Origin: Agelas oroides
Taxonomy: Eukaryota; Porifera; Demospongiae; Agelasida; Agelasidae
Direction: 5' to 3'
Length of the DNA stretch: 64,000 nucleotides
NCBI GenBank assembly: GCA_949130485.1
Contig: OX422188.1
Coordinates: 3,286,222 to 3,350,221 of the forward strand
Part shown: piece by piece, positions 1 through 64,000 of the stretch
Layout: each line of letters starts with the position of its first letter
How positions within the stretch are numbered: the first letter of the stretch is position 1
Made by a program: the position numbers and the translations under genes
The notes under the pieces: generated by a model
Seen by the model: only the letters and a program-made list of their open reading frames with translations
Databases searched by the model: none
Told to the model about the DNA's origin: nothing

Positions 1-1307
1 GTGCACACTGCACAAGCTACATGGATGGATGTGTACCATGAGTTCATGGTGTACACACAGTAAGCTCACGGTACCCTCTGTAGCAAGCAACATGTAAAAG
101 AGCACCAAAAGTGCTGATAAAGGCCACTTCACTATAAACTTACTGCGCCATGGTATAGGTTTAGAACACAGTGTCAGCCATACTGGTAAGTAGTTACCAG
201 GCTAGGGGTGTTGTAGCCATGTAAGAAATATGCGAGAGGCCTAGCGCTGATTGACCTACTAAGCTCTACCCACCTCTCTTAGCTCTCTTGGGTGCAAAAC
301 TCCCACAGTTGCAATTTGTTTCATGACAATCTATCAGCCACTAAGTGTCAAACAGTGACCCAATTCTGTACATCTGATTGGGTGGAGGTCATGTGGTACA
401 CACAATTTAAGTTCAAAGGTCAGTCCAGTAATCCAGTCCAGCAATCCAGTCCTTGTTATCTAACTGTGACTATCAGCAATACATGATGACAAACTCAATT
501 AGTGGCTTGCAAAGTGCAACTTGGCTGAGACTAATTACCTGTTCACACAAATGACAAGCCACTAATTGAATATGTCACTGCCTACCAGTGCAAGGCTCTG
601 TATTGTTATCAGTATATAACCTGTTACCTAGGCAACATATCATTGTAGCATGATAACATGCAAGTTCAAAGGAGCCTGGTGTGCTGACTAGTGTAGAACA
701 TTGTGGGGGAGCCTGAGCAAGCAACACAAAGCAGCATTGTTTGGCTAACTTACAATGTTACAGCATACCGCAATGCATGTCTGCAGCTAGCAGGGATTAA
801 GTCTGGCCTCCTGCTGTCCTCCATTGACTCTGAACACACTGCCTGGCTTGTCATGCATAGTTCTTATTCATAAATCTTACACAAATAGGAGAGGTATCGA
901 AAAGTCGCTACACATTATAAATACACCATCAGCTGCTAAACTATCAGCTGCCTTCTGTGTTCTGTAAGTAGCCAGGTTTGTCTTCACAACTTGCAGTCCT
1001 CATACAGTAAACTTTCACGCCCAAGTTACTTCTTCCAAGCGTCTCTCCTCACTGCTCGTGCTGGTAAGTAGTCCAGAGCGAAAATGTTACTTATTGTCCG
1101 CACATGACGTGTGGTTGCATTAAAGTACTTTCTAAACAGACATACAGAATACATATGACAGATAATAATATATATAGAATCCACTGTTCAACTCGCTGGT
1201 GCGGGGCTCGCTCAGGCTCGCCCCAATCAGTACTGTCTAGGTCAAGTGTGTAGACTATAATAGCACAGTTGACTGATGTGCCCAACCATTATGCGCGAGA
1301 TTGAATT
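1..1307. other. Intergenic stretch without a recognised gene
   Basis: I see no coding exon that I can support here. A small hairpin lies at about 487-575, with arms reading roughly ACTCAATTAGTGGCTT and its complement. Positions about 1204-1232 hold an isolated CGCTCAGGCTCGCCCC fragment matching the right end of the repeat family annotated at 3889 and 62527. Possible splice-donor strings occur near 962 and 1070 but no open frame is attached to them. Confidence 0.5.
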
Positions 1308-2033
1308 AAGGGCGTGTGTAAAAGCCGGACTGCCGGATCACCTGGATCACCCGGATCACCGGATCACCGAAAATTTGAGCAAAAAATCGGACGGGCAATT
1401 ATAAGTTTTTGCACATGCGCAGTAAACGTATATTATTAGACGGCTCTTGACAGTCTTGTCCAGGCCGAAGTCTACTTTCAGGCTATGTAGCGGCCTCCAA
1501 CTTTACTCGTATAGTCTGCCTCTTTTGAGGCTGTGGCACGAAGGAAGGTATTCATGAAAAACAGTTCTTGCGCACGAGGTAAGCCAGCTAGTTACTAGTA
1601 TCTACCCAATCAGAGTTTCTCACAGTACTCTGTGCTACGCACACTGTTTGGTTTCAGCAAGTCGGCGTTTGCGTAGGAAACTCTTGCAGTCAGCTTTTGG
1701 CGTGCTTGCCATTCTGCGTGCACGTAACTATCGTGACTTACCTCTGCCAGCTCTGGCAAAAAACAGTGGCTCAGCTACACCTTGGAGGCTTTTACATGTC
1801 TGTGAAGGCCTTAGAAAGGTCAAGCCAGATGACCAAGACGGAATGCTGCTAGTCTGATAGGTACAGGCCTACAACATTTTCCTGTACAGCAAAAGCGAGA
1901 AAGAGGTGGGCGGGGCCTGGAATGAGGTCGATTACGTACACACGCGCAAGCACTTCATAATTGCCCGTTCGATTTTTGCACTAGTTTTTGGTGATCCGGG
2001 TGATCCGGCAGTCCGGCTTTTACACATGCCCTT
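1308..2033. mobile_element. Non-autonomous DNA transposon with ~90-bp terminal inverted repeats
   Basis: The left end (AAGGGCGTGTGTAAAAGCCG) and the reverse complement of the right end (AAGGGCATGTGTAAAAGCCG) match. The match continues inward for about 90 bases with few differences, through repeated GGATCACC units and a GGGCAATTAT block. The interior has no transposase, so it is a MITE-like element. A 69-codon open frame at 1648-1857 lies inside and shows no recognisable domain. A/T-rich flanks resemble each other but I could not fix a target duplication. Confidence 0.85.
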
Positions 2034-2096
2034 CAATTAACTTCAAATGTGGAAATGGTCACGTGATGTTAACTTTTACAAACTTTTAATTCTCCC

Positions 2097-2273
2097 ATGA
2101 ATGAAAGCATCAGGGAAGTTAAACAAATTGTCCTACAGCATGAAACAAGGAATAGACAAAGGCTCGACAAGTGGATAATGCTTACCTGCCATGTGTTGTA
2201 TGTACCGTCTTTCGCTTTGTTAATTTATAACAAGGTGCAACTCAAGGACTGTCTTGATATTTATGAAGCTTAG
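2097..2273 (+). CDS. Small open frame, 58 codons, basic helix plus one membrane segment (hypothetical)
   Basis: The frame runs from ATG at 2097 to TAG at 2271. Its N-terminal half is charged and helix-like (MNESIREVKQIVLQHETRNR). A hydrophobic stretch of about 18 residues containing LTCHVLYVPSFALLIY follows. No family is recognised. A GTGCAA string at 2235 could act as a splice donor, so this might be one exon of something longer. It begins 60 bases outside the end of the transposon at 1308-2033. Nothing else supports that it is a gene. Confidence 0.2.
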   Translation: MNESIREVKQIVLQHETRNRQRLDKWIMLTCHVLYVPSFALLIYNKVQLKDCLDIYEA

Positions 2274-3888
2274 GGGCCGCTGTACCTATAGTTAGCGCTG
2301 TACTTCTGCTTATAGGCAATGAGAAGAAAACATGGCCCGTAAGTCGTTTTTATGATCGAGGTGATCAACAACTGCTCCTGGTAAATGTTTCAAGTTAAAC
2401 TCAACTTCTGAACTACCAGCCAGGGCGAATAGCTACAAGCTTTGTGTTCGGTCTGTGGTTAGGTTGGGGCTTCCCCTACTAAATATAAGTGGTTGTCAAT
2501 CAGCCTTGTGCAGTGAAAACAACTTATTAACTAGTTCACAAATTGACTTAAACTTGAAAAAATATACCACGTGTACATGTGGGACAAGTATAAGTACCCT
2601 ATACCACATAGGCATCCTGTACCTAAACACAAGGGTCATGTCTGCAGCTTGCAAATATGTACTTAGTGGTATCCTCCATTAAGAACACTCGTTAAAGGTA
2701 ACCTAGTCTTGTTCCCAGACTTCCGCATACAAATATAGTTGGGATTGAAACTAAAGGTCACACGCATAAAAGTAGGTGGGGCTGGGCAGCTGCAGGCAGT
2801 GCACACCACTGGACAAATGGGGAAGTGGAGTTGTCTGGCAGGCGTGGTAGAATAAATTGAAACATAATCGTGCAAGATGTTACTCTTAAAGTGTTTCAAG
2901 TTTTTTCTATTTTCAGGAAGTCCTACAACCTTTGAGTCATGGCCAGGAATACCAATTCATGAATGGAACTAACCAAGGAGTACTGATGTGGCTGTACCAT
3001 AACTCTGGTCACCATCCAGACTCCGGGTCTATTAAGGCATGTCCGTGCAGCGCAGTGCGTGCATTAAACCACGCCCAATACGTCATTAACCGGAAGTGTG
3101 GAGTTGCCTAGATTCTAGTTCGCGGGAAAACTGGCCAATTGAGTTCCCAGTACGACATCCAATTCCCATTCTGGTGCTAATTTGCGGTTTGAGAACGTGT
3201 CCACAAGCTGAAAGCATTGGAAAATAACTTCTTGCAAAGCTGATGACTTACACTCAGTCCTTAGATGTATCTCTGTTTTAAAACGTGAAGGTAAGCATTA
3301 AATCAGCTATTGGCTCAGGTGGAATAATAGCAGTAACTTGGTTTAAAAGTTATGCTGCGATTTATGTGCTCAAATGGTCTATTTAGAGCTCAACTCACCT
3401 TAAAATAGTTTTGGCAGCCGTTGTAAAAATGGTAGCGACTTCCACCTTGGTCATTTGAAGTAGATTGGTTCCTTTCTCTTGGTATATGTGCTGTGCATTG
3501 TTTTGTGAGTAGGAAGTTGTCCGCCTTTTGCCACCAAAAGTTTCATGCATGTTGTTGTTTACACAACACTTATTAGTGTGGGCGTAGTTTTAAGTCACGG
3601 ATATTAAGTGTGGTGCATAAAACATTCTTATCAAGTTTCATACACAAAGCAGTATGCCTTGTATCTGTGAGTAATTTAGTACTTTGTAAGATCTTGACCA
3701 GACCACCCTATGCCTTAATACACCTGAGCTTGGATCACTACCAGTGGCAAATTTCTTGAGGTGGCATCTGTGATTATCAGAATATGCACACTAATTGACA
3801 GTCTCTTGGATGATTCCTCAAGCCAAGTGGTTTTTCATCATGAAAGAATACAATATCCTCCACACGTTCTATTCCTATTACATATAGT
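2274..3888. other. Intergenic stretch without a recognised gene
   Basis: No exon with family similarity was found. A short exon-like string (acceptor TTATAG, then ATGAGAAGAAAACATGGCCC, then GTAAGT) occurs at about 2309-2340. It could in principle be a first coding exon of a downstream gene, but there is no way to confirm this from sequence alone. Confidence 0.4.
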
Positions 3889-3954
3889 TGGGGCAAGCCT
3901 GAGCGAGCCTCACACTAGTGAGACTGCATTGCGCACGTGTGTGTGTGTGTTACA

Positions 3955-4406
3955 TAGCCTCATTCCCAGGCTTCCCCTATTTCTACCTTCGGTTTGTGTT
4001 CACAATAATACACGGGAGCAGAAGACCAGTGAAAAACGGGGAAGGTCAGGGAGCATTCATCACGTGAATGACGTCAGGTGGACATAGGGGGGCGGGACCC
4101 AACCACCAAAACAACGCACCGCATCATCCGTTCGAGCACTCTACCGCAGTTTTGGATCCAGAACTTAGTGTGATCGAAACTACCTGTCTTGACCGGTAAG
4201 AAGCTTTCTTTCAAGTTTAGTGCATTCATAAATTTGAATATCAGCCCCACCCCCCCTACGTCCACCTCACATCCACCTGACGTCATTCACGTGATGAATG
4301 CTACCAGGCCATCTCCCTGTTTTTCGCTGGTCTTCCGCTCCCGTGTATAATTGTGAATGCAAATGGAATTTAAGGTAGAAACGGGGGAGACCTGGGAAGG
4401 AGGCTA
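3955..4406. mobile_element. Mutator-like MITE, TAGCCTCATTCCCAGGC family, perfect 9-bp target duplication
   Basis: The ends are TAGCCTCATTCCCAGGCTTC and its inverted counterpart CCTGGGAAGGAGGCTA, with the inverted similarity extending about 150 bases on each side (a TGACGTCATTCACGTGAT block is included). The nine bases immediately outside both ends are identical (TGTGTTACA). A 9-bp duplication with long inverted repeats is characteristic of the Mutator superfamily. No transposase is encoded. Confidence 0.9.
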
Positions 4407-4419
4407 TGTGTTACACTAC

Positions 4420-4727
4420 GTTGGTTGTTTTAACCACAGAGTGGTTACCATGGTTGCAGACAAGCTGAAGAGACAGTGGTTATGAGAGGTTTGCTTTTGG
4501 AATTAGAGACTAATTGCAAAAGGCAACCCAATAGGCAGCTGCCCAGTTCATCTTACAACTACAATACAACTGACAACCCTCAGAACATCTTTGAAGGAGT
4601 CATTACAAACACACTTCAAAGTTGCAGTAAGGAACTTTCATGCTCTTAATGTAACCAGGTGAGGGAATCAGTCTGCAACCAGTTTGTCTGCAACTAGGGT
4701 AACCACTCTGTGGATAAAACAACCAAC
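4420..4727. mobile_element. MITE copy A, GTTGGTTGTTTTA...AGAGTGGTTACC family
   Basis: Both ends carry GTTGGTTGTTTTA followed by CCACAGAGTGGTTACC and GTTGCAGACAA in inverted orientation. A second copy with the same left end lies at 50854-51212, next to the fibrinogen-domain gene. The interior is non-coding. Confidence 0.85.
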
Positions 4728-5222
4728 CTGTTTTTGCAGTGACATATAATATATGCTTGTTTACTTGCTTGCTTTCGGCCATATACTGTAAATTTTAAAT
4801 GAGCACACTACATTTCACGAAGATCGAGCTCGTGCACTTAGTAGGTGAAGGAATGTTGCCAGAGTGCAGCGTCGGCGACCCGGAGCAGAGACGACTAAAA
4901 TTGAAACACACAAGGCAACTTACTTCTGGTTTGTGCTGCTATGGATCACTAATGGCAGGTTGCTCACAGGCAGTACAAATTCAATATGGACCATCACAAC
5001 GGTGGTTGAGGTTGTTTCAGGTAAGGGCCATGCATAAACGGCACTCATAAACGACAGAAATTCAGCTCATGATTTCAGTGTAAAGCTTAGTCCATGCATG
5101 TGTAGCCACAGTAGCTGTCCTGGCTGGAGAAATGGCTGCAATTTGTTGGCACATGTGATACCTAGCAATCTCTGGTGAGGACGTATCCATCATCAAATGT
5201 TACACTCGTGTAACAGTAGACA

Positions 5223-6116
5223 CTCAGGCGCGTTAAGGACTGGGTCCAGCTGTTTTGCGCACGCTGCCTAAATTACCCTTGAGGCGGGCGTTATCTTACC
5301 ATAAACAGGAAGGCGGTTGTATCTATGTAAACAATGCGGAACCTTGGAATGCAATTAAGTACCTTCGCTATCACTGTACGGATTGACCGTTCTAGGCGTG
5401 TACTCTTCCTAACGGTCTTGTTCTTACCTCGTTCGAGTAAACATGATGCGATACGCATGTCTGTAACACTAAAAGTCATTCTAGAAAGCGCTTCCAGCAA
5501 TTTTCCAAGTGTCTGTAGTGGAGTCACGTGCACCATGTACGGTAGCATGTGCCAGCTACTCTTGAATAAGCCGCATAATGGCCGCTTGGCAGCTCTTTTT
5601 CCGGAAGTAACTCATGTGGAATTCTACAGAAGAGAGCTGGAGTGTACTATTGGGTTTGATGGAGAAGAAATCTAATTGTCTTTGATTTCACCGTGGGAAA
5701 AGTTCGTAGCTTACCGCTAAAGGTACGAAGTGAAGCTTTAAATGCCCGGTGGGTGTGGCATATTTGCCAGTTCTAGCGCTCTAGAAAGCGACATCGACTA
5801 TTCCCACGGATAAAAAGTTGGGCCAGTTGAAATAGAACGTATTGGTGCAAAAAGAATCGTGAAATTTTGCTCGCGCGAATTCCGCATATCACGTTTATTG
5901 CATTGATATACCCTGAGGGCAGGGCTTGGTACAGCTAAGTTGTTTGTGGGCGGGGCCTAAAATTATGTCCCAGTAAACAATAAGGGTGGGGCTACATGTA
6001 ACAATACTAAACATTTACTTTAAGCTTGTTCATTTGTCATAAAGTTGATTCAAATGTTGTCATAATATAGCCTCAGAAGCCCTGGACCCAGTCCTTAATG
6101 CCCCTGAGCAGTGTCA
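5223..6116. mobile_element. DNA transposon with ~27-bp inverted repeats, TTAAGGACTGGGTCCAG family
   Basis: The left end (CTCAGGCGCGTTAAGGACTG) and the reverse complement of the right end (CTCAGGGGCATTAAGGACTG) match and continue to GGTCCAG. Inside is a 113-codon frame at 5334-5675 (+), ending IGFDGEEI, overlapped by an 85-codon frame on the other strand. I recognise no domain in either. The element is inserted into the older repeat copy at 3889-6168. Confidence 0.75.
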
Positions 6117-6276
6117 TGACAAATTAGTACGTAAACCAGCAGTTTGCTGCTCACTCAGGCTTGCCCCATGATGATGAATCATCTCACTAATTATGGTAAT
6201 TATGGTAATTATAGAACCAGGCTTGCCAAATAGCATAAATTTATAAAGTCAGGTGGTGGTAATCATTATATTCTTA

Positions 6277-7020
6277 AAGAATATAAAAACATTAAAAATG
6301 TAAAAAGATGTAGGGATGGCATGCCAAAAAGTATGCAAACAAGGTAGGGATGATGCATGCAAGCAAAGGTCAACATATTGGCAAAGCCCCATCCCTACAT
6401 CTTTTTCACACTGCAGTCAGGGGGCCTTCCTAAAACGTAGCATAAGTACACCCCAACCTTTACTGGCAGTTCATGGCTGTAGCCTCGTTCTCAGGCAACT
6501 TCCTAGCTCCTCCCACATGGCCTGGGAATGAGGCTAGTATGATCCAGCATTATGTAAGTGTTGTAAAAGCGTGGTTTTAGCCTCATCCCAAGGCCACCTT
6601 CCTCCTCCCACCTGGCCTAGGAACGAGGCTAATATTATTTGCAGCTGTATAGGTATGTTTGCCTCATAGGTAGCTATAAGATAGCTACCAAGTAGCTTTA
6701 CTGCCAAGATACTACTTGTAGTGACAGTAGCACCCTTGTTACATGCCTCTGATACAACCTAGACACTGAGCTTGAGTGGGCTGCAGACTGATTAGTGTGC
6801 AAAAATCAAGTACTCATGCACAGCATTAATAACTGCATGGATGGGTGCAGATTCAGCTCTAAAACATGCATGCTGTCTAACTGCAGTGTGAAAAAGATGT
6901 AGGGATGGGGCTTTGCCAATATGTTGACCTTTGCTTGCATGCATCATCCCTACCTTGTTTGCATACTTTTTGGCATGCCATCCCTACATCTTTTTACATT
7001 TTTAATGTTTTTATATTCTT
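6277..7020. mobile_element. Fold-back element with perfect 140-bp inverted repeats
   Basis: The arm at 6277-6416 is the exact reverse complement of the arm at 6881-7020 over all 140 bases. The 464-bp loop contains two short copies of the TAGCCTCGTTC...GGAACGAGGCTA hairpin family (6480-6536 and 6578-6632). No coding frame is evident. Perfect arms suggest recent formation or continuing arm-to-arm gene conversion. Confidence 0.9.
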
Positions 7021-7888
7021 GCTTCTTTCCTTTTTCACTCAGTTACAGTTAGACCTAAGCATCATGAAGAATATTTCTTTCAAGTGTAACCACAGCCTTA
7101 GAACTTGAAACAGCATTGACAGATTAGTAGTGGTTTCAAGCATGTAATATGCCAGTTGGAATCCGATGTAGAGCCAACCACTCTCCACCAGATTTTTAGC
7201 CCGCTTTGTGAAGCAGATTTCCTACTGAGCTGATCACGACAACTGACCAGCAAATCTGTGACCATCCAGCTTTACTAAAGTTATGAGTATCTTTTAGTGT
7301 AGCTATAAGTAAGCAACCGAATGAAGCGCCTTACCTACTTGGTGTCCATGAACCTTTCCGACCCCGTGCTTACTGGCGAACGCGTGTGCACTAATCTCGT
7401 TCCTAGACCAATGACCGTGGTCTTTGGTCTGGGAACGAAACTACGTTTGCGCATGTGTACAACATTAGAAAATGGCGTCCTACGCAACGGATAGCAGCTG
7501 GGCAGTGCTGTGAGCAGCTTGTGAAAGTTGAACTGGAGCTACGGAGAAGCTAGGGATCAGGAGCACTTCGCGCTGAGGTATGGATCATTTTTGTGCTACA
7601 ACCACGGTGAGTAGTTAAGCCATTCTCAAGATATTTTGGTTGACGAAAGAAACAAAGAATAACAAAAATGGCACTTTCGCTACCGCACACTTTTGCGTTT
7701 AGCTGTTTTCCGCGTGGCTTTTGGCCACTTATATGAGTCTTGCTGATCACAATGGCACTCAAAGAGGAAGCCTGGGCGCTTAAATAAGCTTTTAGCGTGT
7801 TTGTGGTGAAGTTATACGGCTTTTGCTTAAGTATTGCATATATTGCGCGTCGGCGCCATCCCTACATAGAGAGTCTACCGACTCTCTG
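7021..7888. other. No recognised gene
   Basis: A short hairpin at about 7398-7446 pairs TCGTTCCTAGACCA with TGGTCTGGGAACGA. A string resembling a first exon (ATGGATCATTTTTGTGCTAC, then ACCACG and GTGAGT) occurs at 7581, but no matching next exon in the right phase was found. Confidence 0.4.
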
Positions 7889-8155
7889 ATATGTGGCAGT
7901 CCCGTGTAGAAATCGAAGGTTATTCCGTCGCGTATTTTGATCACATTGCTGCCTTCAAAGCGCTGTATCGCTGAACTTCCGTTAAGGGCGGGGCTCATAT
8001 GTGCTTTGTGGATTTATTAGATATTCATGCATCTACGAAGCATGTATGAGCCCCGCCCTTAATGGAAGTTCAGCGATACGGCACTTCAAACACAGCAATG
8101 CGATCAAAATACGCGACGGAATAACCTTTGATTTCTACACAGGACTGCCACATAT
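7889..8155. repeat. Imperfect 111-bp inverted repeat (fold-back element)
   Basis: The arm 7889-7999 pairs with 8045-8155 in inverted orientation, with scattered mismatches. Shared blocks include CGCGTATTTTGATC, CAGCGATA and AAGGGCGGGGCTCATA. The 45-bp spacer contains TATTCATGCATCTACG. The divergence between arms suggests it is older than the perfect 140-bp fold-back at 6277. Confidence 0.8.
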
Positions 8156-9195
8156 GTAAGTCTTCCAAGACACAGATTGTCTAATACATACAGCCAGGGT
8201 CTACCATTATCACCCCGTGACTTATACTTTTCCCTCATAAAGGAACTGACCGGTATAAGTATGACTTGTACCTTTTCCTTCACGAAGGGATAACACTGGC
8301 AGATGTAACTTGTGGTTTGACTTATACTTGTCCCATGTGTAACATATGGTATAGAGTACACTTTACTTCTCCCACGTGTACACATGGTATATTGTGTCAA
8401 GTTGTAATATGCCCCCTGGGCGGTGATAACGCTAGCACTTAGCCGTGTCTGTGATTCCACTTGGCATCTACAGCGCTTGGTGACACCCAATTGGTGTCTA
8501 TTGCGTATATTCAGCTAAAGCTTTTATATCAGTAAAGAATAATTGCCCCAGGTCAGAGTACTTTGAACAGTTGATGAACAAAGAGAATAACCTCCTGACA
8601 GCATTACAAGAAAGAAGACCTTCAGGAATTGCATCTTGTGCACAAGCAGTGTGTCTCTAGCCTTGTTTCCCTGGCTTCACCACTGGTACAAAATGCATGT
8701 GTTTTGAATACTGTGTGAGGCCCAGGAAGAGAACGCTAGTACTACCTCCACGCTGCCCATTCACTGAATACATGTTACCTATAAAGTTTCAACGATACAA
8801 TTTTCACTTGCAATCAGTAACTATTTGAGAGCCTTTGCTCTTTCAGACCACCAGCAGCTAGAGGACAGACGTCAAACCACACAACTGTGCATGATCTTTT
8901 TATAAATGATGCAACTGCCATTGCACAACTCACAACCTGTACGTATGTGTAGTAGGTAATAGCAATGGCCAACCAGCAGTCAAAATTTAAAATTATAGCA
9001 AACTGGAATTCCACGATAGTTGCCACAGAAATCACTGGTAGAGAGCTCACAAGTGGAAGTATTATTCTAACCTATGGATAACAACCAAGTTGAAGCTGCA
9101 TGGGTTGTCTCAGCTAAAAAGCAACACAGTCAAGCAAGAAGCATTGCAAACACAGGTTAAATTTTACAAATAGAAAACTGCTATAACAAAAGCAA
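8156..9195. other. No recognised gene; one unassigned exon-like frame
   Basis: An open stretch follows a CCCCAG acceptor-like string at about 8550 (about 35 codons, beginning SEYFEQLMNKENN, to a stop near 8658). No family is recognised. The surrounding bases carry several ACTTATACTTGTCCCA-like repeats, one of which recurs inverted near 2570-2610. Confidence 0.3.
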
Positions 9196-9747
9196 TACCG
9201 TAAACTCTGCATGGTTATTAGGCACATCTTGCTATTAGGCGCATATTATTTACTAGGGGCATGCTTCCTTCCTGATACACGGCATCATTTATTAAGCGCA
9301 TGTACATTAAATAGAGTACACGCTGGCGGCGAGAGATCGAGTGAAAACATAGCATCAAGAAAACACAGCACACTCGATGGTCATCCTAAAGTCAAAGAAA
9401 GAAGAGCTACACAGATTTTTCCCGCTTCTGACTAACACAAAGTCACAAGCCACATCCTTCACGGCTTGCAGCTGGACAACTAGGCCTAGTAAAAATTCTC
9501 CTGTATGACACAGCCTTGAATAGACAATGGCTGCAAATCACGGTCTCTTCGAGGAGGATGGAGCCTTCTGTTTTTATGTCGATACTTGCCAGGTGGACGC
9601 GTCTAACGATCTACTGCGCACTCATGCCCTCCTGTAGGGCGTGACTTTCTTTGCATCCCTTATGCAGTGCATATCCTCCATTAGGCGCATATTTGCTTAC
9701 CACTTACACTTATAAGCGCATGTGCTTATTAACCAGAGTCTACGGTA
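9196..9747. mobile_element. MITE with TACCGTAAACTCTG ends
   Basis: The left end TACCGTAAACTCTGCATGGT and the right end (reverse complement TACCGTAGACTCTGGTTAAT) are inverted over about 38 bases. The interior has several ATTAGGCGCAT repeats. Its first seven bases, TACCGTA, are shared with three otherwise different elements in this window (16732, 18474, 29177). Confidence 0.8.
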
Positions 9748-10307
9748 TTCTGATAAAACCGTTCACATTTTTCTGAAATAGTCAAAAGCAACATTCATAA
9801 TTAATGTACTCGCACATAATGTTGTGCTTTTCCTAATTAAGGAAGCACATGGCACCCCCTAAAACCACCAGTAATACATTGTAAAGATCCCATCATGGTA
9901 CGAAAAAGAATTGGTTACAAGAAAATGAAATGCTTTACGTACAATGGAATAGTTGTTTCACAATAACCTGGTATAATGTAATTAATGACAGTGAGCCTGA
10001 CATTGTGCATCTGAACTTCCGGTAGAAGACTATCATGATGGTGATATAGTGTGTTAGTGTGGAGCTTGCACAACTTCCTTTCTCTTGCTTTGATAACAAG
10101 GACCTTTTAGAACCCTGATTATGAGGCTCTGCTCTCTTTTGCAAAGGGGCATCAAAAGTTATCTGCATGGATGTCTGACCAATTTGATTATCAACCTTTT
10201 TAATGGCTTTTACAAATGATAGCTGTTTCCATTCTACAAGCAGTGAAATACAGGGCTTGGAATAAGGAACAGTGACTATAAGTAACCACACCACTTTGCA
10301 CCCACAG
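9748..10307. other. No recognised exon immediately upstream of the transporter exons
   Basis: This stretch precedes the first traced exon of the transporter gene. It is A/T-rich with no open frame encoding the missing first membrane helices. It is probably intron, because the exon at 10308 begins in the middle of a codon. Confidence 0.5.
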
Positions 10308-13300
10308 GTTTGTCTCCATGATGCCCACCTCGACATTGTTCATACTATTTAGCTTCCTGCTGAGGATAATAGAGGGCATTGGGACTGCAATGTACAGCAC
10401 AGTGGCCTACACACAGATAACTCAGTTTTATCCTGAAAAGAAGGGCACAGTTGTTGTAAGTGATTACTGCCAGATCCTCTGCATTTCTCCATCTTGGTAT
10501 TTTCCCAGACAGCCGTCTCCAACAGAATATGATATGTAGCACTTTGTATTATACATACCAGAATAAACAACCTTATTCTTGAATGCCCAACTGTCACTTA
10601 CAGTATGTACATGCACCAAGCCTGTACCATCATTAGTCAACCCTTTAAACCCTATAGTACACTTTTGATAACGTCATACTGCGCACTGCGCAGAAAAGAT
10701 AGATACGGTGCGTTAAAGGCATGTATAGGCAAAGTAATCTCAAGTGAAAACAAATTCAGGGTTTAAAGGGATAACCCTTTAAACCCTGAATTTGTTTTCA
10801 CTTTGCCAATACATGCCTTTAATGCACCGTATCTCCATTTCTGTCCAAGCTCTGACTCCAAAACTGAAGTCAATCCACTTCCAGCCTTAGCAAGCAGACT
10901 CGTGACGTTAACCACGCCCACTCATTAACGAGCATGCAATAGTCAGCACTCTCGATTGGCAAACACCCACTTAGAGCCCAAGAAGCCTTCCCTGCCAGAA
11001 ATGAACCCTCTGAAAGGTGAGAGTAGCGTTTTCTAAGCCTGCTCATGCAGCCAGGCCGAGAATTGGCCCACCTGGTGCCAACCATGGTCCTTTTACAGTC
11101 AAGCCTAGCAGCTGCCATGTGCACAGCACCCTGTGGGTGACCCCACCCACCTCCCCCTGTCCAACCCTTTCTGCTCACGCAGAACCTGCGCGCCAGCGCG
11201 CAGAGACCATCTTTTCTGCGCAGTGCGCAGTATGACGTTATCAAAAGTGTACTATAGGGTTTAAAGGGTTAATTAACAGTCAAGTGAGTAAACACAAAAG
11301 GCAGCATTTAATGATATTCATGAGGGCTCTGTTGACCACTACAGCCAGACAGTGTCGAGCAAGGGCTTAGAATACTGAGTTGGCCACTGTTGGTCTCTAC
11401 AAGGCTGAAATGATATTCACGACCAGTCCCAACGTGCCAAACTGTATCCAACTGCTTGTTAATGAGATGCATATTCCATAATGAGATTCATAGCCCACTT
11501 GGAGCAGGTTACAACCCCGACAGGGTCAGACAAAGGCTGAGGGCTCAAATGCACTTCAGCCACACAAACTATTCCCCCCAGATTTCGGCCTTCACACGGA
11601 CCATTATATAAGGCAAGGCTACTGGGACTGTACTGCTAGGAGGACATCAAATGTAGGGCTGTTAAGTTATGTTGCTCAGTTCAGCCAGATCCAGATCTGA
11701 TTCCAAGATAGTGAGAATCAGTTAGAATTTAGCTGAGGCAATGCACTTTCATATTTGTCTTCTGCTCTTCAGTAGAGAGTTTTAAGTTCTAAGAGCATGC
11801 ATCTGACTAATGTTCTGAAGGTTTTGAGTTCAATGAAAATTCTGTGGATTTATTTGTCACTCTTTCAGCACAATATCATATTCATAAGCACTTACTGTAT
11901 CTTACAGTAAGTAACACCAAGCCTCTAAATTTCTCTGACATATATATATGCTCCAACATTTCATATCTAAGCTTGCATGTAAGCTTCTCCATCAACTTAG
12001 TATATACGCAATTTTCACTCCACTGAGTCTTCTCTGTGCAGGGTTTGCTGCAGCTTTCAACTTCAGCAGGGTTTGCAATGGGACCTGCAATAGGGGGAGG
12101 TCTTCAAGAGGTACGTACACCAAGCTGCTGTTAAACTTGAGTCCAGTGATTTAAGGTTTTCTTGAAACACTCACATATATGTGAGTGGTTATTCCATGTC
12201 AAATCAACACAAAAAATACCTGACCCTCTCGGATTTGGACGAAACTTGGTTCTTACATAGTGTCTGTTGAGACATTCACTCATAGTCAGTTTCAGCGTTA
12301 TATGTTGTATGGCTTCAGAGTTAGAGCCAGCCAAAAAGTCAATTTTTCGCCAAATTTTGGCTTACCCCTTGGTACTTGATCAACCATAACTTTAAGCACG
12401 ATTAACTTTATGACCTACAATTTACACCATTTGTAGCTCATAAAGTTGCCTTTCATTTGGTATAATTATCAAGTATATCCCATAAAGTTTGGATCAAAGG
12501 TAATCACTAGTGTACTTTGACCTTTGCTCTCTCAAAAACGGATGTTTTGATTTGAATCAATTTTTTACTAAATGTTCTTTGGGGCCTTCTCTTTAAGTGC
12601 AGTAAAATTGGTTTTGGGAGTGTCATGGGATTGGGAGATACTTGACAGAATGTAATGGCATTTAGGGGAGATGTGCAACTAATCAACCCTATACTTACCC
12701 GATAGGGGTGCATTTTGATCAGTATGACCCTCGTAAACATGACATGACAAGTAGACATAATTATGTGGCCAATGGATGATGACCAAGTGGTAGTTGCCAT
12801 GGTTACAAGGTAGATTTCTTTGCTGCCTTCAGTTTCTAGGTTCTTACACACTATGCAAAACATGAAGTGTGGTCATACGTATGCTGTGACATCAGGTGGG
12901 CAGAGGGTATACACATACTTATAGGTTATAGGGTGGTGCCCATGTATAATAACATTTTTGTATATACATGTATCTATCCCTGATACTACCTACGTTGTGA
13001 ATGCTCTCGTGTCCAACCACTGGATGGATGCTAGAAGAAAGGACCTTGAGATCCTTCATCAGGCACCACCTCCCATGTGTCTAGCTATCTTCTGTGTGCC
13101 TGATGTGCCATTCATCTGACTAGATTTTCCAGGCCATTTGTGTTCTATTTGCATACCGCATGAAATCAAAGAAGGTGGTGAAGGCTTGGGAACATGTGCA
13201 CTTACCTCATAAGAGCACTCAGTATATGCAATGAAGTCCCACCTCTAAATAAAGACCTTTGAGCAAAAAATAGTGTGCAAGCAACCATTTTTCTAGAAAT

Positions 13301-16300
13301 GTTAACTCTCGTTCACATCAAACAGTATGGCCTCGGTACAAGGCTAACAGTTAGTGCATGCACCTGCCATGCAGTTGCCATCTTGCCTATTCTGCCCTCA
13401 GTATCCATGCGATTTGGTAAGCACCTTACCCATGGCACAGCTTTCTATCACTAGTATGGACCTTCCTACTGCAGTCTTGATACAACATTATGTTACAATC
13501 ACACACTGAGGCACTCCTAAATTGATCTACCAACTTAATTTTAGAATATTGCAGCTGTGTACAAAGGAGCTAATTTTAGTACCGTAAAATTTTCCTGCCC
13601 CTAGGGAAAGCAGTCATTGTGGGAAGAACCTAAGTAAATTGTAACAAATTACTGTCACTTCTGCATGTTGAACAGCATTCAGTTGTTTGCTAGAGATTAA
13701 CTACAATAAATTTTACCTTGTAACCATGGCAACTACCACTTGGCCATGCATTGGCCACATAATCATGTTTACTTTGTCATGTCATGTTTACAAAGGTCAT
13801 ATGATCAAAATGCACCCCTATCAGGTAAGTATACGGTTGATTTCTTGCACATCTCCCCTAACTGCCATTACATTCTGTTAAGTATCTCCAAATCCCATGG
13901 CAGTCCCAAAACCAATTTTACTGCACTTGAAGAGAAGGCCCCAAAGAACATTTAGTAAAAAATTGATTCAAATCAAAACATCCGTTTTTGAGAGAGCAAA
14001 GGTCAAAGTCCACCAGTGGTGACCTTTGACCCGAACTTTATGGGATATACTTGATAATTATACCAAATGAAAGGGAATTTTATGAGCTACAAATGGTGTA
14101 AATTGTAGGTCATAAAGTTAATCGTACTTAAAAGTTATGGTTGATTAAGTACCAAGGGGTAAGCCAAAATTTGGCGAAAAACTGACTTTTTGGCTGACTC
14201 TAACTCTGGAGCCATACAACATATAACGCTGAAACTGACTATGAGTGAATGTCTCAACAGACACTGTGTAAGAACCAAGTTTCGTCCAAATCCGTGAGGG
14301 TCAGGTATTTTTTGTGTTGATTTGACATGGAATGACCTTACAACTTACCTGGCAGACAAAATATGGGAGGTAACTTAGTAGTACCGTAGTCTCGCAAAAA
14401 AGGGCCCAGTATCAAATATCCGCTCACCCCCCATTATTGCTTCAATTTCCTGCAAAGGTCTAAAGTTTACTCCAAAAAGCGCCCACCCAATTGACCTCGT
14501 GCGGAAGGTTTTCAAATGCAACGTGATGCAAGGTTAGTCTATAGTTACACAGAAAATGATGTGATATACGTAGGTACTAATCAGGCCCGTAGGCCTAGCT
14601 TGAATGCCCTACCGTTTGTAAGTGGTCCACTAGCCTCGTTGCTATTGAGAATAACCGCTGTCCAAACAAATATGGTTGCAGGTATGGTGCACTGTTAAAA
14701 TAGAGGTGTGAAATTAACACCAGTAGTGTTAAAGTAAGCATATATCTGCAGTGCAAGTATCAACCCATGAGGTGTAGTATAACACTTGGTTGTTTAGTTC
14801 AGCACCAGCATGGCTTAGTGTAAACCACCATGGAGTAGGATTGACACCAATGTGAGGTTCACATGATACACGCAAGAAAGGGAGGTGTTATACCAACACC
14901 CGGAGTGCTATTTATGTAGTGCTAAAGTTAACCCAGTAGGTGCAGTGTAGCACTACATGTTTTACTTTAGCCCTAACATAGTTGAATTTAAAACTCTAGT
15001 GTAGAAACAGCACCAACAGTAGGGTTTATAAGGTTCATACTCTAGTGCACCTCAGACAAGAATTTCCTGAGTATTTTCTCATAGAACATACAGATAGCTA
15101 CTTTATTACACACTTCCTCAGTTAATTTGCTACAATACATTGATGTTAACCACCTTGAAACAATTGCTGACATCGATTTGAAGGCGCTATATATCATGGA
15201 CTTGCTAAAATTTGGAGTTAAACATATAGTGGTAAAACTCCAGACGCTTGCTGCGGTGGGAATCCGTGCAGAGATGCAGTTTCTAGCCTGCTGTGTCTCA
15301 CTGGGTAAGTATTTCCGTGCTACGCATGCGCATACTGAACTTCGTACTTTGCACTTTGTACAATCGCGTGATTTTCGGCGCGCGGGCAACGCAGCAGCTG
15401 CCGATTTCTCTTGTGTGCGATTTGAACCTTCTGTGGCCTTTCCCTGGTTTGTAACTTCTAACTTTTGTGATTCTAGCAACCTCCTACTGTTTTAAAGTAG
15501 TCGCTCTCGACGTTTAAAATGTGTGCGCATCCCGCGCATGCGAGTCGGCGTATCACTGACGTCGAATCGGTGACTGTCGCATCAAGGACAGCTGGAAGAT
15601 GAATGCCATAGTCAGCACGCACTGGGTTGGACTTCGCTCCCCCAGATTCCAACAGGAGAACAGACAATTCTGTATTGTTGGAGTCCTTCTACCGCGAGAG
15701 TCAGCAACAAGACAGTGGAATCAGCTATCATAGTGAGTTGCGAGCAATAAACTCTAGACTAGGAGATTGCCAGAGCATGCATGCAGTACACAACCTGTAT
15801 AACTGTATCTATAGGCTTATTTTTTATACCAACATGCAGTTGATTTCACTGTACAGAATGCCATTATACATGTCTATATTTGTAGCTGCTCAAGAAGCTC
15901 AAAGCTGAGGATGTGCTATATAACAGGGAGTATCAACTGAGAGAAAATGAGGGGAAACGTTTGGAGTGGCAAAGCTGTGTGGACTAAGCCAATGACGACT
16001 TCTCTACTACATGTACAGGTGGCGGATAACATGGTAAGACAACATTCAACAGGAAGCCACATGCATGATTCAATTAAGATAAATTTTTCATGTCAAAATA
16101 TTTTCATAGGCCATCATTTTTACACAAAAATTGTTAATGTCAAAATTTGTTTAGCAAGGCAAGGGTGGACTTGAGGGATTCAGCTGCTGATGAGCTACCA
16201 CTGGCCATAGATATAGCTGTATTTGTGCCTACCATTATGTACCTTGGCTACAATCGCTTGTGAAGGCAGATGAATAAAAAACGACTCCTTGCTTCAAAGG

Positions 16301-19300
16301 TGAAATTGTGAAACCAATGCACTGCATTGGAACTATAGCCTCAATCTGAGTCAGTTGATCTTATCCAAGACTTTTATGCCTAGCGCTCAAGTTTGTCGCT
16401 ACCAGTACTAACCCCACAGGCATGTCACTAGCTTGAGCTATATTTTCATGTAGCATTGTTTAATACTTAGCTATTGAAAATTTTTTGGCAGTTTAATTGT
16501 TGTTACTGTCTAGGTCTACAAAATATGTTAACACCAAAATTTTTCCAATTTACAAGATATATAAATTGTCTCTAACAGCGTGTTGTGTCAATCTTCTCCA
16601 TGTAGAGAATGAGAGTGCAGTAGCTCTGCTCCTGTTGTTGATGTGGTACAAAACTGGAGTCGGCTTCAGTTGTTGGAGGTGAGGTTTACATTTGAGTAAA
16701 TGCCTCCTCCTCACTTTAGACTAAAATGTAGTACCGTAGTCTCGCGAAAAAGGGCCCATGGGCGGAGCACCTTACAAGTCTGCCAAAGAGGGGGGTGGGC
16801 GCTCTTTCGGGTGTTTCCGCATTTAACCATGAAAGAGCGCCCATGTCTTGTTTACAGCGACTCGATGCCCTCGAAGCAAATAATTGGACAAACAGTAACG
16901 TACAACGGAACCACCAGTGGCTTCGAAGTTGAGTCCTAATGGCACACAACACTCTGAAAGGCACCACGTCACCGTGAGCATGGTGTAGCTCGCAGTGCAT
17001 ACCGCATTAGCTACGTCCGTCTACGCAAAGATGCCTTGTAGCAACTTTGGTGAAGTATTACACGAAGTTTCGTACCTCAGATACGCATACTGTGCTTCTC
17101 AAACTCCATGCGAAGCTCGCTCCAGGGTGGGCGCTCATTCGAGTAAACTTTGACGCTGTACAGGAAATTGGGGCGAAAAGTAGGGAGTGGGTGCTCTTTC
17201 GTAAGTGGACCCTTTTTCGCGAGACTACGGTATAGGAATAGGGGAGACGGCATTTTGGCAAATGTATTGATTTACTTACTAGGCCCAGTGAAAACATGAG
17301 TGAATGGTCTGGTCAATTAAGGGAAATCCATGGGCATAGTTAGCAGTGATGCAGAGAAGGCAGTTGCGTTCTCACTTTTATTGTGAAATGACATGCATCC
17401 ACTCGGTCCTTCATGGACCTGCATGTTTAAACGACAAATACAAATACATGTAAATATTATAAATGCATGCACTTACACTAGCTTGCTTGAAATACATAAA
17501 GGAAATCACTATGACTGCGTCTACACAATCTTTCTGTCGATGTAGGATGAGGATGATCCGGATTCTGCTCTCAGAGAAAGCAAGTCAAACTTTGAATTCT
17601 AAAGTGTGTTGTGTGCACGGACAAACTGAAGCTGCTTATTTTATCGCATGTTAGGTTATTGCATTTGTGCAACTTGTTTATGGACTGCTATTCATCCATT
17701 TTATTGTACTTGTTCGTTTTTGAAGTATACGTTCAACATGTGTTTGAACTTTGAACTTTGAATCCTCCAGTGCTAAATTTACCCAAAAACTGGTGTACCC
17801 CTACACAATTACGCCATTTAGAGGTGCCAATTGAGCACTCTCTGCTGGTGTCACCAATATTTGGCCTTTGAAGAACTCCACAATATGGTGCTATTCTAAA
17901 TCCTCTGGTGCTAAACATGCCCAGGAAGCTGGTGTAGTTCTACACCACTCGAGTGTAGCATTAGCACCATTTTAGAGGTGCTATCAGAGCACCCAAAGGT
18001 AGAGTCACTGAGTGGACACTCAAGTAACACCTCTTTTAAGTGTTAATGTAACACCTCATTTTTAACAGTGTGCTGTTTGTTCATGGAGGAGTAGCAGCTG
18101 AATGCGAAACGCGGGCATAAGTGAACAGCTTACGCCGCTGCGAAGGACGCGTGTGTAAATAAATCGCTGGCGCTTTTTCGTGGTAAAATGCAGCGATGTT
18201 ACAAATATCCACCCACCCCCTTGTCTGAACACAAAGTCATGTGTACCACCCTTGGGCCCTTTTTCGCGAGACTACAGTACATGGATTACAGATTGTCTAT
18301 ACACAATTGCATCCTCTCCATACTTTAATCATTTAATCATCAGAAAGTTGATCATTGTTCAAATTTTGGGAATAAAGCTACTTGCTAGTTATTGAGACCA
18401 TACCAGCAAACAGACAAGTACACAGGTTTAAGCTAGTCCAGTTATATAAATTGGATGCTAAAAAAGCCCTCTATACCATATTCTCTCTAAAATATCGGAC
18501 AGCAAAAAATAATTCAAAATGGGAGTGTCCGGAAAATTTTAGAGAGTTATAAATTATTGAACCGAAGTGTCCGGTGTGAATTAGAGAGTTTTATAGCGCC
18601 ATGTGCCAGTTCCGTGTTTGTTTTCTTTTGTGAGTTAGTATGATTGTTTAATTATTGCCGCCTTCTGTGTGCTTCGGTCAGGACCCACGAAGACACGTAC
18701 TGAGGATCACCTTACGAAGTGGCGAAGCGTAGTGACTACAGCCACGGTCGTTGTCGATCGCCTCGATTGTAAAAAAACGACTTATTGCGGATGTTTCCAC
18801 GACGATAAACAGAATCACAACATAACTACGGAATTATTTTGGACTTCCTAAATATCGGAGTTGCGCCTTGCTATCAACGAAAGACGGCACACACGATATG
18901 CAGCAGGTAAGCGTTCTCTGCAAATGGATGACATCATTTCAGAAAAACATACCGTTTGTTGAATGAAATAACCTCGTGAGCCTCTCTCCCTTGTTTTACT
19001 CTGTAGAGCTTCGTTTGACTAGCCAACACTCCGACAAAGGATTTCAGCATCGCTAGTGTCCGCGTGTATTAGAGAGGAAAAATCCCTCAATTTTTCTGCT
19101 GTCCGGTTTAATTAGAGAGACGAAAAATTCGTAATTGAAGTGTCCGGACAATTAGAGTGTCCGCTATTTTAGAGAGAATACGGTATCGCAAATAATAGTT
19201 GCATGCATGAAAAATCATATGATGATGAATGCAATTGCCAGGCCAGAGGAAGCAAAACCAATTCAAAGCACATATTTACTTGTGCTATACTTCATGTTCT

Positions 19301-22300
19301 ATGTGAAATAACATCTCGTTCATCAACAATCCTCTGACAATGATGTGCAAATATACTATGCTAGTACATGGATCTGTGTTTTCCCAGTATATTCTCAGAC
19401 ATTGCACTCAGACAGTAGTACTACACATGAAGCCATGTTATACTAAAACATATATGTAAATAACATTGTACACCTGAAATCTTTGGTAATTAACCCTCGG
19501 CGTGCATGCACAGCGAGGGTTACGGTAGTTGTCCTGTGTGTCTGTCTGTCTGTCCGTTTTCTCTATTCTGCCTTCTCGCGCTTTTAGGCGTTCAACAAGA
19601 GGTATCAGCGGCTACAGCGTGGAAAATGCAGTAAAACTAAAAAGCCGTTTTCTCTAAAACTGTTTAGTTCAAAAGTTAGAAGCGTCAACTTATAACTTAC
19701 GGCGACTAAGTCAGCCATTTTCTTCACGTGCAATGTTTCCGTATACCTCTCCGTAACACGTACGTAGCGGTAATGTGTGATCACGTGACTTGGAGCACGT
19801 GGTATAGTGTTTTTACGAGAGGTTCAGAGAGGTATGCCCACAGTGTAATACCGTAGTGCATGCAATGGAGTGCAATAGGTCTATGCGTCTGAGAAAGGTA
19901 TGTGCACAGTATAATACCGTAGTGCACGTGAAGAGGTCAGTTTGTCACTGGCCATGCCTTCGCATCGAAGAAAAGGAAAGCACGGTGTACTGCTGTTGGG
20001 GAGCCTGAGAACGCAATGAAACGTAGAAAAGCCTTACTGTCTGAGGAAGAGTTATTAGTGACGAAAGAGAGAGACAAAGTCCGCAAAGCGAGTAAGAGAG
20101 CTTCTGAAACACGTGAGCAGACTTTGCACAGGTAAGAACAAAACCGAACACATCTGGCAAGCATGACAGCTTCTATAGTTCACGAGACAGTGATCGATTC
20201 TAGTCAACACACAAGTACAATCACATGCACTGCTGCGCCGAGGGTTTGGCACTTCAGTGCCTTTCATTATATTTTGAGGCTAGGCATTGATGTATTCATC
20301 TCCCTACACATAGGTTGGTGGGTTTAAGCTTCCCTTCCTGTTTGTTGGTGGATGTATTATCATTCTGATGGTGATCCTAATGGTCCTACTCCAACCAACA
20401 GGTATATGGCATTGTGCACAACAGCACATGCTTCTGCTAATGCTTATCTGCTGTAGTCTGTTATTCTGGCTCACATACTCTGTATATCTTTTAGAACTGT
20501 AATGTAACACAACCATGTGCCGTACACAGATGATAATTTAACTCTGCATGCTACTATATACTGACTATTGAAATCATTACAGAGCCAGTACAAGTGTTTC
20601 AGGTAGATGGATAGCTGCTATTGGGGAAGCTGGAGCATAAGGAGCATGAGGGATAGAAATTGTGCAGGCAAACCAGGCTATTACAGAACACAGAGGGCCG
20701 CGGAGATTCTTCTGTGGTTTGATTGTATAAGTCGAATAGCTGCGTGTTTTAATTAATGCAAGTAAGTTCACAGTGGAGTTGCCAGGCAGGAGGCCAGACT
20801 TTATATTACCCTGTGTGTGATATACAACTAGAGAGAGACTAGAGTAGCTGCCTAGGGAGGACAAATGCTCCATCATGTGGTATCTCTTTATGTAAGGAAT
20901 TGGCATGGGTTGCTTACCGAGTGTGGAAAGTGGCAATCTCAGCTAGCTACAACACTAATGCACCATAAAATAGACTCACACTCGCCCCACAATGCACTGC
21001 ATTCCCCTGGTAACAGTGGTTTTGCTCTTTTGGTGCATGCTTGGCCATCTGCCTGACAATTGGTCACATAATCATCATGTGTAATCATAATGACTGCTTC
21101 TACTTTTACCATTCTAGAGTGCAGTGTTGATGTGTTGCCCTGGCGACTAGTATTGAAGCTACTCAGCAACATTATGTTTGTCTTGATAGGTAAGTCAACA
21201 ATTTTCAACTTGCATGGGTTAAATGTTGGCCAGATAAGTTGCTTTTGTGCTTATGTTAAGTGTTAACCAATTAACCACTAAGTTCCATTCACAATAAGTC
21301 TATAGATACCTTTTTCATCCGTATTTTTCACTTCTGCTGGGAGCTAGCACTGGAAACTTGAGCCAAAGGTTCTTTCAGCCTTTCTCTGAGGGTTCATGAC
21401 CTTGACTACACCCACTCATTAGCGAGCTTCAATGCTAAGGGCTCTGCAACCAGCGACGCTCTTCCTTAGTCTACAGTGCCAGAAGCAGAGCCCCTACGAG
21501 GTCAGAGGAGTGGTTTCTATGCCAGTTTTGCACTAAAAAGGAGAGAAATGGCCCAGCCAGTGCCAACCAAGGCATTTCTATAGCCAGCCAAGACAGCCAC
21601 CATATGCACAGCACACTGTGCCTAAACCTGCCCACCTCCCCCTGTCCCAGCTGTTGTTGAATAGGAGAACCGTGAACGATCATCTTAGTCTCCTATAGTG
21701 GTGACCCCGACAAGCGAACAGATAACAGGCAATCGCCCTACTCGGGACTCATAGCTTGGAGACACGCGCACCCATACTTCTAATTAACGCCACCCCCCAG
21801 TGCTAGCGAGAATATCATGGCAGTCTCTGCAGCAGCCACCGCCGCTGCCATGCATGCCGTTTCTCTCAAGTTGCCTATGTTCTTGGCATCCAGGCCCGAT
21901 GTATGGTTCCAGCAAACAGAGGCTTAAATTTGCCCTGCGTAACATCACAGACTCCACCACCAAGTACTTCTACCTCCTGACATCCCTGGACCCGGTGGTG
22001 GCTGAGAGGATGGCCGGAGATGTGGCAGCAGTACCTACAGAGGGCAAGTACGAGTACTTAAAAAGCAAGCTCATGGAGGTTTACGGCCTCACAGATGACC
22101 AGAAAGCAGACAGGCTTCTTGACCTCTCTGGGCCTTCCCAGGTCTGTGCACATATCCAAAGCCTCACAGTCAGTCAGGATTTCCTCATGCGACAGATCTT
22201 TTTACGCCAGCTACCTGAAGATGTCCGTGTGCAAGTGACAGCCCTTGATGCAGACACCCTACCAGCATTAGCACGCAAAGCTGACGTCATTTATGGCCGC

Positions 22301-25300
22301 AAAGCGGGGACTGCCATCGATCTATGCGTCCTCCCGACCCATGGGGAAGAAATCGCCGCCACACCACCCTGAGAAAACCAACCTTTGCTGGTATCATGCC
22401 AAGTTTGGCCACAAGTCTAGGGCCTGCAGGCCACCGTGCACCTACGCACCCTTAACAGCAGAGCACCGTCCACCTTCGGGAAACGGACAGGCCAGAACCT
22501 AGTGGCGCAGGTTTCTGGCCAAAGTCAAAGCCATTTATTGTACGTATGGGACCACAACAGCGGTCACAAGCTCCTCGTAGATACAGGAGCTCAGGTCAGC
22601 GTCTTCCCAGCTTCTGCCCAAGAACGCCGCAGTCAGAAGACCAAACCGTTGATCGCCGCCAATGGCAGCACGATCGATACCTTCGGCAAGAGAACCATAC
22701 TGCTAGACTTGGGCTTCCGCAAGTTCGCATGGTCTTTTCTTCTTGCCGACGTCAAGCGCCCGATGCTGGGTGCCGATTTCTTCTGCAGCAACCACCTTCT
22801 CATTGACGTCTACACTAGCCACATCATTGACGCCAAAACGTACGAGAGCGTACCCGTCTGGCAGGACGTAACACCGGCACCCGGCCTCAATGCCTGCTCT
22901 GCTGGTAACGAGTTCGCTGACATCCTCAAGGAATTCCCATCGGTCACACGGCCTCAATTTTCCACCAGGGATGTGAAGCATAGTGTGGAACACTGCATTC
23001 CCACATCGGGCCCTCCAGTGCATGCTAAAGCACGCCGCTTGTCACCCGAAAAGTTGGCCACTGCTCGTTTGCTGAGATGGAGAAACTAGGAATTATCCGT
23101 CGGTCCTCCAGCCCATGGGCATCACCACTCCACATGGTGGAGAAGAAGACTCCAGGTACCTGGCGCCCATGCGGTGACTACAGACATCTGAACAAAGTCA
23201 CAACACATGACCGGTACCCCGTACCACGCCTCCAAGACTTCGCCTCTCAATTGAAAGGTAAAATGATCTTCTCGAAGGTTGACTTAGTAATCAGATACCT
23301 GTGGCTGCTGCCAATGTACCGAAGACTGCTGTGATAACACCATTCGGCCTATTCGAGTTCCTCCACATGCCCTTCGGCCTCAAGAACGCAGCACAGGCAT
23401 TCCAGAGATTTATGGACCAAGTCTGTCGGGGACTCGAGGATTTCCTCTTTGTGTACATCGACGACGTTCTCGTGGCCAGCCCCAACGCCAAGGAGCACCG
23501 GCGTCACCTGCATCTTCTCTTCCAGAGGCTAGCAGAGCATGGGCTAGTCATCAACGTAGCGAAGTGCACATTCGGTGAGGAGATCATAGACTTCCTCGCC
23601 CACCGGGTTACAGCACAGGGTATTGAACCACTACCTGAGCGAGTTGAGGCCATCTGTCGATTTCCACGACCACAGTTGAGTGAGTTTCTAGGCATGGTAA
23701 ATTTCTTTCATAGATTTATACCAAACGCCCCTGCCCTTATGGGTCCTTTACATGGCTTGTCTCACGCGAAGGGTCAGGAGAAGGGTCAGGACTTTCAGTG
23801 GACTACCCAACATCAGTCAGCGTTCGATGCAACGAAACATGCGCTAGCCTCGGCAACCCTACTCAACCACCCCAGCGCCACTGCCACCACTTGCATCACC
23901 GTCGACGCATCTGACTTGGCTGTCGGAGGTGTCCTCGAGCAGTTCCTTGATGGCAACTGGAAGCCGCTAGCTTTTTTCTCCCGGAAGCTGGATAAGGCCC
24001 AAAAGTCATACAGCACCTTTGACCGTGAGCTTCTAGCCATGTATTCAGCAGTCAAATACTTCTCCTACTTCATCGAAGGACAACGGTTTCACATCTATAC
24101 CGACCACAAACCACTTACGTTTGCCCTGGCTAGCAGCTCAGAACGCTGGACGCCGAGGCAACAACGCCACCTCGCCTTCATAGCCGAATACACCACAGAC
24201 GTGCGTCATGTTCATGGCCGGGACAATGCAGTGGCAGATGCCCTCTCCCGCGTGGAACTGGGCACCCATCCCGTATGCATGGCTGCAGGGCGCCCAAGCC
24301 TTGACCTCCTCAGTATGGCACAGGCACAACAAGCAGATGCTGAGTCCAAGCATATCGTACGGCCATTACCGGGCTGGTACTCGCCGACGTACCCCTTCCA
24401 GGCACCGACACAACCTTGCTGTGCGACACCTCGACCGGCACTGCCAGGCCCATCATTCCCCGCTCATGGCGGCGGGCCGTCTTCGAGGCCATCCATAGCC
24501 TCGCACATCCAGGCATTAAAACATCTCGGAAGATGGTGACTGCACGTTTTGTGTGGCATGGCATCAACAAGCAAGTGGGTATGTGGGCCAAAACATGCAT
24601 CTGCCAGATTGCCGCTTCCTGTGAATTCATGTGGACATGGTTGGACCTCTGCCCATTTCACAGGGCAAATCATACCTGTTTACCATCATCGACCACTACA
24701 CACAGTGGCCAGAGGCCATACCGATGGCTGATGCCACAGCCACATCATGTGCCCGGGCTCTCATGTCACATCATATTGCACAGTTCGGTGTGCCAACAGA
24801 CATCACCTCTGATAGGGGGCCGCAATTTACCTCAAACCTGTGGACAACCCTGGGGAAACTACTGGGGGCTCAGCTACATCACAAAACTGCCTACCAACCA
24901 CAGGCAAATGGCATCGTCGAACGATTCCACAGGTAGCTTAAAGCGGCACTCAAGGCCCGTCTGGTAGGGCCAGCATGGATGGATGAACTCCCACTAGTCC
25001 TGTTGGGCCTCCGATCAGCCCCCAAAGAAGGCCTCGGGTGTGCGCCCGCCGAACTCGTCTACGGCACAACAATCCGTCTACCTGGGGAGTTCTTCGAATG
25101 TACACCAGCAGCTGAGCCAGATATGTCTGATCTGCTTACACACCTTCGTAACACCAAGGCTAGACTGCGGCCGAAGCAGACATCTCATCACAGACGACCA
25201 TCCACCCACATACCTGCGGAGTTGCAGAGTTGTACATTTGTGTATTGCACGATATCGTTTGAACTCACCTATTTATGCTGCACATAAATCAACCAGCGTA

Positions 25301-28300
25301 GTTTATGGAAAGAAACATGAAATATATTTATATCTCGAGAACTACTCAACGCACAAACACCGGACAAATACCAGCATGTAGCCAAGAGCCTGTAGATTCT
25401 ACTGATGCTAATATGGTGGAGACTTCAACTTGTTTGGAGACAACACAGCAAGAAATGACAAATTTCACCGTCCAATATCGATCGAATCGGACTGGTCCAT
25501 GTTCAGCTGCACCCCTGAGTGTTCAAAGCAGCTACCGCTACCAAAATATATTGCGAATTGGGGAGGTCTTGGGGCATCGTATCGATGCTAAAATCTCTCC
25601 AAAAGCAGCTTCAGAGAAGGCACAAACAACAGTGTCTGAAAATACATACACTTTTCCGAATATTGATGTTTTTCGGACGGCCATTTTATCGCTTCTAGCG
25701 CCAACAGGAAACAATGCGCGGGCGTCATTTTTGGTACACCAGGTACCACGTACCTCAGCTACAGTCTTGTGGTATCGCCGAATGTTTACGCAGTTTTCCC
25801 TCCGCGTTTGAGTTTCCGAATATACCTGTCGTCCGATGATTGCTAACTTACTCTATATAGCCTCCTTTGAAGTTGTGCATTGCTTAGCATCAAGTTATCT
25901 GCCTCAAAGAAGTGTGTTTTTGTTTCTTTTTTCATAGTATTGGCTCTTGTACTGTCGAATACTGCTGGATGTGCTCTCATGGCCTACTATGGACAGTTCC
26001 TTTACATTCAAGTGAGTTGAGGCTTTACTGTTGCCAATCTTGCCCCCTTAAATATACAATGGATTAGCTTTCTCCGAGGCCTTTCCCACCTTCAAATTTT
26101 GATCACTTGCAGTATGCAAAAATGTACTGATAAAACCTGAGTTTCCTATCATGTAATTCGCATCACAAGTCTTCCATGCATAGCCAAGCTATGGGAAAGA
26201 CTGACCTTGCATTCTGTATCAGCCACAGAAACAGGATAAGCATTGCCAGAAATTTGAATAGCGCAGCGGTCACAACGTTATTTCCGTAGCATACAGAGTT
26301 ATAAGTAAAACACTGAAGTTTACGTTGTACCGGCCAGTCGGGCAGAGGACATCAAAAATAAGTGGACTTCATCAGTAACCAATAAAAAATGAACTGCAAA
26401 AGTGTTTATTTTTACTTCAGCAAATTTGAAATGTCAAGTTTATGTCACTTCAGTGTGTGCATGGACATAGTAATATTATCAGGAATGGTAAATTCTGTGA
26501 CCTTTAGGAGGCAGCACTGTAGATATCTGTGGCTAGTTGAGAGATAGTAGAAGGTGAATATAACATTAACAACACATTTACGGACAATGTACACATCTTT
26601 ACTTTTGTCAGAGTTTAAGCTGCCATAGGCTCCTGTAGTAAAACATGAAGTACATATAACTGAACTGTAACAGATATTTCCAAAAGGTGCAAAATCCGTA
26701 TCAATGCAATGTGCCAACAGAAAACCATGTCAAGCATACAGAACATAGCCAAGCTTGAAGATATAGCTCTGAAGGGTTGCTGAGCAGTGACAATTTAGCT
26801 AAAAGCCATGTGTGTATTTGCAATGCTTTGCTTCACACCTACACTTCGGCAGTTATGGTCAAACTTGAGTACGTTTTAAAGTAGGTCTTGCTTTTCCGCT
26901 GGAGTTTGTCTTGTTTCCCTATAGTATTTGTCTAACTTCTCTGTAGCTGAAGATCTAATAAGCCTCTGCGTCTAGAACCCGTGGCATTATACCTGTGCTG
27001 CACATGTAATAAGAAACCCCAGGCCTCCTTCATTTTTCCACAGATTGCACACTTCTGTAACCAGAATAAGAAACATCTCACAAGACTTTTCTGTATTGCA
27101 CTGTCCTTAACATGGGACTCAATCATAATTTTGGCTTGCACATCATGATATTTAATACGAGCAAATGGGAATAGCTATTGGATCCATGGAGCACCAGGTA
27201 CTGTCTACACACTCTGTGTGGATGTATAATTTTACCAAGCAAATACTTGGTTCGTGTTCCTCTACAAGTATATACCTATTTGGATCATCCTATAAACTCT
27301 TATTCGGATCTGTTATATTACAAAGACGGGCATAAAAAAAAATGTTAACCCATGCTCTTTTATGATATTTGTGTAATTACAAATGACTAACATAATATTA
27401 TGTTTACATTGACCCCATAGTGGTTTTGAGGTTACGGGCTAGTAATTGCTCATTAATATTAAAAATATTACCTTCCTTTTCTCCGTGCAGGATCCAGGCA
27501 TGCATGTGTTTAACTTTACCGCTAAACAAGTTGCATTAGCCTGTAACAGCTGTGCTGGTTAAGTGGGCGGAGCAGGCAATTTGATAGCAGTGCCTGTGGT
27601 TAACAGTCCGCATACTTTGGCATCAGTTATTTCCTGTTGGATGAACATCTTACCGTATATTACACTGTATTCGAATTCTACGCTGAGGCGACTTACCGTT
27701 TGTGAGATACAGCTAGATTTAGTCGCTTGGTCAGTCGAAAACCACCTGGGTTTTGGATAGAAACGCGTGTCACTCACTTCAGCTGGCACACAGCGACGAA
27801 GTTGCTCCGAGCCGCCCTCAAGTAAGTTGAGTATTACCTGTAAGTGTTGAAAAGTTGTGCCTACAATTCTCTCAGAAGACAAAGTCTGACGCCAAAAGTC
27901 ACGAACTTTGTTGTTGCCGCTCGCCTTAGTACGTTGTACATAACAATTAATACTATACTGGTTAAAAGGTACTCATAGTACTGTTATGTGTCACTTCTAT
28001 TGCGTGCTGTAACTGGTTCCTGCACAGAGAAAATGAAGGTAATATGTTTATGAATATTAATGAGCAAACTGTATCTTGTAACCGGCATGTTTCACGCAAG
28101 CTTTTGATTACTACTTTTAATATGTGCTTGCAAGCTGTCATATTTATCAATGATGGTCAGAAACTAGATTTAATTTATTTTGTCATACATCAAGTCTAAG
28201 CCACACTAGTCTATCAAACTAGAACAATTTCCTCAATCACCAGAAATTGGGACCCGCCCTCAATTTCTGGCAAGTGAGAGAAATCAACTCTAGCTCAATG

Positions 28301-31300
28301 GACTAAAACCACACCCCAAGACGCTCACAGAACCTAGAGTTTAGTGCTAGATTTTACTTAACCACTCACACCCCAAACCACCTTCCTTGCTAGAAATGAA
28401 GCTTGTACAAAATGAAAGTAGGATTTTCTAAGTTAGCTAAGTTAGCCCTTTAGTGCAACTACAGCAAGAATTGTGCTACCTATTGTCAACCAAAGCAATT
28501 TTTCTAGCCAAGCCCAGCAGCCATCACGTTTTAAACCACCACTGTTGATCTTTTTTTTCTATAATAGCTGAGAAATCTGTGTCGCCATCATTTTCCTCAT
28601 ACATATTTCCTTTTTTCCTTGAATAAGTTGTTTCTTCAGTAGATATGGTCCTTTCTCCACTTATAGGCTTCAGCATATTATGCTGGCATTAATTAGAGCT
28701 TAAACATTGCTGTCAGGCATCGAGCATAAAGCAAGCATTTTCAGGAATTGTTTATGTCATGAAAACAGTGCAGCTTGCATGCTATGGAATCATCTCCAGT
28801 GTAACTGGCAGTGTTGTTGAATCTGCTGATTGTAATTTGAGCTGTTGCATGGAATCAAGTTGCTAAGTCACACTTCAAGCACCAAAGTGATCTGAAATAG
28901 TGTCAAGAGTCAGCTGACTTCTTTATTTTCGGAAAAAAAACTGGCTTGAAAGACTAGGTCTAAATGATCCACTCTTTCCTGAATCTGTGAAAGCAATTGC
29001 TGGACTACAAAAGTAGCCTTATTCCCAGGCCTCCCCTGTTCTTCAGTTTGCATTTATTATAATACTTGGAAACAGAACAGGGGAAAAAAATAGGGAAGGC
29101 CTGGGTACACCTATCACCTGAATGACGTCTGGTGGATGCGAGGTGGATGTAGGGGGGGGAGGGAGCCACATTGAAATACCGTAGTGTCCCGCTAATACGC
29201 CCCCTTCGAAAATACGCCCCCCCCCTCTTTTCCGCCAAAGTTCCTGCACAGGGTAGTTTGACTCGTTATAACGCCCCCCGGTGAGCGTCTTCTGGAACAT
29301 CAAAACTACACGTGCTTACTATACGTTGCAAGTGCGTTCAGTAAGACTATAGTAGTCGGTGAATCTTTTGTAAGTTTTGTGGCTTTTAGAAAAGCCGGTT
29401 AGATGTTCCAAGTTTTAAGCTGCTAGTTTAGCAAACAGGTTTATCAGTCTGTCAAGGTGTTTTTGTTTCCCTCTGAAGATCTACACGCACGGAACCACGA
29501 GTCCTTTCCCATCAACTTCAGAACGTCTTCTGTCACCATTGACGATGCAAGTCATCTCGCTGCCACTCTTGTGCAAGAAATACCAGCAGACTCTGGAAAT
29601 TTCCCGTGGTACATGACCGACAGTGTTGCCATTCTTGAGGACAGCTACAGCGAAGTCGTCGTGAATGTTATTGACCTCGCGTTGAACTGGCAGCTCTTCT
29701 CCGATGTAGGGAGACCACGCAGCTTTGTAAACGTGATGTCCGCGAACAGTACTCTCGATCCTGAAAGTCGTCGCCATAGTTAGTTGGAAGTGTCCTAATT
29801 GCGTACATAGCACTTGCGTAAAATATTTTGGGGGGGGCTTATAGTCGAGGCTAATTGCATCCTCGAATATAAGCCCCCCCCCCCCCACTTTAGGCGGGAT
29901 GTAGTGTACAAAATGGGGGGGCGTATTAACGGGACACTACGGTAACATACTAGACTTCATCATCGAGCACTCCAACGATAGCCAGGACCTCAGACATTCA
30001 CGAGATCAACAGTACTTGACTTTCATCGGTAAGAAACTTGCTCTATCATTTATTGCACATGAGTTTGTAGATGGACACTGCCCCCCCCCCCCCCTACGTC
30101 CACCTTGCGTCCACCTCGCGTCCACCTGACGTCATTCACATGATAGGTGTTCCCAGGCCTTCCCTGTTTTTTGCCACTCTTCCACTTTCGTGTATTATAC
30201 TGAATGCAAACCAATAAACGGGGGAGGCCTGGGAACGAGGCTACTACAAAAGCATAATGAAATGGTTTCAAAAGCATAATAAAACCATTTCATAAGCAGT
30301 GAAGCATAGGATAAATATGATAATGAGGAGCATAATACGCAGTTACATCTCTGGAGAAGTTCTTGTTAATGTTGGCCACTTTTCTGCTTACCTATGGTCT
30401 CTGATAACATATATCCTACTGCACCCTTGTATCCTAGGTAACAGGGGTGGGTTAAAAGTGATAACCCCCTCTCATAAACCCCTTTTTGTGTGCTTTTAAT
30501 TGATATTTACAAGATTACTTGTATACAGTAAACAATTAAATGTAAAATACATGCATGCAGAAGCAACATAATACAGCATTCATCATAGTAGTTTTAATAG
30601 AAGTCTGCAGAAGTCCACATAACTGGTGTAGTGTTTTCAGGGGATAAAAGTCAATTCGACTTTCGCATTTCTAGCACGAACCTAGAAATGTACATGCGTG
30701 TTGAGCATAGCCTGGTCGTTGGGTCATTGGGGTGCTTTTCACTCTTGGCTATCTAAGTTCATCCAAGCAGCAAAATTGGTTAAAGCCCACCTTGCACACT
30801 TGTCAGTACCGGCTGGAACTACACCCTTCGAAAGCGCAGCGAGTTCATCATCGTCAACGAAGCGTTCGCAGTTCGTTTGGGTAGAGGCATTGTCGTGAGA
30901 TTGAGGGTGTGGCAACTCCATCAGCTGGTTGGGCGTGGTCATATTAGCAGCCGTACTGCTGGCTTTACATCGATCCAGGGCAGTCAGTCTAGTCGTACAT
31001 GCCGAGACAAAAGTTAGAACGACAAGCCATTGCTTTAAGTTGTTGCTAGCTAGGTTGAATGCAGTATCTATGGATGACGTATGGCGCATTGACCAATGAG
31101 GTAGAATATATAACAGATATACCATGCATGGTTGCTAGGGATTTATCGTTCGAAAACCACACCCTCTCTCTCGGGCTTCACCCTCAGGTTCGGGGTGGTT
31201 TCCGATGATAAATCCCTGCATCCATGTTACAACAGTTACTATTACTTCCTGTTCAAAGACTCTGCATGTTAGCTGAAAACGAAACTGTTGTAAGTTGACA

Positions 31301-34300
31301 CAAAAAAATTATGTCATTCCTCTCCTATAGTTAGCAGCAGCAACTTAACACTAGCTTCAATTCCAATATACAAGTGCCTGCTGTTTTGTAACACGCTGCT
31401 ACTGTTTATTTATTCACTCACACAATTGTTTCATGAAGCACATTACATGTAATTGTTTAAGCAGGAAGTGTGATGTCTGGTGAGACAGTGACCTAACATG
31501 TAAGCAAAGTGTTTGCTATCCTGCTTTTGGAGGTTAGTCAACCTGTTAGTCAATGGACACTTTTGCATAGTGAAAGTGATCAAAGACTGGGGACAGAAAT
31601 GACCTGACAATGAGGCTAGATAACATTATGTGTCATGTTAGAGGTTGGTTGGTACTTTGGCTGCTACTGTACTCTTCTAAACTGCAGTTTCATCTCAGTG
31701 TGGGCATTATAGGAGTCATCTACTTTGCCATGCTAGTAGCATTTGCAGGGGGCACCATACCTTATGGACTACTAACTGATAAACTGGTGAGATATGCTTA
31801 TATGATGCATCAGTAACAGAGAAAGGCTTGCAAGTAAGGCTGCAGCAAATGGACACTTATCAGCGTGTGGAGGAGAGAGATGCCAGGCTGCATGCTAAGC
31901 CTCACCAGGTTACGCTTGATGTTCTGTGCTGTTGCAGCTTACTCAGGCTCGCCTCACTATGCCATGCATTTTCCTTGCAATCATCTAATTCCACCTTCCA
32001 CCATGCCCACCACCCACAGAGGATACCGCGATGTCTGATCATAGCTGGTCTGGTGGTCACTTTCATTGGATTTGAGTTCATTGGTCCACCAAAGTTCGTC
32101 ACCACACCGTAAATGCGCTCATATCTAATTTCTGTCCAAGACATATAATGTAGTTATTTTCCAGTATGGGTAGGAATGTGTTTGCAACTTAAACGTGACA
32201 CTGAGTAGATTATAATATTATGCTCACAAAAGTGGATACTTTTCACTCATTTACCAATGAAAATGTTTGGAACTTTATACCGTTATACGGTGTTGTCACT
32301 TATACCATATGTTAGCTATATCCCTTATATACGAAGTAAGCGACCAAAACTTGGATACCACCATTAATATAAGTGTCCCATTGAAAGTGTTGTTTACAAG
32401 AAAACGGTGTGAAATCTTGCATGATTCGCACATGATGGTTCCTTGTCGCATCTACATAGTAGCTGCATTCTCCAGATGGAGCAGCCAGAGTGCAAAGCAG
32501 CATGAACTCAAACTTCCTGTAACCTTCTAGCTGTGGAGTATGTACCTTGTCCATTCTATGCTCTGTTCAAGCTGCTGCCACACCACTCAGTTGAGGTAAA
32601 ATGACACGGACATCCGTATATTTCGCCGTTTCATCCATGGCAAGGATTGTTTCTGTACAGATTTTAGTAATATAAGTGGAGATGTTTTGTAGGCGAATGT
32701 GGGGCGAGCGTGAGCAAGCTGTACACTGTTGTATAGCTAAGACTTTATCAGTGAAGTATCAGAACACAGTACACAGGCCGTGGCATGTAGCTGAACAAAG
32801 TTTGTAACTTCACTGTCTACAAAAGTGCTTAATAGCTTAGAGAAAATAATTACAGAGAATAGCTTGTCACAGTTACCCAGAGTAGCTGCTTTAATAGGTT
32901 GGACTAATAGTTCCATTGTATAGTAACACTCCATGGAGTGGTACCATAAAGTGGGACATACAATGGAACTAAATTAGTAAACCAGCTAATCTGGCTAACT
33001 GTAGGCTACGTCTAAACACAGCCTGGCTCGTCCTGCATAGTCCATACTTGAGGCATCTTAGAGAAATAGCAGATGAGATTCACAGAATCTCTGCCACATT
33101 CTGCTTTCAGTCTGTCTAGTCAACCTCCGCATAAAGAAGTCATATCTACCCTTGACGTCATGCATGTGATAAAATGTACCAGGCTCTCCCCCCTCCTTAG
33201 TGGGGAGAGCCTGGGAACGAGGCTATGCTCACACACCTACAGTCAACATAATGACGCCATAAATTTCCACCACGGTTCATTTTTTCGTGGTTTCTCTATT
33301 TTCCCAGAAGCAGGTCAGTCCGCGAAAATCACGAAAGTTTTCACCCATCGAAAAAGTTTCCGCTATGTGGTAACTGTCAGAAACATTCATTTTGGGTGCC
33401 AATTCCTGTTCACTCTCTGATGCAACTCTTATTGCACTGTTGGGGAGCTACAAAACCCTACTTGTACATGCCTGATATTCGTCGCCATAGCTTGCTTGGG
33501 CACTTAGGGGTGTTGCTGAAATGTTGAGAGGGTCGTTCCCTCAATGATCGGACAGTAAATGTGCATATTTTTTCACTGTTGACACCACAGCTACCCATTA
33601 CGCCTACGATGCTGGCATCATTGAAATGTGCAGGTCCTTGAGCTACAATTGTTCTTGGTTCATACATTTCAGAAGGTGGTAGCACTCCGTAACTAGGCCT
33701 GCATGAACACAGAAAAAAACAGCTGTAGCTTAAGAACCACACAACACATAAAGATGAGATTTTTGCTGTTACATTGGCAAGAATTTACACATTCCAATGA
33801 TACAAGTATCGCAAGCATGGTAAGTAGTTGGAAATATCAACAGTGAAAAACTTTTAAAAAGTTACTGTCTGATCGCTGATGGAGGGAGTGACCCTCTCAC
33901 ATTTCAGCAATACCCCTCAGCACCTAAACACGCTACAGTGACAAATATCAGGCATGCAGAAGCAGGGTCTTGTAGCTTCCCAACAGTGCAGAACTTTTAC
34001 TGAGAGTTTCTTCAGCGAGGGAATAGGAAGCGGCATCCGAAAATACATGATTCATAGCCAATTATCAAATGTTTCGGATGGTTACATTAATCATATCTAG
34101 CACAAGCAGGAATTGACACTCAAGCTCTATTTTTCAGTTGTCAGATACGGTGTACTTTTCTTCTGACGCAGTGCACATGACTTATAGTACCTTACACTTA
34201 GTCTCCGTTTATATGGTTAAACCAAGTATCTGCATGGCTTAGTTCTCCATGTACAATTAAGCATCTGACTGTTGGTGGTGTCTAAGTATTGATCACTTAC

Positions 34301-36215
34301 TCTACATATTGTATAACATAATTATAGGTTGCATTGACCTTGTATGGCATATACACTTTCAACAGTAAATTATGGCTGTCAGTTCTAGCCTGGACACTTC
34401 TTGGAGCAGGGTGGTCACTTGCAATTGTACCCACCTATTTGGCTATGATTGAGGCTGCAAAGTAAGCAACATATTGTATGCCACATCATGGGTACTATCT
34501 TTACTAATGTTGAGTGTGTCTACTACCCACCTAGTAATTCCAGGATATTACACGAAGAGGCAGCAGCTATTATAGGTACACTTTCTGGGATTCTTGTTGG
34601 AGCTATTTCTGCAGGGTAAGGCACTTTATTGGGTAATTCTTGTGCACTATAAAACAGTTAATATTTAGCACTGAACAATAGCACAGAAATTCATTTAAAT
34701 ATCATGCAGAATTTTGTTGCAACAAACAATGCAAAGAGCAGTGCATTCATCACGATCTATGTGTATTAGCTTTGCTATTTACAAACATGTTTATTGTCTC
34801 GTTTTCAGAGAGTGTTTAGGACCTATCATTGGTGGAGCACTTGTTTACAAAGTGGGCTTCCAAACAATGGCAGCAGTAAGGCTTATTGGTATACCTAAGG
34901 TTGTCATATTGATGGTAACAGTAAAACATCACCCAGATGTAATATGTGTCTTTTGCATGCTCAGTAGTGTTTGAGTACTCATGCAATGTTATGGCCATGC
35001 AAATCAATGTCACTCATGCTATGTGGTGGTTTTAGCGTCATTCCCAGGCCTTTGCCACCTCCGATATTTGACTGCTTTCAGCATGTGGCTGATGTTCATC
35101 GAAGTAATGTTGCTAAAGTACAGTATCAGCTAGCTGCATGTGTTGATCAATGCAGAGGTTTTGGAACAGCAGCAGCTGCAACAACCATGGATACCCTTGG
35201 TTTTATTTTTGACAAGTAGCTAGGTTGTGTTTGGTGCTTCTGTTGATGGCTTGGTTTGGTCTGTTTTGATGTTATGAGCCAGGGTCATGGCTCATGCTTA
35301 CAAGACTAGGAGAGTTTTCAAGATGCGAACACATGCTACATCATTGTTCACAAATGATGCCACAACTGGACAAGGACCATGACCTTTGATTTTGCATGTG
35401 TCAAGGCACCAATATACAGGTAAGACTGAACAAAATAACATTCTAACAGGGACCTCAGAAGTGAGCTCAGAGAACCAACATTTTCGTAAGAAAACATGCT
35501 CTTTTCTACCTGTTGTGTTCTTGTGCACTCACTGCCACGTACATGGCCTCACCACTTTGGAGATGCTTTCTTCACCGCAGGGCAGTGCACAACTGTCTCT
35601 TTGCATATTGATCACTGCCAACAACAATAATTTGATGTGGCAATACGTTGTGAACATTCAGGCCGCTGGCCACCAGTTCTCAGACTGACAAAAGAGCCTC
35701 TAGGTTCTTCTTCAGGTAGCGCTCCCCATATGTTTACCTTCTGTTTATCCGCATGTAATGAGATCTACCAGGCCTACCCTCATTACTTGCATTCTGAAAG
35801 CAATCAAATACATTGTAGATCTACTTGAAGCAAAAGAGGCCTGGGAACAAGGCTACTGTGTTTTCACATATCTCGCCATGTACTCATGCAGTAGTTTACA
35901 ATAGTGCAGTAAGGATGATGATATCTATACCAATTAAACCATTCACTAGCATGCTGTAGCCATGCTACATCCATGAATGATTTCTGTTTCTCCTTGCAGA
36001 TACTTGGTCTTATTGTCCTGGTATACGTAAGTCGTGCAAAAGTTAACTTAATCCTATCAAGGGTAACTGTAGTCAATCTGTGTTAGTCTGGATTGCAATA
36101 CAGCCTTCTTTCACTGCAGGCTCTAGTGTTGGTGATTGCAACAGTGATTCAGAGAGTTTGGAAGGAATGCTGGAAGTTTAACGGAAGTAACAAAAACAGT
36201 GAACACTGTTGCTAA
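10308..36215 (+). CDS. SLC18B1-like major facilitator transporter, 13 exons traced, 5' end missing
   Basis: Exons: 10308-10455, 12042-12110, 20314-20401, 20583-20602, 21120-21189, 25938-26011, 31688-31786, 32020-32108, 34366-34461, 34535-34615, 34809-34875, 36000-36026, 36120-36215. All junctions are GT-AG and phases agree, giving 340 codons and a TAA at 36213. The protein is hydrophobic and collinear with the vesicular-amine/polyamine transporter branch of the MFS. It shows GFAMGPAIGGGLQE (helix 5 region), a GLLTDKL loop (second-half motif A) and GPIIGGALVYKVGF (helix 11 region). Family members are 450-odd residues, so about 100 N-terminal residues are missing; I did not find them in 1-10307. 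The C-terminal tail (WKECWKFNGSNKNSEHCC) is short and cysteine-ended. Introns reach 8.2 kb through transposon insertion. A polyamine or amine substrate is family inference only. Confidence 0.85.
10641..11268. mobile_element. piggyBac-like MITE (TTAA target, CCCTTTAAACCC ends)
   Basis: Inverted repeats of about 60 bases begin CCCTTTAAACCCTATAGTAC at both ends. The right end is bordered by TTAA and the left by TCAA, consistent with a TTAA target whose left copy has mutated. TTAA targets with CCC-starting ends are typical of piggyBac. A second hairpin lies inside, centred near 10770. The right half carries a SINE-like block that recurs at 21395 and 28300. It sits in the first traced intron of the transporter gene. 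Confidence 0.75.
10880..11160. repeat. Dispersed ~270-bp repeat, copy 1
   Basis: Blocks shared in order with 21395-21660 and 28300-28535 include CACGCCCACTCATTA.CGAGC, CTTCCCTGC.AGAAATGAA, GTGCCAACCA and CAGCAGCCATG. This copy lies within the piggyBac-like MITE at 10641-11268. Confidence 0.6.
11269..12041. other. Intron sequence, no feature recognised
   Basis: This is the rest of the first traced intron of the transporter gene. I see no repeat pair or coding exon; a TATATATATG tract precedes the next exon. Confidence 0.5.
12187..14337. mobile_element. Large fold-back transposon, ~620-bp inverted arms
   Basis: The arm at about 12187-12813 is closely complementary to about 13712-14337. The ends read GGTTATTCCATGTCAAATCA and, inverted, GGTCATTCCATGTCAAATCA. 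The match extends through ATACCTGACCCTC, the GCCAAATTTTGGCTTACCCC block and the GGTTACAAGGTA inner edge. The ~0.9 kb centre has no recognisable transposase. Frames of 118 codons (12507-12863, minus) and 64-71 codons (13687-13955, plus) are mirror products of the arms and are not called genes. Confidence 0.85.
14690..18070. mobile_element. CACTGTTAAAA element with diverged ~330-bp inverted arms
   Basis: The ends are CACTGTTAAAATAGAGGTGT and, at the right, TAACACCTCATTTTTAACAG then TG. Both arms are rich in repeated AGTGTTA and AGGTGT.A motifs. The centre holds overlapping frames at 15042-15479 (minus) and 15127-15495 (plus), neither with a known domain. It has itself been hit by the small TACCGTAGTCTCGC element at 16732. 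Confidence 0.7.
16732..17232. mobile_element. TACCGTAGTCTCGC MITE, inner copy (501 bp)
   Basis: The left end TACCGTAGTCTCGCGAAAAA is matched by the right end TTTTTCGCGAGACTACGGTA as exact inverses over at least 20 bases, followed by GGGCCC or GGACCC. The position is consistent with a TA target duplication (TA|CCGTAG...CTACGG|TA). It is non-autonomous. Confidence 0.9.
18474..19186. mobile_element. MITE with TACC(G/A)TATTCTCTC ends (713 bp)
   Basis: The left end TACCATATTCTCTCTAAAAT and the inverse of the right end (TACCGTATTCTCTCTAAAAT) match, and both continue into a TGTCCG-rich zone. Several internal repeats of GTGTCCGG and TTAGAGAG occur in both orientations. No protein domain is recognised in the 60-codon frame at 18669. 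Confidence 0.85.
19494..20244. mobile_element. CCCTCGGCG element carrying a Helitron-like protein fragment
   Basis: The left end TTAACCCTCGGCGTGCATGC folds on itself (CCCTCGGCG...CAGCGAGGG). The right end GCGCCGAGGG is its inverse. After the left end comes a GTCTGTCTGTCTGTCCG tract. A coding fragment is annotated separately at 20016. The element lies just before the transporter exon at 20314. Confidence 0.6.
20016..20135 (+). pseudogene. Fragment of a Helitron-associated coiled, charged N-terminal protein
   Basis: The frame from ATG at 20016 reads 39 residues rich in K, R and E, including KASKRASETREQTLHR, then a TAA. The same frame continues after the stop with EQNRTHLASM. Repeats of this wording (RASE..EQTLHR..EQNRTHMA) are familiar to me from the N-terminal regions of Helitron-type Rep/helicase proteins in invertebrates. 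That recollection is the sole basis. There is no Rep or helicase domain here, so it is a fragment. Confidence 0.4.
20583..20602 (+). other. 20-nt microexon of the transporter gene
   Basis: An AG acceptor precedes 20583 and GTAGAT follows 20602. The 20 bases complete a split codon from the preceding exon (phase 1) and restore phase 0, encoding T/E-PVQVFQ. The next exon begins at a tandem acceptor (TAGAG): only use of the second AG (21118-21119) keeps the frame. Confidence 0.65.
20603..21119. other. Intron, no feature recognised
   Basis: This is a short intron between the microexon and the exon at 21120. A minus-strand frame of 119 codons (20577-20936) shows no domain and overlaps the microexon antisense, so it is not called. 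Confidence 0.5.
21395..21660. repeat. Dispersed ~270-bp repeat, copy 2
   Basis: It aligns by ordered blocks with 10880-11160: ACACCCACTCATTAGCGAGC, CCAGTGCCAACCAAGGCA, then the AGCCAAGACAGCCACCATAT region and the CCCACCTCCCCCTGTCC block. It sits directly upstream of the retroelement leader; it may be an unrelated repeat or part of the retroelement's end. Confidence 0.6.
21817..22460 (+). pseudogene. Retroelement Gag remnant with CCHC-type knuckle
   Basis: The frame from ATG at 21817 (MAVSAAATAAAMHAV) is closed by a stop after about 40 codons. The same protein continues in another frame (to 22372) with conserved Gag wording such as YEYLKSKLMEVYGL. A third frame then gives the knuckle-like CWYHAKFGHKSRACRPPC at about 22390. 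The breaks are real differences in the sequence and mark it as a pseudogene. Confidence 0.8.
22480..25245 (+). pseudogene. Retroelement Pol remnant: protease, RT, RNase H, integrase
   Basis: The protease shows LLVDTGAQVSVFPAS near 22575. RT begins about 23077 (RRSSSPWASPLHMVEKK) and contains FVYIDDVLVA at about 23450, the catalytic YIDD. RNase H has ITVDASDLAVGG, a DREL block and YTDHKPLTFAL (about 23900-24120). Integrase has MDMVGPLPI, SDRGPQFTS and ANGIVERFHR (24631-24933). Frame changes occur near 23085 and 23290, where RT residues are missing. A deletion removes the usual zinc-finger-to-core region near 24600, and a TAG at 24934 interrupts integrase. It cannot encode a working polyprotein. 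Confidence 0.85.
25246..25937. other. Intron with an unassigned 168-codon open frame
   Basis: An open frame on the plus strand runs 25305-25811 (begins MERNMKYIYISRTTQ, ends MFTQFSLRV). It is serine/threonine rich with no recognised domain, membrane segment or repeat. It sits between the broken retroelement and the next transporter exon, so it is probably transposon debris. Confidence 0.3.
26012..29013. other. Long intron, no coding feature recognised apart from one repeat copy
   Basis: This part of the 5.7-kb transporter intron is A/T-rich. I see no exon of the host gene and no transposase. A dispersed ~270-bp repeat lies at 28300-28535. Confidence 0.5.
28300..28535. repeat. Dispersed ~270-bp repeat, copy 3
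   Basis: It shares with the copies at 10880 and 21395 the blocks CCTTCCTTGCTAGAAATGAA, GAAAGTAGGATTTTCTAAG, TGTCAACCAAAGCAATTTTT and AGCCAAGCCCAGCAGCCATC in the same order. No terminal repeats are visible, so a SINE-like origin is possible. Confidence 0.6.
29177..29944. mobile_element. TACCGTAGTGTCCCGC element carrying a HIRAN-like gene
   Basis: The ends are TACCGTAGTGTCCCGCTAAT and, inverted at the right, ATTAACGGGACACTACGGTA. The inverted repeat continues into C/G homopolymer runs (ACGCCCCC). A second pair of internal runs (GGGGGGGCTTATAGTCGAGG and its inverse) lies near 29830-29885. The ends fit a TA target duplication. It encodes the open frame at 29481-29777 on the minus strand and no recognisable transposase. 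Confidence 0.9.
29481..29777 (-). CDS. HIRAN-domain-like small protein, 98 residues, inside a transposon
   Basis: The frame from ATG at 29777 to TAG at 29481 is intact. The sequence has the HIRAN pattern: GEELPVQREVNNIHDDFAVAV (residues 26-46), then GNTVGHVPREISRVCWYFL (50-68) and MTCIVNGDRRR (75-85). HIRAN domains occur at the N terminus of SWI2/SNF2 proteins such as HLTF/Rad5, where they bind single-stranded 3' DNA ends; they also occur as stand-alone proteins. Here the whole protein is little more than that one domain. The open frame extends upstream without an in-frame stop to about 29888, so the start is the most likely but not the only one. Its place within the inverted repeats marks it as transposon cargo or as a component of the element. 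DNA binding is inferred from the family. Confidence 0.65.
   Translation of the reverse strand: MATTFRIESTVRGHHVYKAAWSPYIGEELPVQREVNNIHDDFAVAVLKNGNTVGHVPREISRVCWYFLHKSGSEMTCIVNGDRRRSEVDGKGLVVPCV
30244..31687. other. Intron; one small palindromic element, otherwise nothing recognised
   Basis: It contains the 79-bp hairpin at 31138-31216. A minus-strand frame of 128 codons (30739-31125) and a plus-strand frame at 30698-30898 overlap each other; neither shows a domain. Confidence 0.5.
31138..31216. repeat. 79-bp palindromic hairpin element
   Basis: GGGATTTATCGTTCGAAAAC then CACACCC on the left pairs with GGGGTGGTTTCCGATGATAA then ATCCC on the right. The short loop is C/T-rich. This looks like a minimal fold-back or MITE remnant. 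Confidence 0.7.
32109..34365. other. Intron; fragments of known repeat families only
   Basis: An end fragment of the TGGGGCGAGC family occurs near 32699. A half copy of the TAGCCTCGTTCCCAGGC family ends at 33225. Two stretches (about 33450-33680 and 33860-33990) are inverted-similar, sharing GGTAGTTTTGTAGCTCCC-like and AGGGTCAC/GTTCCC blocks around TGTCTGATCATTGA-like motifs; this is a probable degenerate fold-back. No coding exon fits the transporter frame here. Confidence 0.45.
35033..35855. mobile_element. TAGC(G/C)TC(A)TTCCCAGGCC family element in a transporter intron
   Basis: The left end TAGCGTCATTCCCAGGCCTT and right end AGGCCTGGGAACAAGGCTA are inverted. Inverted similarity continues with blocks around TTTGACTGCTTTCAGCATG and TTGCATTCTGAAAGCAATCA. 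The flanking nine bases (TGGTGGTTT and CTGTGTTTT) agree at six positions, so any target duplication has decayed. It separates the transporter exons at 34809 and 36000. Confidence 0.7.
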
Positions 36216-38336
36216 TAGAGTCTGAACCACTAGCTAGAAGTGCTTCTTCTGTTACTGCATGAAGATTCTGGCCAGAATATTAGAGACTTGGCTACCATGT
36301 GACATGCCTGCATACAAGATGCATATTGAATTATACCAATATCATGGAATGTAAAAGAGTATTGCTACAAACAAGAGAATGGGCAACTGGAAAACACTGA
36401 AATACAGACCACCTGTCGATGATTGCGCCTCGAGTACGGAAATAGTCTGTGACATCTGTTTCAAAAACCTGTTGCTCTGCCAGATGTGGTCCCTCGGTTA
36501 AGATGTATGTATATAGCAGTCTACATGTTCATGGCCAGATATAATGGTGAAAGAGTGTTCTGAATTCATGCGCTACCAGATAACATAATTCAGGTGTACA
36601 TTGAACTTGATGCTTGTTCCAAACACTGGGACTATGTACAGCCTGCTATATAGCCTCATTTTCAGGTGGTTGCCTAGGAGCAAACAAGACTTCGTATCCG
36701 CTGACTTGATGTCATTGATGTGTGTACTGCAAAAGGATTCTTATCCCAACATGACTACATCAAAGACTACTCTAGTTCTTACTTGTCACACTTTGTGACT
36801 GGAGATTGTTGTTGCACCAGACTATGAAATAAGTTGGTTGAAACTTTCAACCTCTACTGTGAGCCTGCAAACTAGCCTATTGGCAGCTTTACCACACCTA
36901 GTCACTCGAACACTAAGGAAGAATGGCACACTTTGACTGCAAAGTATTTACATTCAATCTGTACAACTGGTGTACCAAAAGAAAATTTTGGGGATGGGAT
37001 GCACCAGGCTAAGAAATAGTTCATTGAAACTCAACTTCCAGTTATGAGCTTGCAAACTAGCCTAATTGTCAGCTTTAATTTACAGCTGTTACACCAAAAG
37101 AAAGCAGAATTGGAAATCCACCAGAATAAGGATTTAGTAAGTAGTGTAACTGGCATACCAAAAGAAAGTGAATGGAATGGAGAATGCACCATATTGAAAA
37201 GTTAGTTCATCAAAACTTTCAACCTCCATTTATGAGGCTGCAAACTAGCCCTATTCATAGCTTTATCACGGCTAGTTACTTCAACACTGAGTACACTTTG
37301 ACCTCCATTTCTGCACATTATTTACAATCCACAAGTGCAGCTGGCATACCAAAAACAAAGCAAATGGAATAGGGAATGCACCGTATTGGAAAAGTTAACA
37401 TCAGTTCATCAAAACTCTCAACCTCCAGTTATGTGGCTACAAACTAGCCCTATTCACAGCTTTTTCACGGCTAATTCAACACTAAGTACACTTTGACCGC
37501 TGTTTCTGCTAATTATTTTGAGCAGCAAAAAATTGTGCTTGGTCTAAAGCTCTTGATTTTAGAAGTGGTTCCCATCACTAAGTGGTTTTTAACTGTTGTT
37601 TCATTGCCTTAGCCTAGCTACTAGCTAATATTGCATGATTTACAGTATACAGATGACATTTTGTTGTTACCAATTGTGAGAGATTCAAAGACATTGATTG
37701 TAATTGTGATACTGGTAATCATGCCAGCATCAACACCTCACAACTATATAACTTCTGTGTAGCAATTTACATTGCAGTTTACTGGCTGCCACACCTATTT
37801 AATAGCATTGATAGTTTGAAGTGCAGTGATGATCAAAATCTATAAACCTTGATCAGCTTTGTGAAGACCTGCATGCTACAGCCCACCCACAGTAGCCTCT
37901 CAGCTTACACTCCTGTGTTTGCAAATAGTTTTCTATTAGCTACCAAAAGTTTTTATTGTAATATGACAGGTTGAGTCAAAGAGGTGTGTCCCGTCAAACA
38001 CCAATTGGTAATTACTGCCATATATCTGAATTATTAAAGTCTGAGTCCTATCAATTGTAACAAAGCTAGCCTGCATTCATGTCCTGCTGGTTCAAACCGT
38101 CAGACTGTCTGAACAATGTGTTCACATATCACCTCATGCAGGGGTAACCTCTCCAAGTTAAAGCTGGAGAATTGCTGTAATAGGTGTATGCTCAAAGTAA
38201 TAAAAGGATAAACATATTACTTGAAAGACTTCAGAATGGACAGTGTAGCCTAGTTGATTACATAGTATCTGATGGACACCAAACTGGAGTTCATGCAGGG
38301 ACAATACAAAACGTTTGCTTTAATAAGCCGTTGATT
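36216..38336. other. 3' flank of the transporter gene with an imperfect tandem repeat
   Basis: Between about 36835 and 37510 a unit of very roughly 200 bp recurs three to four times with length changes. The recurring blocks are ACTTTCAACCTCCA, CTGCAAACTAGCC.TATT, CAGCTTTA.CACGGCTAGT and CATACCAAAAGAAAG. The remainder shows no gene. I could not identify a convincing polyadenylation signal close to the stop. Confidence 0.55.
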
Positions 38337-38420
38337 TCATGGCAAGTTGATCTGGTGGGAGTTGACCTTGTGGGAAGTTGATCTCATGGGAGTTGATTTC
38401 GTGAGAGTTGATCTCGTGAG
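38337..38420. repeat. Minisatellite, 15-16-bp unit, about six copies
   Basis: Units vary around TTGATCTCGTGGGAG (for example TTGATCTGGTGGGAG, TTGACCTTGTGGGAAG, TTGATTTCGTGAGAG). Confidence 0.85.
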
Positions 38421-39577
38421 AGGACACCAAAGTAAGCCATAGCCTTCTTTTCTTCCAAGCTGTAGCCTGCCAGACTTGCTGAGTTATGGTTCATGTTGCC
38501 ACTTCAGCCTGAGGTCAAGCATCACTATTCTATAAAGTAAAACTGAAGAAATTCAGTGCCATTACATGTATTACTACAAGTAGCCTAAGAAGCAATCTCT
38601 CAGAACTTACTGGGACAAGTTCAGCAAGCCCCACACTTCCAATAACAACTTCTGGATTGCTCTATATACACACACACTTAGGCCATAATAATAAATATGA
38701 TTGTTTCTCAGGCAATCACACATGCCAATTTCATACTTGTTGTGATCTAGCTGTTGTGTGTGTGTGTGTGCTTATGATCTCCCTCGTCATATTTGAATGA
38801 CATCTACTCATGGGACTAATCCCTGGTCCAGCAAAGCTGAAAAACACTGACCCATATGTTGATGTTCTTGTAATATTTAAATGACCGTGTACGATGCATT
38901 CAAGAATGAGGAGTTTAGGTTGAAGGCTTATTTGACTACTCTAGACGGAACAAGATCCTGAATTGTCTCAAGGTATGTAACTAATTTGTTCATGTAGCAC
39001 TTTAAGACTTCTAGCTTTCTGCTATGGTTGAAACTGGTTAGCTTCTTAATCCAGTAGTGTATAAGTTGGATCTTAACAGTGCCCCAAAATACTTCGCTCA
39101 GGATGCTACAGCCACATACATTTGTGGTTTTATGGTTTTCTCACAGGTGCGAATGTTTACATGCACTGGGTGTTGTTCTTCTGTGTAAGGACAGTATAGT
39201 ATTGCAGTGCTCTCAACAAGATGGTTTACTTACAACATCGTGCATTCTTACCCAGTATTGCAAGAACTTCAAGCAAGTTTTGAAATTATAAATCACCACC
39301 AGCACCAAAAACAATGAACTATGTTGATGCTGCAAATGGCAGGTTAACTGCTGCATCATCACAATCAAAAAAAGAAGGCAATACTACAAGAAATGGGATG
39401 CAAAGGGTCTCACATGCTTCAACGATAGCCATATCAAACAGCAAGGCATTAAGCATGAAGGCACCATATGGAACAGACTGGAGGCCATGCTGACTGTTTC
39501 ACAAGTCTGCTTCCAACATGAAATCCAACGAGTGGAAACACCTACTTGCATCAGGAATTCTCAAGTACTGTATCAGA
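38421..39577. other. No recognised gene; one 59-codon frame
   Basis: A frame at 39314-39493 (+) begins MNYVDAANGRLTAASSQ and ends in TGA; it is S/T/K-rich and unrecognised. It lies just upstream of the segment duplicated at 39578 and 41969 and may belong to the same decayed transposon. Confidence 0.3.
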
Positions 39578-39831
39578 GGTTGTGTGTTGAGTGGGGGAGC
39601 ACCAACACCGCTGGCACATCGATGTTCAATATTTCACACATACATAAAGTGTGAAGTTAAAACATAAAGGGAGATGGGGATGGGGCATTTATGGTTTAAA
39701 TGGATGGGGCATTTTATGGCTTAAATGGGTGGGGCATTTATGGCTTAAATGGGTGTGGCATTTATGACTTAAATGGCATTTATGGCTCAAATGGATGGGG
39801 CGGTTAGTTACTGTTTTTGGGATATGCTCAA
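39578..39831. repeat. 250-bp segment, copy 1 of a direct duplication, ending in a minisatellite
   Basis: It begins AGAGGTTGTGTGTTGAGTGG, runs through GCACATCGATGTTCAATATT and ends at TTTTTGGGATATGCT. The same segment occurs at about 41969-42222 with only a few base differences. Its second half (about 39672-39803) is a tandem array of a ~22-25-bp unit, AAATGG(A/G)TGGGGCATTTATG. Confidence 0.85.
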
Positions 39832-40769
39832 AAAAAAAATACTGGTCTTCAGGGGAGTACCCTTTCCGGTCCTCGCATGACCACGGGTTTCGGTCCCTTT
39901 GAACTCCCAACCCGTGGCCTACTGCAGAAAGGGCGGGACCACTCCCCGCCTAAGGTTTGCTTTGAGGAGCCCAGCTTTTGGTTGGCACATAGTGCTATGG
40001 GCATTCACAGTGCTATAAATATTCAAATTACTAAACAAATTGGGGGTGGGGCTCAATGGGTGGAGTTATCATATTAACTAGGGGGATGGGCGAACGGTTA
40101 ACGTACGGGATTCCAGCTCGCTATCGTGTCGTCTTTGGACCGTTTGGTGGAACGTCTGGGAGGCTTGTTCTTCGCTGGTAGGCGCTCCTGTACCGAAGAT
40201 TATTCGGGTCTGTACTGCGGCGGCTATCTCACGGTGAGTATTATTAGTTGTTTGTGTGTACACAGCAAAATCGTACGTTTTGAATCAGAACTGGAACCAA
40301 TCTGATCCAGATCTGTACCCAGAAACGCAACGGAACTTTTTGGCAACAGGTCTGATACCGAACTGTAAATCGGATCTGTATCAGTTCTACAGCTCTGTAT
40401 CAGTTCAGCAAAAACAGCCCTAAGACATGCTGTTCGTACAGGTCTGATACAGATATGTGCGTACTGATCTGATACTGTCCTGATGCTACTGCAGTACTGA
40501 TTCAGTTCCAAAAATACGCCCGTAACTGAACTTTTTGGCAACGGAACTGTATCGGGTCAGAATATTTTTGGCTGTGTAATACTCGGTCGACGGGCTTTAA
40601 ATGGGAGCGTGCTTCTCTTAGTAACGGCGTACCTATCCTAGTAACGGCATTGTTACGCTAGTTATGGCGTGTGCTTTACTATAGTAACGGTACGCCTAGG
40701 GGTGTAGTCGGTTCCATAAGGCTGAGCTAGGGCTAGGGCTGGGTTGGGGCTGCTCTGTGTTATCTGCGA
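39832..40769. other. Repeat-like sequence without a recognised gene
   Basis: The block at 40280-40560 is built of many short (A)TCTGATAC(A)G and CTGTATCAGTTC motifs in both orientations. Inverted GGAACTTTTTGGCAAC/CTGAACTTTTTGGCAACG copies lie near 40330 and 40525. The function is unknown. Confidence 0.4.
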
Positions 40770-41062
40770 GGCTCACTCACAGTGTGAAGCTCATTCACAT
40801 TAAAAATTACGAGTGTGAGGCTCACTTACACTTGAGTTACTACTGTGAGGCTCACTCACAGTTGCGTTACGGGTGTGAAGCTCATTCACACTTGAGTTAC
40901 TACTGTGGGGCTCACTCATCGTTATGTTATGAGTGTGAAGCTCATTCACACTTGAGTTACTACTGTGAGGTTCACTCACAGTTACGTTACGAGTGTGAAG
41001 CTCATTCACACTTGAGTTATTACTGTTACGTTATGGGTGTGAAGCTCATTCGCATTTTAAAT
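40770..41062. repeat. 60-bp tandem repeat, about five copies
   Basis: The unit is TGTGAAGCTCATTCACACTT, then GAGTTACTACTGTGAGGCTC, then ACTCACAGTTACGTTACGAG. Because it is 60 bases long it reads as a 20-residue repeat in the plus strand (CEAHSHLSYYCEAHSQLRYE). There is no independent sign that it is translated. Confidence 0.8.
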
Positions 41063-41073
41063 TACGAGTGTGT

Positions 41074-41766
41074 TAGGATAAGGGCTTTATACTTTATACA
41101 CGTGTATCTATGTGGAGATGGATAAAGACGGGGTCTTTTTGACTACAGCTGTCCTTCCTCTCGCAGTTAAATACACTGTGGTAGCTAAGTGGAGATCCCC
41201 TGCGGACGGGGTTGCGGGCCTGGGTGGGTTGACTGTACAAGCACTTTGCCTGAGCGGATACTCTCACTATCCACCACCTCAGCCTCCGGCTCAATTATCT
41301 CTTCACCAAGGGGGTATCCTATGGTTAACTTTGGAAAATGGGAATGGGGCTGGGGGTTGCAAAGATGTATTCGACTAAGCTGTGGAAGGCTTGCTTGTGA
41401 CCTAGTTACAACAGTAAGCTCAGATACTAAAACCTCTCTGTGTGCATGCTGTAGGTTTCTCTACGGGCTGGGTCAGGGGCTGTGTTAGGATAAGGGCTTT
41501 ATACTTTATACACATGTATCTATGTGGAGATGGATAAAGACGGGGTCTTTTTGACTACAGCTGTCCTTCCTCTCGCAATTAAATACACTGTGGTAGCTAG
41601 GTGGAGATCCCCTGCGGACGGGGTTGCGGGCCTGGGTGGGTTGACTGTACAAGCACATTGCCTGAGCGGATACTCTCACTATCCACCACCTCAGCCTCCG
41701 GCTCAATTATCTCTTCACCAAGGGGGTATCCTATGGTTAACTTGGGAAAATGGGAATGGGGCTGGG
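41074..41766. repeat. Pair of ~278-bp direct repeats (41074-41351 and 41486-41766)
   Basis: Both copies run from GGATAAGGGCTTTATACTTT through GGAGATGGATAAAGACGGGG and CAGCCTCCGGCTCAATTATC to GGGAATGGGGCTGGG, with only a handful of differences. The unit spacing is about 412 bp. Open frames of 88-112 codons arise in each copy (for example MEMDKDGVFLTTAVLPLA). They show no known domain. Confidence 0.8.
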
Positions 41767-41968
41767 ACAAGGAATTATTATTGGAGAGATATTCCTTCAT
41801 GCACAGTGAGAAGTCTAGCCTGGTGCTCACTGTTATGCTGTTTAGGTCTAAGGCATGCCTGAGGTATTATGGTTGTTAGAACACGTGCGTCTTCGGGTGG
41901 ATCCATTGAAGGATGCTGCGGGTTCCCCATTTGGCAAGGCCGACAGACTTTATCTGTACCTGCATGTT

Positions 41969-42222
41969 CAGAAGTTGTGTGTTGAGTGGGGGAGCACCAA
42001 CACCGCTGGCACATCGATGTTCAATATTTCACACATACATAAAGTGTGAAGTTAAAACATAAAGGGAGATGGGGATGGGGCATTTATGGCTTAAATGGAT
42101 GGGGCATTTTATGGCTTAAATGGGTGGGGCATTTATGGCTTAAATGGGTGTGGCATTTATGACTTAAATGGCATTTATGGCTCAAATGGATGGGGCGGTT
42201 AGTTACTGTTTTTGGGATATGC
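41969..42222. repeat. 250-bp segment, copy 2 of a direct duplication
   Basis: It is nearly identical to 39578-39831, including the ~22-25-bp minisatellite at about 42071-42201. The two copies flank 2.1 kb of other repeats, as would follow from a tandem duplication or an insertion between duplicated ends. Confidence 0.85.
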
Positions 42223-42291
42223 TTCTTGTTGAGCGCAGAGAAAAACACTTTTCGAGTTTTCTGATACGTATGATATCATTACTTGCTGCAG

Positions 42292-42600
42292 ATGGAGGTG
42301 AACATCAGTGAGCTGGACTCCCTTGAGTATAGAGTGCACAGAGTACTCTCATTACTGGAAAGAGATTTACCAGTCTTTATGCATGTGATAGTATTTTACT
42401 CGCTTCACCATCTCCATGATGTCCAATGGAAATGTTCATCTCGTGGGTACATATCACGTTGAGTGCTGAACAGGAGGTACCCTGAGTTAACAGTGTTGGA
42501 AACATATACACTGCACGAATTCAGCTCTCTTCTTCAGACATCTGGCCAACATCTTGAGAATGCAACAGTCGATTTTCACCGAAGTGAATGCAGTGTGTGA
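42292..42600 (+). pseudogene. Fossil of an EnSpm/CACTA-type transposase, DUF4218-like region
   Basis: An AG acceptor-like CTGCAG precedes ATG at 42292. The frame encodes LEYRVHRVLSLLERDLPVF, then MHVIVFYSLHHLHDV, a TGA at 42460, then NRRYPELTVLETYTLHEFSS in the same frame to a second TGA at 42598. This order (leaf of short helices, a H..HH motif, then RRYPE..V.E.Y...EF) is how I recognise the DUF4218 segment next to TNP2-type transposases. The region between the two halves is shortened relative to the family. Stop codons and missing neighbours make it non-functional. Confidence 0.5.
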
Positions 42601-43551
42601 TCAAGAATCAGACACCAGTACTAGTCTAGTGAATGTGATCACTCTCATGGAAAAGTTTCTAGTCTTAATCCATCTCAATGGAAACAAGTTGATGGAAACA
42701 AGTTGACATTTTACAAGCAAATGAACCTGAATATTAAATATTTATTCCAGGTATGAAGCAGAGAAACGGAAGGCAAAGACCCACCATGCTGATTTTTCCA
42801 TCAATGTCTCAATGGACACCAACAGATAATCCTCCACTTTCAACGACTCAAATGAACCTACAAAGTAGGCCCACTGATGTTATATACAGCTACAAAAGTT
42901 AGATAAACATGGGAGAACCGTCAAGGTTTATCTGAATGAGCAAACTCTTCCACTATTTCATCTTATGTGTACATCCGTTCAAGCAGTCCTGCTTTCTTAT
43001 GTTTTTAGGTGAATATAAAATTATTAATGATTTTTGACCATAAATTTAGAAATATATTCTTGCCTATGTTAGGTGGTACAATGGTTACACAGTGGATGAC
43101 AAACCAGGGTTAGTGTATATAGACTTGAAATCACCTTCACCATTTAGCTAATCCTGTGGTTTCACTTGAAGACCTCTGCAGACCACTGATTCATGCTGTT
43201 GATGTGCATAACCAGACAAAGTTTGGATTTTAAACTATTGTCACTGATTGTTATCATTTGAGCAAGTGTTTAACTAATAATAGTAACTGGATTAAAAAAC
43301 AACTACTAAAAATCTGACTTTGTTAGCAGTTGTTTGTTGCTCAAAAACACAAATGTAAACCTTGCAAACTGTCTGCAATTGCTCACCACTCACTGCTATC
43401 ATCAGACTCTTCGAATTCATGTTCACTTGGCATGGTTTACTGCTACAGTTCATCCCACTTCACCCACTTCATTATCCACCCAAGTGGTGTGTATGAGGCA
43501 CCATGTTTTCCAGTGATCATGGACTGGCTTGCATACATCAGCTCCATACAC
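42601..43551. other. No recognised gene
   Basis: It possibly continues the decayed transposon of 42292. After a TTCCAG at about 42750 a short frame reads YEAEKRKAKTHHADFS. Nothing else is recognisable. Confidence 0.35.
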
Positions 43552-44978
43552 ATTGGTGTACTCTCTATCTGAGCTTGAGCTGACTTGCTGGCAGTTGCTG
43601 CTCCATTGCACATTGGTGCTCTCTATCTGAGCTTGAGCTGCCTTGCTGGCAGTTGCTGCTCCATTGCACGTTGGTGTACTCTCTATCTGAGCTTGAGCTG
43701 CCTTGCTGGCAGTTGCTGCTCCATTGCACATTGGTGCTCTCTATCTGAGCTTGAGCTGCCTTGCTGGCAGTTGCTGCTCCATTGCACGTTGGTGTACTCT
43801 CTATCTGAGCTTGAGCTGCCTTGCTGGCAGTTGCTGCTCCATTGCACAGGGTGGTGCTCTCTATCTGAGCTTGAGCTGCCTTGCTGGCAGTTGCTGCTCC
43901 ATTGCACGTTGGTGTATTCTTTATCTGAGCTTGAGCTGCCTTGCTGGCAGTTGCTGCTCCATTGCACATTGGTGCTCTCTATTTGAGCTTGAGCTGCCTT
44001 GCTGGCAGTTGCTGCTCCATTGCACATTGGTGCTCTCTATCTGAGCTTGAGCTGCCTTGCTGGCAGTTGCTGCTCCATTGCACGTTGGTGTACTCTCTAT
44101 CTGAGCTTGAGCTGCCTTGCTGGCAGTTGCTGCTCCATTGCACAGGGTGGTGCTCTCTATCTGAGCTTGAGCTGCCTTGCTGGCAGTTGCTGCTCCATTG
44201 CACATTGGTGCTCTCTATCTGAGCTTGAGCTGCCTTGCTGGCAGTTGCTGCTCCATTGCACGTTGGTGTACTCTCTATCTGAGCTTGAGCTGCCTTGCTG
44301 GCAGTTGCTGCTCCATTGCACAGGGTGGTGCTCTCTATCTGAGCTTGAGCTGCCTTGCTGGCAGTTGCTGCTCCATTGCACGTTGGTGTATTCTCTATCT
44401 GAGCTTGAGCTGCCTTGCTGGCAGTTGCTGCTCCATTGCACATTGGTGCTCTCTATTTGAGCTTGAGCTGCCTTGCTGGCAGTTGCTGCTCCATTGCACA
44501 TTGGTGCTCTCTATTTGAGCTTGAGCTGCCTTGCTGGCAGTTGCTGCTCCATTGCACATTGGTGCTCTCTATCTGAGCTTGAGCTGCCTTGCTGGCAGTT
44601 GCTGCTCCATTGCACGTTGGTGTACTCTCTATCTGAGCTTGAGCTGCCTTGCTGGCAGTTGCTGCTCCATTGCACAGGGTGGTGCTCTCTATCTGAGCTT
44701 GAGCTGCCTTGCTGGCAGTTGCTGCTCCATTGCACATTGGTGCTCTCTATCTGAGCTTGAGCTGCCTTGCTGGCAGTTGCTGCTCCATTGCACATTGGTG
44801 CTCTCTATTTGAGCTTGAGCTGCCTTGCTGGCAGTTGCTGCTCCATTGCACATTGGTGCTCTCTATCTGAGCTTGAGCTGCCTTGCTGGCAGTTGCTGCT
44901 CCATTGCACGTTGGTGTACTCTCTATCTGAGCTTGAGCTGCCTTGCTGGCAGTTGCTGCTCCATTGCACAGGGTGGTG
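43552..44978. repeat. Higher-order tandem array, 58/60-bp units, about 24 copies
   Basis: The core, constant in every unit, is GAGCTTGAGCTGCCTTGCTG followed by GCAGTTGCTGCTCCATTGCA. Units differ in the linker: CATTGGTGCTCTCTAT (58-bp unit, A), CGTTGGTGTACTCTCTAT (60, G) or CAGGGTGGTGCTCTCTAT (60, R). The order reads A G A G R G A A G R A G R G A A A G R A A A G R. The A-G-R trimer recurs, and long stretches repeat at an offset of about 474 bp. The minus strand reads as a 20-residue A/S/Q-rich repeat (CNGAATASKAAQAQIESTPT), but each 58-bp unit shifts the frame, so continuous coding is unlikely. Confidence 0.9.
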
Positions 44979-45935
44979 TGCCAGCTGTTTCTTCGTCGAC
45001 AGCTGTAGTAGATGTATCTTTAGTTGATGATACGGGCAGATTATTAGGCCAAACATCTGCAGTCTTGTTTGCCTGCTTGGACAGTAGAAACTACAGTACA
45101 GCTAAATACTATTAACATTGTTATTAAACTGTACAATGCAGCCCAGAGTAACTGCATTTCTGATTTTACAGCAGTGTGATAAATTGACAGTGACTGGCCC
45201 TTCGTGGCATGTAGTGGCATCAGACTTGACATATCAACCTAGTACACATGACTACTGCAGTTTCTATAGTCAGCAGTAGTCATTGTAACTGCATGAATTC
45301 CTCACAGGGGAGGCAGTACCTTCCTGAGGCATTCCAATCAGAAAAGATGAAATATGGCCTACACTTGTCACTCCATCTCCCCTGGACTAAGTGTTTCACC
45401 AGCTACTACAGAAGTCTTCAAATGCTTCTACCTGGAGGTACATGTGAGGATGAACTCACCAGGGAACAAACAAAACTGATGAAGAATACAAAAACAGTGA
45501 GTAAAAAAGTGTTTGGTAAGTTAGACAGGCTGCTATGATAGAAACCCAATGCTTCCACCCTAATGTTGGAGACTCGCATACTCCTTTCCAAAGAGTCAAA
45601 TGATTATAAGTTAGAGTCAAGATGAGCAAGATAACCTGCTGAAAATGACCAGGAGCCTAGCACCAGCTCACAAACAAAATTCAAAGAGCGGCTAGCCTCC
45701 CATTCAACAACAACACTGTTAACAGTGCAGTGCTGTGTGTGGTGGTAAGGGAGTTCTGATGTTACATGACAAAACATGAGTGATAGGGGGTGTTACATGA
45801 CACCACAGGGGTGTTAGCATGCACTATTTGAGTGCTACAATTGAGATTTATAGCTAGACAGCTAGACAAGTGTTACTCTCACCTCTGGTGCCCTAAGGCT
45901 CACTGCAGCGCCATTCAGTATAACCCTTTGACCAT
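44979..45935. other. No recognised gene
   Basis: A plus-strand frame at 45248-45538 contains QYLPEAFQSEKMKYGLHLSLHLP and then GTGAGT, which could be an exon. No family is recognised. Confidence 0.3.
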
Positions 45936-46516
45936 TAGGCAAGGGGGGTGGGGGGATACATATATAAATGTATTATTAGGGATGTCAATACAATATGAAT
46001 TGCTTCTCTTGCCCCATCCTACCAACTCTAGTGCTACCAAGAATATCACTCCACATTTGTTATGCCTTACACTCTACATTCATGGCCTGAAATGCTTTCT
46101 TCCCCCATCTCATATTTGCATCAGTCTCCTCTGTGTTGGTATGACTGTCACTAAGATGTATTTTGGATGCCATAAATTGTCTACTGATGCTATATATATG
46201 GGTGCCAACAATCAAATTACTTACCTGCATTGGCCAGCACATGCATGCAAAACTCACACATGCAGTTGAAGTTCAAAAGGGCAAAAGTTAAACTTCACAG
46301 GTCAAATTTTGACCAACACAGAGGAGACTGATGCAAATATGAGATGGGGGAAGAAAGCATTTCAGGCCATGAATGTAGAGTGTAAGGCATAAAAATCTGG
46401 AGTGATATTCTTGGTAGCACTAGAGTTGGTAGGATGGGGCAAGAGAAGCAATTCATATTGTATTGACATCCCTAATAATACATTTATATGTGTATCCCCC
46501 CACCCCCCTTGCCTAA
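45936..46516. mobile_element. Fold-back element, 205-bp inverted arms
   Basis: The arms 45936-46140 and 46312-46516 are near-perfect inverses, starting TTAGGCAAGGGGGGTGGGGG at both ends. The 171-bp spacer is non-coding. A partial extra copy of the arm interior lies just beyond, at about 46550-46625 (AGAGTGTAAGG...AGAGTTGGT.AGATGGGG). Confidence 0.85.
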
Positions 46517-47234
46517 AACTGAAACCAAATGAGGAGTCTGAATTCGGACTGTGAATATAGAGTGTAAGGAACAGCAAAATGTGGATTCACATCCTTGGTA
46601 GCAATAGAGTTGGTTAGATGGGGTAAGAAAAGGACAATAAACTCTAATCTAATCTACAGGCCAGAGGAAGCATTGAATTTCAAATCTGATTGCATATTGG
46701 TTACTGTCATGGTGCACCTATACCCCAGGATTGAAAGTCTTTTGTTTCCCAACAAGCATGGACAAGTGATGCTAAATAAGAAAACTAGAAACAGTCTCTG
46801 TGCTTGCTCCCGCATTTTCCAATACAGGTGTGCAGTTGTATTTGTTATGTAGAGCTCATTTCAATACTTCCTGGTTATAAAACCACTCAGAGACCATAGC
46901 TGGGGGCTTAGGTTAGCTTACCAAACATTGAAGAGAAGGTTATCTGTTACCAACTTGAGCTCAGAAAATAACTTTGTTCACACTTCTTCACTTTCACCCT
47001 GATGATGACTGGAGCATTCAGTCGAAATGTCGGCAAGTTATTTTCCGAGCTCAAGTTGGTAACAGATAACCTTCTCTTCATTTATGCAGAAGCCAACTGA
47101 GAAGCCACAGAAAGTTTACCAAACATTTTAGGTTGCATTGTATGGCTTTTGTTTGTCTGTGCCATCCCTACATACAAAGACTACTAATGGAGAGGCACAA
47201 TAGTACTGTCAGTGTGCTGCAGAGGTTTACCTGT
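46517..47234. other. No recognised gene; 43-bp inverted repeat at 46930-47079
   Basis: GAAGAGAAGGTTATCTGTTA (46930) and its inverse ending at 47079 form 43-bp arms around a 64-bp loop. The loop contains CCTGATGATGACTGGAGCAT followed by TCAGTCGAAATGTCGG. A loop of this kind (CTGATGA, stem, CGAAAYGTCGG) is a common motif near the ends of invertebrate retroelements. Confidence 0.6.
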
Positions 47235-47759
47235 CATAGGCGTAGGAAGCAAATTTGAAGTGTAGAGGCCATGCTGAGCCGCGCGAAGCGCCGCTAGAAA
47301 ACGCAAAGTAATTTCGCCGCGCGTAGCGCGGCGGCGAAATTTTTCAAAGTGTGCACCTTTAGACTGCAAAATAAAGTCCTTTTTTCCAACGGTGTATAAT
47401 ATTCTAGCTTCGTTCACAGACCTTACCAACCCTCCAGTACAATATTCAATTTATGTGGAAAACAGATTATTGACTTCGTGGTCGTTCCAAGCAGACCACC
47501 ACCAGGCTAGCTTTCGTCGCTTATAGCCTTTGAAAAATCTGCATTAACTTCGTGCCGAGCCATCTCACTGCCAAGATTTCGATCACCTTATAATCGGAAA
47601 TGTACGCATGTAACTGCATATGACACTGATGCAACGAAGAGGCTGCTTGACCTTATAGCCTCGCTCCCAGAGAACGAGGCTACGTTATGAATATTAATTT
47701 ACGGCCTAAAAAGTGTAGCGGCCAAAGCCGCTACGGCCGCTACGGTTCCTACGCCACTG
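47235..47759. mobile_element. hAT5-like MITE copy 1, 5-bp target duplication
   Basis: The left end CATAGGCGTAGGAAGC and the inverse of the right end (CAGTGGCGTAGGAACC) pair. Flanking CCTGT is duplicated on both sides. The interior carries GCCGCGCGTAGCGCGGCGGC palindromes and a TAGCCTCGCTCCC...GAACGAGGCTA hairpin (47657-47682). The partner copy is at 56448. Confidence 0.75.
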
Positions 47760-49341
47760 CCTGTAACTTTCTCTCTGCTGGTACATTTAGCACTCACAGT
47801 CTCCTCAACAAAGTAGCTAACCTTGAAAATCTTTTTCTCTGAACTATGTTGCAAAATGTATGGTCTTGCTATGTCACTTCTGCCATGGTGTTATCTATCC
47901 ATTGATGACGTCTTGACATAAAATTGAATCACCATCATCATGTCACATACAATCACGATGCAACATTCAACAGGTGCTTTAGTTCTTCCCTAAGAGCATG
48001 GCGGACTGAGTCTCATCTGTCAAGACAATGCTTCTATCCACAATTGATGAAGGAATTGAATATTGACTTCATTCCTAATATTCAGAAATACATCTGCCAA
48101 TAGCTTTTGATGAGGTTGCATAAAAGGACGGCCTGGCCTTGGTGCATTTATGAGATTTATCAATATAAGCAATGTCAATTAACAACTAGCTAGCTACTAT
48201 GAGCAACAGCTTCAAGGCTGGCTCATAGTGCACCCATGTAATATTTGTGGCTTCTTCCTCATGCAGCATCAATACTCGAGAACTGACGTTATTGCTGATA
48301 CATTGTTAGTATTCCCACACTCTAAAACTGTAGTAATAAGAGCTGACTAAGATACTGAACAACAGAGCAAGCAGCTGTTTCAGCAAAAATAGGTTGACAG
48401 TGAGAGTATCAATCACATTGTATCGCCTTCACTTACTGGAGTAACATTGCTGTTGTTTGTTTCTGTAGACTACAATAGAAATGCATTTCTAGCATTCATG
48501 ATTATAACTTTACAAAGCTGTGACTTGCATGCTTACCACGTCACCGTCGGTGGCTACCAACCATTAGCGAATCATTAGGAGATTATTGTTGTGATGTTTT
48601 CCTGTGATAATATGGTGTACATATTGGCAGAGTTTACAGAAGAACTACTGAAGATGCTGAAATGATGGGCCAGTGAAAATTTTAAATTCACCTTTAATGC
48701 AAGCAAAAGTAACTTTTAGGGAACAACAAGTAGCAGCAGAAGACGGAGGATCAAGGGAGAAGAGGTGGAGGCTAGGTATGGTTTGATAGGGATTTTATGT
48801 CAATGAAAGTGCAGTTTGAGATCAATAGCACTTGTGAATGGCATACAGTGCTCCAGAGCAAGAGAGCCAACTTTCTGTTTGTTAAGTTTTACAATGTGTT
48901 TCTCAAATCAGTTCACTAAGTGAAACCATACTGACACATTTAGGTCACAATGCAATATTGGACTTCTCACAAGGCTTTATAAGCACTGTATGCCATTCAT
49001 GAGTGCTACTACTCTCAAATTGCACACCCCACTGGAGCACTGTAATTGCACTCAGCTTTGCCTTGTGCATTTAATAGCCATTCACAATTCTCTGTCAACT
49101 ATACATGCAGTATAATGTAAACTTTGCAAAGTTTATTATTAGCATGTTTCCTTGTACTATTGGAAGTAATTATGACAGTCTACACGCAGGCCTCAGACAT
49201 CCCATGCATTTTATTCCACTTACAAAATCAGATTAGCAATTACAAGTAGTCAACTAAAAGTACGGCTTGTGTAAACTATTATTATGCAACAGCTCACAGT
49301 ACGGCTGTCATTCAGTTGCCGTGGCAAGTGCCGCGAACCGT
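47760..49341. other. No recognised gene
   Basis: I see no open frame above 60 codons and no long repeat pair. A loose inverted similarity exists between about 48770-49000 and 48960-49060 (GTGCAGTTTGAGA, CTCTCAAATTGCAC), probably a decayed fold-back. Confidence 0.45.
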
Positions 49342-50803
49342 CAGTCCACGCAGACCTCGAAATTTATTCCACCCGCGTGACTGCGTGACGTCATAAAATC
49401 TTGTGTGAATAAGTAATGAGCTCAACGCAAGGTTAAATTTCAAGCGCTGTATCTCACAGTTAGCAGCTTGAATCGAAACGATACTTACTCGGCGTGTTGG
49501 GGGATCTGTATATTGTAAGTTTATAGCGCTGCTATTTCCGTTGGCTGCTTCATGTGGTGGTAGACATTGTGCTTGCTCGCAAGATTCAGATTCTAATATG
49601 AGCTATCTTTGGTTTGTGGTACAAATAGGGGCAAAGTGGAGCTACAAGACAATCTTCGCAGCGTGAATACATTACAATCAGCAGTATAACATACTCTGGC
49701 TAGAAGACTAAAGCTCAAATTCCACGGGAAGTAGGAAGCGTACAACATCGGGAAAAATGTCCTCGCGGGCTCAAACGTAGATAAGGTAGAGAACGAGCTA
49801 TGGAAACGCAGCCAATGCTGCCTAGCTCTGCGAGCTATTTACTATAACTTACAAAAGGTCCGATTTCCATAGCTATTGTACTCTCCGAGATACGACCGCT
49901 TTTGCGAGTGCCCTCGAGACCATTTTCAGCTACGAGCGGTTTTCAATTGTTGGTACAAATAGGGGCGGAACGTCGAAGAACTCCGTAAATTTCTGTACAC
50001 GTTCTTTGCCACTTTAACTACACGCTACTTGGATAACTAAGTGTCAGTAGCAGTAGTATGCCAGTTATGGCTGAGCAAAATCGTGAAACTATTCAGTAAT
50101 CTAACGTTTCCCGCGCACTTCGCGGGTTTTGCGCGCGCATTGTACTTCGCAATGAAATTGCAGCTGTTTTTTGCATGGATTCCGCTATCACCTGTGTGGC
50201 TTCTGCTGCTATTTGCACTGTGTGGCTTCTGCTACTACGTTCGGTATTTGCACTGTGTGGCTTCTGCTACTACGTTCGGTATTTGCACTGTGTGGCTTCT
50301 GCTACTACGTTCGGTATTTGCACTGTGTGGCTTCTGCTACTATGTCCATTGCTTACACTGTGTGGCTTCTGATACTGTTTGGTGAATCTTGCAGGGTTTC
50401 TCCACAAGATTGGCAGATTGCGTCAATACTCTGGTAAGTGATTCATATGACATAGTATGCTGTGAAGTAGTTACATCTCAAAATAATGTTGTTGCCTCGT
50501 TTTGCTAAAAAAAAAAATAAAAAAAATGATGGCTCGGAATTGTACTTTTGTCTTGTAGGCATGGGCAGACGTATATAATCTCTACCGCCGTGTGCAGCAC
50601 CCAGTAGGTATAGCGACACTATGAACTTACACTTGGCAGCTCCCACAACACTATGTGTAAGTTTTAAGTTTAATCTCGATCCACTACGAAATACAACGCT
50701 TGAAAGTTGACTGTGTGTGGAGCTCATTACGTATTCATCCAGAATTTGATGACGTCACGCGGTCACGCGGGTGGAATAAATTTCGAGGTCTGCGTGTAGA
50801 CTG
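49342..50803. mobile_element. DNA transposon with ~60-bp inverted repeats (CAGTC..ACGCAGACCTCGAAA)
   Basis: The left end CAGTCCACGCAGACCTCGAA then ATTTATTCCACCCGCGTGAC and GCGTGACGTCA is inverted at the right (TGACGTCACGCGGTCACGCG then GGTGGAATAAATTTCGAGGT). A subterminal TGAGCTCA/GAGCTCATTACGTATTC pair continues the match. A tandem repeat at 50192-50385 lies inside. No transposase domain is seen in frames at 50041-50437. Confidence 0.8.
50192..50385. repeat. 35-bp tandem repeat, about five copies, inside a transposon
   Basis: The unit is CTGTGTGGCTTCTGCTACTA then CGTTCGGTATTTGCA; the first and last units are variants. Confidence 0.85.
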
Positions 50804-50853
50804 ATGACTAATCCCAAACTGCACTCAAAACCACATGCTATTAATTAACACAA

Positions 50854-51212
50854 GTTGGTTGCTTAACTACTGAGTGGTCACCCTGGTTACAGACAAGCTG
50901 AAGAGACAGTGGTTATGGGAGGTACCATTAATTGCATAAGCAACCTTTGAGGAAGCTGCCCTTAGAGGAAGTCACCCTGTAGTGTACAAAAGTAAAACCT
51001 GCAAACTGTAACCACTGAACATCTGTAATGGAGTGGCCTGTTGCCATAAATGGCACGAAATAATCTTGCAATGCAGCTGTAGTGACTTTCACGCTGATAT
51101 GTTTTCAAGATTGTTGGACTATTGTGGTTGCAACCTTCCTCTGTGGTTAATTACGCACATATTTCTCAGACCACAGTCTCTTCGGCTTGTCTGCAACTAG
51201 GGTAACCACTCT
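50854..51212. mobile_element. MITE copy B, abutting the fibrinogen-domain gene
   Basis: The left end GTTGGTTGCTTAACTACTGA then GTGGTCACC, and the right end GGCTTGTCTGCAACTAGGGT then AACCACTCT, match the element at 4420-4727. The last ~17 bases present in copy A (TGTGGATAAAACAACCAAC) are absent here, so the right terminus is lost or replaced. It ends 3 bases before the ATG of the next gene. Confidence 0.8.
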
Positions 51213-51215
51213 ATA

Positions 51216-52633
51216 ATGCTGAAGGGACAGTATAAAACAGGCACCAAAAGACAAACTGAACAATCCAGTAGCAGTTTTTTGATGATGAAACTTCAAAGCA
51301 GAATGATTTTACAGAGTCTGCTGGTTGCAGTCTTAGTTTTGAGCTGTGTTGCCCTTGTCACTGTTAACCATGACAGTACAAACGTTCTGACCTATCCTAG
51401 TAGAGTGATAAATACTACTACTCAGCTAGGATGCCCTTCTGACAAACAGCTTGAAACAGTTATAGCTGAAGTAAAGCAAGACATTCATAGCCTTCTACAT
51501 CAAGTTGGTAAGTCAATGTATGTGCAAGTAATTTTGAAAAGTATACACAGTAGCTATATGGGGCTGTCTACAAATTGTTTTTTCATGCAGCCAAATGTAC
51601 TGCTAAGACTACCAAAATTTATCCAACTGTGATGTGTTGTTGTTGTTATTGTTGTTGTTGTTTCTCATACTTTGTTATCTGTTGAACTTTATCTAGTAAT
51701 AACAGCTGACATCTGAAATAGTGATGTAGCTCTTCCTTCTTATCACTTATCTGACATTGGAAACATTTTACATGAACTTGAAGAATTGATGTATGCATGC
51801 ATGATTGCACAAGCCTGTTATGCTGTGTACTTTGTCATCTCTTGAACTCATTTCTGTATTAGCTCAAAATACGAGGAAAAAAATACTAAAAAAGCACTTT
51901 CCGACATTTAAATTAAGTTCTTCCTCCTTGTCATCTCTTTTTCATTACTTTTGACTCTTCATTTTTATTCTCAGTTTTTGGAGTGTATAATGACTGCAGG
52001 GATGCCTTGACTCAAGGCCAAACTACCAGTGGAGTCTACACCATCCAACCAGACAATCAACCAGCATTCCAAGCATACTGTGACATGGAGACAGACGGTG
52101 GTGGGTGGACAGTGTTCCAGCGCAGAATGGATGGATCTGTTGACTTCTATCGTAACTGGACTGACTATCAGCAAGGGTTTGGAAATCTAAGTGGAGAGTT
52201 CTGGCTGGGGCTGGACAAGATACATCGTCTGACATCTACTGCTACTGAGCTACAAGTTGATCTGCAAGATTTCGAAGGAAACTCAGCATATGCAAAGTAC
52301 ACAAACTTTAGTGTAGGAGATTCAGCATCCAAGTACACTCTATCATTATCAGGATATAGTGGAACTGCAGGGGACTCACTTGGAAGTGAAAGTGGACGCC
52401 ATAATGGACATCCTTTTAGTACAAGGGACCAAGACAATGATGCCTATTCGGGTGGCAGTTGTGCACAGCTTTACAAAGGTGGTTGGTGGTATGACGGGTG
52501 CCACCGTTCAAACCTCAATGGTCTCTACCATCGTGGACAACACTCATCCTATGCTGATGGTGTAAACTGGTGGGCATGGAAGGGATATTATTACTCCCTC
52601 AAGTTCACCGAGATGAAACTGAGGGGATATTGA
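51216..52633 (+). CDS. Fibrinogen-related protein, type II membrane or secreted, two exons
   Basis: Exon 1 is 51216-51507 and exon 2 is 51975-52633 (GT-AG, phase 1), encoding 316 residues. Residues about 30-50 (MILQSLLVAVLVLSCVALVTV) form one hydrophobic helix near the N terminus: a signal anchor or uncleaved signal. A short linker with IAEVKQDIHSLLHQV may be a coiled coil. The fibrinogen C-terminal domain spans about 103-316 and is full length. It starts NDCRDAL and contains AYCDMETDGGGWTVFQRR, a calcium-site-like FSTRDQDNDAYSGGSC and the hallmark GGWWYDGCHRSNLNG. All four expected domain cysteines are present. Such proteins act as lectins or immune recognition molecules in invertebrates (family inference). 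Two further in-frame ATGs (residues 23 and 24) are alternative starts, and the first lies almost against a MITE. Confidence 0.9.
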
Positions 52634-53681
52634 GTAAGAAGTGCCTGCTGTACACTTAGTAGTTGTGAATATAGCAATATGTTCACTTTCTTTTCAGTTA
52701 TGGTTATTGTATTCATAGGCAGTATAAAGCTAGCAATACCTTTCTCTTGCATGACTGTTGACTTTTGAACAAACTCCATGGAGACTTGCTGATTGAGTTT
52801 ACTAGTTAGTTATCTTCAGAATGTGATTTTAAATTAATTTACCTCCTCAGCCCTTCCATTCAGTCCACAGTAGAAGCTAACTAGACTTGCTATTCCCACT
52901 TGGAATATTTGTCATCAAGCATAGTGTTGAGGGGAAACCTGCACATACCCCACTCAGGTGTAGTCAAATGTCAGTGATGGATTATGTATGAGGTTTGATC
53001 GTCCTTGTCCAAGTTGAAAATACTATGGGTGTTCTACCACCATAGACAAAACCTCACTTCGCTCTACATGCAATGGCTATGCTTATTTATTAGGAGCTGG
53101 ATTGTGTACCTAACTCTGTTCCCTATTCCACTTTAGTCTTAATCTAGCTAAGCTTCCAGCAAATCATGATCCAGTGACACCTTAGTTCTGTTGAGTTGGA
53201 AATACTTTTTCTTTCAAGGCTAACCGCACCCCAAGTGGAAAGAAAACAATGACTTGAATGCAGGTGGCTTGAATGCAGGTGAACAAATCAGCTTGTCCTG
53301 CTATAAATAAGTCATTAAGCTAACCCACTAGCTACACATAGTGTAGCAATTAGAAACAATAAAAACAAACACAGACGATTTCTCAAAGGCTATATTTTGA
53401 AGCAGCAACTTCAACTGAGGTAGTAGCTACCCAAAAAACAATGGTGGCTCGACCTGAAATTTCTGTCATCCACATCATGAATTATCACATCCTACAATGC
53501 ACTACATCTATCATCTACCAATTTCAATTTAGGGGGACCCCAATTTACCATGACACTGCCCAGCTAGGGATGAATGGGGAGCTGTAACTGAATAAACAAT
53601 TATGCTTTTGAACATTATAAAAATTATTTTGCGGCTTAATTATGTTTTTTGCATTTATGATCCCATGAGTACTACTGCATG
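52634..53681. other. 3' flank of the fibrinogen-domain gene, no gene recognised
   Basis: An AATAAA occurs near 53361, about 700 bases after the stop. It could be a polyadenylation signal but is not specific. A short direct repeat ACTTGAATGCAGGTG.CTTG lies near 53255. Confidence 0.4.
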
Positions 53682-53850
53682 GACTGGAACACTGGACTGG
53701 AACACTGGACTGGAACACTGGACTGGAACACCGGACTGGAACACTGGACTGGAACACTGGACTGGAACACTGGACTGGAACACCGGACTGGAACACTGGA
53801 CTGGAACACCGGACTGGAACACCGGACTGGAACACTGGACTGGAACACTG
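53682..53850. repeat. 13-bp minisatellite, about 13 copies
   Basis: The unit is ACTGGAACACTGG with a C variant (ACACCGG) in some copies. It is open in several frames because 13 bases cycle through all three. Confidence 0.9.
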
Positions 53851-54690
53851 TACAACTTTTGCAGTGACCCCAAATTACACACTGTCAGTTATACAATAAC
53901 AGTCCAGTCCACCAATTTCAGACAGCCAGCTCCAAACCAAGACAGGTTCAGTGACAATGTATGTAGCTACTAGGAAAATAAGAGCATGCAGGCTTGGAAA
54001 TTCATTTGGTAACAGGAGGGAGAGGACCTTTGAAAATGTCAGTGTTTGGCTTACTTAACTGTATAACAGTCTGCTCAACTAAAGCACTTGGACTGCCCTT
54101 CCATTTCTACAAGAGTTGGCTTACTCTCCAGAATAAACAGCATGCTTACACAGTATCCTGTTTCTGACATGACACTTCAGAAACGGATTTTAGTGGAAAT
54201 TCTTCAAGTTGAAGCACACCAGGAAAGCTGTTCTACCATGCTGCATATATCTATCCTAGCTGATAGCATATATATATGAATCTTCATCCTTATCGTAGCT
54301 CTGGTTTGTGTATCAACCAGGCTCACCTTCTTGGACAGTCTGCCTGTGACAGTTTGTGCCCACTACTCCACCTACCGTATACGCGGCATTCAACCTGTAC
54401 CTGTTATCCCTTTCGCGATTCAAGATTCTGACTGTGACAATACATATTCAACAATAGGATATTCTGGGATAATTTAACTTGCAGTTTCCATAGCTGCAGT
54501 GATTTTCCTTCTTGAACTACAAGTCCAAACATCCCCAATGTTTCTGATTTTCAAAAACATGCTGTATTTACATAATACGCACCAAATCACTCCTTACTCC
54601 TAAGCCCGGTACTGCATGGATTGCTGACTACCCAGAAAATGAATACTTCAGCGCATATATCAACGTTGTGGCTACTCACTAATTAATTTA
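53851..54690. other. No recognised gene
   Basis: A frame at 54088-54279 (MDCPSISTRVGLLSRINSML...) shows no family. A CTACCGTATACGCGGC string near 54371 resembles the TACCGTA transposon ends but has no partner. Confidence 0.35.
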
Positions 54691-54701
54691 AGGTGGCGGG
54701 T

Positions 54702-55764
54702 AAGCTCTAGCGCAACAATTGTTTCCGGTTTACGCCCACCATTGTACAACTGGTTTGTCTTCTTGAATGAAGCAAATCACTGTAGCAGCTGCTTCAGTAG
54801 CATATCGAAGAGCTACGTAGCCGTACAGGCGTACTACAAGCGACAAAAGCATGGAGGAAGGCCTGCGAAGTTTCTACGTCGTCGATCGCCGTACTCCATT
54901 GGCCACGCCCACCAAGAAGGCCATGGATACATTTTTTTCGCGACGCTTCCTGAATCAGGTAAACGACTTTAGCAACTCTCCTTACTATAAACAGCTTATC
55001 CAGTGGTTAGTCAAGGGGTTAACGTAAAGTATTCGTGACTATTACAAACGCCGGGGAGAGTTCGTACCGCGAAACGCCACAAAAAGTGACTTTCCAATAA
55101 GAGTTTCAACTCGCTATCCGTTAAGCTTTACAGCTTATGGCCAAAACTCTACGTAGCCCCCTCTAGCGACTGTTAAACTTTCGGGATCCACTTTGTTCAC
55201 CGCGCTTCATGCCCGATTACGTCATACGGCTTATAATTCGCACTTTGACCCCACGCTGATTAACCGAACTGGGAGCCGGAGCCGGAGCTGAGCTTGAGAG
55301 GCTAAGGAGTGACGTCACCACGCGCGATCCGAAAAAGTTATTGAAATTACGTAATAATAATTTTGGAATTAATTACATCATTGTTTGTAACGCAGCTCAG
55401 CTAGGGCTAGGCTGTATCTACGTTACGTTAGATCCATGAAGTGTTCAGTACCAGACAGAACAGGAAAAGATGTGCAGAGTGAGTTATCCAGTTGTGAAAC
55501 AATGCAGTCGAAGTGTGTGTGTTCCCAGTATAGATGGTTTTCATGGGGCGTGGCTTCACTTCCGGAGGGCAAAAGTCGGTGTCTGGGTTTAGTGCAGCTG
55601 CGTGCAAAATACAGGCTAGTAAGTGCTACATCGAGTCCTTACCATTAGTACCGAAAGATAAAAGAAGCTGGTTCTCTCAAGGTGAAAGGTCCGCTGTACA
55701 GCTGCCTATCGATCGCGCGTTTGCCCTCCGGAAGTAGGGCGCTTAATTGACATTTGGAAACCAT
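54702..55764. other. 3' flank of the OTU transposase gene
   Basis: It contains the left copy of the 44-bp inverted block (55183-55226). Plus-strand frames at 54742-54972 and 55436-55648 have no recognised domain. Confidence 0.45.
55183..55226 (+). repeat. Left copy of a perfect 44-bp inverted repeat
   Basis: It is identical, base for base, to the reverse complement of 60744-60787. It begins GGGATCCACTTTGTTCACCG and ends CGATTACGTCATA, and contains the palindrome-like GGATCC and a TTACGTCA (CRE-like) string. Confidence 0.9.
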
Positions 55765-58700
55765 CTATAGGAGTTCGAAGTGATGTGGGGTGTGCATGTT
55801 TGCAACAGGGTCTTCTTCCACTATCTCTGGAACTCTTAGATTGGCAGGGGTGGCTATCGGTTTGATAGCTTCCCAGTGGTATTTGGCTCCACTAGGATTG
55901 GTATAGCAGCAGTAAACAGGAACCTGGAACAGTGTTGCAGTAGCCATCAATTCCACTTGTGTCCCCCAAACACCTGGCCACAGCTGATGCTTAAGGTGGT
56001 CATGAAATGATGTCGCGTTAGCACTGGGGATAAACCGGCTCTCAAAAAGAGCTTTGTTCAGATTCTCAAACCTCACCAGTAGAGTACGAATGTCATCATG
56101 CTTGTCTTCATCACCTAGGGTGTGGAATGCCACAGCTCTGAATAGACAGTTGCCGTCTTTCTTGATACGCTTTACTGTGCGGAAGCTTTGAAGTAAAAAC
56201 TGATGAACACGTTGATTTTCATCACTCTTAGCTTGGGCACTTGCTGAATCCTGCAAGTTAAAAAATGACAACACACAACATCACTTCTGTACATTGTATG
56301 CATGTTCGTGTACAGTGTACTTAATACTTCCTACAGGGTTAATTAAGTCAGATCTACCTTTTGACTGTTGGCTGGTGGTACAAATGGCTTCAGTCCTAAA
56401 TAGAGCATAATATGATAGTAGTGATGGACTCTCTAGTCAAAATGTACCAGGGCCGTAGGAAGCAAGAAAAAACCTGCCCGGCCAAATTCCCATAAGGGAT
56501 GAGGGATAGCGTGCACGCCATAATCTAGGGGAGTCTGGGGGCATGCTCCCCCAGGAAATTTTTGAAAATTACTAAGACTGCTTCTGGTGGCTTCTCAGGC
56601 GCCAATTTCATTTTAGGGAAATGCAAACCATTGTAGATGAAAGCAGAGTCTTTCACATTGCCGGCGATCTTCGTCTTCCTCATCTTGATGGCTGTCACGC
56701 ACGTATGGCAGAAGGCTATGTCTGTAGTTGACTCGTAGTGTAGCCACTGTCACTTACTAAACCAAGATCCTTGAAAAGTGCAACTGAAAACTTTGGACTT
56801 GCCGAACTGGCGTCTTGGAAAGATATCACGCTCATGTTGGTGGGGTACTTCACCAATCTCGGGAAGACCAGTCTCACGTAGCCAGACTCTCACAAGGAGA
56901 GAGTGTGGGTATGCGAGACTACGGGAAGACAACTAGACTCAGCCATTCGCGATTCGACAGCGAGCACGTGTTCCGTTTTAACTTTGAACCTTGTACGGTT
57001 GTTCTAGCTCTCGTGCATGTGAGAGTCTGGCTTCACGAGACTAGCTTTCATGAGTGGCAGCGTGAAAGATAATTTTTTAATGCTTACAAATTAAACTGGT
57101 ACGGCCAAGGCCGTACCGGCCGTAGTGGCTCCTACGGGCCTGTGTACAGTGTGTTTACTAGTAAGTGGGAACTTACCAATTTCTTTGGTTGGGCCTGAAT
57201 CACTCTCATGTGAAATTGGTTTCATTTTGTTGGGGTGGTCTGTCAATCAGAAGGAGAAAGAAATGATAGCAAATTAATTACATTACCAAGAGTGAGTCCT
57301 ACCTGGCTTCACACATTTTCGTTGGGTGCAGCATTTCTTTTTTCTTCCTGGACCCCCAAACTTCTTCATATCCTTGCAGGTAATGCAACTCCCACAGTCC
57401 ATGGCCACACATCCTGAACACTCACCACAACGCCTGACACGTTTAGTTCCTGCACCAATGTTAGTAAAATCAAAGCCATGCAAAGCGCTAGCCTCTTCCC
57501 AGGCCCCAGCCAGCTTTCTGTTGCTTGCAGTATCTTTGTTCATGTGTGGGGAGAGCCTGGGAACAAGGCTAGCGAAGTGCATGATTTTTCATTTTCACTG
57601 ACCTGCTCTTGCATGTGATGCTTGTACTTCCTCAGTCGTATTACCAACATTCTATGGTTTGTGTTGTGATCAGGCAACCAATATGAATACTAATGTTTAG
57701 GATATTTTAATGTAATGAACTTACCTCCTGATTAGCTTTACGTAGACGGTCAGCTTTGATACCAAAACGGTTTCTGTATGAACATGGAGCCCGCTTCTTG
57801 CGCCTCCAAGATGGCAGAGATGAACACCTAAGAACAGCTTTTGCCTTCCAAACCCTCCGTCGCATGTTGATAACCTGTCGATGGTCCCTACATGTGGGAT
57901 GCAACAATTCAAAAAGATTTCAATTCCAATCTTGTAAGTACCACCTTACCTTCACAGGAATCTGCTGCTGGAGAGAAGCTTGCAAGGAGCTTTCAGAGCC
58001 AGGAGTGGTCTGTACTTCACCACTGAGATCAGGAATTGGCTGGGGAGTATCTTCAGCATTATGTGATACAGTGGAGAACTGGGCAAAGTATGCATCAGTG
58101 GCATCCTTGTCTGTTGATAGGTATGCACTGTCTCTGTATGTTTGTGGTAATGCATCCCAGCACCATGCTTGTCTAAGTCGAAACACTGCAAAGAAGTGTT
58201 TGCATGGGATGTGCCATCTAGTCCAGTCTTTACAGGAACAAGATGGCATCTGTTCCTGTGAGTTTCTGCCGAAGTCGACCATGTACTGTCCCCCGTCTTT
58301 CCTCTGTATAATGAATGCTCCTTCCTTCTCTCCATGAATCAAATCTTTGTCATGGTACTTATTGCTTCGTGACTGCCGGTCAAGGCAGTGAAGGATGACT
58401 GATCTGGGTCTTCCTCGCAAGAAGCGTGGTACAAAATCGTTGTACCGTCTATACCATTCAGCAGTCTTCAAGTTTGGCAGTACATAGCTCTGTTGAGCTT
58501 CTGGCAGAAACCTCTCCACCAAAAGAGAGACCAGTGCTGACAAAGTGCTAGCTCTCTGTTTTGACATGTACTTGTATTTTAGCACTTTGTTTTGTGCCTC
58601 AGTACCATTGTTAGTGTCAACAGCTGCATGGAATTCATTGTCTCTGTAGGCACGTGCCCATCTCTGTTTTAATGGTAAAGACATAACAGTGTGCATTAAA

Positions 58701-60543
58701 ATAACTTCCTGTGATTACTGTTACAGCTTTATCAAACAGCTACCTATTCACCCAAGTAGGGAAATTCCCTTGTTGACTGGCATAACTTACTTGTGGATGA
58801 TTAAGCCAGTTTGAGGTCAACCAGTTCTGAACATGCGCATTCTTCTTCCACACAGCAGACTCCTTGAGCACAGAGACAGCCTTCTGGTAGTTGACATCAA
58901 CCGCAGAGTCATCTGATCCAGGTGGTGCCCAGGCGCAAGCACGAAGCAACTCAAGTAGGCAGTCAGCATCACTCCGCTCCAAAGCATTTTTCCTGTCTTG
59001 TACCCACCGTGTCCATGCCTGTTCCCTGTGAAAGTCACAACCATAGACTGTTGTACTAGGAAATGCCTGTTTCAGTGCCGAGAACTCAGCATCAGAAAAG
59101 TCACAGAGAAAGAAAGGTGGGTTCCAATTGCTATTCCATTCCTTTAGGACATTCAGTGCCTCTGAAATACATTCCATACTTTCAGATTGCACAATGAACT
59201 GTGCTACAACACTGTAACCCACATTGGTGCGTACACACACAAAGAAAAGGGGTAGTTCATACTTCATTGTACGATATGTAGCATCAATCAGGCTAATGTG
59301 GTTTCCATATCTGGTGAGAATTTCTCTTTGCCACTGTTGCTGATGAACCCACAACAGAGTTTGTGTCAGTTTGACTGCACAAGAGGTCTCTCCACTCATG
59401 GTTTCAACTGACTCGGTTTCATTGACATATGGTCGAAATAAGTGGTATTCATCTGAATTCAGCCTTTTCCACTCCTCAATTTTCAAGGCTAAATTTTCTT
59501 GATCAAACTTTGATAGCTGAATTGCAATTTTAGCCTTGTACATGTGGTTACGGATGTCGGCAGTAGTAGGGTAGTATGCTCGGTCAGTGGGAGATGGTTT
59601 TGAGGCAGAGCACTGATTCCTTACATACTCTCTCAGTGCTCTCTGAACTTCGTTTGGATCAGTTGAGCCTTCTCGTACCAAGTCTTCAATTTTCTTTGAA
59701 ATGAGGGGATGTACCTTTTGTGCAGGTCCAGATTCTATGCCAGTTGGGTGAGACTTCTCATGTGATTCATGTATGGGTAAAGAAACGAAAAACTTAGTGA
59801 CCATATCCACAGGTTTTCCCTCTTCCAATGCCTGCTTTAGAGCATGAAGTTTACTTTCCCGCAACTGTCTAAGTTGTTTGCTCTTTAGGCATTTGGTCTC
59901 TGTTGCTGAGAAAGCATACTCGGGGTAGAGCCTATACTCACAAATTTCAATGTGTGCATAACATCCCAGTTTGCGTGTTCCCTGGAGGTAGATTCGACTA
60001 GATGTTCTCTCTCTCTTCTTGAAGTAATGCGGTCCAAATTGGCATTCTCTCGTTTCCTTTCGCACAACCTCAAAAGGTGTGTTCTCAAACGATACACCCG
60101 AACAACTCCACATTATCCGTGATTTCCCCTGTAAATCACATGTGAAAGCAATTACTGTATGAAGTGTACTGGGTAGTTCACCAGTCATTTTATCAGTTGC
60201 CTGGACTTTCAATCAACAATATTATGAATCATCCAAAGCTACAAAAGCTTGCATGGACTGGGCATCATACTACACAACTAGGATCCTATAAGTGAACACT
60301 TACAACACTCTTTTTGGATTCATTTTTCTCATCCATTCCAGGTGCAGGTTGTTTCCTCTGTGACCTCCGGATACCCCATGTTGTTACAGTATCTCGCCGA
60401 TGCAGTTCAAGTGTACCCTCCAAGTCTTCAACATAGCCTTCATAGTACGTACCAACTTTTTTTAGGCCTTCAGCCCAAACTGGCAAGCTAGACATCGTTG
60501 AACTCTGTATCATGTAGTATAAATTGTTTTTGTCATTAACCAT
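55765..60543 (-). CDS. MULE-type transposase fused to SWIM, CXXC and OTU domains, nine exons
   Basis: Exons from 5' to 3': 60543-60304, 60200-58752, 58708-57950, 57874-57725, 57651-57603, 57449-57303, 57239-57177, 56395-56358, 56250-55765. Introns are GT-AG, all phases agree, and there is no stop: 1,126 residues. The start may instead be 60495. Residues ~20-55 and 133-175 (LQGTRKLGCYAHIEI) resemble the CARF/ALS2CR8 DNA-binding region. The DDE core has D386 (SLIDATY), D450 (CDFSDAEFSAL), C468/H471 and E600 (NNGTEAQNK). The SWIM finger is C720, C722, C732, H734. The basic segment 817-866 could target the nucleus. CXXC residues are 890-928, with the KFGG motif. OTU shows KKDGNCLFRA (C1000) and HFELL (H1122). 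Known roles are transposition, unmethylated-CpG binding and deubiquitination; their combined role here is inference. Two MITEs occupy introns. Confidence 0.8.
56448..57142. mobile_element. hAT5-like MITE copy 2 inside an intron of the OTU transposase gene
   Basis: The left end CAGGGCCGTAGGAAGC and the inverse of the right end (CAGGCCCGTAGGAGCC) pair. The flanking TGTAC is duplicated exactly on both sides (56443-56447 and 57143-57147). The interior begins with a GGGGGCATGCTCCCCC palindrome. It lies wholly within the intron between exons 57239-57177 and 56395-56358. Confidence 0.85.
57489..57571. mobile_element. 83-bp TAGCCTC...GAGGCTA MITE in a transposase intron
   Basis: TAGCCTCTTCCCAGGCCCCA at the left pairs with GGGAGAGCCTGGGAACAAGGCTA-type sequence at the right. 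The flanking nine bases GCAAAGCGC and GCGAAGTGC match at seven positions, a decayed 9-bp target duplication. It is contained in the intron 57450-57602. Confidence 0.75.
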
Positions 60544-60743
60544 GTCTTGTACTACTTATAAATTCATCAAGTTAAATCAAGTAACTTATGTATCAACATG
60601 TACCTGCACAGAGCTCTTCAAGCTGAGAGGTTTGGACAACTTTCCAGTGTACGATGCCGTCGACTAGTACGTTGCTGACTTCGATTTTCCCGCTAATTTG
60701 CCGCGCACGTGGCTGCGCACCTTAACCGGGTCAAAGTGCAGAA

Positions 60744-60787
60744 TATGACGTAATCGGGCATGAAGCGCGGTGAACAAAGTGGATCCC
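60744..60787 (-). repeat. Right copy of the perfect 44-bp inverted repeat
   Basis: This is the reverse complement of 55183-55226. It lies about 200 bases upstream of the transposase first ATG, a position where it could overlap the promoter. Confidence 0.9.
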
Positions 60788-61193
60788 TTAAACTTTCCCC
60801 TCGCCAAGAATGGAGTATGTGGCTCTCGTACCGTACGAGTGAAACGTGATGAAAATTGTAAAACTCAACCACTGCTCTCCGCGCTATTTTCTGTAGCACT
60901 GTATCAAGATTTGTTACACAGATAGTACTTGCCATACAGTACTTGAATATCAAGTTTGGCTGTAAGTGATTGCACAGCTAGTAAGATGAGACATTTTATA
61001 TATGGCAGATAATTTATTGTGAAATTATTCACCCGCCACCTCAAGTGCTGCAAGGAGATACCCTGAAATAAATTGAACTTTCAGGAAATACCCTATTAGG
61101 GGGTACTTCCGGGCAGAAATCCTCAAAGTTTTGAGTCTGTCAAGTTATAATCCAACGGTTCAATAAGCAAAAAAACTGAATGCGATACTGTGC
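60788..61193. other. Interval between divergent transposase and kinase genes
   Basis: About 650 bases separate the two start codons, which point away from each other. It includes the outer ACCCGCCACCT end at 61031. No clear core promoter element was identified. Confidence 0.4.
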
Positions 61194-62090
61194 ATGCGTG
61201 CTGTGACAACCCTACATGTCTATAGCGACAAAGATATGGCAGGGAGAAGGCAAGCTTTCAACCGCAATCCCGAATTGCAGCGTTTTGTGCTGACTGGCGT
61301 GCGCCCCACGGGTAAACAGCTAGGAGTGGGTTCTTACGGTAGTGTGGAGGAGCTGGAAGTGAATGGAGTAACGTGTGCGGGCAAGCGGCTACACGAAGTG
61401 CTGGTTGAGCAGGGCAACGCCGGCGTACCCAACATCGTACGCAAGTATCTACAGGAATGCCAGGTGACTCCAATGACAGACAGCAGAATTATTTTGCTAG
61501 AGTTAACCAAACTGATATGCCAAACTCTAGCACAGATGTTGCAGCATAGCAGGCCAAATATATACGCTGCATGCGTATGAATGTCTGGCACATAGAGTCG
61601 ACACGTGATTGTTGTTAGTTTGATATCACTGTAGGTAATGACTGAGATGCGGCATCCACACATTGTGCAGTTCCTAGGGCTGTGTTTCCTGGAAGAGTCA
61701 GCACTGCCAGTGCTGGTGATGGAGCGGCTGGACAGCAGTCTGGACGAGTTGCTGGAAGGAACCCCTAGTCTTCCCCTCACCCTCAAGCGATCCCTGCTAG
61801 CAGATGTGGCACGAGGATTGCTCTACTTGCATACGCGCATCCCTCCCATTGTGCATAGAGATTTGTCTGCTCGAAATGTTCTCCTTACATCATCACTAGT
61901 GGCCAAGATCAGCGACCTGGGCAATGCCCGCATTGTGAACCTACGACCAGGCCAGCTGGCTATGACCCTCACCCATCTTCCTGGTACCATGGTCTACATG
62001 GCTCCTGAAGCATTTAGTGAAGGTTCACACTATGGTCCCAAGCTGGACATATTCTCATTTGGTCACCTTGCCCTCTTCACTCTTACGCAG
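61194..62090 (+). CDS. Protein kinase (TKL/tyrosine-kinase-like), 3' end not found
   Basis: Exon 1 is 61194-61463 and exon 2 is 61635-62090 (GT-AG, phase 0), giving 242 residues. The glycine loop is GVGSYGSV (44-51), the ATP lysine is in AGKRLH (K64) and the alpha-C glutamate is in LQECQ (E88). The catalytic loop is VHRDLSARNVLL (163-174) and the metal-binding motif is SDLG (D184; DLG rather than DFG). The activation segment ends in MVYMAPEAF (209-217), and LDIFSFG (228-234) is subdomain IX. All catalytic residues are present, so activity is plausible. RDLSARN resembles tyrosine kinases (RDLAARN) more than serine kinases. The C-lobe ends at a GTCAGT donor after LFTLTQ. The next acceptor-like site (62310, AVEGSFIKRG...) gives no kinase-like sequence. 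The start may instead be the ATG at 61236. Confidence 0.8.
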
Positions 62091-62526
62091 GTCAGTGAAC
62101 TGTTGATCCATTATCGGAAGGTTGCATGCAGTCTCGGAAGTTTAAATTGATGTCCCATTACAAATGAGTGGCTTTACCAAAGAAGTAAAACAGCACAATC
62201 ATATGAAACTACCTACAATTCTGCATGTAGTGATCCAAAACATTCAATAAAAAGACGGTTAGTGTGTTGAGCTCACAACTTAATAAAGATACGTAAATAT
62301 CTGCTTTCATAGGCGGTGGAAGGTAGTTTCATTAAGAGGGGGCTGAGCACGCTGATTCTAGAAGTGGTAAGGGATGCTTTCCCAGAAAATGTTCTGAAAT
62401 TTCCATGCTCTGAGGTTGAATCTGTATCTTGCGACATAATGAACAAAGAATTAAAATCAGTAATGTTCATGTTTTGGAGCAGTAAAAATTCTAAGTTTGC
62501 TCCACATTGCTTGCCTTACAGCTAAT
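62091..62526. other. Probable intron or broken 3' part of the kinase gene
   Basis: A frame at 62316-62525 follows a TTTCATAG acceptor-like site in the right phase, but its sequence is not kinase-like. The expected helices of subdomains X-XI are not found before a transposon begins at 62527. Confidence 0.4.
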
Positions 62527-63325
62527 TGGGGCGAGCCTGAGCGAGCCCCACACTAGCGTGACTGCATTGCGCACGTGCGTGTGTATGCTTCATGGACTAG
62601 TCTCGTGACCAGCTGGAAAAACCTACGGAAAATCCGTCTGGTAAACGTTGGGCTCGATTCTGGGGCTTTTCTACTCACGATGGAGTTATTTGAACGTGCC
62701 AATCAAATTGTAGTATGTCCAATTATTCGGGCGGCCCACTGGCGCCCTAGCGCTTGTGCGGATGCTAATTGGTGATAATTGAAGCCATGTAGAGGTGAGA
62801 ACGTCCATATATGGCCGCGTTCAAACCCTGCTGACGAGTGCAAAAGCCCAAGAAAGGCGCGCAATGTTACCAGACGGATTTTCCGTAGGTTATTTCCGGC
62901 TGGGCACGAGACTATTCACGGACCGACCACTTACCGGAAATTTTAAATCAGCGCATTCAAATATTTCACGATGATTGAATGTCCAAGCCGTGAGAACGAG
63001 TGTGAAGGGCTACTGCTAGACTGCAGGGTTGGCGTGAAAGAGAGTGAGAGCGAAGACTATTCAAGTTCAATACATTGGCTGTAAGCACGGCAACTTACTT
63101 TCTGAACCATGGTACGAGTCTGACGATCGCGTGACAAGGCAGGCTGGCTTCAGGTACGCGCCTGGCATGACCGCTCATACATAGCATGGATTCCCCTGCT
63201 AGCTCATGGTTTGACTGTGAAGCTTAGCCGATGCCCTTGTAGCCATAGTAGTCTGGTCTGGCTGGACGAATAGCTGCATGTCTGTGTAGACAAAATTTGC
63301 TACTGACTCGCTCAGGCTCGCCCCA
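62527..63325. mobile_element. Second copy of the TGGGGCGAGCCTGAGCGAG family
   Basis: The left end TGGGGCGAGCCTGAGCGAGC and the right end GACTCGCTCAGGCTCGCCCCA are inverted. The first 60 bases (CACTAG.G.GACTGCATTGCG then CACGTG) are shared with 3889-3950. Its interior aligns with 4780-5220. A MITE at 62598-62914 interrupts it. Confidence 0.75.
62598..62914. mobile_element. Mutator-like MITE, TAGTCTCGTG ends, near-perfect 9-bp target duplication
   Basis: TAGTCTCGTGACCAGCTGGA then ACCTACGGAAAATCCGTCTG pairs with the inverted right end ending GGCTGGGCACGAGACTA. The flanking nine bases TTCATGGAC and TTCACGGAC differ at one position. The interior is non-coding. Confidence 0.85.
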
Positions 63326-64000
63326 GGATGATTCAGCATCTTACTAGTAAACAGTGCTAACCTATTTCTCACCACAAAACTAACCCTTTCTCCATTCTTG
63401 TTATTACTGTCACGAAGCACTAGTCGGCACCAATACCTGAGACTTCAAGGAGTCAAACACTGAAACAGTATGATATCAACAAGTTAAACTACTTACCGAT
63501 TTGTATTAAATATTCATAGTTTACACTTGTATGGGGAGTTTAACCCTTTCTCTAGCACATTTGGAGGGGCTAAAGACCCCCCAGCACCCCCACACCCACC
63601 CCCCTCCACCTCCCTGGTTTCGCTGCCTATGTCTACTTTCATGAAACAGTATACTTTGTCATTACATTGATCTTTTTGACCAGCATCCAAATTGATGTAT
63701 GTTTAAGTCAGAGTAAAGTGTTGCATAATATTTTGGACAATATTAGAGCTATGTGTTGTTCCAGAATCTAGAATGAGAGTGAACTTCTAGCTACAACAAT
63801 TGTTGGCAAAGGACCCTAACATGTTGCATAGTTTTCAATCTTGTGCCCTGCTTGTGTCAATTCTGTCATGTCAATTTGTAACTACTCAGTGCACTGAAAT
63901 AAGTTAAAAGTTACCTCCCTAAAACATCAGAGCTCTTCTCTTATTAATTCCCTAGATGTAAAACTTTGTGCTTCTTCCGGTGAACGTTAGTGCTACTTGT
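63326..64000. other. No recognised gene
   Basis: A CCCCCCAGCACCCCCACACC tract lies at about 63577-63610, the kind of C-rich run seen at the ends of some elements in this window. No exon of the kinase was recognised. Confidence 0.4.

Follow-up and report, generated by a model that had tools for sequence, protein, structure and literature searches.

The window, a 64,000-nt stretch of the genome of the sponge Agelas oroides (contig OX422188.1), carries a Mutator-like (MULE) element at positions 55183-60787, which encloses a spliced gene and for which we found both inverted ends and a target site duplication (TSD). The first 44 nt of the inverted ends are identical between the two termini, as expected of terminal inverted repeats (TIRs), and a perfect 10-bp duplication (TTAAACTTTC) abuts the element on either side, in keeping with the 8-11 bp given for MULEs in one table of Dupeyron et al. 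(2019; PMC6446971). The gene lies on the minus strand, from 60543 to 55765, and its nine exons are joined by eight GT-AG junctions in a single frame, just as the preliminary description of this DNA had it; splicing gives a protein of 1,074 amino acids. Since the inverted ends, the 10-bp TSD and the gene order are repeated at other loci, this arrangement is more than chance, and we are almost certain that it is a MULE element enclosing all five domains: an ALS2CR8/CaRF-like domain, a DDE transposase core, a SWIM-like finger, a CXXC finger and an OTU domain. The features are as follows:

55173..55182, no strand: TSD, left copy (TTAAACTTTC), the same 10 bp at both ends
55183..55251, plus strand: TIR on the gene's 3' side; first 44 nt exact against the other end, the rest gapped
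55529..55769, no strand: 241-bp MITE (TATAGATGG...CCATCTATA, TA target) where the OTU exon ends; provides the stop codon and truncates the protein
55765..56250, minus strand: exon 9, OTU domain (DGNC at aa 945-948), cut before the catalytic His (splice model, Pfam, alignment)
56358..56395, minus strand: exon 8, linker (splice model and near-copy comparison)
57177..57239, minus strand: exon 7, linker (splice model and near-copy comparison)
57303..57449, minus strand: exon 6, CXXC finger (aa 832-876), following a phase-1 intron that is conserved (splice model, Pfam, alignment)
57603..57651, minus strand: exon 5, linker (splice model and near-copy comparison)
57725..57874, minus strand: exon 4, basic linker; its motif is near YRNRxGxKAxRLRK (linker searches)
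57950..58663, minus strand: exon 3, SWIM-like CxC...CxH (aa 668-682) and the last part of the DDE core (E548) (splice model, Pfam, alignment)
58791..60128, minus strand: exon 2, ALS2CR8/CaRF-like domain and MULE core (D362, D423) (splice model, Pfam, alignment)
60304..60543, minus strand: exon 1, start codon at 60543; 240/240 bases identical in the near copy L009
60728..60787, minus strand: TIR on the gene's 5' side; pairs with the TIR at 55183..55251
60788..60797, no strand: TSD, right copy (TTAAACTTTC), the same 10 bp at both ends

An acceptor for exon 4 at 57887 was rejected, as it breaks the frame, which the acceptor at 57874 restores. A short open reading frame within intron 7 had no Pfam match.

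TIRs with a perfect 10-bp TSD, called as the best among several offsets near the ends of the repeats, were found in 8/12 end-anchored loci, that is, in the window copy and in 7 of 11 others, among them an internally deleted derivative (L016). The remaining four (L011, L014, L015, L020) have inverted repeats and gave no TSD. The near copy L009 lies elsewhere with a TSD unlike that of the window copy, an indirect hint of past transposition. Among 17 loci scanned for ends, L021-L024 and L026-L028 were without an inverted repeat clearly exceeding those of shuffled sequence; the repeat of L022 was slightly above the shuffles and lacked an exact TSD.

Domains of the encoded protein

The N-terminal domain (aa 78-280), which starts at the end of exon 1, belongs to the Pfam family ALS2CR8 (PF15299; E=8.9e-28, 98.2 bits against a cut-off of 28.9), and the core that follows is a MULE-type DDE transposase (E=8.3e-12, 45.8 bits against 27.6). 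Its catalytic residues had been placed at D386, D450 and E600; across relatives, the conserved acidic residues are instead D362 (20/20), D423 (18/19) and E548 (18/19). MULE, zf-CXXC and OTU, all anticipated in the preliminary description, were thus matched in Pfam together with ALS2CR8, whereas the proposed SWIM finger reached 18.5 bits, below the cut-off of 19.6, and is recognizable by its CxC...CxH residues, which are present in 15-16 of 16 covered rows. With the transposase exon as query, the PDB gave no match at E <= 1 and the viral contigs searched held no relative.

The CXXC finger (Pfam zf-CXXC, E=4.6e-11) is of the KFGG type, as had been noted, and reads KKFGG in the window copy. Across the aligned rows, the loop retains K in 30/42, F in 34/42 and the two G in 39/42 and 40/42. 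Seven of the eight zinc-cysteine columns are kept in 41-42 of 41-42 rows; the eighth Cys, outside the counted range, is visible in the printed alignment and absent from some rows, and an extra Cys adjoining the seventh occurs in only 22/41. The prediction that this finger would read unmethylated CpG is in keeping with its KFGG type and with the CpG-rich DNA in which ends of the family lie.

The OTU domain (Pfam E=3.5e-7) has its catalytic DGNC at aa 945-948, where it had been reported, and relatives retain the Asp in 32/33 and the Cys in 31/33 aligned rows. By contrast, the HFE that had been taken for a C-terminal catalytic motif aligns with the stretch preceding H[FY]D, which we take to be the OTU catalytic His motif. 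Relatives run on to H[FY]D, with His in 22/28 rows that have a residue there (34 rows aligned), whereas in the window copy this part is cut off by the MITE, from which the final codons and the stop derive, so that the gene cannot be called intact as it had been. The MITE is absent from the corresponding point in both L009 and L011; among its candidates genome-wide, the best 40 of 741 were scored. The nearest solved OTU domain is that of OTUD5 (E=3.4e-7), and the match ends before the catalytic His. Given that Asp, Cys and His are mostly kept and given the likeness to OTUD5, ubiquitin removal by the family's OTU domain is plausible, and relatives retaining the His probably encode an active deubiquitinase. 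The window copy has lost this His, which makes ubiquitin removal by this copy unlikely, and its OTU domain is very likely inactive.

A family in the sponge genome

In a genome profile search, 55/82 CXXC matches had an OTU domain on the same strand, no more than 4 kb downstream, and 27/82 had no downstream OTU; an OTU in the wrong order or on the wrong strand lay near 2/82. An upstream MULE core in addition to the OTU was found for 26/82, with the MULE matches limited to the best 150 of 194 candidates. Within the same best 150 of 194, ALS2CR8 lay upstream of 27/28 MULE matches with CXXC and of 8/87 with neither CXXC nor OTU; 21/62 ALS2CR8 loci carry neither CXXC nor OTU. The matches to the transposase exon were the best 95 of 243. 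Among 43 stretches searched (L009-L050 and the window), CXXC was found in 42 and OTU in 37, of which three shorter than 120 aa (L027, L040, L046) were dropped to give the OTU alignment of 34 rows. The complete layout occurs in eight of nine lineages, with transposase identities of 46-60%. Judged by these sequences, the five-domain layout is that of a diversified family and not of a lone copy.

With one representative per lineage, Mantel tests of joint descent gave r=-0.04 for CXXC (p=0.57, n=9) and r=0.25 for OTU (p=0.19, n=8), values that carry no information on a single acquisition because the lineages are nearly equidistant; when near copies were included, r was 0.71 (n=13) and 0.56 (n=11), values driven by recent copies. 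Counting-based dN/dS was obtained for 17 pairs, from which those misaligned through stop codons in their rows were set aside (L015/L033, WIN/L042, L009/L017; for CXXC, L012/L028 and L034/L035). It ranged from 0.13 to 0.78, on few changes, in nine within-lineage OTU pairs, one of which had no synonymous change. In L009/L016, L015/L018 and L018/L019, dN was 0.54-0.56 for OTU and 0.33-0.51 for CXXC, with dS saturated.

Insertion sites and proposed mechanism

We think it quite likely that the element is a cut-and-paste MULE transposon with a single spliced gene, whose product combines six parts (ALS2CR8/CaRF-like domain, DDE core, SWIM-like finger, short conserved basic linker, type-I CXXC finger and OTU domain). 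From these parts we infer how the product would act. The N-terminal and SWIM parts would bind the inverted repeats, and the RNase H-like DDE core would cut and insert the element. The CXXC finger would anchor the complex on CpG-rich DNA that is unmethylated and steer insertion there. The substrate from which the OTU domain trims ubiquitin would be the transposase itself, repair proteins or chromatin (e.g. H2A ubiquitylated at CpG islands). Ubiquitylated H2A is laid by Polycomb complexes, which are recruited through KDM2B's own CXXC finger. More tentatively, at somewhat less than even chances, the transposase could bring along its own reader of epigenetic addresses, with CXXC steering it to unmethylated CpG islands and OTU stripping ubiquitin there or protecting the transposase. 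If this reading is true, steering and OTU reside in one protein, and the element would both find and edit permissive chromatin.

The insertion sites bear on this proposal. The 41 end matches listed (TIR matches, best 40 of 183) comprise six ends of three long copies, two of one short element and 33 others. Of 34 further places, 32 were used at first (without C3:2481304 and C1:6844886), 20 of the 32 with the outer flank only; L097, which overlaps the L020 element, was then removed, and the 31 that are left include the near-duplicates L105 and L106. We take these 31 places to have been mobilised by the family because they share its end sequence; of 12 such places looked at in detail, 8 showed both ends, and 5 of these 8 also a TSD. 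In their 400-bp flanks, CpG o/e is 0.94, compared with 0.39 at 20 control places (p=2e-8), which were round coordinates chosen by hand, not random, and of which at least four (L055, L060, L066, L068) are repetitive. In the flanks of the eight TSD-bounded copies, it is 0.78 against 0.43 (p=6e-5). We put the chances that CXXC contributes to target choice, as read from these flanks, at about even.

MULEs without CXXC were tried as a further control and rejected: L001-L004 have inverted repeats of only 11-12 nt, and L005-L008 have long repeats and no TSD. None of the eight has boundaries secure enough for a valid control, and the CpG comparison is one with the hand-picked places and an unrelated MITE. 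If the ends of L005-L008 are right, their provisional flanks (CpG o/e 0.64-0.70) would speak against specificity to the family.

The strongest competing account, which falls only a little short of an even chance, is that MULEs, like other DNA transposons, generally prefer open chromatin and insert into CpG-rich DNA for this reason, without any contribution from CXXC. In plants, Mu elements prefer the hypomethylated 5' regions of genes, which counts for this account. Similarly, an unrelated TA-target MITE (12 of 39 other listed copies, one flank each) is CpG-richer than the controls (0.66 vs 0.39, p=0.005), so that part of the bias is not specific to the CXXC family. The family is, however, more CpG-biased than this MITE (0.94 vs 0.66, p=0.006), with an o/e of at least 0.75 in 26/31 flanks as against 4/12.

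Less probably, and in our view doubtful, CXXC could read the CpG-bearing inverted repeats of the element itself rather than the target, as a methylation sensor that allows movement only when the ends are unmethylated. In all eight TSD-bounded elements, the ends (60+60 nt) indeed have a higher CpG o/e than the body (0.41-1.29 vs 0.27-0.47), with 3 to 10 CpGs per pair of ends. However, some elements have few of these CpGs (3 in L016, 4 in L013 and L018), and a sensor alone does not explain the CpG-rich flanks.

Maize MuDR has a two-gene layout, and by analogy the element could hold two genes, one for a transposase (exons 1-3) and another, made of the later exons, for a CXXC-OTU protein. Moreover, MULEs with one or two open reading frames are tabulated in Dupeyron et al. 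(2019; PMC6446971). Several observations make such a division improbable. The exons join in phase without a stop, all eight junctions are preserved in the near copies L009 and L010, and the indels within exons 1-8 of these copies are multiples of three. A phase-1 acceptor lies 17 or 20 nt ahead of the first CXXC Cys codon in 29/42 loci (it is absent in the other 13), compared with a mean of 2.5 for other offsets. Between SWIM and CXXC, the exon-4 linker found a match in 12/12 loci examined (E <= 0.05). Of 20 shuffled linkers, 19 matched in 0/12 loci and one in 1/12, and 40 kb of control places gave nothing better than E=0.97. Finally, CXXC and OTU share one unbroken 231-aa frame in L013, though stops separate them in L018. 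One protein rather than two is, from the gene models, highly probable, and the original proposal of five domains in one transposon-borne gene appears borne out by the TIR and TSD boundaries, the conserved exon order and the conserved intron position. That a domesticated host gene, as its many exons and regulatory-type domains might suggest, came to lie between transposon ends by chance is very improbable, for the near copy L009, on a different contig, has TIRs of its own and another TSD, L011 has TIRs (no TSD found) and is internally deleted, L010 has a stop and a replaced OTU end, many diverged relatives exist in the genome, and the window copy is interrupted by a MITE.

Relationship to known elements and host proteins

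The expectation that no family with exactly this order has been described agrees with the literature searched, in which we found no CXXC-bearing transposase, with the qualification that OTU-bearing transposases are already in print. The Hydra MULE MuDR-6_HM (group 14; host Cnidaria) has one open reading frame annotated 'Ovarian Tumour Gene' (Dupeyron et al., 2019; PMC6446971). Compared by description, it shares MULE and OTU with our element, but its entry names no zinc finger, and CXXC is absent from the portions of that text at hand. Ginger1 likewise has an OTU (or Ulp1) protease at the C terminus of its DDE transposase, and its authors suggest that the ubiquitin pathway takes part in transposition; its core, however, is Gypsy-integrase-like and not of the MULE type, and the accessible text has no CXXC (PMC2836005). 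According to the same source, Mutator transposons of hydra, lancelet, Arabidopsis, maize, rice and melon combine a MULE with a ubiquitin-like-specific cysteine protease, which is Ulp1 and not OTU, and CXXC goes unmentioned in the parts consulted (PMC2836005).

By sequence, the nearest solved relatives of the CXXC finger are found in KMT2A/B, KDM2A/B, FBXL19, CFP1 and DNMT1, which are host chromatin proteins and not transposases; KMT2B, KDM2B and FBXL19 are the closest, and their alignments have KFGG in common with the element. OTUD5 (DUBA) is a host deubiquitinase that is not known to carry a transposase or CXXC domain. If our reading is true, a MULE lineage with a CpG-island-type reader and a deubiquitinase, retained across roughly half-identical lineages, would represent natural chromatin-guided integration, in a setting where transposons and hosts contest chromatin. 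What brings some DNA transposons to CpG-rich DNA could then be tested directly by deleting or swapping one small finger, which might also be a part for insertion systems that prefer open CpG islands. It would also add CXXC to the chromatin domains exchanged between transposons and hosts. CaRF is a transcription factor, whose ALS2CR8 (PF15299) domain is here N-terminal on a DDE core.

A bounded transposon with a five-part gene

The feature in the window is a transposon. Both of its ends are closed by an inverted repeat starting GGGATCCACTTTGTTCACCGCG, and the direct repeat TTAAACTTTC lies immediately outside, at 55173-55182 and 60788-60797; the element therefore spans 55183-60787. Its gene lies where the preliminary description had placed it, with nine exons that splice in a single frame across eight GT-AG introns. 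The main features are the following:

60543 to 55765, minus strand: gene, 1,074 residues
aa 78-280 of the spliced protein: ALS2CR8 (Pfam, over cut-off)
aa 360-447: MULE transposase (Pfam, over cut-off)
aa 666-687: SWIM (Pfam, slightly under its own cut-off)
aa 832-876: zf-CXXC (Pfam, over cut-off)
aa 944-1035: OTU (Pfam, over cut-off)
55529-55769: 241-bp MITE with ends TATAGATGG/CCATCTATA and a TA target; many near-identical genome copies

In the preliminary description the DDE triad was wrongly assigned to D386, D450 and E600; the acidic residues common to relatives are D362 (20/20 covered rows), D423 (18/19) and E548 (18/19).

Among 12 end-anchored loci, a perfect 10-bp duplication and inverted repeats are found at eight (the window, L009, L012, L013, L016, L017, L018 and L019), and these repeats start GGG, with TTCAC about 13 nt inside. 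No duplication was found at L014, L015, L020 or L011, the ends of which are present. L016 is an internally deleted derivative that retains the gene start, CXXC and OTU without a MULE core between its ends. L011 (C18:4054000-4063000) is a near copy whose first two exons nearly match those of the window copy; a deletion that begins inside exon 3 and stops close to where exon 6 ends has removed SWIM and CXXC and spared OTU.

Recurrence of the architecture

The proposed domain fusion was borne out: the five-part architecture is real and recurrent, and constitutes a family. In the 259-Mb genome (141 contigs), the CXXC exon yielded 82 matches and the OTU exon 77; there were 69 for ALS2CR8 and at least 119 for MULE (best 150 of 194 candidates scored). 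Counted per match, with recent and degenerate copies included, OTU follows in the same orientation, no more than 4 kb downstream, at 55 of the 82 CXXC matches; at 26 of the 82, MULE also lies upstream. The ALS2CR8 matches represent 62 loci, with CXXC or OTU downstream in 41, both in 34 and neither in 21. Among the MULE matches listed, ALS2CR8 lies upstream of 27/28 with CXXC downstream, but of only 8/87 with neither CXXC nor OTU. Nine lineages, with transposase identities of 46-60%, include eight with the full order ALS2CR8, MULE, SWIM, CXXC, OTU; the exception, L020, has CXXC and gave no OTU match.

There is a strong, if not final, case from gene structure that these exons encode one protein. 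A basic exon lying downstream of SWIM and ahead of CXXC, with a motif resembling YRNRxGxKAxRLRK, has a match in every one of the 12 loci inspected, including two near copies; the weakest is E=0.046, from a 15-kb search. For the same query, the best E value in 40 kb of control places was 0.97, and 20 shuffled queries matched 0/12 loci in 19 runs and 1/12 in one. In 29/42 loci, the acceptor ahead of CXXC is 17 or 20 nt away from the codon of the first Cys, whereas other offsets average 2.5 loci, so that this phase-1 intron is conserved in most loci. L009 and L010, two near copies, have retained every one of the eight junctions, and the indels that they carry in exons 1-8 all have lengths divisible by three. 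At L013, a single open stretch of 231 aa spans CXXC and OTU, with the usual OTU end missing, and L018 has stops between the two.

Constraint and damage

The solved structures closest to the CXXC finger are those of KMT2B, KDM2B, FBXL19, KDM2A and KMT2A, and closest to OTU is OTUD5. Seven of the eight zinc cysteine columns are conserved in 41-42 of 41-42 rows; for the catalytic OTU residues, the counts are 32/33 (Asp) and 31/33 (Cys). In three deep pairs, dN in CXXC/OTU is held at 0.33-0.56 despite saturated synonymous change, which indicates constraint on both domains.

The window copy is damaged, contrary to the preliminary description of it as intact: the MITE breaks its OTU exon at HFELL and provides the stop codon. 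In L009 and L011, this exon continues beyond HFELL to ...THFDCIV... and then stops. The conserved OTU His lies within this H[FY]D motif (22 of the 28 rows that have a residue in this column, out of 34 aligned), beyond the breakpoint, so the window OTU keeps Asp and Cys and lacks His. In the window copy, the transposase core and CXXC are still in open frame, and MITE-free copies exist.

Insertion into CpG-rich DNA

The most interesting addition to the fusion is the insertion profile. A 72-nt end piece gave at least 41 genome matches (best 40 of 183 candidates scored), of which six are both ends of three long copies and the remainder mark 34 further places. In 12 of these fetched at length, a script recognised both ends in eight (seven of 369-384 bp, one of 144 bp), five of them with a perfect 9-10 bp duplication; the other four have a weaker second end in three cases (5/43 mismatches) and none in one.

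In the 400 bp outside the matched end, mean CpG o/e is 0.94 at 31 family-end flanks. It is lower both at the 20 control places (0.39, p=2e-8) and beside 12 copies of the TA-target MITE, an unrelated element (0.66, p=0.006). Values of at least 0.75 occur at 26/31 family flanks, 4/60 control windows and 4/12 MITE flanks; for the eight TSD-bounded copies, the flank value is 0.78 vs 0.43 (p=6e-5). This profile is what CXXC-guided insertion would predict. Binding of CXXC to the element's own ends is a live alternative, as the ends are richer in CpG than the CpG-poor bodies in 8/8 elements. CpG-rich insertion could also reflect a broad preference for open chromatin: the unrelated MITE is itself shifted relative to controls (p=0.005), and flanks of four CXXC-less MULE copies (L005-L008), with provisional ends and no TSD found on searching, reach 0.64-0.70.

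The proposed mechanism is cut and paste catalysed by the DDE core, with a stagger of 10 bp, as the anatomy supports; domain type and insertion sites support a putative tethering of the protein to unmethylated CpG-rich DNA by CXXC. The OTU domain, judging by catalytic residues conserved in relatives, would act on ubiquitin; its candidate roles are to keep the transposase stable or to act on ubiquitylated histones at CpG islands or on repair factors. For Ginger, OTU/Ulp1 has been suggested to take part in repair, either while the element transposes or afterwards (PMC2836005).

Relation to published systems

An OTU domain on a transposon is already known in kind: Ginger1 carries OTU or Ulp1 (PMC2836005), and the group table of Dupeyron et al. 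2019 lists the Hydra MULE MuDR-6_HM with 'Ovarian Tumour Gene' (PMC6446971), the main text of which contains none of the words OTU, CXXC, sponge or Porifera. The main text of a 2026 arthropod MULE survey has neither OTU nor CXXC (PMC13359780). Since no CXXC-bearing MULE was found in the open-licence literature, by title and abstract start among the matches listed, the fusion of CXXC to an ALS2CR8-MULE-SWIM core appears to be new.

Further observations

The short non-autonomous derivatives (L071-L082, e.g. L073 at 509-878) have one window-like end, while the other starts GGTATTTACTTTGTTCACC; the seven longer ones contain telomere-like CCCTAA repeats. L005-L008 (C1:5.4-6.2 Mb) are degenerate MULE copies of another kind, clustered on one contig and flanked by long inverted repeats. 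In the window and across the 20 control places, CpG o/e is about 0.4-0.5, a low background suggestive of CpG methylation by the host.

At least nine MITE copies, including the window's, tie at the top score over their full length (best 40 of 741 candidates scored), so that this MITE has probably been active recently. Within intron 7, at 56400-57150, there is an insert richer in CpG, in which inverted repeats lie at 56858-56894 and 57018-57054; it is probably a nested element of older date. A short ORF in this intron had no Pfam match. Finally, a plus-strand protein kinase gene lies at 61236-62150 (Pfam Pkinase, E=1.5e-24 in 61635-62150; no Pfam match in its first stretch, 61236-61466). Its likely start codon is about 440 bp past the right end of the transposon, which thus probably sits in the upstream region of the kinase gene.
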